From Desulfuromonas sp. (GTDB lineage Bacteria > Desulfobacterota > Desulfuromonadia > Desulfuromonadales > Desulfuromonadaceae), in NCBI GenBank assembly GCA_002869685.1, contig PKUE01000186.1:1-47763 (forward strand): DNA of 47,763 nt. The letters run 5' to 3'. Position 1 is the stretch's first letter. Every line of letters starts with the position of its first letter. Below the pieces are notes generated by a model. That model searched no databases. It saw nothing but the letters and a program-made list of their open reading frames with translations, and was not told the DNA's origin. A program made the translations under genes and the position numbers. Positions 1 through 47,763 of the stretch are shown in pieces.

Positions 1-1709
1 GTTTTCTGGCCAATGGCCGTCCGGAGACGTTGATCCCGGAAGCCGCAGGACATCAACAACGGCTGCGCCTCGTCAATGGTTCGGCGACGTCCTTTTTCTA
101 TGTGGAGTCCGCCACCGGACCATTGACGATTGTCTCTGCCGATGGTCAGGAGGTGCAGCCCGTTTCCGTGCCCCGGCTGCTGCTTGGTGTGGCCGAGACC
201 TATGACGTGCTGGTCGATGTTCCCCCGCAGGGGGCCTATGAGTTGCGTGCTACGGCGCATGATGGCTCTGCCTATGCGTCGGTATGGCTTGGGCGTGGTC
301 ACCGTCATGCTGCCGCAGAGATGACCGATCCGGATGTCTACCATGCCATGAGTGGCTTGTCTTTGCCCCAGTTCTTTGCCTGGACGCCGTCGGGGAGTAT
401 GGGCATGGCGGATCGTGAGGTGATGAGCGGAGCTTTTGATGCGCCCGGCATGGCGGGAATGTCGTCGATGGCAGACATGGAGATGACTCACTCCGGGGCG
501 ATGGCAGGAATGTCGGGCATGGGGAAAATGGCAGCAATGGACGGCCACGCGATGATGCCCGCCGACTCGATGAAAAAAGACCACATGGTTATGGCGGACA
601 TGACGATGGCAGCTGAGTCGGAAATGCAGACTGAAACTTCGTCGGGTATGGCACGAATCGGCAACCGCTTTGCCAGCAACTTTGTTCCCATGGCTGCCGA
701 TGTGTCCTCGGCGGCGGCTCTGGTGATGGATGGCATGTCGGCACAACGACCGGCACCTCCCTATAAAAAACTCCAGGCACCGCACCCGACATCCTTTGCC
801 ACTGACCGCCCTCATCGTGATATCCGTCTGACTCTTGACGGCGACATGCAACGTTATGTGTGGCTGCTCAATAACCGCCCCTTGTCTGTCGGTGACGATA
901 TCGAGATTCGCCAGGGAGAAGTGGTACGTTTTATCATGATCAACCGCACCATGATGTTTCATCCGATGCATCTGCATGGTCACTTTTTCCGGGTGCTCAA
1001 TGGCCAGGGAGAGCGTTCACCGTTAAAGCATACGGTAATTGTTGAGCCGATGAGTACGACGGTGATCGAATTTGATGCCAATGAAGTGGGCGACTGGTTT
1101 TTCCATTGCCATCTGCTCTACCATATGGAAAGCGGCATGGCACGCATGGTTCATTACGAAGAATTTCCACTGCCAGACAACTTGCAAGGACTAAGGCCAC
1201 AGCTCTATCATGATCCTTGGTATGCTTGGGCGGATGTCGATGTGCTCAGCCAGATGACCGAGGGGAATCTGACCCTGACCAATACCTTCAATACCCTGAC
1301 GGTGGATTGGGAAGTGGGCTGGGGCAAGGTGGATGATACCGAATGGGAAGGCGATGTCCTGTGTCGGCGTTATGTCAACCGCTTCCTGTCGCTGCTGGTT
1401 GGTGCCAACCTGAGCGGCCATAATGATACGCTGGATAAAACACGCGGTGTTGCCGGGGCTGAATATCTGTTGCCGCTCAATCTTTCAACACGGTTGTGGT
1501 TGGACAGTGACGGCGGCGGGCGTGTACTGTTTGACAAAGAACTGGCGCTGACGCCGCGTCTGTCGGCATTTGGCGAAGCGGAATATGACAGCCGCGAAAA
1601 GTGGAGCGGGCAGACCGGTGTCAGTTATTTGCTGACCAAGGCCGTGTCTGTCAAAGTGCAGTGGCATTCGGATCATGGCTGGGGTGGCGGTGTTCAGTTA
1701 CGTTTTTAA
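1..1709 (+). CDS. Multicopper oxidase of the CopA type with C-terminal beta-barrel-like extension (5' partial)
   Basis: The reading frame is open to the first base (codons from base 3), so the N-terminus, including any Tat signal and first cupredoxin domain, lies outside the window. The visible part has a cupredoxin domain, then a Met-rich stretch (about bases 390-650, roughly 22 Met in 86 residues) like the copper-binding region of CopA. The C-terminal cupredoxin domain follows, with copper-ligand motifs HPMHLHGHFF (about base 960) and HCHLLYHMESGM (about base 1104). These ligands support copper or cuprous oxidation in the periplasm. After the oxidase, about 170 residues continue with alternating amphipathic strands and end in L-R-F, the usual end of an outer-membrane barrel; this part resembles CopB. 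Ordinary CopA stops soon after the HCH motif, so this looks like a CopA-CopB-like fusion. The oxidase call is firm; the barrel call is inference. Confidence 0.85.
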   Translation, partial: FLANGRPETLIPEAAGHQQRLRLVNGSATSFFYVESATGPLTIVSADGQEVQPVSVPRLLLGVAETYDVLVDVPPQGAYELRATAHDGSAYASVWLGRGHRHAAAEMTDPDVYHAMSGLSLPQFFAWTPSGSMGMADREVMSGAFDAPGMAGMSSMADMEMTHSGAMAGMSGMGKMAAMDGHAMMPADSMKKDHMVMADMTMAAESEMQTETSSGMARIGNRFASNFVPMAADVSSAAALVMDGMSAQRPAPPYKKLQAPHPTSFATDRPHRDIRLTLDGDMQRYVWLLNNRPLSVGDDIEIRQGEVVRFIMINRTMMFHPMHLHGHFFRVLNGQGERSPLKHTVIVEPMSTTVIEFDANEVGDWFFHCHLLYHMESGMARMVHYEEFPLPDNLQGLRPQLYHDPWYAWADVDVLSQMTEGNLTLTNTFNTLTVDWEVGWGKVDDTEWEGDVLCRRYVNRFLSLLVGANLSGHNDTLDKTRGVAGAEYLLPLNLSTRLWLDSDGGGRVLFDKELALTPRLSAFGEAEYDSREKWSGQTGVSYLLTKAVSVKVQWHSDHGWGGGVQLRF

Positions 1710-1739
1710 CGGCATCGATGTTTGATGACGGGAGGCTGC

Positions 1740-3776
1740 ATGAGAAGATGGACAGCGTGGATCGTGACAGGATTATTGCTTGTAGTTGTCTTTGTCGGAC
1801 GGTCTATCGCAGTTCCCGACGAGGTACACAAGGTGGTGCTGACTGAAGTGGAAAGCGCTTGGCTGGCTGAGCATCCCACCATTCTGTTGGCCCCGGATCC
1901 CGATTTTGCTCCGGTGGAGTTTTTTGATCACCATGGCCGTTATCAGGGCATTGCCGCAGACTTCATTGCCGTGATGGAGCAGCGCCTTGGCATCACGTTT
2001 AAACGGGTTCAGCGTGATAACTGGCCGCAGATTCTTGATGAGATGCGCTCACGCCAACTGGACATGCTGGGTGCCGTGGCGGCAACTCCGCAGCGGCGCG
2101 AGTACCTGTTGTTTACCGAACCTTTTCTCCAATTCCCCGGCGTGATCATCGCCCCTCAGCAGGAAACTGGCTCTTATTCATTGGATGATTTGCGTGGCAA
2201 GACTGTTGCCCTGGTTGAGGGCTATACCGGGCATGAACTGTTGTCACGCGATTATCCTGATATCTATCTCGATGTGGTTCCCGATACGGCAACGGGATTG
2301 CGCAAGGTGGCGTTCGGCCGGGTCGATGCGTTTATCGGCAACCTCGGGACAGCGTCCTATGCGTTGGAGCGCGAAGGGATCACCAATCTGCATGTGGTTG
2401 GTGAGACCGGTGAGATGTACCGATGGGCCTTCGGCGTGCGCAACGATTGGCCGGAATTGCGCCAGATCCTGCAAAAGGCCCTCGACAGTATTGACGCTTC
2501 GCAACGACAGGCTCTGGTGCGGCGCTGGGTCCAGCCGGTACCGCATCGTCCCATGGTCAGTCGCCAGGTTTGGCTGACACTGGTGGGAGTGCTTCTCGGG
2601 ACAATGACGGTTGCCGGCTGGGTTTTGGTCTGGAATCGGGCGCTGAAGCGGCAGGTACGGCAACGTACTGCGGAATTGCGCCATGCTCTGGCCGAAGCGG
2701 AGATCAGTCGGGATAATGTCGATGCCATTCTCAAGTCGGTGGCCGATGGCTTGATCGTCGCCAATCGCGATAATCTGGTGATTTTGATGAACCGGGCGGC
2801 AGAGGAATTGCTGCAGACGACACTGGAGCAGGTCTATCTGCAGCCGATTGATACGGTCCTCGCCTCGCCCGAATGCAGTCGTTATCTGTCGCGGGTCTTT
2901 GACCAAGGCGATGGGTCGGGTGCGGTCGAATGGGTTGTGGAAGGGGTGGGGGCCCATGGCGGGCGCACCATTCAAGCACGCACTGCCGTGGTGGAATCAC
3001 GCCATGGGCAACACAGTCGTACCATTACTATCGTGCGGGATGTGACACGTGAACGGGAACTGGATCAGATGAAAAATGAATTCATCAGTACCGCTGCCCA
3101 TGAGTTGCGCACGCCCTTGACGGCGGTCATGGGCTACACGGAGCTGCTGTTGCATCCTGATGAGTACAACGTGATGGAACCGGCCGAACAGCGTCAATTA
3201 TTGTTAACCATTTACGACAAGGCCTGTCGTCTGGAAGGGATTGTTTCCGACTTGCTTGATTTGAGTCGGGTGAATTCCGGCTGCCTGATTGCCCTGGTGC
3301 GTTCCTCTTGTGAAATCGGCCAACTGCTGCGCAAGACGGTTGCCAGTTATCAGTTTCGCGACGATTGCTGTTTGACGCTGGATCTGCCAGCGGAGGACAC
3401 GGTGGTCTGGGCTGACGAAAAGAAACTGGAGCAGGTTATGGACAATCTGCTCAGCAATGCCCTGAAATTTTCTGAGGGGGAAGCGTGTATCCATGTCACG
3501 GGCCGTCGAGAAGGACCGATGTATCGTATCTGTGTAGACGATCGCGGGATCGGGATGACCGTTGAGCAGGTGGGGCGGGTGTTTGATAAGTTTTATCGGG
3601 TAGACTCCTCTGATACCGCTCCCGGCGGTCTGGGGCTGGGGATGTCTATTGTGCGCAATATCATCGAAGCCCACGGGGGGACGATTCAGGTGGAGAGTTC
3701 TCCCGGATGTGGAACCCGGGTGAGTATTGTTCTGCCGGTGGAGGGCACTGCCCAGGGCTGCGGCGTGGCGGCATAG
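1740..3776 (+). CDS. Sensor histidine kinase with periplasmic SBP_bac_3 domain and PAS domain
   Basis: This 678-residue membrane kinase starts at the ATG at 1740, which follows GGGAGG (1730-1735) and begins a signal-like hydrophobic N-terminus; in-frame TTG/ATG codons at 1722/1725 would lie upstream of that site. Order of domains: signal/anchor (about 1-25), periplasmic solute-binding domain of the amino-acid-binding type (about 30-262), transmembrane helix (about 274-295), short coiled coil, PAS (about 320-430), HisKA with phospho-acceptor H454 in HELRTP, and HATPase with N box DNLLSNALKFS, DRGIGM, FDKFYRVD and GGLGLGMSIV. All kinase boxes are intact. The architecture resembles BvgS-like sensors, but no receiver or Hpt domain is fused and no response regulator gene is adjacent. 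It follows the copper oxidase by 30 bases, so co-transcription is plausible; the ligand is unknown. Confidence 0.9.
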   Translation: MRRWTAWIVTGLLLVVVFVGRSIAVPDEVHKVVLTEVESAWLAEHPTILLAPDPDFAPVEFFDHHGRYQGIAADFIAVMEQRLGITFKRVQRDNWPQILDEMRSRQLDMLGAVAATPQRREYLLFTEPFLQFPGVIIAPQQETGSYSLDDLRGKTVALVEGYTGHELLSRDYPDIYLDVVPDTATGLRKVAFGRVDAFIGNLGTASYALEREGITNLHVVGETGEMYRWAFGVRNDWPELRQILQKALDSIDASQRQALVRRWVQPVPHRPMVSRQVWLTLVGVLLGTMTVAGWVLVWNRALKRQVRQRTAELRHALAEAEISRDNVDAILKSVADGLIVANRDNLVILMNRAAEELLQTTLEQVYLQPIDTVLASPECSRYLSRVFDQGDGSGAVEWVVEGVGAHGGRTIQARTAVVESRHGQHSRTITIVRDVTRERELDQMKNEFISTAAHELRTPLTAVMGYTELLLHPDEYNVMEPAEQRQLLLTIYDKACRLEGIVSDLLDLSRVNSGCLIALVRSSCEIGQLLRKTVASYQFRDDCCLTLDLPAEDTVVWADEKKLEQVMDNLLSNALKFSEGEACIHVTGRREGPMYRICVDDRGIGMTVEQVGRVFDKFYRVDSSDTAPGGLGLGMSIVRNIIEAHGGTIQVESSPGCGTRVSIVLPVEGTAQGCGVAA

Positions 3777-3780
3777 AAAA

Positions 3781-3806
3781 ACGAGCAGGCCAGAGGGCCT
3801 GCTCGT
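3781..3806 (-). terminator. Intrinsic terminator downstream of typA
   Basis: A perfect 11-bp inverted repeat (3781-3791 and 3796-3806) with a 4-base loop lies just after the kinase stop and before the typA stop. Read on the minus strand it is followed by a run of T (complement of the A run at 3777-3781), so it mainly serves typA, and it separates the two convergent genes. Confidence 0.85.
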
Positions 3807-3814
3807 TGGATCGG

Positions 3815-5623
3815 TTACTTCTTTTTCTCAGACTTCTTGCGCTCGTTGGCGTCAAGAATCTTCTTACGCAGCCGGATCGATGACGGTGTGACTTCCACCA
3901 GTTCGTCGTCGGCAATGTATTCCAACGCCTGTTCCAGGGTGAGGATGTTCGGCGGGGTCAGGCGGATAGCATCGTCACTACCCGAGGCGCGAACGTTGGT
4001 GAGCTTCTTGCCTTTGCTGGCATTGACCACCAGATCATTTTCCTTGGCGTGCTGACCGATGATCATCCCTTCATACACTTTGGTGCCGGGAGCGACAAAC
4101 AGAATGCCGCGGTCCTGCAGGTTGAACAGGGAATATGCAACCGTTTCACCGGCGTCCATGGCGATGAGAACACCATTTTTACGACTCTCGATCTCACCTT
4201 TATAAGGAGCGTATTCGAGGAAACTGTGTGCCATGGTACCGGTACCGCGGGTGTCGGTCATGAACTCGGTGCGGAAACCGATCAGACCACGGGCCGGGAT
4301 ATTGAATTCCAGGCGGTTGGTCCCCTCCATCTGTTTCATGGAGATCAATTCGGCTTTGCGTCGACCGAGTTTTTCAATGATGGTCCCCTGAAACTCTTCA
4401 GGGACATCAATGCACAGATATTCGATCGGTTCGAGACGCTGGCCGTCCTCTTCCTTGAAAATTACCTCAGGTTTGGAAACGGCAATTTCAAAACCTTCAC
4501 GGCGCATGTTTTCAATGAGGATCGACAGGTGCAGCTCACCACGACCGGAAACTTTGAACGTGTCGGTGTTGTCGGTTTCTTCGACGCGTAGCGAGACGTT
4601 GGTGCGCAGTTCTTTTTGCAGGCGCTCAAAGATGTTGCGTGAGGTGACAAATTTGCCCTCGTTGCCGGCAAAAGGGGAGCTGTTGACGATGAAGTTCATC
4701 GACAGGGTCGGCTCATCAATGTTGACGTAAGGCAGCGGTTGAGGATTGTCAACACTGGCCAGAGACTCGCTGATGCTGATCTCTTCAAAACCGGCGATGG
4801 TGACGATGTCCCCAGCGCTGGCCTGCTCGATGCTTACCTGTTGCAGCCCTTGATAGCCGATCAGTTTAGAGATGCGACCGCGGGTGACTTTGCCGTTCTT
4901 GTCAATGCGGGCAACGGTGTCACCTTCCTTGACCGAACCGTTAAAGATCTTACCTGTAGCAATACGACCGATGTAGTCATTGTAGTCAATGCTGGTGACC
5001 AGAAACTGGAATGAAGCGTCGGGGTCGCCTTTCGGTGCCGGAACTTTTTCTTTGATAGTCGCGAACAGCGGCTCAAGATCCATATTGTCATCGCCCGGTT
5101 CAAAGCGGGCATAGCCGCTCTTGGCGCTGGCGTAGACAATCGGGAATTCCAGTTGGTCTTCGTTGGCTTCGAGTTCACAGAACAGATCGAAGACCATATC
5201 CACGACCTCTTCGGGGCGGGCGCCGGGACGGTCGATTTTGTTAATAACGACGATAGGCTGCAATCCCAGGTCGAGGGATTTCTTTAAAACGAAGCGGGTT
5301 TGCGGCATGGGGCCGTCAAAAGCGTCAACCAGCAGCAGAACGCAGTCAACCATTTTCAGGACGCGCTCCACCTCGCCACCGAAGTCGGCATGGCCCGGAG
5401 TGTCGACCACGTTGATCTTGACACCATTGTGTTCAATGCACAGGTTTTTTGACAAGATAGTGATGCCACGCTCTTTTTCAAGATCGTTGCTGTCCATGAT
5501 CCGTTCCGTAATAACCTGATTGGAGCGGAACACTCCTGATTGATGAAGCATTGCATCGACCAGGGTGGTTTTTCCGTGGTCAACGTGGGCAATAATGGCG
5601 ATATTTCTGATCTCGGCGCTCAT
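3815..5623 (-). CDS. typA: Ribosome-associated translational GTPase TypA/BipA
   Basis: The 602-residue product has the EF-G/EF-Tu-like GTPase signature: P-loop AHVDHGKTT near residue 13, ERGITI switch I, DTPGHADF switch II, NKIDRP (G4) and SAKSG (G5), followed by the domain II, III, V and C-terminal regions typical of BipA. Family members bind the ribosome and assist large-subunit assembly and growth under cold or stress. The start is the ATG at 5623 because AAGGAGAT lies just upstream and homologues begin here; the frame runs open further upstream but with unrelated sequence. The lysine-rich tail is usual. It is transcribed convergently to the histidine kinase and divergently from the M48 protease gene. 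Confidence 0.97.
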
Positions 5624-5797
5624 GCGGTGTATCTCCTTAACGGCGTAAATAGGCAAAACCGCGCCACAATACACTAAGCACTGACGCAATACCATTAAAA
5701 AATGGTTTCATCCGTGTAAGATTGGCGGTTGCAGGGGGCGCAACGGCACATTAAACTACTTTCTCACTGAAAGAACTCAACGTGTTGTGAGGTTGCT

Positions 5798-6985
5798 ATG
5801 GTGAAGCATTCTGTTGTCTGGCTGATTGCCCTGTTGGCGCTGGTCGCCTGTACTCCCCGTCCCACGCATCCCCCTCATCCCTCGTCCCGCTCCGGGCAGA
5901 ATGGAACTGTGACGACGCTGGAGACTATAAACAGTTATGGTGAGGATGCGGCTCGTCTGCTGATTCAGAACCATGGTGGTCCGTTTAAGGATGAGACGGT
6001 TGAAGCGTATCTTCAGGCCGTGGTTCGTTCTCTGGCGACTGCTAATGGCAATCCGCCCGGCAACCCGTCGCGCGGCTGGCAGGTGTGGGTGGTCAATAAT
6101 CCGGCCTGTGAACTTCTCTCTGTTCCGGGCGGAACGCTGCTGGTCTATCGTGGCTTTCTTGACCGGGTGAGCTCGCAACGGGAACTGGCCGCTGTCCTGG
6201 GTCACGAAATGGCCCATCTGACGTTGGACCACCTGGCGCAGACCGCCAGTGGCGACCATGCTGTGGTTGATAGCCAATCGTTGGCGGATTTTATTGTGCA
6301 CTATCGCTATGGGGTTGAACAGGAGCGGCAGGCCGGTGACCTGTGGCGGCAGCAGGTTGGAACGGCTGGACACGCAGATGTGTTGACTGAGGGGCTTTGC
6401 CGCGGTGGCTGGATTGACCGTCATCCCAACGGCATAGATGGCGTGTTCCCGGAGCTGCAACTCCCGGCGGAAGTGCCTGCTGCGCCGAGTTTTGACGATA
6501 TGCATACTGTCCTCGCGACGTTGTCACCGGGCTATGCCCTGTTTGAACAAGGACTGCAGCTGGAACGGCAGGAGCATTTTCTCAAAGCGATCGCCGTTTA
6601 TTTGCAGGCGGCCACCCAGGCGCCGGATCAGAGTCAGATCCTTACCGGATTGGGGTTGGCCTATCTTAAAGTTGGTGAACGCAACAGTGCCCGCCATCAC
6701 CTGCAACGCGCCGTACGGCTGGATGGTGGTTATTATCGCAGCCATTTGGGGCTGGGCTATGTTTCACTGCAGCTTGGCGATCTGGAGCGGGCGGAAAAAG
6801 AGTTACGTGAAAGTCTGGCACTGCTGCCAACGGTGCAGGGGCGTTATCTGCTGGCGGATGTCTATCGAAGTCAAGGGGATTGGCGTCGCGCCGCACCATT
6901 ATTCCGGCAGGTCATGGATGCGGAGCCGCACAGCACATTGGGCAAAGCGGCCCGTCAGGCAATCGACGAGCAGCCTCGTCCGTAA
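5798..6985 (+). CDS. M48-family metalloprotease lipoprotein with TPR domain
   Basis: The 395-residue product begins with a lipoprotein signal (hydrophobic stretch then LVAC, Cys about residue 18). The M48 peptidase domain shows the zinc motif HEMAH followed by a nearby second histidine, and a downstream glutamate in the VEQERQAGD region as probable third ligand. The C-terminal half (about residues 245-390) is made of TPR repeats. This is the BepA/YfgC-like arrangement, in which the periplasmic protease-chaperone acts on outer-membrane protein assembly. TGAGGT precedes the ATG. It is followed 24 bases later by a small membrane gene in the same direction. The substrate is not known. Confidence 0.88.
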   Translation: MVKHSVVWLIALLALVACTPRPTHPPHPSSRSGQNGTVTTLETINSYGEDAARLLIQNHGGPFKDETVEAYLQAVVRSLATANGNPPGNPSRGWQVWVVNNPACELLSVPGGTLLVYRGFLDRVSSQRELAAVLGHEMAHLTLDHLAQTASGDHAVVDSQSLADFIVHYRYGVEQERQAGDLWRQQVGTAGHADVLTEGLCRGGWIDRHPNGIDGVFPELQLPAEVPAAPSFDDMHTVLATLSPGYALFEQGLQLERQEHFLKAIAVYLQAATQAPDQSQILTGLGLAYLKVGERNSARHHLQRAVRLDGGYYRSHLGLGYVSLQLGDLERAEKELRESLALLPTVQGRYLLADVYRSQGDWRRAAPLFRQVMDAEPHSTLGKAARQAIDEQPRP

Positions 6986-7009
6986 GCTGACGGCTGGTTA
7001 GGGGACACT

Positions 7010-7522
7010 ATGGATTGGCACGACTGGTTAAATGACGATGAAACATTGCACTGGCAAGGGCGTCCGGCGCGGCGGTGTTTTACGTTTCGCCATTGGCAAA
7101 AAGCGCTGTTTGGCAGCGTGATCCTGGTGGTCGGCCTGTGGTGGCTGTATGCCGGAGTCGGCGTGATGCAGGAACGACAGCAGTGGTGGTGGGGCGTGCT
7201 GCCGTTGCCCGCCGTGATTCTGGGTGTCTGGCTGTCGGCGGGACAGCTGCTTACCGCCCGGCTGGAGTGGCGACAGGTGTTTTACGCCCTGAGCGATACG
7301 CGCTTGCTGGTGCAATGTGGCCTGTGGCGACCGCGGCTGATCGCTATCCCCCGCAGCGAACTGAGCTATGCTCGCCTGATGTATTGTTCTGAATTGCTGG
7401 GGCATGTTTATGTTGAGGCCGGACCGCGTCGTTTAACACTGTGCTGTGTTGAACAGCCTCAACAGGTGATCGCCCTGCTGGAGACAGTGATCAACGCCAA
7501 TCATCGTGACGCCCGAGACTGA
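7010..7522 (+). CDS. Membrane protein with PH-like (bPH2/DUF304-type) domain
   Basis: The 170-residue protein has a short cytoplasmic N-terminus carrying a D-E-T-L-x-W-x-G-R-P motif, two transmembrane helices (about residues 33-52 and 60-82), then a domain with the strand pattern of bacterial PH-like proteins (Y-x-L-S-D-T-R-L-L followed by an I-P-R-S-E-L segment). Proteins of this sort are widespread small membrane proteins without an assigned reaction. It sits directly downstream of the M48 lipoprotein and is probably co-transcribed. The assignment rests on motif resemblance and I cannot name a function. Confidence 0.65.
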   Translation: MDWHDWLNDDETLHWQGRPARRCFTFRHWQKALFGSVILVVGLWWLYAGVGVMQERQQWWWGVLPLPAVILGVWLSAGQLLTARLEWRQVFYALSDTRLLVQCGLWRPRLIAIPRSELSYARLMYCSELLGHVYVEAGPRRLTLCCVEQPQQVIALLETVINANHRDARD

Positions 7523-7671
7523 GAAACACCTATCTTTGCGGATGGTGATCGAAAAAAGAGCTGTTTACCGCGTGTTGTCTGTTTTGTCGTTGACATTTGG
7601 CAGCGCATCTGGTTGTATCGAACAATTTTTCGCACCACCACCCCTCACCTGCAGGTTCTGAACGTATTACG

Positions 7672-9012
7672 ATGTCGAAGTCATTCTATATAGAAACCTT
7701 TGGTTGTCAGATGAATGTGGTTGATTCCGAGTGGATCGTCAACCTGCTTGCCCAGATCGACTACCAGCCGGTGGAAACGCCTCAAGAGGCGGACCTGATC
7801 CTCCTTAATACCTGTTCAGTGCGCGATAAAGCCGAGCGCAAGGTGTACGGCCACCTCGGGCGATTCAAACCGATCAAGGATAAACGCCCCGAACTGATCC
7901 TGGCGGTGGGAGGCTGTGTCGCTCAGCAGGAGGGGGATCGTCTGCTGCGCAAAGTACCTTATCTCGATATCGTGTTTGGCACGCATAATGTGCATAAGCT
8001 GCCGGAAATGATTCACGAGGTTGAAGCCGGACGCGGGCAACAATGTGAGACGAGGCATTATGAAGGGGCCAAGCGACTTGAGCAGTTTCCCCAGCGTGCT
8101 GAGGATTCGGCTATCTCCCGCTTTGTCACCATCATGCAGGGGTGTGATAACTTCTGTTCCTACTGTGTTGTCCCCTATGTCCGTGGTCGTGAAGTCAGCC
8201 GACCCAGCGGCGACATTCTTGCCGAAGTTCGTGCGCTGGTTGACCAAGGGGTGCGGGAAGTGACTCTGCTGGGGCAAAATGTCAACTCCTACGGGCAGAA
8301 GGGCAGTGGCGATATGAGCTTCCCTGAACTGTTGGAGCGTGTCCATGCCATCGACGGCCTGACACGGTTGCGTTTCACCTCGTCCCATCCCAAAGATCTT
8401 AGCGACGAACTGATCACCAGCTTTGCCTCACTGGATAAACTGTGCAAACACATGCATCTGGCGTTGCAGAGTGGGTCCAACCGTATCCTTGAGCAGATGA
8501 ATCGAGGGTACAGTCGGGAACAATATCTTGACCGGGTCGCGTGTCTCAAACAGGCATGTCCCGAGATTCGTATGACGACTGACCTGATTGTCGGTTTTCC
8601 CGGCGAGCAGGAAGAGGATTTTGAGCAGACGCTGGATATGCTTGAGCAGGTGCGCTTTGCCGATGCCTACTCTTTCCTGTATTCGCGGCGACCGCAGACT
8701 AAAGCGCTGGAGATGGCGGACCCGGTGCCTGCCGAAGAGAAACAACGCTGGTTTGATCGCATGCTCGATGTTCAGGCGCGTATCAGCCGTGAGATCTGGC
8801 AGCAGGATTGTGGCACGATTCAGCAGGTCTTGGTTGAAGGACAGAGCCGCCAGGGACAGGGGCAGCTGTTTGGCCGCAGTCAGTGGAATCGGATCGTCAA
8901 CTTTGATGGTCCGCAGGAGCTGGTTGGCCAGCAGGTTGCGGTACATATTGAAACCGCCCTGCGCAACTCCCATCGTGGCACTCTGGTGGACAACAGCGCA
9001 TTAACCGATTAA
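7672..9012 (+). CDS. miaB: tRNA-2-methylthio-N6-dimethylallyladenosine synthase MiaB
   Basis: Radical-SAM methylthiotransferase that adds the 2-methylthio group to i6A37 of tRNAs reading UNN codons. The 446-residue product has the three N-terminal cluster cysteines (FGCQMN, NTCSVRD, VGGCVAQQ), the radical-SAM motif C-x3-C-x2-C in QGCDNFCSYC, and a C-terminal TRAM domain. I place the start at ATG 7672 because MiaB proteins begin with this segment; the longer frame back to 7597 adds unrelated residues. The ribosome site is weak (GCAGG, distant). An intrinsic terminator follows directly. Confidence 0.97.
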   Translation: MSKSFYIETFGCQMNVVDSEWIVNLLAQIDYQPVETPQEADLILLNTCSVRDKAERKVYGHLGRFKPIKDKRPELILAVGGCVAQQEGDRLLRKVPYLDIVFGTHNVHKLPEMIHEVEAGRGQQCETRHYEGAKRLEQFPQRAEDSAISRFVTIMQGCDNFCSYCVVPYVRGREVSRPSGDILAEVRALVDQGVREVTLLGQNVNSYGQKGSGDMSFPELLERVHAIDGLTRLRFTSSHPKDLSDELITSFASLDKLCKHMHLALQSGSNRILEQMNRGYSREQYLDRVACLKQACPEIRMTTDLIVGFPGEQEEDFEQTLDMLEQVRFADAYSFLYSRRPQTKALEMADPVPAEEKQRWFDRMLDVQARISREIWQQDCGTIQQVLVEGQSRQGQGQLFGRSQWNRIVNFDGPQELVGQQVAVHIETALRNSHRGTLVDNSALTD

Positions 9013-9014
9013 AC

Positions 9015-9039
9015 AAAAAGCCCTGGACAGGGCTTTTTT
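9015..9039 (+). terminator. Intrinsic terminator after miaB
   Basis: An A-rich 11-bp stem (9015-9025 with 9028-9038) runs into a T tract immediately after the miaB stop. It separates miaB from the aminopeptidase gene. Confidence 0.9.
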
Positions 9040-9070
9040 GCCATCCAATCACACAACGGGGGATCGCATC

Positions 9071-10141
9071 ATGGACCAGAGATATTACGATTTACTCAAG
9101 GAAATGTCGCAAACGCCAAGTCCTTCTGGGTTTGAACAACCGATTCAACGGGTTATCCGTCGTGTTCAAACCGGCATCGCCGATGACGTTAAAACCGATG
9201 TGATGGGGAATGTGATCTGTCGGCTTGACGGCCAGGGGGAGAACCGTCCCAAGGTGATGTTGGCCGGTCACTGCGACGAAATCGGTTTCATGATCAAATA
9301 CGTCGATGAAGAGGGGTTTATTTATTTTGCCCCCATCGGCGGTGTTGATGCCCATCTGGTGCCGGGGCAACGGGTCAATATCCACACCGCCAATGGTCCG
9401 GTGCTTGGCGTGGTGGGGAAAAAGCCGATTCATCTGATGGAGCCGAAAGATCGTGAGACCGTTGTTAAATTCAAAGAACAGTTTATCGACATCGGTTGTG
9501 GCAGTCAGGAAGAAACGCTGGCGTTGGTCGCTACCGGTGATCCGATCACCTTTGTTCCCAGCCTTGAGCGACTTCAGGGCGATCTGGTCACCTCACGCGC
9601 GTTTGATGACAAGATGGGCGCCTTTATCGTCACCCGGGTTTTGCAGGAAGTAAAACAGCGTGGAGCTGCTCCGGTTGATCTCTATTCGGTGACAACGGTT
9701 CAGGAGGAGATTGGTCTGCGCGGTGCATCTGCCAGTGTTTATGGCGTCAACCCCGATATTGGTATTGCCGTGGATGTCGGGTTCTCCAGCGATTTTCCCG
9801 GAATCAATAAAGCCGAGTTAGGAGATTTGCGTGTCGGCAAGGGGCCAATCATTGCCCGGGGCGCCAATATCAATCCGGTGTTGTTTGAACTGCTGGTAAC
9901 GACGGCCCAGCAGGAAAATATTCCCTATCAGGTGGTGGGGATGCCGCGGGCAACGGGCACCGATGCCAATGTCATGCAGCTCAGTCGTGGCGGTGTGGCG
10001 GCTGCCCTGGTCAGCGTGCCGTTGCGCTATATGCATTCACCTGTCGAGGTGTTGTCTCTGGCGGATCTTGAGGCGACCATTGCCCTGCTCAGTGCCGTTT
10101 TATACCGCATTGACTCTGCCGAGATGTTTATCCCGCAATAG
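9071..10141 (+). CDS. M42-family metallopeptidase (glutamyl aminopeptidase/FrvX-like)
   Basis: The 356-residue product matches the M42 di-zinc aminopeptidases: GHCDEIG (first metal histidine and aspartate), FDDKMG (bridging aspartate), QEEIGLRG (catalytic and metal glutamates), VDVGFS and a C-terminal histidine in YMHSPVE. Such enzymes form tetrahedral dodecamers in the cytoplasm that trim peptides. The start at ATG 9071 follows GGGGGAT at suitable spacing; the frame extends upstream only through the terminator region. Substrate preference cannot be told from sequence. Confidence 0.92.
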   Translation: MDQRYYDLLKEMSQTPSPSGFEQPIQRVIRRVQTGIADDVKTDVMGNVICRLDGQGENRPKVMLAGHCDEIGFMIKYVDEEGFIYFAPIGGVDAHLVPGQRVNIHTANGPVLGVVGKKPIHLMEPKDRETVVKFKEQFIDIGCGSQEETLALVATGDPITFVPSLERLQGDLVTSRAFDDKMGAFIVTRVLQEVKQRGAAPVDLYSVTTVQEEIGLRGASASVYGVNPDIGIAVDVGFSSDFPGINKAELGDLRVGKGPIIARGANINPVLFELLVTTAQQENIPYQVVGMPRATGTDANVMQLSRGGVAAALVSVPLRYMHSPVEVLSLADLEATIALLSAVLYRIDSAEMFIPQ

Positions 10142-10270
10142 GTGGGAGCAACCCTGAGGCACAAAGCGTGTCAACCATGTTAAAAATGGCTCAGGCCGGG
10201 GCTGCAGAGCTTGACGCTGGCCCCGATCAGCTATAAAATTTCGTCTTTAACCCGATACCATTCCAGATAA

Positions 10271-11755
<1,485 letters not shown>

Positions 11756-11782
11756 CGGTCCGTGGCAAAACGTAGTAGGCCG

Positions 11783-11816
11783 GAAGCCCGTATTATTACG
11801 GGCTTCTGTGCGTTTT
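11783..11816 (+). terminator. Hairpin between guaB and guaA (terminator or attenuator)
   Basis: A perfect 10-bp stem (11783-11792 with 11797-11806) and 4-base loop is followed by a T-containing tail ending in TTTT at 11812. The T tract is interrupted, so it may only partly stop transcription into guaA. Confidence 0.6.
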
Positions 11817-11862
11817 AGATCCACAATGACGGGCGGCTCTGTGTCGCCGGAGAAGAGAGAGT

Positions 11863-13422
11863 ATGGCAGACCTGCATAGCGAAAAAATTCTGATTCTTGA
11901 TTTTGGTTCCCAATATACCCAGCTGATTGCCCGCCGGGTACGCGAGGCCCATGTTTATTGTGAGTTGCATCCGTTTGATATGGACCTTGAGGCCATTCGC
12001 GCCTTTGCTCCCAACGGCATTATTTTGTCTGGAGGACCCAAGTCGGTGTACGACGAGGGCGCTCCTGCCGTCGAGGAAGCACTGTTTGAACTGGGCGTGC
12101 CGGTACTGGGGATCTGCTATGGCATGCAATTGCTCAACCGCCACTTTGGCGGGTACGTTGTTCCCGCGGGAAAACGGGAGTACGGGCATGCCGATCTGCT
12201 CAGCCAGGGGCAACCCGGCCCGCTGTTTGACAGCTTCTTTGTTGAGGGCAAAAGTCCGGTATGGATGAGTCATGGTGACCACGTCGAGCAGGTAGCCGAC
12301 GGCTTTGAAGTGGTTGGCGCCACCGACAATGCTCCGGTCTGTGCGATTCAGAATGTCGCGCGGAATCTCTACGGAGTCCAGTTTCATCCCGAAGTTAATC
12401 ACACCCCGCGTGGTGAAGTGCTGATTGACACCTTTGTTCGCAAGATCTGCGGTTGCAGCGGTCAGTGGACACCGGGCCAGATCATCGAAGATGCCATTGT
12501 CCGTATCCGTGAGCAGGTTGGCAGCGATCAGGTTATTCTCGGTCTGTCCGGCGGGGTGGATTCTTCCGTGGCCGCCGCTCTGATTCACCGGGCTATTGGT
12601 GATCAACTGACCTGCGTGTTTGTTGATAACGGTCTGTTGCGCCTCAATGAAGGCGATCAGGTGATGAATACCTTTGCCGAGAACCTCGGCGTAAAGGTGA
12701 TCCGGGTCGATGCCGAAGAGCGCTTCCTGTCCGCTCTGGCGGGAGAAACCGATCCGGAGAAAAAGCGTAAAATCATTGGCGGGTTGTTTGTCGATATTTT
12801 CGAGGAAGAGTCCAACAAACTCACCGACGCCAAATGGCTGGCCCAGGGCACTATTTATCCTGACGTCATTGAGTCTGCCGGTGCCAAAACCGGCAAGGCA
12901 CACAACATCAAGAGTCACCATAACGTCGGCGGCCTGCCCGACTACATGAAACTGCAACTGCTCGAACCGCTGCGTGAACTGTTTAAAGACGAAGTGCGTA
13001 CCGTCGGTGAAGAGCTGGGTCTGCCGCACCAGATGGTGTGGCGCCATCCGTTCCCCGGTCCGGGTTTGGGCGTGCGTATTCTCGGAGAAATTAAAAAAGA
13101 ATATGCCGATATCCTGCGTCAGGCCGATGCCATCTACATTGAAGAACTCTATCGTACCGGACATTACGAAAAGATCAGCCAGGCGTTCGCCGTGTTCCTG
13201 CCGGTAAAAAGCGTTGGCGTTATGGGCGACGGCCGCACCTACGAATATGTTGTGGCGTTGCGCGCTGTGGAAACCAAAGATTTCATGACCGCAGGCTGGT
13301 ATCCCATGCCGTATGCGGACTTGGCGCGGATCAGTAGCCGGATTATCAACGAAGTCAAAGGGATCAACCGGGTAACGTACGATATTTCCAGTAAGCCACC
13401 GGCAACGATTGAGTGGGAATAA
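11863..13422 (+). CDS. guaA: GMP synthase (glutamine-hydrolysing)
   Basis: Converts XMP to GMP with ATP and glutamine. The 519-residue protein has an N-terminal class I glutamine amidotransferase domain with nucleophile C85 in LGICYGMQ and the histidine/glutamate of QFHPEV, then the ATP pyrophosphatase domain with the PP-loop LSGGVDSS and the C-terminal dimerisation domain ending in PPATIEWE, the usual GuaA end. AGAGAGAG precedes the ATG. A long antisense frame over this gene is a coding shadow. Confidence 0.98.
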
Positions 13423-13443
13423 TCCCACAGCTGATCAGGAATG

Positions 13444-13471
13444 AAAAGGGATGCCAGGCGGCATCCCTTTT
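13444..13471. terminator. Bidirectional terminator between guaA and the comEA-like gene
   Basis: A 12-bp stem (13444-13455 with 13460-13471) has AAAA on one side and TTTTTT on the other, so it can serve guaA on the plus strand and the convergent HhH gene on the minus strand. Confidence 0.9.
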
Positions 13472-13483
13472 TTGTTGCTAGTG

Positions 13484-13753
13484 CTATTGCACGCAGAGCT
13501 GATTGCTCATTTTTGCCAGGGAGGACGCACCGATCCCCTTGATGTCACTTAGTTGTTCTACCGATGAGAACTTGCCATGCGTCGTGCGGTAGGCGATAAT
13601 TTTTTCAGCGGTTTGCGGGCCAATCCCTTTGACGCTCTGTAATTGCTGGGCTGTCGCTGTATTGATGTTCACTGGAACGCTGGCGCAAGCGATCCCCAGA
13701 GTAAACAGCAGCAGGATTGAGACGAGCAGGGCTTGTTTCAGGGCTGATTTCAT
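13484..13753 (-). CDS. Secreted helix-hairpin-helix protein, ComEA-like
   Basis: The 89-residue protein has a signal peptide (about residues 1-25) and a single HhH domain pair with the VNINTATAQQL start and two hairpins, GIGPQTAEKI and GIGASSLAKM. This is the DNA-binding domain of ComEA, the periplasmic receptor in natural transformation, but many Gram-negatives carry such short versions with no proven competence role. It is monocistronic here, with AGGAGAC upstream of the ATG. No other com genes are in the window. Confidence 0.88.
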   Translation of the reverse strand: MKSALKQALLVSILLLFTLGIACASVPVNINTATAQQLQSVKGIGPQTAEKIIAYRTTHGKFSSVEQLSDIKGIGASSLAKMSNQLCVQ

Positions 13754-13862
13754 CGTACGGTCTCCTTGTTGTGTATGAGGTGAAAATTAGGTTTTTGCAA
13801 TATAACAAGCGCGGCAAAAGAAGTGAATATTTTTATTATTTTTTATAAATGTGGAGATTTAA

Positions 13863-14441
13863 ATGTCTGGCATGGCTAAGGCGGCAGTGTTCCTTGACCG
13901 GGATGGAACGATTAATGTGGAGCGGGACTACCTGTTTCGCATTGAGGACTTTTCTTTTATCGCAGGAGTGCCTCAGGCGATTCGGCGTCTGAATGAAGCG
14001 GGCTTTCTGGTCGTGGTTGTGACGAATCAATCCGGGGTGGCACGGGGCTATTACCGGGAAGAGGATGTTGAACGGCTGCATGCCCACATTTCCCACCAGC
14101 TGGCCACGATTGGCGCGCGCGTCGATGGTTATTATTATTGCCCTCATCATCCATCGAGCGGTAACGCGCCTTATGTACAAGCCTGCGACTGTCGCAAAGG
14201 GCGTCCCGGTATGTTGTTGGACGCAGCCCGTGATCTGAAGATTGACCTGTCCCGTTCGTGGATGGTTGGCGATAAAACGGCAGATGTTGATGCCGGTCTG
14301 GCCGCAGGTTGTACCCCCGTCCTGGTACGCAGTGGCTATGGCGAGCAAGAACAGACCAAGATTGATCCGCAGCAGGTTACGGTATGTGACGATCTGAGCG
14401 CCGCTGTCGATGTGATCCTGGATAACACCGCGAAGCCGTGA
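13863..14441 (+). CDS. gmhB: D-glycero-beta-D-manno-heptose-1,7-bisphosphate 7-phosphatase
   Basis: HAD-superfamily phosphatase of the histidinol-phosphatase/GmhB group, acting in ADP-heptose synthesis for the LPS core. The 192-residue product has the DxDGT nucleophile motif FLDRDGTIN near residue 10, VVVTNQSG (motif II), a C-x-H...C-x-C zinc site (YCPHHPS ... CDCRKG) characteristic of GmhB, and the acidic motif GDKTADVDAG. The ATG at 13863 has GGAG upstream. It stands alone, away from other LPS genes; a related HAD phosphatase role cannot be fully excluded. Confidence 0.92.
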   Translation: MSGMAKAAVFLDRDGTINVERDYLFRIEDFSFIAGVPQAIRRLNEAGFLVVVVTNQSGVARGYYREEDVERLHAHISHQLATIGARVDGYYYCPHHPSSGNAPYVQACDCRKGRPGMLLDAARDLKIDLSRSWMVGDKTADVDAGLAAGCTPVLVRSGYGEQEQTKIDPQQVTVCDDLSAAVDVILDNTAKP

Positions 14442-14623
14442 GTCTTTTTGTTCGGTTTGGCCCGCGAGCCAGTAGATGATCTCTGTAATGGGAAAGTGGT
14501 TTTTCCGCCGAAAAATCTGACGGATTTCACGGCCGATCATGGTATGATCTGTCATCTTTAAGCGCGCTGGAATGTCGAGCGAGCAACCTCTGAAACTCAG
14601 CCATCTCGAATAAGGACGTCTCT

Positions 14624-15232
14624 GTGTCACGTACTCTGGTTCTTGCCTCTACCAGCCCCTATCGTCAGCAATTGCTACGCCAGTTGGGAGTGCCCTTTGC
14701 TGCCGTGGCACCGGTTGGTGATGAAGTGATCGACCAGCAGGTGGCGCCGGAGTTGCTGGTTAAACATCTGGCTCTGCAGAAAGCCAATAGTATCCGTGAC
14801 CGTTTTGATGACGCCCTGATTATCGGTTCCGATCAGGTCTTTGTCGACCCGCGTGGCCGTATCCTTGGCAAACCCGGCAATGCCAGTGCTGCCTGCCGTC
14901 AGCTCAAGATGATGGCGGGGCATACCCATGTGTTCTATACCGGATTGGCGGTGGTGGATTGTCGTAGTGGCCAATCCTTGGTGGACTATGTTCCGTTTTC
15001 GGTGACATTACGCCCTTTGACTGCCGAGCAGATCGATTATTATGTCGCCGAGGAGAAGCCCTGGGATTGTGCGGGATCGTTCAAGATCGAGGGTCTGGGG
15101 ATTTCATTGATGGAACGGATGGAGGGGGAAGACTATTCCAGTCTGATCGGCTTGCCGCTGATCCGTCTGACCACCATGCTGGCTGAGTGTGGTGTCGATG
15201 TGCTTTCACCTCGCCCCAATGTGTGTCGTTAA
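14624..15232 (+). CDS. Maf-family nucleotide pyrophosphatase, YceF type
   Basis: The 202-residue product starts at a GTG with AAGGA upstream. It shows the Maf signature LASTSPYRQQLL, IIGSDQV, the GKPG loop, FYTGLAV and the C-A-G-S-F-K-I-E-G-x-G-I-S-L segment diagnostic of the YceF subgroup, which hydrolyses m7GTP-like nucleotides, rather than the dTTP/UTP-acting YhdE group. These enzymes are thought to clean modified nucleotides from the cytoplasmic pool. The subgroup call is from remembered family sequence, not alignment. Confidence 0.9.
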   Translation: MSRTLVLASTSPYRQQLLRQLGVPFAAVAPVGDEVIDQQVAPELLVKHLALQKANSIRDRFDDALIIGSDQVFVDPRGRILGKPGNASAACRQLKMMAGHTHVFYTGLAVVDCRSGQSLVDYVPFSVTLRPLTAEQIDYYVAEEKPWDCAGSFKIEGLGISLMERMEGEDYSSLIGLPLIRLTTMLAECGVDVLSPRPNVCR

Positions 15233-15281
15233 CCTTTCTTTTTGACCTGCCTGGGTCTTTATAACGCGGATAGACAGTCTT

Positions 15282-18200
15282 ATGGAACACGCCAATTTTG
15301 TGCATTTGCACTTGCATAGTCAGTACAGCCTTCTCGATGGTGCCATTAAAATTCCCAACCTGATCGAACGGGTAAAGGAATACAAAATGCCCGCTGTGGC
15401 TATCACCGATCACGGCAATATGTTCGGCGCTATGGAGTTTTTTACCAAAGCAACGGCTGCCGGTGTCAAGCCGATAATCGGTTGTGAAGTGTATGTGGCC
15501 CCAGGGAAACGTTTCGAAAAAAGTAATGCCCGGGGCTCGTCGGAAGCCTCGTATCACCTGGTCTTACTCTGCCAGAATAAAATTGGTTATCGTAATCTGT
15601 GCTACCTGGTATCAACGGCCTATCGCGAAGGATTTTATTACAAACCGCGCATCGACTGGGATCTGCTGGTAGAGCACAATGAGGGGCTGATCGCCATGAG
15701 TGCTTGTCTGGGCGGGGAAATTCCGACCCTGATCAACCTTGGTCGTCAGGATGAGGCGGAAACCCGTGCCGAACAGATGGCGCAGATTTTTGACAATGAC
15801 CGCTTCTATCTGGAGTTGCAGGAAAACAATATTCCAGAACAGACTACGGCCAACAATGGTCTGATCGAGATTGGTGGCAAGCTCGGATTACCACTGGTCG
15901 CGACCAACGATTGCCACTATCTGACCCGCGAAGATGCGTACGCCCATGAAGTGTTGCTGTGTATTCAAACCGGCAAAACCATGGATGACGAGAAGCGCAT
16001 GCGTTTTGCCAACGACGGTTTCTACGTGAGGACGCCGGACGAGATGCGTGAGTTGTTCGGGCATGTTCCAGAAGCGCTGGACAATACCGTCGAGATCGCC
16101 CAGCGCTGTAATCTCGATTTCGATTTCAGTACCTACCACTTCCCGCAATACGAAAAGCCTAAAGACAAGACTCTGGACGAGGTGTTGGAGGAGATGGCCC
16201 GTGATGGTCTTGAAGAGCGGCTGAAAATGATCCGTTCCCTGCGTCCCGACTTCAGCGCCGAGGAAGAGAAGGTCTATCGCGACCGGCTGGAACGCGAGTT
16301 GAAGACTATTCGCGATATGGGCTTCCCCGGTTATTTCATCATTGTCGCCGACTTTATCAACTGGGCCAAAGATCATGATATTCCGGTCGGTCCCGGTCGT
16401 GGTAGTGCGGCGGGCAGTCTGGTTGCATTCTCCATTCGCATCACTGATATTGACCCGATCCCTTACGACCTGCTGTTCGAACGTTTCCTTAATCCCGAGC
16501 GGATCTCCATGCCGGATATCGACGTCGACTTCTGTATCTATGGCCGTGAGAAGGTCATTCACTACGTCCAGGAAAAATACGGTGCACCCAATGTTGCCCA
16601 GATCATCACTTTTGGAACTCTGGGAGCCAAAGGGGTGATTAAAGACGTTGGCCGGGCGCTGAATATGCCGTATGGCGAGGTGGATAAACTCTCCAAACTG
16701 GTTCCGGCGGTGCTGAACATTACCCTCAAAGATGCTTTGGCCCAAGAGCCGCGCATTCAGGAGATGGCCAAGTCCGATGTGCGGGTAAAAGAGCTGCTCA
16801 ATGTCGCCCTGTCGCTGGAGGGGTTGACCCGTCACGCGTCAACACACGCGGCTGGGGTTGTGGTCACGCCTAATCCGCTGACCGATTATCTGCCCTTGTA
16901 CACCGACCAGAAATCGGGCGGTCAGGTCACTCAGTTCCCGATGAGCTATGTTGAAAAGATCGGTCTGGTCAAGTTCGACTTTCTCGGTTTGAAAACCCTG
17001 ACGGTTATTGATAACGCCCTGCGACTGATCCATTCATCCCAGAACCCCGACTTTGATCTCAAGGTGATAGGTGACGATGACGACGCCACCTATCAATTAC
17101 TCAGTCGCGGTGACACCACCGGTGTTTTCCAGCTTGAGTCCTCCGGGATGAAGGAGTTGCTGGTCAAGCTCAAACCCAACTGCTTCGAAGATATCATCGC
17201 CGCCTGCGCCCTGTACCGTCCCGGCCCGCTGGGATCGGGCATGGTAGATGACTTCATCCTGCGAAAACATGGCCAAAAGGACATCGTTTACGATTTCCCT
17301 CAACTTGAGCCAATCCTCAAGGATACCTATGGGGTTATCGTTTATCAGGAACAGGTTATGCTGATTGCCCAGACCCTGGCGAACTATTCGCTGGGTGGCG
17401 CGGACTTGCTGCGCCGGGCAATGGGGAAAAAGAAGCCCGAGGAGATGGAGAAGCAGAAGGTCTTGTTTCTCAATGGCGCCAAAGAGAATAAACTCGACGC
17501 TAAAAAAGCCGAGGCGGTCTTTGACCTGATGGCCAAGTTTGCCGCTTACGGTTTTAACAAATCGCACTCGGCCGCTTACGCCCTGGTAGCCTACCATACG
17601 GCCTACCTTAAGGCGCACTATCCGGTTGAGTTTATGGCGGCACTGCTCACCGAGGATATGGAAAATACCGACAAGGTGATCAAGAATATCGCCGAAGTTC
17701 GTGCCATGGGGATCGAAGTGTTGCCGCCCGATATCAATGCCTCAATCCGTTCGTTTACCGTGCATGAAAATGCCATGCGTTTCGGTCTGGGGGCGGTCAA
17801 AGGGGTTGGTACTGCGGCGCTGGATTCCATTATCCATATTCGTGAGCAGGACGGACCTTACGAGTCGTTGAACGATTTTTGCGAGCGTGTTGATCTGAGT
17901 AAAGTTAACAAGAAAGTTGTAGACGCTCTGATTAAATGTGGCGCATTCGATTCCCTCGGCGGCAAACGCGCCCAGTATATGGAAGCGTTGGAACATGCCA
18001 TGGAAGTTGGTCAGCAGGTACAACGCGAGAAACAGCAGGGGCAGGAATCGTTGTTTGGCATGGAGGAGATGGTGTCACGCAGCGGCAGCAGCTACGGTGA
18101 ATTGCCCGATGTTGAAGAATGGAACGACAAACTGCGTCTTAACAACGAAAAAGAAGCGCTGGGCTTTTATATCACCGGCCATCCGCTGTCGCGTTACAGT

Positions 18201-18758
18201 GAGGATATCAAGCGGTTTGCCACCTGTGAACTGGCGGGACTGATTGAACGCAGCGACAAGGAAGAGGTCCGGGTATGCGGTATCGTTTCCGGCAAAAAAG
18301 AGCTGGTCACCAAAAAAGGGGATCGCATGGCCTTTGTCACCCTCGAAGATTTGACCGGCTCTCTGGAAGTGGTGGTCTTCCCGGAAGCGTTTCAGGCGGC
18401 GATGGACTACCTGGGTGGTGATGAACCGTTGATGGTCTACGGCACTCTCGATGCGGGAGAGGACAGCTGCAAAGTGTTGGCCAATGAAATTCTGTTGCTG
18501 CACGATGTAAAAGAGCGGCAAACGTCTAAAATTCACATTCGCCTGACCACGCCGGGACTGACCGATGATCAGCTTCAGACCCTGAAACATACGTTGATGC
18601 GCTATTCAGGATCGTGCGCTGTTATCCTGCATATGGTTGTTCCTAATCGAAGTGAGACAAGGGTGCGGGTTGCCAAAGAATTCAGCGTTGCGGCCAGTGA
18701 TGCTTTTGTCGCTGCCGTGGAAAAATTGTTTGGATACAATGTTGTCACCTTCGAATGA
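15282..18758 (+). CDS. dnaE: DNA polymerase III subunit alpha
   Basis: Replicative polymerase, 1158 residues, the normal DnaE1 length. It has an N-terminal PHP domain (FVHLHLHSQYSLLDG), the catalytic aspartates in PDIDVDFC around residues 411-416 plus the later FDFLGLKTL segment, HhH and OB-fold regions toward the C-terminus (the OB fold at about residues 1000-1080) and a beta-clamp-like binding stretch QESLF near residue 925. The ATG at 15282 follows Maf by 49 bases without a strong ribosome site. accA follows on the same strand, as in E. coli, where dnaE and accA are also neighbours. Confidence 0.98.
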   Translation: MEHANFVHLHLHSQYSLLDGAIKIPNLIERVKEYKMPAVAITDHGNMFGAMEFFTKATAAGVKPIIGCEVYVAPGKRFEKSNARGSSEASYHLVLLCQNKIGYRNLCYLVSTAYREGFYYKPRIDWDLLVEHNEGLIAMSACLGGEIPTLINLGRQDEAETRAEQMAQIFDNDRFYLELQENNIPEQTTANNGLIEIGGKLGLPLVATNDCHYLTREDAYAHEVLLCIQTGKTMDDEKRMRFANDGFYVRTPDEMRELFGHVPEALDNTVEIAQRCNLDFDFSTYHFPQYEKPKDKTLDEVLEEMARDGLEERLKMIRSLRPDFSAEEEKVYRDRLERELKTIRDMGFPGYFIIVADFINWAKDHDIPVGPGRGSAAGSLVAFSIRITDIDPIPYDLLFERFLNPERISMPDIDVDFCIYGREKVIHYVQEKYGAPNVAQIITFGTLGAKGVIKDVGRALNMPYGEVDKLSKLVPAVLNITLKDALAQEPRIQEMAKSDVRVKELLNVALSLEGLTRHASTHAAGVVVTPNPLTDYLPLYTDQKSGGQVTQFPMSYVEKIGLVKFDFLGLKTLTVIDNALRLIHSSQNPDFDLKVIGDDDDATYQLLSRGDTTGVFQLESSGMKELLVKLKPNCFEDIIAACALYRPGPLGSGMVDDFILRKHGQKDIVYDFPQLEPILKDTYGVIVYQEQVMLIAQTLANYSLGGADLLRRAMGKKKPEEMEKQKVLFLNGAKENKLDAKKAEAVFDLMAKFAAYGFNKSHSAAYALVAYHTAYLKAHYPVEFMAALLTEDMENTDKVIKNIAEVRAMGIEVLPPDINASIRSFTVHENAMRFGLGAVKGVGTAALDSIIHIREQDGPYESLNDFCERVDLSKVNKKVVDALIKCGAFDSLGGKRAQYMEALEHAMEVGQQVQREKQQGQESLFGMEEMVSRSGSSYGELPDVEEWNDKLRLNNEKEALGFYITGHPLSRYSEDIKRFATCELAGLIERSDKEEVRVCGIVSGKKELVTKKGDRMAFVTLEDLTGSLEVVVFPEAFQAAMDYLGGDEPLMVYGTLDAGEDSCKVLANEILLLHDVKERQTSKIHIRLTTPGLTDDQLQTLKHTLMRYSGSCAVILHMVVPNRSETRVRVAKEFSVAASDAFVAAVEKLFGYNVVTFE

Positions 18759-18951
18759 TTAGGCTACCATGTACCGATTAAGCTGAATCGATTGGAGGAG
18801 AGTTGTCATCACTGCGGAGGGATGACGGCTGTCGATATTCTGGAGCACTAAAAACGCAAAGCAGCGCAGGTTCAAGGGGGCTGTTTTTTGCCGATAAAGA
18901 TGACGTCCGGCCAAACAATGGTGTTGGGTGGACGGGGGATGGGAGAGCCTC

Positions 18952-19920
18952 ATGCAAGCATATCTGGATTTTGAGAAACCTTTGGTTGATCTCGAACAGA
19001 AAATCCTCGAGTTAAGAGAATATTCAACGGAAAGCGTTGATTTCAGCAGCGAACTGCTAAAGCTGGAGAAAAAAGCGGAAAAACTTCGGGAAGATATCTT
19101 TTCCAAATTGACCCGCTGGCAACGTACCCAGCTGGCCCGTCATCCGGGACGGCCGTTTACCCTCGATTTTATCCAGCATATTTTTACTGATTGGTTTGAA
19201 TTGCACGGCGATCGCAACTTTGCCGATGACCCGGCGCTGGTCTGTGGTTTTGCCCGCTTTGAAGGGCAGCCCTGTGCCGTAATCGGGCATCAGAAGGGGC
19301 GTGACACCAAAGAGAAGGTCATTCGCAATTTCGGTATGCCCAATCCTGAAGGCTATCGCAAAGCTCTGCGGATCATGCAACTGGCCGAGCAGTTTGGCTT
19401 GCCGGTGTTTACCTTTGTCGATACTCCCGGTGCCTATCCCGGTATCGGCGCCGAAGAACGCGGTCAGGCTGAAGCGATTGCCCGCAACCTGCGTGAGATG
19501 GCAGCGTTGAAAGTCCCGGTCATTGTCACGGTCACCGGCGAAGGTGGTTCCGGTGGTGCGCTGGCGATTGCCGTGGGTAACCGGGTTCTGATGATGGAAT
19601 ATTCTGTTTACTCAGTTATTTCGCCGGAAGGGTGTGCGGCAATTTTATGGAGTGACGGTGCCAAAGGTCCCCAGGCCGCTGAAGCACTTAAACTGACGGC
19701 TGCTGATATCAATGAACTAGGCTGTATTATCGACGATGTGATTGAAGAACCCCTCGGTGGTGCACACAACGATGTCAAACTGGCGGCTGAAAATGTCAAA
19801 CAGTGTCTGAAAAAACATCTGGAAGAGTTACAGCAGCTCTCCGGTGACGAATTGATTGAGCAGCGCTACGAGAAATTCCGCGCCATGACCGTCATGCAGG
19901 AAGTGGTGGCGGAGGGCTAG
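18952..19920 (+). CDS. accA: Acetyl-CoA carboxylase carboxyltransferase subunit alpha
   Basis: Alpha subunit of the carboxyltransferase that makes malonyl-CoA for fatty acid synthesis, working with AccD. The 322-residue product is of normal length and starts at ATG 18952 with GGGAGAG upstream; homologues start with this M-x-A-Y-L-D-F-E-K-P segment, so the 24-base upstream extension is not used. Conserved blocks include [33 protein letters not shown] and [11 protein letters not shown] 193-base leader separates it from dnaE. Confidence 0.97.
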
Positions 19921-19923
19921 GGC

Positions 19924-20685
19924 GTGAGGCTGTGGCGTTATCTGTTCACCCTCGCAATGGTCGCCTTGTTGGCGGGATGCTCGGCGCCAGCGCCAAAAGT
20001 GACCCCACCGGCGACCCATAGCGATGGCACGCCGCTTAAAGGGTGGCAGCGCCCCTACGAAGTTTATGGCGTCTCCTATACGCCGCTGCTGAGCCATGAA
20101 GGGTTCAGTGAAGAAGGCATTGCCAGCTGGTATGGCAAAGACTTCCATGGTCGTAAAACCAGCAATGGCGAAATTTACGACATGTATGCCATGACCGCGG
20201 CCCATAAAACCCTGCCGCTGGGAGTGTTTGTCCAGGTGGACAATCTGACCAACGGTAAAACCGCGGTGGTGCGAGTGAATGACCGCGGGCCGTTTGTCGC
20301 CGGTCGGGTCATTGACCTCTCGTACACCGCAGCCAGTCGACTTGGGGTTGTTGGACCCGGAACCGCACGAGTCCGTGTTACCGCGCTGGGGTACCAACAG
20401 ATGGACGATCGTGGCCAGCCCCATTACACCTTGCCATCGTCGGTGCAAACGGGGCCTTTCACCGTTCAAGTGGGCGCGTTTACCCAGCAGCAGAATGCCC
20501 TGCGTCTGGCTGACAAGCTGCGCGGACAATACGGTCGCGCGGATGTTCAGCAGGCCTGGGTCAACGGGCAACTGTTTTATCGAGTGAGGGCTGGAGAATA
20601 TGCGTCTTTGCCTGCCGCTGAACAGGGGCGTGACGCTCTGGCGGCCCAGGGACATGGGCGTGGCTTTGTCGTTGCCATTGATTGA
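19924..20685 (+). CDS. rlpA: RlpA-type lipoprotein (DPBB and SPOR domains)
   Basis: The 253-residue lipoprotein starts at GTG, three bases after the accA stop, so it is likely translated from the same message. Signal and lipobox LLAGC come first, then the double-psi beta-barrel domain (about residues 55-150) with the catalytic-type GIASWYGKDFHGRKTSNGE region shortened here to its core GIASWYGK and the NDRGPF motif, and a C-terminal SPOR domain (about 178-252) that binds denuded glycan at the septum. RlpA acts as a lytic transglycosylase on naked glycan strands in some species. Confidence 0.93.
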   Translation: MRLWRYLFTLAMVALLAGCSAPAPKVTPPATHSDGTPLKGWQRPYEVYGVSYTPLLSHEGFSEEGIASWYGKDFHGRKTSNGEIYDMYAMTAAHKTLPLGVFVQVDNLTNGKTAVVRVNDRGPFVAGRVIDLSYTAASRLGVVGPGTARVRVTALGYQQMDDRGQPHYTLPSSVQTGPFTVQVGAFTQQQNALRLADKLRGQYGRADVQQAWVNGQLFYRVRAGEYASLPAAEQGRDALAAQGHGRGFVVAID

Positions 20686-20717
20686 CGACGGCACGTTGCC
20701 GTTCGGATCAAGACAAT

Positions 20718-20755
20718 AAAAAAGCGTGTTTCGTGAGAACGAAGCACGCTTTTTC
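20718..20755. terminator. Bidirectional terminator after rlpA
   Basis: A stem of about 16 bp with one G-T pair (arms 20718-20734 and 20739-20755) is flanked by A and T tracts on both sides, so it can end rlpA on plus and the convergent hypothetical gene on minus. Confidence 0.9.
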
Positions 20756-20785
20756 TGTTTTTATGGTCCGCCTCAGAATCCATCG

Positions 20786-21559
20786 TCAGGCAAGAAATTC
20801 GCGCACCCACTGTTTTTGACGTGTGGTCAGGGACTGGCTGTGCAGCAGGTTGCGCGCCTCGGTGCGAGGCAGGCGCGGTAGAAAATGGATAAACCACACG
20901 CGAGGTGTATGGCGGTTTTTCAGGATCGCCCGGCGCAGGTTCACGCGTTGACTCCAGCGCGGATGACGGGCAATCTGCGAAATGGTGTCCGCCGTCGCCG
21001 TTGAACCGTTAAGGAACTGAAACAAGGCGACTTCCTGAAGTTTGGGATTGTTCAGCGCGGCCTCAACGACTTGTGCTTGCCCCTCTTTGAGAAGCGAGGC
21101 CAGCACTGTGGCCGTTGCGCGGCGGGCAAGAGTGATCCGGTTTCCCAGCGGCACCATGGGCAACCGCTGAATAATGGCCAGTTCTGCCGCCATACGCAAA
21201 TCCGCCGACTGACCGGGCAGATAACACAGGTTGAGCAACTCAAACAGATGAAGGCGACCCAGCAGCTTTTTAACCAGGGGGGCTGAAACCGCCGGATGAC
21301 TTAACGTGGCCATGCACACGCGGGGGTGTTCACACAGTTTATGGCGACCGATGGCATTGAGGTAGGCGCTGGGCAGATCGCGCCGCTTCAAAACCGCCAG
21401 CAGATGTTCTTCACCCAGGGCGATGTTTTTCAGCGCGGCGTGAAGGACCTCGCTGGCCGGATCCTTCATGACCTCTTTTAAATCGTCACCATCGGTGGTC
21501 AATGCACGCTTGAGGCGTGCGACCATATCGGCATCCAAGTTGTCTGTCGTTGTTGCCAT
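20786..21559 (-). CDS. Hypothetical helical-repeat protein downstream of tgt
   Basis: I do not recognise this 257-residue protein. It is almost wholly helical with repeated short amphipathic pairs (L-x-x-I/V-A/L patterns such as HPAVSAPLVKKLLGRL and NNPKLQEVALFQFLNG), which suggests a HEAT/ARM-like solenoid. There is no signal peptide, membrane helix or catalytic motif. The end is basic. AGGAG precedes the ATG. It lies 29 bases downstream of tgt on the same strand and is probably co-transcribed, but nothing ties it to queuosine synthesis. Confidence 0.75.
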   Translation of the reverse strand: MATTTDNLDADMVARLKRALTTDGDDLKEVMKDPASEVLHAALKNIALGEEHLLAVLKRRDLPSAYLNAIGRHKLCEHPRVCMATLSHPAVSAPLVKKLLGRLHLFELLNLCYLPGQSADLRMAAELAIIQRLPMVPLGNRITLARRATATVLASLLKEGQAQVVEAALNNPKLQEVALFQFLNGSTATADTISQIARHPRWSQRVNLRRAILKNRHTPRVWFIHFLPRLPRTEARNLLHSQSLTTRQKQWVREFLA

Positions 21560-21588
21560 CAGGCTGGCTCCTGATTGAAATCATGACA

Positions 21589-22800
<1,212 letters not shown>

Positions 22801-22841
22801 TCAATAAAGCAATTCGGGGAGAACCCCACAGGAGGAAATTC

Positions 22842-23798
22842 ATGAGCATCATGCCGCTGCTCGAACGGGCTGAATTTGTCAAATTGCGTTACCGGGTTCG
22901 GCTGTTGGAGGAGATCGATCTGGATCTGGCCACCTTATTACGCTTGCGGCGGAATTTTCGCGCGGCTGGACAATATATGCTGGCATCGGGTCCAACCACT
23001 GGTACTGGTATCAACCGTTTCAGTGCTCTTTTTTCGCCGCCCATTGCGGAGGATCCCAGTGCTCGGCAACGTTTCCAACGTAGCGGCGCGGCTTTTGTTC
23101 TGCAGCCGGACCCGCAGAGTTGTCGCCACTATAGCCGGGGTGAATTGCTGACGTTTCCTGTCGTGCTGTGGGGAGGGCAGCAGGAACGTATTGTTGATCT
23201 GGCCAGGGTATTTCAGGCACTGGGACAACGTGGATTACGCTATGACGCCGGCCGGTTTGAGTTGATTGAAATTGCCGGGCAAGATTCTTCCGGTAGTTAT
23301 GCCAACCTGTGGCGGCAGGGGGAAGCTCTGGAACAAGTGCAGAGCCCATTGCGGGACGCGGATTGGTGGTTGTCGACTCTGCCTGCCGGTGTCCAGTCGG
23401 TTGCATTGCATTTTGTTACTCCGGCTCGCCTGCTCAAGAATCAGCGCCCACTGTTTCAGGCCGACTTTGTCACACTGTTTCCGTTTATTCTCCGCCGGGT
23501 TACATCCATGCTCTACGCCCATTGTCGTATTGAACCGGTCGATGATGTCGGTGCCTTGCTGGAACTGGCGCGGGAAGTGACCGTCGCCGAGAATCAATTG
23601 CAATGGCAGGATTGGCGACAGCTGGGGCCCGATGCTGCACATCAGCATCCCCTTGGTGGCATCATGGGGTCGGTGCAGCTTCATGGCGCGGCAGTGGAGG
23701 ACCTTTTCTCTCTGCTCGAACTCGGGACCTTGATGAATCTGGGCAAAAACGCAGCCTATGGCGCCGGGCAGTATCGGTTAGAGCTTTCCGGGCGATGA
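22842..23798 (+). CDS. Orphan Cas6-family RAMP protein (PF10040-like)
   Basis: The 318-residue protein starts at ATG 22842 with an excellent GGAGGAAA site. The pattern fits Cas6 of the PF10040 type: an N-terminal ferredoxin-like half with Y-S-R-G-E-L-L-T-F-P-V-x-L-x-G (about residues 99-113), a G-L-R-Y-D-A-G-R-F-E-L segment, a VALHFVTPARLL strand with F-x-x-L-x-x-R-R after it, and a C-terminal glycine-rich loop LGTLMNLGKNAAYGAGQY (about 296-313). Cas6 proteins cut CRISPR precursor RNA. Here no CRISPR repeats and no other cas gene lie anywhere in the window, so its RNA target is unknown. It is divergent from tgt. Catalytic histidine identity cannot be fixed by eye. Confidence 0.75.
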   Translation: MSIMPLLERAEFVKLRYRVRLLEEIDLDLATLLRLRRNFRAAGQYMLASGPTTGTGINRFSALFSPPIAEDPSARQRFQRSGAAFVLQPDPQSCRHYSRGELLTFPVVLWGGQQERIVDLARVFQALGQRGLRYDAGRFELIEIAGQDSSGSYANLWRQGEALEQVQSPLRDADWWLSTLPAGVQSVALHFVTPARLLKNQRPLFQADFVTLFPFILRRVTSMLYAHCRIEPVDDVGALLELAREVTVAENQLQWQDWRQLGPDAAHQHPLGGIMGSVQLHGAAVEDLFSLLELGTLMNLGKNAAYGAGQYRLELSGR

Positions 23799-23871
23799 TT
23801 TGAAAAGTCCCATTGATTCTGTATACTTTATATATCTTTATCACTCTCGACAAACATTTGCGGAGGTGGTT

Positions 23872-24177
23872 ATGAAAGACGTCTGGGATGAGCGAGAAAA
23901 AGCTTTTGAAAATCAGTATTTTCGTGATCTGGAACGTAAACAGATTGAAGCGATGAAAGAAAAGAAACACGAAGATCAGGTGTGTGAGCTGTGTAGGAAC
24001 CGCTGCCCGAAATGTGGTGAAGAGATTCAGGCTACGACATTTCGCGGAGTCCCACTGGATCAGTGCCCCTCGTGTGGTGGTATCTGGCTGGGACCGAACG
24101 ATCTGAAAATCCTTGCCGAAAAAGACCACCGTACCTGGTTTGATACCTGGTTTCTGCAGGAAGCGGATAAAAAATGA
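23872..24177 (+). CDS. zf-TFIIB domain protein
   Basis: The 101-residue protein starts at ATG 23872 after CGGAGGTGG. A charged helical N-terminus leads to a zinc-ribbon of the zf-TFIIB type: CPKCGEEI then CPSCGGIWL with the W-L-G-x-x-D-L ending typical of the family. An extra C-E-L-C-x3-C precedes the ribbon, giving additional possible metal ligands. The family has no established reaction; members are short cytoplasmic proteins. It follows the Cas6-like gene by 73 bases and has its own ribosome site. Confidence 0.82.
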   Translation: MKDVWDEREKAFENQYFRDLERKQIEAMKEKKHEDQVCELCRNRCPKCGEEIQATTFRGVPLDQCPSCGGIWLGPNDLKILAEKDHRTWFDTWFLQEADKK

Positions 24178-24251
24178 TGATCTGAACCGGCGTGGCGTGA
24201 TGGAAGGTTTTGGCGGTTCATTGACGATCTTTCTTGGGCCATAACTCTCTA

Positions 24252-24292
24252 ACCCCGGACAAACCAAGGCTTTTCCTTGACCCGTCCGGGGT
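24252..24292 (+). terminator. Nested hairpin after the zf-TFIIB gene
   Basis: A 9-bp GC-rich outer stem (24252-24260 with 24284-24292) encloses a second small stem (24266-24269 with 24274-24277). There is no T tract after it, so it may be a weak terminator or an mRNA-stabilising structure. Confidence 0.4.
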
Positions 24293-24374
24293 ATTCACGT
24301 AATTATGTAGGGATATTAGAGATTGAAAATACTGTTGTGTTGATTATGTGTGATTAAAAAGAAGAGGAGGAAGG

Positions 24375-24869
24375 ATGGGGGACTTTGTCTTTGTTCTATT
24401 GGTTCTTGGCGGTCTCGGGGTGTTTTTTTATCGACAAAGTCAGGAAAAAAAGGCCCAGAACGCAGCTAAAATACAACCGGCTGTATCCTGTGCGCCCCGC
24501 GTAGAAAAAGAAAAAGCAGCTGAGACGGTCGCGTGCGAAGAAGAGACCGCTGCTGAAGTTGTTGAAGCGCCAGTTAAGGAACCAGCTGAAGAGCAAGCTG
24601 AAGAGCAAGCTGAAGAGCAAGCTGAAGAGCAAGCTGAAGAGCAAGCTGAAGAGCAAGCTGAGGCGCCGAACGCGGAAATGTACGATGCTCTGACCTGGCG
24701 GGTTTTACAACGGGTCATGGAGCAACCGGGAATTCTGCAGACCGATATCTATGGACTGTTTCCGCGGGAGAATCGCAAACATCTGCAGGCGACGCTGTTG
24801 CAGCTGGATAAAGAGAATGTCCTTCGCCGTGAAAAAGAGGGGAATACCTACCGTCTTTTCCCGGTTTGA
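24375..24869 (+). CDS. Membrane-anchored protein with EEQA repeats and C-terminal winged-helix-like domain
   Basis: The 164-residue protein has one N-terminal transmembrane helix (about residues 3-18), then an acidic, low-complexity linker containing six perfect E-E-Q-A repeats (residues 72-95), then about 60 residues (ALTWRVLQRVMEQPGILQTD to the end) patterned like a winged helix: helix, ILQTDIYGLF helix, LLQLDKENVL helix and a final hairpin. I do not know its function. The layout suggests a helix-turn-helix head held at the membrane by a flexible spacer. GAGGAGGA precedes the ATG. Confidence 0.75.
   Translation: MGDFVFVLLVLGGLGVFFYRQSQEKKAQNAAKIQPAVSCAPRVEKEKAAETVACEEETAAEVVEAPVKEPAEEQAEEQAEEQAEEQAEEQAEEQAEAPNAEMYDALTWRVLQRVMEQPGILQTDIYGLFPRENRKHLQATLLQLDKENVLRREKEGNTYRLFPV
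24588..24659 (+). repeat. Six perfect 12-bp tandem repeats inside a gene
   Basis: The unit GAAGAGCAAGCT occurs six times without a single mismatch, coding for E-E-Q-A in frame. Because the unit is a multiple of three, copy-number change would alter linker length but not the reading frame. Confidence 0.97.
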
Positions 24870-24889
24870 TGTTGCCTGAATCTATTGAT

Positions 24890-24927
24890 AAAAAGCGCCA
24901 GTCGGAATGTCCCGGCGGGCGCTTTTT
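24890..24927. terminator. Bidirectional terminator
   Basis: Arms 24890-24899 and 24918-24927 pair (AAAAAGCGCC with GGCGCTTTTT), with A and T tracts on the outer sides. It sits between the convergent EEQA-repeat gene and the retropepsin-like gene. Confidence 0.88.
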
Positions 24928-24931
24928 GCGT

Positions 24932-25564
24932 TTAATCGCGGGCTTCCCAGATAATGCACTTTTGTTGGTAATCAATGCGATGAGGGCGATGCTTGAGAAC
25001 GTTCATCCCCAGAAGCCCATCGCCAATACGAATCCCTTTTTCGCGTTCGACCAGGGCAACCTGGACCTGGTTCACTTGCAGCGGTCCGACACTGAGACTG
25101 GCGAGCCGGGCAATGTCAACAGTGAGTGTTGAGCCATCGGCCAGATGAGCTTTGGCGGAGCGAACCTTTTTCAAACGCAGCAGGCGAACCATCTCCTGAT
25201 CCAGCAGGGAGATCGTTGCGCCGGTATCCACGACCAGATGCACGGTCAACTCTTTGCGGTTGTTTTGCAACGTGACCGGGACAACAACCTGATTGTGGAT
25301 AATTTCCACCGGGGTGATGATTTCACCATCTTCTTCCTGTTCTTCAATGGTGATTTCCCAGCTTTGTGCCACGGGGGAATCCTCACTGCTGATGCCACTG
25401 GTTGTCGGGGCCTCCACCTGTCTGGAGGCGTATTGTTCGGGGATCAGGTCAGGATCGTCAACTACGATCAGACGTCCGGAGGCATCACGATAGTGGTAAA
25501 TGCCACTAGCCTGTACAGACCAAGCCAGAGCCAAACAGAATAGAACTGTCAGACATGTTTTCAT
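24932..25564 (-). CDS. Secreted retropepsin-like aspartic protease with DUF4124-like N-terminus
   Basis: The 210-residue protein has a signal peptide (about residues 1-19), a short DUF4124-like strand motif (GIYHYRDASGRLIVVDDP), a linker and a clan AA retropepsin-like domain (about 88-208). That domain shows the active-site V-D-T-G-A-T and the later L-L-G-M-N-V-L flap/psi-loop segment. Single-domain proteins like this are expected to dimerise to form the active site, here in the periplasm. The start codon overlaps the stop of the upstream Crp/Fnr gene (ATGA at 25561-25564), implying translational coupling. Substrate unknown. Confidence 0.82.
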   Translation of the reverse strand: MKTCLTVLFCLALAWSVQASGIYHYRDASGRLIVVDDPDLIPEQYASRQVEAPTTSGISSEDSPVAQSWEITIEEQEEDGEIITPVEIIHNQVVVPVTLQNNRKELTVHLVVDTGATISLLDQEMVRLLRLKKVRSAKAHLADGSTLTVDIARLASLSVGPLQVNQVQVALVEREKGIRIGDGLLGMNVLKHRPHRIDYQQKCIIWEARD

Positions 25565-26229
25565 GGGGTATTCTCCGCCGGTGGCGTGTGCAATAGCGTG
25601 ATGGTCCGGCCATTAACCTCGATAACGTCTTCAGTCGAAAGTTTTTTCAGTAGCCGGGAGAAGGTTTCCGGGGTGGTGCCGAGCAGCAGGGCGATCTCCC
25701 CTTTTGCCGCCGGGAGCTCTATGGTGGCTGTCGGACTTTTGTCACGCAACAGTTGCAAGTAATTCAGGAAGCGTTGGCGAATGTCTGCCAGGGTCAGTTG
25801 CTCGACCATGCCGAGCAGGTATTTGATCCGTTGCGACAGGGCGCCGATAAAATACATGGCTGCATCGGGGTGCTGTTCCAGGTGGGACAGAATCTTGTGA
25901 GCATCAATCGCCAGCAGTTCACAGGGTTCGATGGCAATGGCGCTGACGGGGTAGCGTCCCTTGAGTTGCAGCAGGATCTCGGCAAAATATTCACCCGGTT
26001 CGATAAAGCGGATGACCGCTTCTTTGCCGTCCGGGGTGGAGCGGAACAGTTTGATGCGTCCGGAGGCCAGGAAGAAGAACTCACTGCCGGGGTCACCTTC
26101 ATGGAAAAGGATCCCTTTTCGTTCCAGCGTTGTCAGGCGACTGATCTGTTCGATAAAGGTAAAACGGGGGTCGGCACTGTTGCCGAAAAAGGTGTGCAAA
26201 AACAATTTTACCGCACTGCTTTTCTCCAT
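25561..26229 (-). CDS. Crp/Fnr-family transcriptional regulator
   Basis: The 222-residue product starts at ATG 26229 with AGGA upstream; the frame extends another 75 bases but with non-family sequence. An N-terminal cyclic-nucleotide-binding fold (about residues 15-130: FHEGDPGSEFFFLASGRIKLF, EYFAEILL shown in separate segments) is joined by the long dimer helix to a C-terminal winged helix (KGEIALLLGTTPETFSRLL). The N-terminus lacks the cysteine cluster of Fnr, so it is not an oxygen-sensing Fe-S type; ligand could be a nucleotide, haem/NO or none. It is coupled to the retropepsin-like gene and preceded 58 bases upstream by an unknown gene on the same strand. Confidence 0.93.
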   Translation of the reverse strand: MEKSSAVKLFLHTFFGNSADPRFTFIEQISRLTTLERKGILFHEGDPGSEFFFLASGRIKLFRSTPDGKEAVIRFIEPGEYFAEILLQLKGRYPVSAIAIEPCELLAIDAHKILSHLEQHPDAAMYFIGALSQRIKYLLGMVEQLTLADIRQRFLNYLQLLRDKSPTATIELPAAKGEIALLLGTTPETFSRLLKKLSTEDVIEVNGRTITLLHTPPAENTP

Positions 26230-26287
26230 AATGCATCCTGAGGGTCGTGGAAGTGGCGGCGACAGGGCGCGGCCGACCTTCCTGTGG

Positions 26288-26947
26288 TCAGTCGTCCGAG
26301 ACAATCAGCTCTTGGTCGGGGTCGAGCAAATCGATTGCTTCCTCCAACGCTGCGATCAGTGGAGCCAGTTCCAGGTTGCGTTGGGCAAACTGGTCGGGGA
26401 GAAACGCCAGCGCACCTTGCAAGCGGCGTGCAGCACTCAACGCACTTTTGTATTCAGTGAGTTGGCGTTGTTCCGTAGTTGCGTGATCCATGGCCATCTC
26501 TTTAAAACGCTTGGCAATGGTGGGATGACTAAGTTTGCCCTCAAAGACCGCCTGCTGCAGTTCCTGTTGCTGTTCACTGGTGAAATTCCCTTCGGCGTCG
26601 GCCTGGCATAACAGGTCGATGGAGCGGTAGTCGGGCAGCGGTTGCAGCTTATCCTCCATCAGCGAGGGCTGGTTTTTTTCCAGATAGTGATAAGCCATGG
26701 TCAGCTTGTCAGCTGTCTGACGGCGGATGCGAATTTCTCGGCTGCAGTAGTCTTCAAAACTGTCGTAGCCCCAGGTGCTGTAAAGGCGGTTGCTGCGCAC
26801 CTGTTTGAGCTGTTGGCCGAGATCAACCCACGAGGACTTGAAGTTCTTTGCCGAACTCAGGACGCTGTAACGTTCACTGCCGGGTTCGAGCTGTTGCAAC
26901 AGATGTTCAATATGATGTTCCGCTTGAGTCTGCGGGGTGCTCTCCAT
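26288..26947 (-). CDS. Hypothetical cytoplasmic helical protein
   Basis: I do not recognise this 219-residue protein. It is helical and charged, without signal or membrane segments. Residues about 33-92 contain W-x-x-L-G-x-x-L and a Y-x-T-W-G-Y-D-S-F-E-D-Y-C segment followed by R-x-x-R-x-x-x-D-K-L, which looks like the helix-turn-helix-like region of small ParB/KilA-related or plasmid-type proteins; that is only a resemblance. GGAG precedes the ATG. It probably heads the operon with the Crp/Fnr regulator and the retropepsin-like gene. Confidence 0.7.
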   Translation of the reverse strand: MESTPQTQAEHHIEHLLQQLEPGSERYSVLSSAKNFKSSWVDLGQQLKQVRSNRLYSTWGYDSFEDYCSREIRIRRQTADKLTMAYHYLEKNQPSLMEDKLQPLPDYRSIDLLCQADAEGNFTSEQQQELQQAVFEGKLSHPTIAKRFKEMAMDHATTEQRQLTEYKSALSAARRLQGALAFLPDQFAQRNLELAPLIAALEEAIDLLDPDQELIVSDD

Positions 26948-27146
26948 AATGGGCTCCAGAATGTTTTTTGGATAACTTTAACATAGCGGCTGGCGCGATG
27001 GTAGTTCGTTTGACCGAATCGTTTGCCCGATGATTTTACGCTGGTGTCCTGGGTTGGGATACCGTAAAACAGGGGCAGGAACTTTACCTCTTTTTTCTGT
27101 GCAAAACAATGCTTCAGAACAACAGATAACTCTTGATGGATAGACC

Positions 27147-28355
27147 ATGACCAATCAACAACGTAAACAATGTCGTGTCGGCTCTCAAACTGTACGCATG
27201 CTGGAACTCGGTCACCCCTGGGTGATTGAGGATCGTTACACCCGCCAGTGGCCAGCCGGAAAAAATGGTGAACTGGTTACCCTGGTCAGTGAGCAGGGGC
27301 AACCACTGGCAACCGCTTTGCTGGATCCCGGTCAACGTATCGTTGCACGTGTTGTTGGTGCTCCCGGTTTATCCCTCGATCAGGAGTGGTTACGCTGCCG
27401 TATTGTTGCTGCCCATCGCCGCCGTATCGATCATGCCCATCTCGACGGCACCAACGCCTATCGGGTGGTTAACGGTGAAGGGGACGGTCTGCCGGGAGTG
27501 ACCGTCGAGCGTTACGATGATTATCTGATGATTCAACTGTACAGCCGTTGCTGGGAACCCTATCTCAACCAGATGGTTCAGGTGTTGCAACAGGAATTTC
27601 AGCCTGCCGGGATTTACGAAAAATTTCGCCCGCAGAAGACCCGAGAGCTTGAGAAAAAAGGCTCCAAACGGTTTAGCCGTCTGTTGAGTGGAGTCGCGGC
27701 CCCAGAGCGTCATCTGGTGCAGGAAAATGATCTGAGCTACCAAGTGACTCTGGAGGAGGGGTTGAATACTGGGTTGTTCATGGATCAACGTGCGAACCGC
27801 CGTGACCTGATGCAACGCTGTCAGGGCAAGCGAGTGTTGAACCTGTTCTGCTATACCGGCGCTTTTTCTGTCGCCGCTGCCGCTGCCGGAGCGACCAAGG
27901 TGACCAGTGTCGATGCTTCTCCCCATTACCTCGATCAGGCGCGGGAGAATTTTGGTCTCAATCGGATCAATGCCAAGCGCCATGCGTTTATTGGTGGGGA
28001 TTGCTTTGAAGTGTTGCCCGACTTGTTGGCGCAGGGCGAGCGTTTTGACATTGTCATTATGGACCCGCCGAGCTTTTCCACCACCACGAAAAACCGCTTT
28101 ACCACTCAGGGTGGTACGGCCAAGCTGGTGGCCCTGGCCATGGCCTTGTTGGAAGACTGTGGTTTGCTGATCACCTCCTCCAACCATCAGAAAGTTGATT
28201 TGGCCGACTATCTCAAAGAGTTGCGTCGCGGCGCACTGGAGGCGGGCGGTGAATTGACGGTGATTAAAACAGCTGGCCAGGCGGAAGACTTTCCCTATCC
28301 GGTGACCTTTCCTGAAGGGCGCTATCTGAAATATGTGATGGCAGTGAAAGGCTGA
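27147..28355 (+). CDS. rlmI: Class I SAM-dependent rRNA (cytosine-5) methyltransferase, RlmI type
   Basis: The 402-residue product has an N-terminal PUA domain (about 1-75), an EEHD-like middle region and a C-terminal Rossmann methyltransferase with motif I around NLFCYTGAFSVAAA, SVDAS (acidic ribose ligand) and the target-base motif MDPPSFS. E. coli RlmI methylates C1962 of 23S rRNA. The family includes paralogues with differing targets, so the exact base is inference. The ribosome site before ATG 27147 is weak. Confidence 0.88.
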   Translation: MTNQQRKQCRVGSQTVRMLELGHPWVIEDRYTRQWPAGKNGELVTLVSEQGQPLATALLDPGQRIVARVVGAPGLSLDQEWLRCRIVAAHRRRIDHAHLDGTNAYRVVNGEGDGLPGVTVERYDDYLMIQLYSRCWEPYLNQMVQVLQQEFQPAGIYEKFRPQKTRELEKKGSKRFSRLLSGVAAPERHLVQENDLSYQVTLEEGLNTGLFMDQRANRRDLMQRCQGKRVLNLFCYTGAFSVAAAAAGATKVTSVDASPHYLDQARENFGLNRINAKRHAFIGGDCFEVLPDLLAQGERFDIVIMDPPSFSTTTKNRFTTQGGTAKLVALAMALLEDCGLLITSSNHQKVDLADYLKELRRGALEAGGELTVIKTAGQAEDFPYPVTFPEGRYLKYVMAVKG

Positions 28356-28423
28356 AAATTCTTAAGGGGCTTCTCAACCCGGATGCGATGTTCGGCCCCT
28401 CAGTGAAAAGGCAGAGAATTAAT

Positions 28424-28966
28424 ATGTGGGATCAAGATACATATGTAAAAGCATGGAACTTTGCTTCTTCGAAACATCTCGGGCAAACACTTCCTGGAAG
28501 TGACATTTCATACCTAAATCATCTTGGGCTGGTTGCCATGGAAGCCGCTGCTGCAATTGCAGCCCATCAAAGCATCCCAAATCCCAACCTTTTGATCCAA
28601 TGTGCTTTATTGCATGATGCTATTGAGGATACGCCAACCACATACGAGGATGTCGAAAAAGAGTTTGGGGCAGCGGTTGCTGGCGGGGTTTTGTCTCTGA
28701 GCAAAAACAAGCAACTGTCGAGCAAAAACGAACAAATGCTGGACAGCCTCGGTAGAATCAAGCAGCAGCCCAAAGAGGTCTGGATGGTTAAATTGTGTGA
28801 TCGAATCACGAATCTGCAACCACCGCCTGACTATTGGGACAATGAGAAAATCGCAAAATACCGGGACGAAGCCAGAATGATCTTGGCGCATCTGGGGGAA
28901 GCGAATCAATTTCTAGCGCAAAGACTTGAAGCCAAAATCGAAAATTATGCTCAGTACTTGAAATGA
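28424..28966 (+). CDS. Small HD-domain hydrolase resembling the RelA/SpoT hydrolase domain
   Basis: The 180-residue protein starts at ATG 28424. It has the HD signature LLHDAIEDTP near residue 65, preceded by an N-terminal metal histidine candidate (AAHQS) and followed by a late aspartate in VKLCDRITNL, the same order as in the (p)ppGpp hydrolase domain of SpoT and in MESH1-like proteins. No synthetase, TGS or ACT domain is present. Base composition is visibly more A/T-rich than its neighbours, and codon use differs, hinting at transfer. It stands 68 bases after the rlmI-like gene. Confidence 0.78.
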   Translation: MWDQDTYVKAWNFASSKHLGQTLPGSDISYLNHLGLVAMEAAAAIAAHQSIPNPNLLIQCALLHDAIEDTPTTYEDVEKEFGAAVAGGVLSLSKNKQLSSKNEQMLDSLGRIKQQPKEVWMVKLCDRITNLQPPPDYWDNEKIAKYRDEARMILAHLGEANQFLAQRLEAKIENYAQYLK

Positions 28967-29124
28967 AAAATCCCAACACTCCCGTGAACACGGACGGAAA
29001 ATAGCGGCATAAAGATCCGTGTGGTGCGGTGACGCAAATTCGCGTCGTCGCCTGTTGTCCGAACCGTTCATTTGCTTCGACGTCTCTTGTCCGCACGTTT
29101 AAGAGTGGTATTACACAGGTTCCT

Positions 29125-29955
29125 ATGAAAACAAACAATTCCGCTGCTTATCAGCTTCGCATCTATCTCTTTCTTGTTGTCGCCGTCATTTGCCTGAGTA
29201 CGTTGTGTTTTATGCTCACGGAGCACCTGAGCTTCAGCGAAGCGCTTTATTTCAGTGTGGTTACCATGTCCAGCGTAGGCTATGGCGACATTTTGCCGCA
29301 AACAACGTTGGGACGCCTGTTCGCCATGGTGTTTATTGTTCTGGGTGCCGTGACGTTTTTGAGTTTTGTTGGTCGGGCAACGGAATTGATGTTGAATCGG
29401 CGTGAGGATGAAAGTAAGCGCAGAAAGTTGCATATGCTGGTGGGGGTGTTTTTCGACGAGATTGGCCACACCTTGCTGAGACAGCTGGTGGACCATCTGC
29501 CTCTTTCGGATTCTGATCGAGGTCGTTTTGAGTTTGACGGCACCTGGAAACGGCGCGACTTTCGCACCTTGAGTGCCTTTGCCACCACACTGCCATTGGT
29601 CTTGGAGCGGCCCGAAGATTTGGTGCGGTCCAGTTCGGAAGCGATTCCCGCCGTCAAGCCTCTGCTTATCCGGCTGCTAGAGAATCCGGCGGTTCTGGAG
29701 CATAGCGCTTTTTCGGAACTGTTACTGGCCTTGTTTCATTTTGAACAGGAATTGGGCTTTCGCGCGCATTGTACCGCGTTGCCCGAGAGTGACTTGAACC
29801 ACTTGAGTCTTGATGCGGTTCGGGTTTATCGCCTGTTACTGCCTCAGTGGTTGGACTATCTGGAACATCTGCAGCAGGATTACCCTTATCTTTATTCACT
29901 GCAGGTGCGGGTAAATCCGTTTCGCACGGCGCCATCGGCTCTGATCACGTCTTGA
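29125..29955 (+). CDS. Two-TM potassium-channel-like protein with non-RCK C-terminus
   Basis: The 276-residue protein starts at ATG 29125 (frame open to 29029 but with unlikely residues). Helix 1 (about 11-32), a pore loop with the filter TMSSVGYGD (about 51-59) and helix 2 (about 70-93) make an Ion_trans_2-type pore. The first filter residues are S-S rather than the common T-T. Instead of an RCK/TrkA domain, the C-terminal 180 residues are mainly helical and unrecognised. Probably a homotetrameric inner-membrane K+ channel; selectivity is inferred from the GYG motif. Confidence 0.82.
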   Translation: MKTNNSAAYQLRIYLFLVVAVICLSTLCFMLTEHLSFSEALYFSVVTMSSVGYGDILPQTTLGRLFAMVFIVLGAVTFLSFVGRATELMLNRREDESKRRKLHMLVGVFFDEIGHTLLRQLVDHLPLSDSDRGRFEFDGTWKRRDFRTLSAFATTLPLVLERPEDLVRSSSEAIPAVKPLLIRLLENPAVLEHSAFSELLLALFHFEQELGFRAHCTALPESDLNHLSLDAVRVYRLLLPQWLDYLEHLQQDYPYLYSLQVRVNPFRTAPSALITS

Positions 29956-30003
29956 GTGTTGGTCTACGGAGGGGCTGTTGGTCAGATTGCGGGGAGCGTA
30001 AGA

Positions 30004-30026
30004 GGGAGCCGCATGGTGCGGCTCCC
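30004..30026. terminator. Hairpin between channel gene and ppi gene
   Basis: A perfect 10-bp GC-rich stem (30004-30013 with 30017-30026) and 3-base loop sits between two convergent genes. Neither side has a real T tract, so termination strength is doubtful. Confidence 0.5.
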
Positions 30027-30034
30027 CAGAAAAA

Positions 30035-30547
30035 TCAGTCTTCAAGTACGCTGGCTTTGAGGATGGTGACAGGTTCCACCGGCACATCCTGATGGTAGCC
30101 TTTGTTGCCGGTGGGAACTTTCTCGATGGCATGGACGATCTCCATTCCCTCAACAACTTTGCCGAACACCGCATAACCAAAGGCTTCCGGGCGCGGGTCG
30201 CGGTGGTCGAGGAAGTCGTTGTCATTGACGTTGATGAAGAACTGTGAGGTTGCGCTGTCCACCACCTGGGTACGGGCCATGGCGATGGTGCCGTAGAGGT
30301 TTTTCAGTCCGTTGTCGGCTTCGTTTTTGATCGGAGTTTTGCCACGGTTTTCCTCCATCTCAGCGTTCATGCCGCCGCCTTGAATCATAAAGCCGGGGAT
30401 GACACGGTGAAAGATGGTGTTGTCGTAAAATCCGCTCTGTACGTAAGCCAAAAAATTGTTGACGCTGATCGGGGCCTGCTCAGCATTCAGTTCCAGTACG
30501 ATATCGCCTTGCGAAGTTTGCAGGGCCACTTTCGGGGTGTCGGCCAT
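30035..30547 (-). CDS. ppiB: Cyclophilin-type peptidyl-prolyl isomerase (PpiB-like)
   Basis: The 170-residue protein starts at ATG 30547 with AAAGGAGA upstream. It contains [13 protein letters not shown] (catalytic arginine and phenylalanine) and the [13 protein letters not shown] block of cyclophilins, and lacks a signal peptide, so it is a cytoplasmic prolyl isomerase. Length and motifs match bacterial PpiB. It is convergent with the channel gene. Confidence 0.95.
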
Positions 30548-30707
30548 GAAGGTCTCCTTTGTTGGTGCGGTATTAAAATGGCAGCGTTGACGCTGCGAGG
30601 TCTGGAACAATGCGCGCACTGTCCATCCCCATGTCGCGGACACTAACATAGAGTTGTGCCGAGTTCAATTTTTCCCGAGCGTTGCTCACCGGGGACCTTT
30701 TAAATGT

Positions 30708-30735
30708 TTGCCCACCAGGTGATTCCTGTTATAGT
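30708..30735 (+). promoter_or_regulatory. Candidate sigma-70-type promoter for the SHOCT gene
   Basis: TTGCCC (30708-30713), a 16-base spacer and TATAGT (30730-30735) lie 80 bases upstream of the ATG at 30816. Four of six and five of six matches to consensus. Confidence 0.5.
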
Positions 30736-30815
30736 GGGCGCCGCAGATTATGGGCATCTCGTCGTGGTGGAGATGCTGCCTCTGCTTGAAGTGCGTAATT
30801 CTGGAATGAAATGCG

Positions 30816-31340
30816 ATGGCACAGAATTCTGGCGATACCGGAATCGCTAAAAATATCTTTGTGGGCTATTTTGTCCTGATCCTCCATGTCCTTCTGCTGG
30901 TACTGCTTGGCGTTTTCGTGGTTTTTTTTCGCGGTCTGGTCGAGTATATGCCGTGGATTCTTGGCGGTGGAGGCGTGTTGCTAGGGGTGTCCGGCTACCT
31001 GTTTTACCGCCGGTTGAAGCGCAGCAGCAAAACGCTGAAAGAGACACTGGACGATCATGCTCCCAATCGACCGATGGAGATCAGCCTGCTTGGCGGCCTG
31101 GCCTCGTTTCGGGTCGGAACGACTCAATCCGGATCGGTGACCATGGGTGCGCCGTTGCAGCTGGAAGATCCTGAAACCTCGCGGTTACGCAGTCTTGACC
31201 GCTTGGCGGACATGTATAATAAGGGCCTGATCAGTAAAGAGGAGTTTGAGCTGTTGAAAAAAGATGTTCTGCAGCCAAAGTCCGCTGGGGATAGTGGCTC
31301 TCCATCTGAGATCATTGATGTTGATTTTACCAGCAAGTGA
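30816..31340 (+). CDS. Two-TM membrane protein with C-terminal SHOCT domain
   Basis: The 174-residue protein has two transmembrane helices (about residues 16-38 and 46-63), a basic loop, a middle region and a C-terminal SHOCT motif (RLADMYNKGLISKEEFELLK, about 128-148), a short helical hairpin found at the ends of many membrane or secreted proteins and thought to mediate oligomerisation. No reaction can be assigned. It is monocistronic, with its own promoter and terminator. Confidence 0.82.
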   Translation: MAQNSGDTGIAKNIFVGYFVLILHVLLLVLLGVFVVFFRGLVEYMPWILGGGGVLLGVSGYLFYRRLKRSSKTLKETLDDHAPNRPMEISLLGGLASFRVGTTQSGSVTMGAPLQLEDPETSRLRSLDRLADMYNKGLISKEEFELLKKDVLQPKSAGDSGSPSEIIDVDFTSK

Positions 31341-31363
31341 CGTTGTTGTTGGGTGATGGGCGG

Positions 31364-31389
31364 GCAACTGAAAAAAAAGTTGCTTTTTT
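31364..31389 (+). terminator. Intrinsic terminator of the SHOCT gene
   Basis: Arms GCAACT (31364-31369) and AGTTGC (31378-31383) close an A-rich loop and are followed by six T. Confidence 0.75.
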
Positions 31390-31424
31390 AAATTCAGAAT
31401 GATAAACAACAGCGTCTTGTATGT

Positions 31425-31501
<77 letters not shown>

Positions 31502-31511
31502 TTAAATACAA

Positions 31512-31588
31512 GCGCCAGTAGCTCAGCTGGATAGAGCATGTGACTTCTAATCACAGGGTCGAGGGTTCGAGTCCTTCCTGGCGCGCCA
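31512..31588 (+). tRNA. tRNA-Arg (anticodon UCU)
   Basis: Acceptor GCGCCAG pairs with CTGGCGC; anticodon stem TGTGA/TCACA encloses CTTCTAA (anticodon TCT); T loop TTCGAGT; CCA is encoded. It reads AGA/AGG codons. Only 10 bases separate it from tRNA-Pro, so both are probably processed from one transcript. Confidence 0.96.
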
Positions 31589-31608
31589 CTCAACAACCCT
31601 GAATTTGG

Positions 31609-31637
31609 TTGACAATAATTTGGCCGGTAAGTAGTAT
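31609..31637 (+). promoter_or_regulatory. Strong candidate promoter for tRNA-His
   Basis: A perfect TTGACA (31609-31614), a 17-base spacer and TAGTAT (31632-31637) end 15 bases before the tRNA. The placement would give a short 5' leader. Confidence 0.7.
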
Positions 31638-31652
31638 GGCCTCCTCGTTTAT

Positions 31653-31729
31653 GGTGGGTGTAGCTCAGTTGGTAGAGCGCTGGATTGTGACTCCAGTTGT
31701 CGAGGGTTCAAATCCCTTCACTCACCCCA
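31653..31729 (+). tRNA. tRNA-His (anticodon GUG)
   Basis: Anticodon stem CTGGA/TCCAG encloses TTGTGAC (anticodon GTG). The acceptor GTGGGTG (31654-31660) pairs with CACTCAC, and the extra encoded G at 31653 pairs with C73, the G-1 identity element of tRNA-His. CCA is encoded at 31727-31729. Confidence 0.96.
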
Positions 31730-31740
31730 TTTACCATGAT

Positions 31741-31803
31741 AGACTCGATCGTCGATGTTCTTGTCGGACTCCCGGCGAGAGTAGCGACGATCGAGTCTTT
31801 TTT
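31741..31803 (+). terminator. Long-stem intrinsic terminator after tRNA-His
   Basis: A perfect 14-bp stem (31741-31754 with 31785-31798) is followed by a T run to 31803. The 30-base loop could fold further. It isolates tRNA-His from tRNA-Leu. Confidence 0.88.
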
Positions 31804-31888
31804 AGTTTTGGCTCCTGTGACAGGATTGTTTTCACTCCTGTTCGGGCAGGAAGCCCCGGCCCGTGAGTAACGGGTGTATCGCCGTAAT

Positions 31889-31971
31889 GCGAGAGTGGCG
31901 GAATTGGCAGACGCACTGGATTTAGGATCCAGCGGGCAACCGTGGGAGTTCGAGTCTCCCCTCTCGCACCA
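31889..31971 (+). tRNA. tRNA-Leu (anticodon UAG)
   Basis: An 83-base class II tRNA: acceptor GCGAGAG/CTCTCGC, anticodon stem CTGGA/TCCAG with loop TTTAGGA (anticodon TAG), a variable arm and encoded CCA. Confidence 0.95.
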
Positions 31972-31979
31972 AGAACATT

Positions 31980-32003
31980 CAGGGGCCATAGTGCCCCTGT
32001 TTT
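31980..32003 (+). terminator. Intrinsic terminator after tRNA-Leu
   Basis: Arms CAGGGGC (31980-31986) and GCCCCTG (31993-31999) followed by TTTT. It closes the tRNA cluster ahead of tig. Confidence 0.8.
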
Positions 32004-32064
32004 GTCTGTAGTGATTTTCCGGTTTGTCAGGTTATCGATATTTTAATCAAGTGAGGTTATCCGC

Positions 32065-33390
32065 ATGAATGTTCAAGTAGAAAACGTAAGCTCCATCAAA
32101 AAGAAAATTTCAGTTGAAGTAAGTGCTGAGCGCGTCAGTGAAGAGATCGCCAAGGCCTATAAAAAAATCGCCAAGTCTGCAAAAGTAAAAGGTTTTCGTG
32201 CAGGCAAGGTGCCTATGTCTGTCGTCGAGCGTTTTTATGGCGATCAGATGCAGCAGGAAGTTATTGGTCGGCTGATTCACGAAACATATTACAAGGCGCT
32301 GGTGGATAACGATATTGCGGCTATTTCCGAGCCTTCCATTGAGGACAGCAGCGCTCTGGAAAAAGACAAGCCTTTCAGCTATGAAGCTCATGTTGAGGTA
32401 AAACCTGAAGTAACCGCCAAGGATTATACTGGCATTGAACTGAAGAAAGAGATCTTTGAGTTTGATGAGAAAGTGGTTGATGAGCGCCTGAACGAAATGC
32501 TCAACAGCCGTTCTTCCCAGGTTGTCGCCGAGCGCGACGATGCCCAGAATGGTGACTTCGTTACGATCGATTTCGAAGGCTTCGTTGATGGTGTGGCATT
32601 TGAGGGTGGTGCGGCCCAGGATCATGTTCTCGAACTTGGTTCCGGCAGCTTTATCCCCGGTTTTGAAGAGCAGCTGGTTGGCCTGAAACGGGGCGAGGAG
32701 AAAGAGATTAACGTCACTTTCCCGGAAGAATATGGAAATAAAGACCTTGCCGGTAAGGAATCTACTTTCAAAATTGCCCTGAAAGAGATTAAAGTAAAGG
32801 AAGTACCGGAGCTTGATGATGAATTTGCCAAAGGCTACGGTGCAGAAAGTGCTGAAGACCTGCGTAACAAAATCAAGGATGGTTACACCAAACAGGAAAC
32901 CTCCCGGATCGACGAAGACCTCAAAGAACGTCTTATTACTGTTCTGGTTGAGCGTAATGAAGTGGAAGTTCCTGACACCATGATTGAGCGTCAGCTTGAC
33001 TTTATGCATAAAAACATCACCAATCGTCTGCGTTCTCAAGGCATGACTCTGGAAATGATGGGGATGAACGACGAGGCTTTCCGCGTTATGTACCGTGAGA
33101 CTGCTGTCAAACAGGTTCAGGGCAGTCTGTTGCTGGAAGCCATTGGTCAGCAGGAAAATATTTCTGTTGATGAAGGTGAGATTGACAGCCGCCTTGAGGA
33201 AATTGCCGAAATGGCCAATGCCCCTCTCGACGAAGTCAAAAAATACTATGCTTCTGAAGAGGCCCGCAAAGGTCTGTTGGCCCAGATCGAAGAAGAAAAA
33301 GTGATTACCTATTTGTTGGGTCAATCCAAAATCGAGGAAGTGACCAAAGACGCGTTGGCGGAAAAACCGGCTGACGAAGAACAGGAGTAA
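32065..33390 (+). CDS. tig: Trigger factor
   Basis: Ribosome-bound chaperone with prolyl isomerase activity, 441 residues. The N-terminal ribosome-binding domain carries the signature [17 protein letters not shown] (about 44-60), the central FKBP-type domain (about 150-245) includes [14 protein letters not shown] and the [13 protein letters not shown] block, and the C-terminal domain is the helical substrate-binding part ending in an acidic tail. The start at ATG 32065 has GTGAGG upstream. It leads the tig-clpP-clpX-lon block, which places folding and degradation of new proteins in one transcription unit. Confidence 0.98.
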
Positions 33391-33394
33391 CTCA

Positions 33395-33982
33395 ATGAGT
33401 CTTGTCCCGATCGTTGTCGAGCAAACAGGGCGTGGGGAACGTTCCTACGATATCTATTCACGTCTGCTTAAAGATCGGATTATTTTTCTCGGGGGAGGGA
33501 TTGATGATCAGATTTCCAATCTGGTGATCGCCCAGTTGTTGTTTTTAGAATCGGAAGATCCCGAGAAGGATATCCATCTTTACATCAATTCTCCCGGGGG
33601 GGTGGTTACCGCTGGTATGGCCATTTATGATACAATGCAGTACATCAAGGCCCCGGTATCCACGATTTGCGTGGGACAAGCTGCAAGTATGGGCGCCGTA
33701 TTGCTGGCTGCCGGCGCGGAAGGGAAACGCTTTTCGCTGCCTAATTCACGGATTATGATCCATCAACCGCTGGGCGGTTTTCAGGGTCAGGCAAGCGATA
33801 TCAGTATTCACGCCCAGGAAATTCTTCGCATGCGTGAAGAGTTGAATCGAATTCTGGCCCACCACAGTGGTCAGGATATCGATACCATTGCCCGAGACAC
33901 CGAGCGTGATTTCTTTATGGGCGCTCAAGAGGCCAAAAACTATGGCCTGGTTGACCAAATTGTCACCCGGGACAAGGTCTGA
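33395..33982 (+). CDS. clpP: ATP-dependent Clp protease proteolytic subunit
   Basis: Serine peptidase forming the tetradecameric chamber, 195 residues. The catalytic serine is S98 in [10 protein letters not shown] and the histidine is H123 in MIHQPLGG; the aspartate lies in the [10 protein letters not shown] neighbourhood. It begins four bases after tig, and the AGGAG used for initiation overlaps the tig end, so the two are tightly linked. There is no long propeptide before [13 protein letters not shown], close to the mature N-terminus. Confidence 0.98.
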
Positions 33983-34000
33983 TAAGAGTGGAGGGACGTT

Positions 34001-35245
34001 ATGGAGCACAATGACGATCATTCAGGTGATTTAACCTGTTCATTCTGCGGCAAATCGCAGGACGATGTAAAAAAACTCATCGCCGGACCATCTGTGTATA
34101 TCTGCGACGAGTGTATTGATTTGTGTCAGGAGATTATCGCTGAAGAACTTGGCAGCGAAGAGGTCACTGAATCGGAAACCCTTCCGGCTCCTGCTGAAAT
34201 CCGTGCGACCCTTGACGATTATGTGGTGGGACAGAATTGGGCGAAGAAAGTTCTCTCGGTCGCAGTTTATAACCACTACAAACGGATCAAATATTCCGCT
34301 AAGGGCGATGATGTTGAGATTCAGAAGAGCAATATTCTTCTGCTCGGCCCTACCGGGAGTGGCAAGACCTTGTTGGCCCAGACGCTGGCGCGAGTGTTGA
34401 ATGTCCCGTTTGCGATGGCGGATGCGACAAATCTGACCGAAGCTGGCTATGTTGGCGAAGATGTCGAAAATATCGTTTTGAGCCTGGTCCAGGCTGCCGA
34501 TTACGATGTTGAGAAAGCCCAGCGCGGGATTATCTATATTGATGAGATCGACAAGATTGCCCGCAAAAGCGAATCGCCGTCGATTACTCGCGATGTCTCC
34601 GGTGAAGGGGTTCAGCAGGCTCTGTTGAAAATCATCGAGGGAACAACCGCCAGCATACCGCCCAAAGGCGGGCGGAAACATCCCCAGCAGGAATTCATCA
34701 AGGTGGATACCTCGAATATCCTGTTTATCTGTGGTGGGGCGTTCTCCGGTCTGGAGGATGTTATTTCGCAACGGATTGGTAAGAAAACCATCGGGTTTGG
34801 TGCCAATGTCCGCACGGCCAGTGAAGCAACACTGGGTAAACTCCTCAAAGATATTGAGCCGGGTGATCTGCTCAAATATGGATTGATCCCTGAGTTTATC
34901 GGGCGTTTGCCGGTGATTGCGACGCTCGAAGAGCTGGATGAAGAAGCCTTGGTGCTGATCCTCAAAGAGCCGAAGAATGCGCTGGTGCGTCAGTACCAGA
35001 AGTTGCTTGACCTTGAAGACGTTGCCCTCAAGTTCACCGATGGTGCACTGGTGGCCGTGGCAAAAGAGGCGGCACGGCGCAAAACGGGAGCTCGCGGGTT
35101 GCGTTCGATTCTTGAAGAGGTGATGCTCGATATCATGTACGATGTCCCCTCTCAGAAGCACGTTAAAGAGGTTGTGATCAGCGAAGATGTGGTCGTGAAG
35201 AAAACGGCACCGCTCATTGTTTATGATTGCGCTGAATCCGCCTGA
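34001..35245 (+). CDS. clpX: ATP-dependent Clp protease ATP-binding subunit ClpX
   Basis: AAA+ unfoldase that feeds ClpP, 414 residues. It has the N-terminal zinc-binding domain (CSFCGKSQ and CDECIDLC, about residues 11-40), Walker [13 protein letters not shown], Walker [11 protein letters not shown], the pore loop GYVGEDVE, sensor regions, and the I-G-F-G loop used to dock on ClpP (KKTIGFGAN, about 265). Nineteen bases separate it from clpP. Confidence 0.98.
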
Positions 35246-35269
35246 TCCTATTGATTATTTGGAAAGTTG

Positions 35270-37657
35270 ATGACTGAAATATCAGAAACTCCTGAACGCT
35301 TTGAGGGAGCAGGGGCAATCCCCCTGCTCCCTTTGCGCGATATTGTAATTTTTCCTGAAATGGTGACGCCATTATTTGTCGGGCGTCCCCGTTCAATTGC
35401 GGCGCTTGAAAAAGCCATGGATGGTCAACGGCTGATTTTTCTCGTCGCTCAGAACGATGCCGAAGTCGATGAACCTGGTCGCGAAGACCTGTTTGCCATC
35501 GGCACCGTTGCCAAGATTTCCCAATTGCTCAAATTACCCGACGGCACGATGAAGTTGCTGGTGGAGGGGATGGTTCGTGCGCAGTTAATCGACCTGGTCG
35601 AAGACGATACCTGCACCATGGCCAGCTGCGAAGAGATCCAGGAAGGCAGTTGTGGCTCTCTTGAAACGCAGGCGTTGGTGCGCAGTGCCAAAGAATTGTT
35701 TGATGGCTATGTCACGTACAGCCGCAAAGTTCCCGCCGAAGTGGTTACTGCGGTTGAAAATGTAACAAGTGCCGGTAACCTTGCTGATATCATCACGGCT
35801 CACCTCAATCTGCGCGTTGATGAAAAGCAGGAAGTTCTTGAGCTGATTGACACCTGTGAACGACTTGAGTTGCTCCTTGAATTGATGGAGCGGGAAGTCG
35901 AAATTCTCAAGATCGAGAAAAAAATTCGCAAGCGGGTCAAAAACCAGATGGAGCGGACGCAAAAAGAGTATTACCTCAACGAGCAGATGCGTGCGATCCA
36001 GAAAGAACTTGGCGACAAAGATGAGTTTAAACAGGAACTGATCGAGCTGGAAGAGCAGATTGAAAAACGCAAGATGTCTCGCGAGGCAACAGAAAAGGCG
36101 ACGGCGGAGTTGCGTAAGCTCAAAATGATGTCACCTATGTCCGCAGAAGCCACCGTCGTACGCAATTACATTGACTGGCTGTTGTCGATGCCGTGGCAGA
36201 AGGGGACGCGTGACAGCAGTGATTTGAATCGTGCTAAAGCGATTCTCGATGAAGATCATTACGGGCTCGACAAAGTCAAAGAGCGGATTCTCGAGCATCT
36301 TGCCGTTCAGACCCTGGTTAAAAAGATCAAGGGGCCCATCCTATGCCTGGTTGGGCCTCCTGGGGTTGGTAAAACTTCGCTGGGTCGTTCCATTGCCCGG
36401 GCGATCAATCGCAAGTTTATCCGTATCTCCCTTGGGGGAGTGCGGGACGAAGCGGAAATCCGTGGCCACCGCCGTACTTATATCGGTGCTATGCCCGGTA
36501 AAATCATTCAGAGTATGAAAAAAGCTGCGGTGCGTAATCCGGTTTTTCTGCTCGACGAGATCGACAAGATGTCGATGGATTTTCGTGGTGACCCTTCTTC
36601 TGCGCTGCTCGAAGTTCTTGATCCGGAGCAGAATAAGAATTTTGGCGATCACTTTCTCGATCTTGACTATGATTTGTCTAACGTGATGTTTATCACGACG
36701 GCCAACTCCCTGCAGGGTATCCCTGCGCCGCTGCTTGATCGGATGGAGATTGTTCAACTGGATGGTTACACCGAAGAGGAAAAAACCCATATTGCCCGTG
36801 AGCACCTGATTGGCAAACAGCTGCAGGAGCATGGACTGGTCGGTTATGATATCCGATTCAGTTCAGCGGCACTCAAAGAGGTGATTCGCCTGTACACCCG
36901 GGAGTCGGGTGTACGTGATTTGGAGCGACGCCTTGCAGCCATATGCCGTAAAATTGCGCGACAGCTCGTTGATAGCGGGTCAAAAAAGGAAAAAATCGTC
37001 GTTGGAGTTCCTCAGGTAAATAAATTTTTAGGGGTGCCATCACACCGTTTCGGACGGAAAGATCAGTCCTCTTTGTGTGGTGTTTCGACCGGGCTTGCCT
37101 GGACTCAGTCCGGTGGTGAAATCCTGATGATTGAAGTGCTTGAGTTACCGGGACAAGGCAAGTTGACAGTGACCGGAAAACTTGGCGAGGTCATGCAGGA
37201 ATCCGCTCAGGCTGCTGTCGCTTATGTGCGTTCCCGCTGGCAGGAATTAGGGCTTGAAAAAGAGTTCTATCGCCAAATAGACTTGCATATTCACGTACCT
37301 GAGGGTGCTATCCCCAAAGACGGCCCCTCTGCCGGGATTACGATGGCCACGGCGATTGCCTCGGCGTTGACCCGGCGTCCTGTCAACTGTAACCTGGGGA
37401 TGACGGGAGAAATTAACTTGCGTGGTGAGGTTCTTGCCATTGGCGGCTTGAAGGAAAAGCTGCTTGCCGCGCGCAGGGCGGGACTGGAAACCGTTCTGAT
37501 TCCTCAAGAGAACGACAAGGATTTACAGGAGATACCGGACAGTTTGAAAAGGGGGATTGAGATCCATTGTGTGACGCATATGGATCAAGTTTTGGCACAA
37601 GCGTTGCTAGAACAACCCTGCGAGAAAAATAGGCCTGGGGAGAAGGCAGATAAATAA
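35270..37657 (+). CDS. lon: ATP-dependent protease Lon
   Basis: Processive AAA+ protease for misfolded and regulatory proteins, 795 residues from ATG 35270 (a TTG three bases earlier is also in frame; GGAAAG at 35261 suits either). Domains: LON substrate-binding N-terminus ([16 protein letters not shown]), coiled-coil linker (about 190-290), AAA+ with GPPGVGKTS and [10 protein letters not shown], and the S16 protease domain with catalytic S687 in KDGPSAGIT and K730 in GGLKEK. The gene ends the tig-clpP-clpX-lon run. Confidence 0.98.
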
Positions 37658-37692
37658 TCGTTCATTCTGCTGTTGATGGTGCGGTTTTGCCC

Positions 37693-37721
37693 TTGTACTC
37701 TCTATCAATCTTTGTTATAAC
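37693..37721 (+). promoter_or_regulatory. Candidate promoter for the HU gene
   Basis: TTGTAC (37693-37698), a 17-base spacer and TATAAC (37716-37721) lie about 50 bases before the GTG start. The -10 is good, the -35 weak. Confidence 0.45.
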
Positions 37722-37769
37722 TGGCGCGTTTCAGCAACGCAAAACTCATTGAAAACTAGGAGGTTAGCC

Positions 37770-38042
37770 GTGACAAAAACTGAGCTTGTAAATGCAATTG
37801 CCGAGAAAGCTGAACTGAGCAAGTCTGATTCCGAGAAAGCCCTGAAAGCTTTTGTTGACACCGTTACCGAGGCTCTCAAAGCTGGTGACAAAATCGCTCT
37901 GGTTGGTTTTGGTACCTTCAGCGTAGGCGATCGTGCTGCCCGCGTTGGCAAGAATCCTCAAACCGGTGCTGAGATCAAAATTCCTGCCGCTAAAGTACCT
38001 AAATTCAAGGCTGGTAAGGCCCTGAAGGATGCCGTAAATTAA
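37770..38042 (+). CDS. DNA-binding protein HU
   Basis: Nucleoid protein of 90 residues that bends DNA as a dimer. It starts at GTG 37770 with a perfect AGGAGG (37758-37763); beginning here gives the standard [11 protein letters not shown]-terminus. The family signature [21 protein letters not shown] occurs as two parts (GFGTFSV and the RNPQTG-like KNPQTG arm with its intercalating proline). The position directly after lon is the same as hupB in E. coli. Confidence 0.97.
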
Positions 38043-38124
38043 GTTATAAAAAAAGCGCTGCTAGATGTAATAAGTTCTTTACATCGTTAGGTTAATCTGG
38101 TAGTTTTCAGCGCGTTGATCGAGT

Positions 38125-38201
38125 GGGGCTGTAGTAGAGTCGGTTACAACGCCGGCCTGTCACGCCGGAGGTCGCGGGTTCGAGTCCCGTCAGCCCCGCC
38201 A
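38125..38201 (+). tRNA. tRNA-Asp (anticodon GUC), copy 1
   Basis: Acceptor GGGGCTG/CAGCCCC, anticodon stem CCGGC/GCCGG with loop CTGTCAC (anticodon GTC) and encoded CCA. Identical in sequence to the copy at 38301. Confidence 0.96.
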
Positions 38202-38218
38202 TTCGATAAAAACATTAT

Positions 38219-38294
38219 GGGCGAATAGCTCAGCTGGGAGAGCATCGGTCTTACACACCGAGGGTCACAGGTTCGAGCCCTGTTTCGCCCACCA
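38219..38294 (+). tRNA. tRNA-Val (anticodon UAC)
   Basis: Acceptor GGGCGAA/TTCGCCC, anticodon stem TCGGT/ACCGA with loop CTTACAC (anticodon TAC), encoded CCA, 76 bases. Confidence 0.96.
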
Positions 38295-38300
38295 TAACAA

Positions 38301-38377
38301 GGGGCTGTAGTAGAGTCGGTTACAACGCCGGCCTGTCACGCCGGAGGTCGCGGGTTCGAGTCCCGTCAGCCCCGCCA
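38301..38377 (+). tRNA. tRNA-Asp (anticodon GUC), copy 2
   Basis: A 77-base exact copy of the tRNA-Asp at 38125. Six bases separate it from tRNA-Val, so all three are likely one precursor transcript ending at the terminator just downstream. Confidence 0.96.
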
Positions 38378-38379
38378 TA

Positions 38380-38422
38380 AATAAAAAAAGAGGAGTGATT
38401 TTATCACTCCTCTTTTTTTATT
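38380..38422. terminator. Strong bidirectional terminator after tRNA-Asp
   Basis: A 20-bp perfect inverted repeat (38380-38399 with 38403-38422) with A7 and T7 tracts in the outer stem. It can stop both the tRNA transcript and the convergent thioredoxin-like gene. Confidence 0.93.
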
Positions 38423-38438
38423 GGTTTAATAACCCTGA

Positions 38439-38888
38439 TTACTGGGTAATCAGGGTTTTAATATGGTTGATGTAGTCAGAAACGCTGCCGTAACGGTAGC
38501 CGGTGGTTGCCACCTGTTCTCCTTTGGGGTTGAGAATAATGACCGTCGGGAATCCGCGCACCTGATATGTGCGGGCCAACGCTTCGTTGTGCTCTCTGAG
38601 TTCATTGCTCTGGCGCGTTCTCTTTGGAAAATCCACCTTGAGCAGAACAAGATTTTTTTCCGCATAAGCCAGGAATTCTTCCTGACTTAAAATATCTTTG
38701 TCGAGCTTGATGCACCAGTGGCACCAGTCGGAGCCGCTGAAATTGATGAAGATATGTTTGTTTTCCTTCGCCGCAACGGCCTTGGCTTGATCAATGTTCT
38801 CCAGCCATTGTCCTTCCGCCGCAAAACTAAGTTGAGTGAAGCTAAGCAGTAAGGCACTACACAAGATAAGTAACAACGATCGCTTCAT
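38439..38888 (-). CDS. Secreted thioredoxin-fold protein (thioredoxin_7-like)
   Basis: The 149-residue protein has a signal peptide (about 1-23) and a thioredoxin fold with the active site SDWCHWC (C-H-W-C, about residues 54-60) and the cis-proline segment RGFPTVII. The CHWC centre resembles DsbD C-terminal and related thiol-disulfide proteins that work in the periplasm as reductants or in protein maturation. The upstream gene on the same strand is a nitroreductase 15 bases away, so they are probably co-transcribed. Confidence 0.88.
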   Translation of the reverse strand: MKRSLLLILCSALLLSFTQLSFAAEGQWLENIDQAKAVAAKENKHIFINFSGSDWCHWCIKLDKDILSQEEFLAYAEKNLVLLKVDFPKRTRQSNELREHNEALARTYQVRGFPTVIILNPKGEQVATTGYRYGSVSDYINHIKTLITQ

Positions 38889-38903
38889 ATATTCTCCTTG
38901 GGG

Positions 38904-39434
38904 TTATGAGTAGCGGTTGTAAGTCACGCGGGTTGAAAAAGGCTGCCGCTCTTTTTGTTCCCATTGTTCTTTGGGGGTGCCGACCGGCAGCAGGATCTGT
39001 ACTTTTTTGTCGTCTGGCAGATGGAGCAGGGCGGCAACCTTGTCTGCACGGTTGCCCACGCGCAGCCATCCGTCTATCCATACACTGGCATAACCGAGAG
39101 CCGTAATCGCCAGCAGCATGTTCTCTGTTGCTGCGGCACAGTCTTCAAGCTGAAAGTCGTAACCTTCGTAGATCTTTTCTGGCGTTTTATCGATGATGCA
39201 GGCGATCATGGCCGGGGCCTGCTGCATGGCCTTGTTGGCTGGATGCAACGCCTGAAGTTCCTGTAACAGGCTGTTGTCATCAATAATGATAAATTCAGTT
39301 GTCTGAGCATTTTTTCCGGAGGGTGCCCGTATTCCAGCACCGACGATGCGGTCCAGGTCTTCACGGGGAACCGGGGTGGTTTCCATAGGGCCACGGTAAC
39401 TGTGTCTTAAACAGATTGCATCGAAAAGGTCCAA
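38904..39434 (-). CDS. Nitroreductase-family FMN protein
   Basis: The 176-residue product has the nitroreductase fold signature: RHSYRG near residue 9 (FMN phosphate binding), GIRAPSGKNAQTTEFI (about 38-53), an ALGYASVWIDG segment and the C-terminal ILLPVGTPKE. I place the start at TTG 39434 because AAGGAG lies at proper distance and the domain begins right there; the longer frame to 39611 has no family resemblance. Substrate unknown; members reduce nitro groups, quinones or flavins. Confidence 0.85.
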   Translation of the reverse strand: MDLFDAICLRHSYRGPMETTPVPREDLDRIVGAGIRAPSGKNAQTTEFIIIDDNSLLQELQALHPANKAMQQAPAMIACIIDKTPEKIYEGYDFQLEDCAAATENMLLAITALGYASVWIDGWLRVGNRADKVAALLHLPDDKKVQILLPVGTPKEQWEQKERQPFSTRVTYNRYS

Positions 39435-39572
39435 AACTTTACTCCTTACTGATGTTAACCCAACAGTGGAATTGTAACATAGCGGAGAACTGCCGACAAA
39501 ACGAGAACGGTGCACAAGGGGAAAAGGGTTGAACAGTGAGACGTTGTACCAGGGGGGCAATATGGCTAGAGA

Positions 39573-39608
39573 CAAAAAAGCCGCACCTGACTGAGCGTCA
39601 GATGCGGC
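39573..39608 (-). terminator. Intrinsic terminator after the ArsR-type gene
   Basis: Arms 39580-39591 and 39597-39608 form a 12-bp stem with one mismatch; the A run at 39574-39579 becomes a T tract on the minus strand. It ends the regulator transcript before the nitroreductase gene. Confidence 0.85.
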
Positions 39609-39620
39609 CACTTGGCTTGT

Positions 39621-39935
39621 TTAATCTTTTTTACTGCCACAGCCTTCCAGGGTGAACAGGCATTGAACTATTTGTCGCGCCTGATCCGAGACAACATGGT
39701 AATAAACCTCAACACCATCGCGCTGTCCCTCAATGATCCCCTTATTTTTGAGTAAGGCCAGATGTTGTGACACCGTAGCTTGGGGAAGTTGCAGACATTC
39801 CCAGATTTTTTTGACATTACAGGCTTGTGAAATGAGCCCGGCAATAATCTTCAGACGGATCGGATGCCCGAGGACTTTAAGGATTTCGGCTTCGCGATCA
39901 TAGTTCTGGTCTTTGTCAAAAACAACAGGCTTCAT
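39621..39935 (-). CDS. ArsR-family winged-helix repressor
   Basis: The 104-residue product starts at ATG 39935 after AAGGAT. The winged helix is clear: VLGHPIRLKIIAGL, the recognition helix region QATVSQHLALLKNKGII and the wing EGQRDGVEVYYHV. Cysteines sit at QAC and WEC near the expected alpha-3 region, in IVQC in the last helix and in EGCG at the tail. The full E-L-C-V-C-D-L metal box of ArsR/CadC is absent, so the effector could be a metal(loid) or a thiol/persulfide signal; this is inference. It is followed by its own terminator. Confidence 0.9.
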   Translation of the reverse strand: MKPVVFDKDQNYDREAEILKVLGHPIRLKIIAGLISQACNVKKIWECLQLPQATVSQHLALLKNKGIIEGQRDGVEVYYHVVSDQARQIVQCLFTLEGCGSKKD

Positions 39936-39992
39936 GGGGTTACAATCCTTATGGCAGTTATCCGAGAAGGCCACCGGAGGCGGCGGTAAAAT

Positions 39993-40008
39993 TGAATATA
40001 TGAATATA
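39993..40008. promoter_or_regulatory. Tandem TGAATATA repeat, possible ArsR operator
   Basis: TGAATATA occurs twice head to tail (39993-40000 and 40001-40008) in the intergenic region between the divergent ArsR-type gene and the exchanger gene. ArsR repressors usually bind A/T-rich repeats in such places, so either gene could be controlled here. Confidence 0.4.
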
Positions 40009-40141
40009 GATGGAAAAGTGTTTTTACGTCAAGACTAAAAAATCTATTTCTCTTGCCTTTTCAGGTGGTTGTGCGTATCGTTCTGACGATACCTGTCACC
40101 CTGATTTCTCTTCCATACGAATATTACTCTGAGGTTCTTCG

Positions 40142-41086
40142 ATGACGTTTACTGTGCTGACATTTTTTGCCGGGCTGGCGTTGCTTTATTATGGTGCTGA
40201 TTTTCTGGTCGATGGCAGTTCTCGATTGGCCCTGTCTTTTGGTGTGCGGCCTTTGATCATCGGCATGACCATCGTCTCCTTTGCGACCAGTATGCCGGAA
40301 TTGATGGTGTCGTTGCTTGCTGTTGGTCAGGGTTCTTCAGATATTGCTGTTGGTAATATCGTTGGTTCAAATATCGCCAATATCGGTTTGATTCTTGGCG
40401 CATCGGCGCTGTTGCTGCCCCTGGCTGTGCCACGTGGTTTGTTATGGCGTGAACTGCCAATCATGATAGCGGCGACCGCTGGTCTTTTTGTCATGAGTCT
40501 GGATGGTGTGCTTGATCGTCGCGACGGAATTATTCTGCTGGTGTTGCTGGTCCTGTTCATTTTTTATTGCCTGCGCTTTGCCCGTCTCTCCGGTACGGAT
40601 CCCCAGACGCCTGAAGCCGTGGTGGCCGGGGAGGCCTCTCGTCGGGGGCGCGATATTGTCTATATTCTCGGTGGCATTGTCGGCTTGGGGATTGGCGCCG
40701 ACTGGATGGTCAGTTCCGCGGTGGTGATTGCCCGAGCGATTGGTTTGTCAGAATTGTTCATCGGCATGACCATTGTGGCGTTGGGCACCAGTCTGCCCGA
40801 GTTGGCTGCTTCATTAATGAGTGCTGCCAAGGGGGAGATGGATATCAGTATTGGCAACGTGATTGGCAGCAACATTTTCAATGTCTTATTTGTTCTTGGC
40901 GCTTGTCCACTGCTCAAGCCGATTACGGTAGCACCGGCGATTCTGCACCTCGAGCTTCCCGTTGTTCTGTTATTCAGTATTGCTCTGGTTCCGCTGTGTT
41001 GGCATAAACGTACCATTGGCCGCGGCAAAGGTGCGCTACTGGTCGGGTGTTATATTCTCTTTGTGGTGGCTATGACATTGCGATGA
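40142..41086 (+). CDS. CaCA-superfamily cation exchanger (YrbG-like)
   Basis: The 314-residue integral membrane protein has two homologous halves, each with an alpha-repeat: GNIVGSNIANIGLILGASAL (about residues 76-95) and the later GNVIGSNIFNVLFVLGA, plus the partner helices F-A-T-S-M-P-E-L and L-G-T-S-L-P-E-L. These carry the ion-binding acidic and polar residues of Na+/Ca2+ antiporters. About ten hydrophobic helices are visible. The ion pair actually exchanged is not determinable. It is the first gene of a coupled three-gene operon. Confidence 0.93.
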   Translation: MTFTVLTFFAGLALLYYGADFLVDGSSRLALSFGVRPLIIGMTIVSFATSMPELMVSLLAVGQGSSDIAVGNIVGSNIANIGLILGASALLLPLAVPRGLLWRELPIMIAATAGLFVMSLDGVLDRRDGIILLVLLVLFIFYCLRFARLSGTDPQTPEAVVAGEASRRGRDIVYILGGIVGLGIGADWMVSSAVVIARAIGLSELFIGMTIVALGTSLPELAASLMSAAKGEMDISIGNVIGSNIFNVLFVLGACPLLKPITVAPAILHLELPVVLLFSIALVPLCWHKRTIGRGKGALLVGCYILFVVAMTLR

Positions 41087-41850
41087 GAGCCCTTGTTCTC
41101 AGTGCTGTTTTATTTTTTTTGTTGCTGAGCTGTCCTGTTGACCTTGTGGCATCCCTCGCAGCAGATAGTCACGTGCTCTATCGTTGCGACCATCTGCTGT
41201 TGGGTACTCTCGGAGAGTTGCAGCTGGAAACCCATTACCTCAACGACGGCAAGATCGTCGTCCGTTTGAGCGGCGATGCTTTGGGGCTGGCGGCACTGCT
41301 TGATGGGCATCGTCATCACGACTATGAAACAGTGCTTGTTCGGCAACCTGATGGACAATTGCAGACGCTCTCCCACCAACGAATCACTCATATCGATTCC
41401 CGTGGCCGAAGGATCCAGTATGGCTGGCGGCTGACGTTTTCAGAAGACTCTCGTGTGTTTGCAGAACGGCTGTGGGGCGGCGAGGTGGTGGAGACCCTGC
41501 ACCATCGTGCCCAGACGGCCTGTTATGGCGATTTCCTCAGTGTTTTGATCGCATTTCAAGACTGTTCGGATGCGTTGCGCGTCGGAGAGAGGATGGATTA
41601 CACTTTCTTTACAATGGACGGTCCGGCCAGGATTCGTGTTGACGTTGTTGACCGGGAAATAGTGTCGATAGCGGGGAAGGCGAAGCCGGTATGGCGCTGT
41701 AATATTGCTTCAGAGTCGGGACAACTGCCGGGAGGATATCGGTCGATGGTATTGTGGTGCAATGAGACACGTCAGGTGGTGAAGGGACGGGGCGCGATGA
41801 TGTGGGGATTTGGATCGCTGAATGTGCGCCAAGCCGGGGAAGCGTTATGA
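41083..41850 (+). CDS. Secreted hypothetical protein (DUF3108-like)
   Basis: The 255-residue protein starts at ATG 41083, overlapping the exchanger stop (ATGA), and has a signal peptide (about 1-26). The rest is beta-rich, with Y-R-C-D-H-L-L-L-G-T-L-G-E-L near residue 31 and a long run of strands, resembling DUF3108 proteins thought to be periplasmic or envelope barrels/lipocalin-like folds. Function unknown. Overlap with both neighbours suggests the three proteins are made in step. Confidence 0.7.
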   Translation: MRALVLSAVLFFLLLSCPVDLVASLAADSHVLYRCDHLLLGTLGELQLETHYLNDGKIVVRLSGDALGLAALLDGHRHHDYETVLVRQPDGQLQTLSHQRITHIDSRGRRIQYGWRLTFSEDSRVFAERLWGGEVVETLHHRAQTACYGDFLSVLIAFQDCSDALRVGERMDYTFFTMDGPARIRVDVVDREIVSIAGKAKPVWRCNIASESGQLPGGYRSMVLWCNETRQVVKGRGAMMWGFGSLNVRQAGEAL

Positions 41851-43013
41851 CGCGACCCGATTACGGCCAGCCCGCCATGTTGAAATTCCTGGTGCTGTTG
41901 ACCATTGCCTCTGGCATGGGATTACAGACTTGGATGATCCTGTTTAACAACTTTGCCGTTGATGTGGCCGGGCTTAATGGCCAGCAAATCGGCGTCATCG
42001 GTTCTGTTCGTGAGATTCCCGGCCTCTTGGCTCTGCTGGTCGTCTATGTGCTTCTGGTGGTTAGTGAACACCGCTTGGCGGCGTTGTCGGTGATCGTGAT
42101 CGGTGTGGGCAGTATCGTGACAGGTTTTTTGCCCAGTTATGCCGGATTGATTGTTTCCACTCTGATTATCAGTTTTGGTTTTCACTATTTTGAGACGACC
42201 AACCAGTCGTTGACCCTGCAATATTTTGATATTCACACGTCGCCGTTGATCTTTGGCCGTCTGAAGAGTTTGACTTCAGCGGTGAATATCGCCATGGGGG
42301 TGACGGTTTTTGTGTTGGGACAATTTCTCGACTATCAAACCATCTTTATAATCATTGGTGGTGCTGTTGCCGTGATTGGTGGCTGGGGATTGCTGCAAAA
42401 CCCGTCCAGCAGCGATATTGTTCCGCAACGTCAGCGCATGGTTTTGCGGCGCAAATATTTTCTGTTTTATTTTCTCACCTGTATGGCCGGCGCTCGGCGC
42501 CAGATCTTTATTGCGTTCTCAGTTTTTCTGCTGGTCAAAGAGTTTGATTGCAGCGTTACGCAGATCGCAGCGCTGTTTGTACTCAATAATCTGATCAACT
42601 ATTTTGTCAGTCCACTGATTGGACGGGCGATTATCCGTTTTGGCGAACGTAAGGTGTTGTCACTGGAATATGGCAGTTTGATTGCGGTGTTTCTAGGCTA
42701 TGCCTGGGCGGATTCCGTTTGGGTGGTGATGGGATTGTACGTCGTGGATCACATTCTGTTTTCATTCGCCATGGCCATTCGCACCTATTTTCAGAAAGTG
42801 GCGGATCCCCGTGATGTGGCCCCCAGCATGGCGGTTGGATTTACCATGAATCATATTGCCGCCGTAGTCATGCCGGTGATTGGCGGCGCATTATGGATGA
42901 TTGACTATACCATCCCCTTTGTTGCCGGAGCGGTGATGAGTGGGATTTCGCTGTTGGCGGTGCAATGGATCCGCACCCCGGTGGCGGCGCAGCAACAAAA
43001 AAATCCCGCCTGA
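41847..43013 (+). CDS. Major facilitator superfamily transporter
   Basis: The 388-residue protein starts at ATG 41847, overlapping the preceding stop (ATGA) with GGGGAAG upstream. About twelve hydrophobic helices are visible, with a charged central loop after helix 6 (about residues 190-205, Q-R-Q-R-M-V-L-R-R-K). The substrate is not evident. Its stop codon sits inside the terminator hairpin that ends the operon. Confidence 0.85.
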   Translation: MTRPDYGQPAMLKFLVLLTIASGMGLQTWMILFNNFAVDVAGLNGQQIGVIGSVREIPGLLALLVVYVLLVVSEHRLAALSVIVIGVGSIVTGFLPSYAGLIVSTLIISFGFHYFETTNQSLTLQYFDIHTSPLIFGRLKSLTSAVNIAMGVTVFVLGQFLDYQTIFIIIGGAVAVIGGWGLLQNPSSSDIVPQRQRMVLRRKYFLFYFLTCMAGARRQIFIAFSVFLLVKEFDCSVTQIAALFVLNNLINYFVSPLIGRAIIRFGERKVLSLEYGSLIAVFLGYAWADSVWVVMGLYVVDHILFSFAMAIRTYFQKVADPRDVAPSMAVGFTMNHIAAVVMPVIGGALWMIDYTIPFVAGAVMSGISLLAVQWIRTPVAAQQQKNPA

Positions 43014-43033
43014 TCACAGGCGGGATTTTTTTT
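42997..43033. terminator. Bidirectional terminator overlapping the MFS stop codon
   Basis: Left arm about 42997-43012 (A7 then TCCCGCCTG) pairs with 43017-43032 (CAGGCGGGA then T run). The TGA stop at 43011-43013 is in the stem/loop. It also serves the convergent peroxiredoxin gene. Confidence 0.9.
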
Positions 43034-43059
43034 GCGCAGGGTCTCGGGGGAGATGCTGC

Positions 43060-43662
43060 TTAAAGCTTATCAGCATTCTTGCTCAGGTAGTCGGCAACCC
43101 CTTCAGGAGTCGCTTTCATGCCGGCATCACCTTTGTTCCAACCGGCCGGGCAAACTTCGCCATATTGTTCGAAGAATTGCAGGGCATCAATCATACGCAC
43201 CATTTCATCAATGTTGCGGCCCAGAGGCAGATTGTTGACCACCTGGTGCTGAACAACACCTTTCTGGTCGATCACAAAAGAGGCGCGCATGGCAACGCCG
43301 GCTTCGGGGTGCTCAATGCCATAGGCCTTGCAAATTTCATGCTTGACGTCGGCAACCATGGGGAACTCGACCGGGCCGATTCCGCCATCTTCAACGGCTG
43401 TGTTGCGCCATGCAAGGTGGGTGAACTGGGAGTCAATAGAGATCCCGACAATCTCAACACCGCGTTCCCTGAGTTGGCTGACACGATGGTTGTGGGCAAT
43501 GATCTCGGACGGGCAGACAAAGGTAAAGTCCAGCGGCCAGAAGAACAGAACGACATATTTCCCTTTCAGATCGCTCAATTTGAACGCCGGATTGATTGTG
43601 CCGTCAGCCATAACTGCGGGGGCGGTAAATTCGGGAGCTTCTTTCGCAACCAGTACACTCAT
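43060..43662 (-). CDS. Typical 2-Cys peroxiredoxin (AhpC/Prx1 type)
   Basis: The 200-residue enzyme reduces peroxides in the cytoplasm. The peroxidatic cysteine is in FTFVCPSE (about residue 50) and the resolving cysteine in VCPAGWNKG (about 170), the 2-Cys arrangement; the C-terminal tail GVADYLSKNADKL follows. AAGGAG precedes the ATG with an A-rich spacer. No AhpF or thioredoxin reductase partner is adjacent; the electron donor would come from elsewhere. Confidence 0.95.
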   Translation of the reverse strand: MSVLVAKEAPEFTAPAVMADGTINPAFKLSDLKGKYVVLFFWPLDFTFVCPSEIIAHNHRVSQLRERGVEIVGISIDSQFTHLAWRNTAVEDGGIGPVEFPMVADVKHEICKAYGIEHPEAGVAMRASFVIDQKGVVQHQVVNNLPLGRNIDEMVRMIDALQFFEQYGEVCPAGWNKGDAGMKATPEGVADYLSKNADKL

Positions 43663-43737
43663 GTTTTTTTTCTCCTTATTTGATGATTTGGTAATCCAAT
43701 GGACTGTTAATTTGTCTGAATTGTTAAGACGCTTGTT

Positions 43738-43766
43738 GTTTTATCAAATATAACTAAATAGGTCAA
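43738..43766 (-). promoter_or_regulatory. Candidate promoter of the peroxiredoxin gene
   Basis: On the minus strand TTGACC (43766-43761), a 17-base spacer and TAAAAC (43743-43738) lie about 75 bases ahead of the ATG, in an A/T-rich stretch. No clear PerR or OxyR site could be made out. Confidence 0.55.
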
Positions 43767-43808
43767 CAATTAAATGGCAAAAAAATATTCCCCCCTCGCA
43801 GAGCATGG

Positions 43809-44714
43809 TTAAGAAGCAGTGTTGACGACGGTGTTGCGACCACTTTGTTTGGCCTGATAGAGGGCGCTGTCTGCTTTACGCAGCAGGCTTTCGACATCGA
43901 CATCGTTTTCATCAAATCCGGCGACACCGATACTGATGGTGGAGGAGAATTCGTGCTCTTTAAAAAGAAAAGGGGTGTCGCAGATTTGCTGACGTAATAA
44001 CTCTGCGACCTTGAGGGATTGCGCCGGAGCTGTTTCGGTGAGCAGGCAACAGAATTCGTCGCCCCCGTAACGGATCAGGAAATCCGTCTGACGAATTTTT
44101 GCCGAAATGCGGCGGGTAATTTCTTTGAGGGCATAATCGCCACACTGGTGACCGTAGTTGTCATTGACGTTTTTGAACAGATCAACATCGATCATCAACA
44201 GGCTGAGTTCGTGGCCGAACCGTTGACAGCGGACGACTTCTTTGGCCAGCTGCGATTCCATGAAGTTGCGATTGTACACACCGGTAAGCGGGTCTGTCTG
44301 GTTCATCCGCACCAGTTTTTTCTGGTACGAGACCACTTCACTGACATCCTGAACTGACAGATACAGACTCTCGACCTCCCCGCTTTCATTACGCAACGGG
44401 CCCATGGAACAGCTCTGCTGCATATGATCAAATTCTTCAGCGAGTGATCCTGCAGGTGGCATGGGAAACAGGTATTTGTGCAATTTCTGCGAAAAGAAAC
44501 AGAAGTGACCAAAAGCCAATACCGAGCGGCAGTTGCGGATAAAATGGGGGCGATTCAGTTCCGGAAAAAAATCGAACAGATTTCTCCCAACAATTTCGCT
44601 GCTGTCAATCTGACTGTGCAGAGCCATCCAGCGGTTCCAATGGCGCACGCACATCTCTTTGTCGAGCACGACTAATCCGGTATTGATCGTTTCAAAAATC
44701 TGCGAAAAAATCAC
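43809..44714 (-). CDS. Diguanylate cyclase with N-terminal PAS domain
   Basis: The 301-residue protein starts at a GTG that overlaps the stop of the CheC-like gene (GTGA). A PAS domain (about residues 1-120, beginning IFETINTGLVVLDKEM) is followed by the GGDEF domain (about 140-298) with intact active site R-Y-G-G-D-E-F and an inhibitory RxxD site (RQTD) five residues before it. It should make c-di-GMP from two GTP, with product inhibition. No membrane helix is present. The PAS domain likely carries the input. Confidence 0.93.
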   Translation of the reverse strand: MIFSQIFETINTGLVVLDKEMCVRHWNRWMALHSQIDSSEIVGRNLFDFFPELNRPHFIRNCRSVLAFGHFCFFSQKLHKYLFPMPPAGSLAEEFDHMQQSCSMGPLRNESGEVESLYLSVQDVSEVVSYQKKLVRMNQTDPLTGVYNRNFMESQLAKEVVRCQRFGHELSLLMIDVDLFKNVNDNYGHQCGDYALKEITRRISAKIRQTDFLIRYGGDEFCCLLTETAPAQSLKVAELLRQQICDTPFLFKEHEFSSTISIGVAGFDENDVDVESLLRKADSALYQAKQSGRNTVVNTAS

Positions 44715-45358
44715 CCGAAAGACTCCAGAAATGCAAACAGGGCTTTTTTCAGCCAGTCAATGGATTTTTGGTTGGTGATCAGGAACAGGTAGCCTTCCAC
44801 ATTCTGTTCCTCAAAGCGGAACACGGTCCGGATTGAGATTACAAAGCTGTCCGGTGCCACCGGTGATTTATTGCAATCTTCCAGGCACAGGTCTTTGGCC
44901 ATCAGTCTGGGCGGGTCGTACGTCACCACGTCGGCGAGGAGTTCGGCGATTTTACCAATGCAGGCACCGATGAGAATATTGCCCACTTCAATGAGGGTTT
45001 CTCGCTCAAGGGTGTCCATGTCGATATCGTTGTTGATGAACTCCTGATCCTGATTAAACAAGGTGAGCAAATCTTTTTCAGCACCGGACGGGAAAATCAG
45101 CAGAGCCTGACCAGCAAACTTCCCTAGAAAATTTTGTTCGATAATGTTCACCGTGCCAGAAGTTTGCAACTCGCGGCAAAGATATCCAGGCAGATCACTC
45201 CCCTGTAACACCTGAATGTCGGGAACACTCAAAATGACGAAGATATCGATGACTTCGGCAAGCTCTGCCGAAGCCTGACCAAAGGCGATATTCATCACCT
45301 CCTGCAGGATGTCTTTTTCGTCCTGAGCAAAAATGTTGTTGAGAATTTCCGCTGTCAT
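44711..45358 (-). CDS. CheC-like chemotaxis phosphatase
   Basis: The 215-residue protein has two copies of the CheC/CheX active-site helix with E-x-x-N: LQEVMNIAFGQAS (about residues 19-31) and LIEVGNILIGACI (about 124-136). CheC proteins dephosphorylate CheY-P. The gene lies between a receiver-domain gene (12 bases upstream) and a diguanylate cyclase (4-base overlap), which suggests it resets that receiver rather than flagellar CheY. No flagellar or chemotaxis genes are in the window. Confidence 0.85.
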   Translation of the reverse strand: MTAEILNNIFAQDEKDILQEVMNIAFGQASAELAEVIDIFVILSVPDIQVLQGSDLPGYLCRELQTSGTVNIIEQNFLGKFAGQALLIFPSGAEKDLLTLFNQDQEFINNDIDMDTLERETLIEVGNILIGACIGKIAELLADVVTYDPPRLMAKDLCLEDCNKSPVAPDSFVISIRTVFRFEEQNVEGYLFLITNQKSIDWLKKALFAFLESFG

Positions 45359-45370
45359 CCCGGCGCTCCT

Positions 45371-45745
45371 TTAGTGTTTCAGGGCTTGTGTTGCACGTTC
45401 CAGCGCATCTTTGAGGGCTTCTTTGGACGGTGGCTTTTTGATCGTATGCAATGCGCCAAGCGTTGTGACGCGTGACAGAACTTTTTCCTGAATATCTGCC
45501 GTTGCCACAATAATTACGGCGTCGGGATCTCGCTGCTTAATCGTCGAAAGAGCCTGGAAACCATCCATGACCGGCATGGTCAGATCCATAAACGTAAGGT
45601 CGGGTTTATGGCTGAAATAACGTTCAACACCTTCCTGGCCATTGGAGGCTTCATAGATTGTCAGCCCGTGGTCGGTAGGCAGACATTTTTTCATAATCAT
45701 GCGGGCGACAGGAGAGTCATCGACAATCAGAATGGATTTAAGCAT
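45371..45745 (-). CDS. Single-domain response regulator (CheY-like)
   Basis: The 124-residue receiver starts at ATG 45745 with GGAAAG upstream; the frame continues further up but outside the domain. Phospho-acceptor aspartate in LTFMDLTMPVMDG (about residue 55), acidic pair in ILIVDDS, conserved threonine in IIVATAD and lysine in TIKKPPS are all present. There is no output domain. It is the first gene of the receiver-CheC-GGDEF operon, and its cognate kinase is not nearby. Confidence 0.95.
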   Translation of the reverse strand: MLKSILIVDDSPVARMIMKKCLPTDHGLTIYEASNGQEGVERYFSHKPDLTFMDLTMPVMDGFQALSTIKQRDPDAVIIVATADIQEKVLSRVTTLGALHTIKKPPSKEALKDALERATQALKH

Positions 45746-45911
45746 GCGGCTTTCCGTTGGTGATAGAGTTGAAGAACAGGATGGGGGCTGTTCTTTGCAG
45801 TGCTTCAACGGCATAAAGTTTTCATATCTATTGCTGCTGACTATAACATGCCCGCGGCTTGATTGACGAGGTGTTTAATCACACTGTTCGCCATTTAATG
45901 ACAATAAAAGG

Positions 45912-45950
45912 AAACAAAACGTCACAGAGACCTCTGGTCGTTATCGTGAC
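45912..45950 (-). terminator. Possible terminator after the barrel-protein gene
   Basis: On the minus strand GTCAC and GTGAC (45950-45946 and 45925-45921) bracket an inner CAGAG/CTCTG hairpin, followed by GTTTTGTTTCCTTTT. The stem is short, so this is tentative. Confidence 0.4.
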
Positions 45951-47113
45951 TAAAAATAATAGCTTATGTAGACGGTGGCCAGATCGCCTTGACCACCAAA
46001 TTCGCTGGTTGGAGATGCATTGTGCGGCGATGAACCCGAAAAAAAGGCGTAATGGACATCCATGCTGAGATTGTCGGAGAGCGATGCGGTTAACCCCGGT
46101 CTCACCAGCAAAGATTGATCATCAAGGTTATTGATGGTGAACAGCTCCAGAGTGAGCAGGGGGTGCAGCTGGGCGGAAACGGCGGCCAACAGGTAGTGGC
46201 GCCCGGTCAGGTACGCCCGCTGTTCCTGGTAAAATGCTGAAGAAAGCAGATCCGGGATGTCCTCAGCGTCAGGACTGCCGCAACCGTTGAACAGGTAGTC
46301 AACGGTCAGGTAGATATCGTCCACCAGTCGCGCGTCAAGTTCAATGGCGGCGATAGTAAATTCGTCGTGAACATCCTCCGCGTCTTGCTCGCTTTTACCC
46401 CCATAGCTGGTGGCTTCCAGTTTAACGCCGACCCCCGCAATCTGCCCGGCCAGGCCGAGACCGAGGACCGGACGACTGCCCAGCCAGCCGGTCAGGAACA
46501 GCAGGTCGCCACCGTCGAGTAACGCTTCGAAACTGATGACACTGCTATTGTTGGTGCTGTTGTCACCCCACACCTGAACCGCCTGTAACTGACTAGCGGC
46601 GGTGGGGTTGAAATTCCAGCGCAGGGCATCAATTCCCGGGCGGACATCGGTAATCAGTGCTGAGGGCGCAAATGGCGCAATAATATCCAGGGGAGAGTTG
46701 AGAACGATTCGGCCGAAGCCGATGGCCTGACGACCCACGCTAATCAGATGATCGCCATGACTCCACTTTAGATTGAGTCGGTCGATATTGGTCAGGTAGA
46801 GCGTCTGGTGACTGTCGTTAGCGGCATGGGTCAGATCGAGGCGCTGGTTGGCTGTGGCTTCATCGTAGGGGGTCGGATGCTGGCGATACCAGCCGGTCGC
46901 GGTTGCGGCCAGTTCCAGGGTCAGTGATGACGACGGTGAAAAGGATTCAGCCAGACGCCATTGGCCGACACTGTTCCATTGGGATGGTTGCTGACTGGCC
47001 GGACTGGCATCCTGATAACTGCCCAGTGCGCGCAGATGCCCCTGCAGCGCCCAGAGTGGTGTGGCCATTAGCCACAGCAGAACCAGCGATACTGCCAGAC
47101 GCCCTATTTTCAT
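45950..47113 (-). CDS. Outer-membrane beta-barrel protein coupled to an ABC ATPase
   Basis: The 387-residue protein has a signal peptide (about 1-22) and then alternating polar/hydrophobic strands throughout, ending in V-Y-I-S-Y-Y-F with the C-terminal phenylalanine used by the BAM machinery. It resembles barrel proteins encoded beside MacB/LolD-like ABC systems rather than classical porins, but I cannot name a family. Its ATG overlaps the stop of the ABC ATPase gene (ATGA at 47110-47113), implying coupled translation and possibly a shared trans-envelope function. Confidence 0.75.
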   Translation of the reverse strand: MKIGRLAVSLVLLWLMATPLWALQGHLRALGSYQDASPASQQPSQWNSVGQWRLAESFSPSSSLTLELAATATGWYRQHPTPYDEATANQRLDLTHAANDSHQTLYLTNIDRLNLKWSHGDHLISVGRQAIGFGRIVLNSPLDIIAPFAPSALITDVRPGIDALRWNFNPTAASQLQAVQVWGDNSTNNSSVISFEALLDGGDLLFLTGWLGSRPVLGLGLAGQIAGVGVKLEATSYGGKSEQDAEDVHDEFTIAAIELDARLVDDIYLTVDYLFNGCGSPDAEDIPDLLSSAFYQEQRAYLTGRHYLLAAVSAQLHPLLTLELFTINNLDDQSLLVRPGLTASLSDNLSMDVHYAFFSGSSPHNASPTSEFGGQGDLATVYISYYF

Positions 47114-47763
47114 GGCTGCTTGCGGGTGTCATGGCGTAGTTGACCGTCATGCAGCTCAATCACCCGGTCCGCCATGTTGATGACCAGCGGATCGTGGGAG
47201 CTGAACACAAAGGTTGTGCCCTGGTCACGGTTCAGTTGCTGCATCATTTCCAGCAGGTGTTCACTGGTGGCGGAGTCGAGATTGGCGGTGGGTTCGTCAG
47301 CCAGAATGACAGCCGGAGAACTGGCCATGGCGCGGGCAACGGCGACCCGTTGCTGTTGCCCGCCGGACAGATCCGAGGGCTTGCGCTGTTCAAGTCCGGA
47401 CAGTCCCAAGGTGGCGAACAATTCGCGCACGCGCTGGCGACGCTGCGCAGGCGCTACTTTTTGCAACATGAGGGGAAACGCGGCATTTTCTTCGGCGGTA
47501 AGCACCGGGATCAGGTTGTAGGCCTGAAAAATAAAGCCGATTTTGTGCAGGCGAAAGTCGGCCAGATCGCGCACCGTGCGGGTGCTGGTTTCCTGGCCGT
47601 CGAGCACAACCGTACCGGAGGTTGGCTGATCCAGGCAGCCGATCAGATTCAACAGTGTGGTTTTGCCGCTGCCGGATGGGCCAGCCAGCACGCAGAACTC
47701 TCCGGCTTCGATGGTCAGATCGACATGGTCGACGGCTTTGATCTGTTGCTCGCCGCTTTGGTA
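47110..47763 (-). CDS. ABC transporter ATP-binding protein, LolD/MacB type (5' partial)
   Basis: The frame is open to the last base of the window, so the first residues are missing; about 217 residues are visible. Walker A GPSGSGKTT, Q loop FQAYNLIP, signature LSGGQQQRVAVARAMA and Walker B VILADEPTANLD are intact, with the H loop FSSHDP. The pattern, including the short C-terminus, matches LolD/MacB/FtsE-type ATPases that pair with FtsX-like permeases and power envelope processes rather than uptake. The permease is expected just beyond the window edge. Confidence 0.92.
   Translation of the reverse strand, partial: YQSGEQQIKAVDHVDLTIEAGEFCVLAGPSGSGKTTLLNLIGCLDQPTSGTVVLDGQETSTRTVRDLADFRLHKIGFIFQAYNLIPVLTAEENAAFPLMLQKVAPAQRRQRVRELFATLGLSGLEQRKPSDLSGGQQQRVAVARAMASSPAVILADEPTANLDSATSEHLLEMMQQLNRDQGTTFVFSSHDPLVINMADRVIELHDGQLRHDTRKQP

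Follow-up and report, generated by a model that had tools for sequence, protein, structure and literature searches.

What does a Cas6-family protein do in a place without CRISPR? The window (the whole stretch of DNA that was analysed, 47,763 nt) encodes a Cas6-family protein of 318 aa at 22842..23798 (+), which we name Cas6L here. Neither a CRISPR array nor another cas gene was found in the window, as an earlier sequence-only reading had claimed. Here, we describe the family and locus of cas6L, its distribution, its relationship with CRISPR systems, and its probable origin.

Family assignment and genomic locus of cas6L

In a profile search, Cas6L matched Pfam PF10040 with 46.7 bits (cut-off 25). 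It also matched the PADLOC Cas6 model PDLC01477 with 206.7 bits at residues 10-314, almost its full length, and no match was found in NCBIfam. The sequence-only reading had named the lack of a Cas6/RAMP profile match as evidence against itself, and the PF10040 match lies well over the cut-off. The Cas6 pattern that it described also held, and YSRGELLTF, FVTP, and GKNAAYGAG are all present. The last of them is the glycine-rich C-terminal loop with a basic residue, in which G301, K302, G307, and G309 were invariant among 31 Cas6L proteins. In addition, the ribosome site that it had pointed out, AGGAGG, precedes the ATG of cas6L.

The AlphaFold2 model of Cas6L, built from seven sequences, had a pLDDT of 82 and a pTM of 0.84. 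Its best structural matches were all Cas6 proteins, and it showed the double ferredoxin-like/RRM fold. The top match was MMB-1 Cas6 6dd5 (VIA Z 18.6, rmsd 3.9, 259 residues). A sequence search of solved structures with Cas6L returned only MMB-1 Cas6, weakly and confined to the C-terminal part, and nothing was found when one CRISPR-type relative was used as the query. Because the modelled fold is that of Cas6, Cas6L should bind host RNA, and on the strength of the model we regard RNA binding as likely.

Both neighbours proposed from the sequence were matched by Pfam. The divergent neighbour is tgt, coding for tRNA-guanine transglycosylase (21589..22704, -; PF01702, 535.9 bits; start taken at MFSFELL). 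On the other side, a zf-TFIIB zinc-ribbon protein of 101 aa is encoded from the ATG at 23872 (23872..24177, +; PF13453, 56.2 bits), and a putative promoter -10-like element of this gene, TGTATACT at 23820..23827 (+), was recognized by its match to the consensus. It is followed by a gene for a small protein with an N-terminal hydrophobic stretch and variable repeats (24375..24869, +), a conserved neighbour that lies near cas6L in many loci of the order and for which all Pfam families scored below the cut-off. A tandem 12-base repeat (EEQA) lies within this gene at window 24588-24671. Elsewhere in the window, two identical tRNA genes flank a third tRNA and are separated by 176 bp (38125-38374), and there are four further tRNA genes at 31425-31968.

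The order tgt, cas6L, zf-TFIIB, and small protein was fixed in every locus of the family that was checked. In several other families, tgt is separated from cas6L by frdCAB (fumarate reductase/succinate dehydrogenase), and the genes after cas6L are an ftsH-like gene and enolase. Of the 20 Geobacter-type loci fetched, 15 have frdB immediately upstream of cas6L, and in most cases tgt stands on the far side of frdC. In most of the class, tgt adjoins cas6L or stands beyond frdCAB, and the cas6L locus (tgt, frdCAB, cas6L, and the ftsH-like gene) is an old chromosomal locus. The four Geobacter-type proteins aligned from this slot shared 21-28% identity with the window protein; they were considered to be orthologues because the slot and a DP...QK motif are common to both. 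A link of cas6L to tgt in particular was also considered and rejected, as several families have zf-TFIIB adjacent to cas6L and tgt elsewhere.

Distribution, selection, and independence from CRISPR

We found Cas6L in all 14 genomes of the family. In the order, the profile matched 113 of 136 genomes, and true Cas6L amounted to 113 copies in 112 genomes, because the sole match of G097 is a type III Cas6 and was left out, and G038 has two copies. Complete single-hit core copies scored 196-503 bits and the CRISPR-type Cas6 proteins of G043 and G097 scored 77-85. In the class, which includes Geobacter, a broader profile with four Geobacter-type members matched 247 of 277 genomes (172 of 187 good genomes; 77 of 82 genera); this count includes the type III Cas6 of G097, so that Cas6L occurs in about 246, and the Geobacter-type genomes beyond the loci fetched were assigned by score alone. 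One family of the order (f17) has neither Cas6L nor zf-TFIIB in any of its 14 genomes. A member of it, G113, carries 98 exact copies of the published repeat of Pelobacter carbinolicus (PMC2923632) in 34 kb, and therefore f17 is the Pelobacter carbinolicus family.

A locus without CRISPR context could hold the decaying remnant of a CRISPR system that was lost. However, the cas6L reading frame is open in nearly all genomes, dN/dS in close pairs is 0.06-0.16, which indicates purifying selection, and the gene has been retained through the class; the relic explanation is thus close to negligible. Furthermore, cas6L is nearly always present in one copy, occupies a shared slot, and its tree largely follows the families. 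Within the Desulfuromonas/Geobacter class, Cas6L is a core gene that is inherited vertically and kept with or without CRISPR.

Another explanation is that Cas6L is an ordinary Cas6 that acts in trans on arrays elsewhere in the cell or on arrays gained occasionally, an option that the sequence-only reading had included. Cas6L is indeed a Cas6 homologue, most type III systems are believed to rely on a Cas6 in trans (PMC12669027), and arrays do occur in some genomes of the order. For instance, ATTGAAA-type arrays (ATTGAAA three times at array spacing, a pattern with 0 matches in a reversed control) were found in 23 of the 136 genomes. Of the same 136 genomes, Cas1 was detected in 37, Cas3 over the cut-off in 33, and type III RAMPs in 6. 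However, the presence of Cas6L was independent of these genes: a Cas1, Cas3, or RAMP marker was present in 39 and absent from 73 of the 112 Cas6L genomes, and present in 9 and absent from 15 of the rest (OR 0.89, p=0.82 across the order, a test that ignores phylogeny). Moreover, 66 of the 112 Cas6L genomes had no Cas1, Cas3, RAMP, or ATTGAAA array; among those tabulated, 29 were of high quality, including the single-contig G062 and G135. No array and no cas genes were seen in the Cas6L loci that were read.

The genome of the window has a CRISPR system of its own. On contig C28 there is a complete type I-F locus with Cas1f, Cas2-3, Cas8f, Cas5f, Cas7f, and Cas6f (199.6 bits, within the operon). 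The array behind it has the repeat GTTCACTGCCGTATAGGCAGTTTAGAAA, and counting by a shared 16-mer gives a run of 43 copies. In this assembly (94.8% complete), we found no RAMP, no ATTGAAA array pattern, and no match over the cut-off to the Cas3-core model, a search that misses I-F because the I-F Cas2-3 scores under that cut-off. Orphan arrays with repeats of other types may occur, in this genome outside contig C28 and in other genomes. Since Cas6f is encoded in the I-F locus itself, this system does not lack a processor that Cas6L would have to supply. The sequence-only reading would have been weakened by a type I/III locus without its own cas6; the sole CRISPR locus found has one, and this speaks against the in-trans option as well. 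In addition, G043 has a separate CRISPR-type Cas6 in its type III locus despite the core copy elsewhere in the genome.

Sibling species point the same way. In five of them (G000, G009, G001, G007, and G008; loci L040 and L042-L045, on contig C28 of the window's genome and in four siblings), the CRISPR loci adjoin the same neighbour gene, 92-98% identical, and judged by genes or repeat their types are I-F, I-F, I-E, I-C-like, and I-C-like, respectively. This site is a spot where CRISPR types get swapped, and Cas6L keeps its own place in all five siblings. To our knowledge, none of the I-F, I-E, and I-C subtypes uses a Cas6 of the Cas6L kind. As a separate observation, G009 has, besides its I-F locus, a locus with a Cas9-like protein of 1037 aa, Cas1, a Cas2-like gene, and an array of ~30 repeats (L041 6337-12702). 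Taken together, we consider the in-trans explanation to be very unlikely. Cas6L is a core gene regardless of CRISPR, and it therefore very probably has another RNA job; domestication for a non-CRISPR role is the part of our interpretation that we hold with the most confidence.

Origin, conserved residues, and possible partners

In a tree of 69 proteins, 47 core Cas6L proteins were split from 22 CRISPR-type Cas6 proteins, a label assigned by sequence and covering the type III proteins of G043 and G097, with support of 100/100. After 19 Geobacter-type rows were added, Cas6L and CRISPR-type proteins still lay on opposite sides of one branch (SH-aLRT 99 by a quick method). Among the CRISPR-type loci read with flanks, several had cas genes or arrays; those of G180 and G303 lie at contig ends and had none.

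Both trees are unrooted, and a single branch divides Cas6L from the CRISPR-type proteins. The direction could thus be reversed, with Cas6L an old host RNA-binding protein from which the CRISPR-type Cas6 of Desulfobacterota was derived. However, no protein outside the class had a Cas6L-like profile score (the best was 150 bits), and the Geobacter-type Cas6L has a partly degraded form of the Cys4 motif that is intact in the CRISPR-type, as a derivative would. Cas6 is also widespread in other phyla. The reversed direction is therefore highly improbable.

The CRISPR-type relatives carry near-invariant YKGS/RGxFG, Cys4, HPF, and ERYSxRQ motifs. The Cas6L of the order lost all four, except the first Arg, and the Geobacter-type Cas6L kept most of Cys4. 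The HPF and ERYSxRQ motifs, invariant in the CRISPR-type relatives, are gone in the Cas6L of both orders, and in this respect Cas6L departs from a functional CRISPR Cas6. Meanwhile, R218, R219, K302, and the glycine loop are kept throughout Cas6L. To judge from the alignments, these best-conserved residues represent an RNA-binding architecture and not catalysis. The repurposed RAMP protein that the sequence-only reading had offered as an option is strongly supported by this motif loss together with the class-wide retention, the independence from cas genes, the fixed synteny, and the purifying selection.

Does Cas6L still cut? It may be a non-cutting, domesticated RNA-binding regulator, a chaperone, or a subunit of a host RNP, possibly with the zf-TFIIB protein. 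The loss of the HPF His and ERYSxRQ in all Cas6L agrees with this, and so does the pattern of conservation, in which the N-terminal helix Arg, like the other candidate N-terminal catalytic residues, varies across the class and the RNA-binding positions stay. However, Sulfolobus Cas6 without the canonical His still cuts, and no single residue is essential in it (PMC3652601). Thus, the motif losses in Cas6L are no proof of inactivity and cannot decide the matter. Furthermore, R36 and R37 hardly vary within the order, and an Arg37 is an active-site residue in a related Cas6-RT-Cas1, 7kft (PMC8102632), although a residue-level match between the two proteins could not be made. We regard the non-cutting protein as possible but the less probable case; by analogy with other Cas6 enzymes, the chances that Cas6L cuts RNA site-specifically would be about even.

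Our interpretation is that Cas6L goes back to the kind of Cas6 found with type III CRISPR systems in Desulfobacterota. The ancestor of the Desulfuromonas/Geobacter class would have domesticated it, and it would have become fixed in the chromosome as a core gene. Cas6L would now most likely bind the hairpins of one host RNA or a few, and would probably cut at their base in the manner of Cas6 enzymes. As a whole, this sequence of events appears to us somewhat more probable than its alternatives together.

The zf-TFIIB gene was found in 100 of the 136 genomes of the order and lies directly downstream of cas6L, on the same strand, in 91, with a median gap of 91 bp. The two genes co-occur strongly (OR 77, p=6e-14; without f17, OR 28, p=1e-5; both ignoring phylogeny). 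In G038, each of the two cas6L copies (L156 and L157) has its own zf gene and only one has tgt beside it; the pair seems to travel together there, and a mixed assembly is possible. A strict operon is disfavoured, because a TATACT/TATAAT-like element (by consensus match) recurs in the cas6L-zf gap in most loci read and the two genes are apart in family f19. In addition, there is no zf gene near the Geobacter-type cas6L. The zf-TFIIB protein may act as a physical partner of Cas6L in Desulfuromonadales, a plausible idea to which we give slightly less than even chances. A bolder version, which we consider doubtful, is that Cas6 became a class-wide housekeeping RNA endonuclease whose zinc module moved from the internal Cys4 of the CRISPR-type and most Geobacter-type proteins to a separate zf-TFIIB partner in Desulfuromonadales.

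A terminator-like hairpin with a T-run lies between frdB and cas6L in the same 15 Geobacter-type loci. This strong hairpin ends the frdCAB operon and is a candidate substrate of Cas6L, though an unlikely one; it looks like an ordinary terminator. In two loci (L172 and L173), the T-run stops only about 3-12 nt short of the proposed start codon of cas6L, and translation may therefore need read-through or cutting of the hairpin. Where frdCAB is absent, no shared RNA hairpin upstream of cas6L was found by family alignment and single-sequence folds.

Comparison with known systems

The exaptation of CRISPR systems has been discussed in the literature (PMC8730458, PMC12669027). In the open-access papers searched, we found no description of a solitary or domesticated Cas6 that has become a core gene throughout a bacterial class, and within that literature Cas6L as a class-wide non-CRISPR core gene seems to be undescribed. 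A Cas6 match alone is thus no evidence of CRISPR, because current Cas profiles label Cas6L as Cas6. Geobacter is genetically tractable and belongs to the class, so the RNA target of Cas6L can be sought directly.

Solo-Cas4 (PMC5704561) resembles Cas6L as a Cas family member away from CRISPR-cas loci. However, solo-Cas4 belongs to another family, that of an adaptation-module nuclease, whereas Cas6L belongs to an RNA-processing family and is a class-wide core gene. The Cas6f (Csy4) of the same genome shares the broad Cas6 group with Cas6L, but it is the expected crRNA processor of the cell, and it was matched by Cas6f profiles only and not by those that match Cas6L. The closest solved structures are the Cas6 domains of Cas6-RT-Cas1 proteins (6dd5 and 7kft, Z 18.6 and 17.9), which act in CRISPR as fusions with RT-Cas1, whereas Cas6L stands alone.

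The type III-associated Cas6 of Desulfobacterota (the PDLC01477 kind) is of the same family and is the probable source of Cas6L. Both have R218, R219, K302, the glycine loop, and, in most members, WxDW. However, CRISPR-type members scored 314-369 bits against PDLC01477 and Cas6L scored 145-207. Unlike the type III-associated Cas6, Cas6L is a core gene outside cas loci without HPF and ERYSxRQ, and in the order it is also without YKGS/RGxFG and Cys4.
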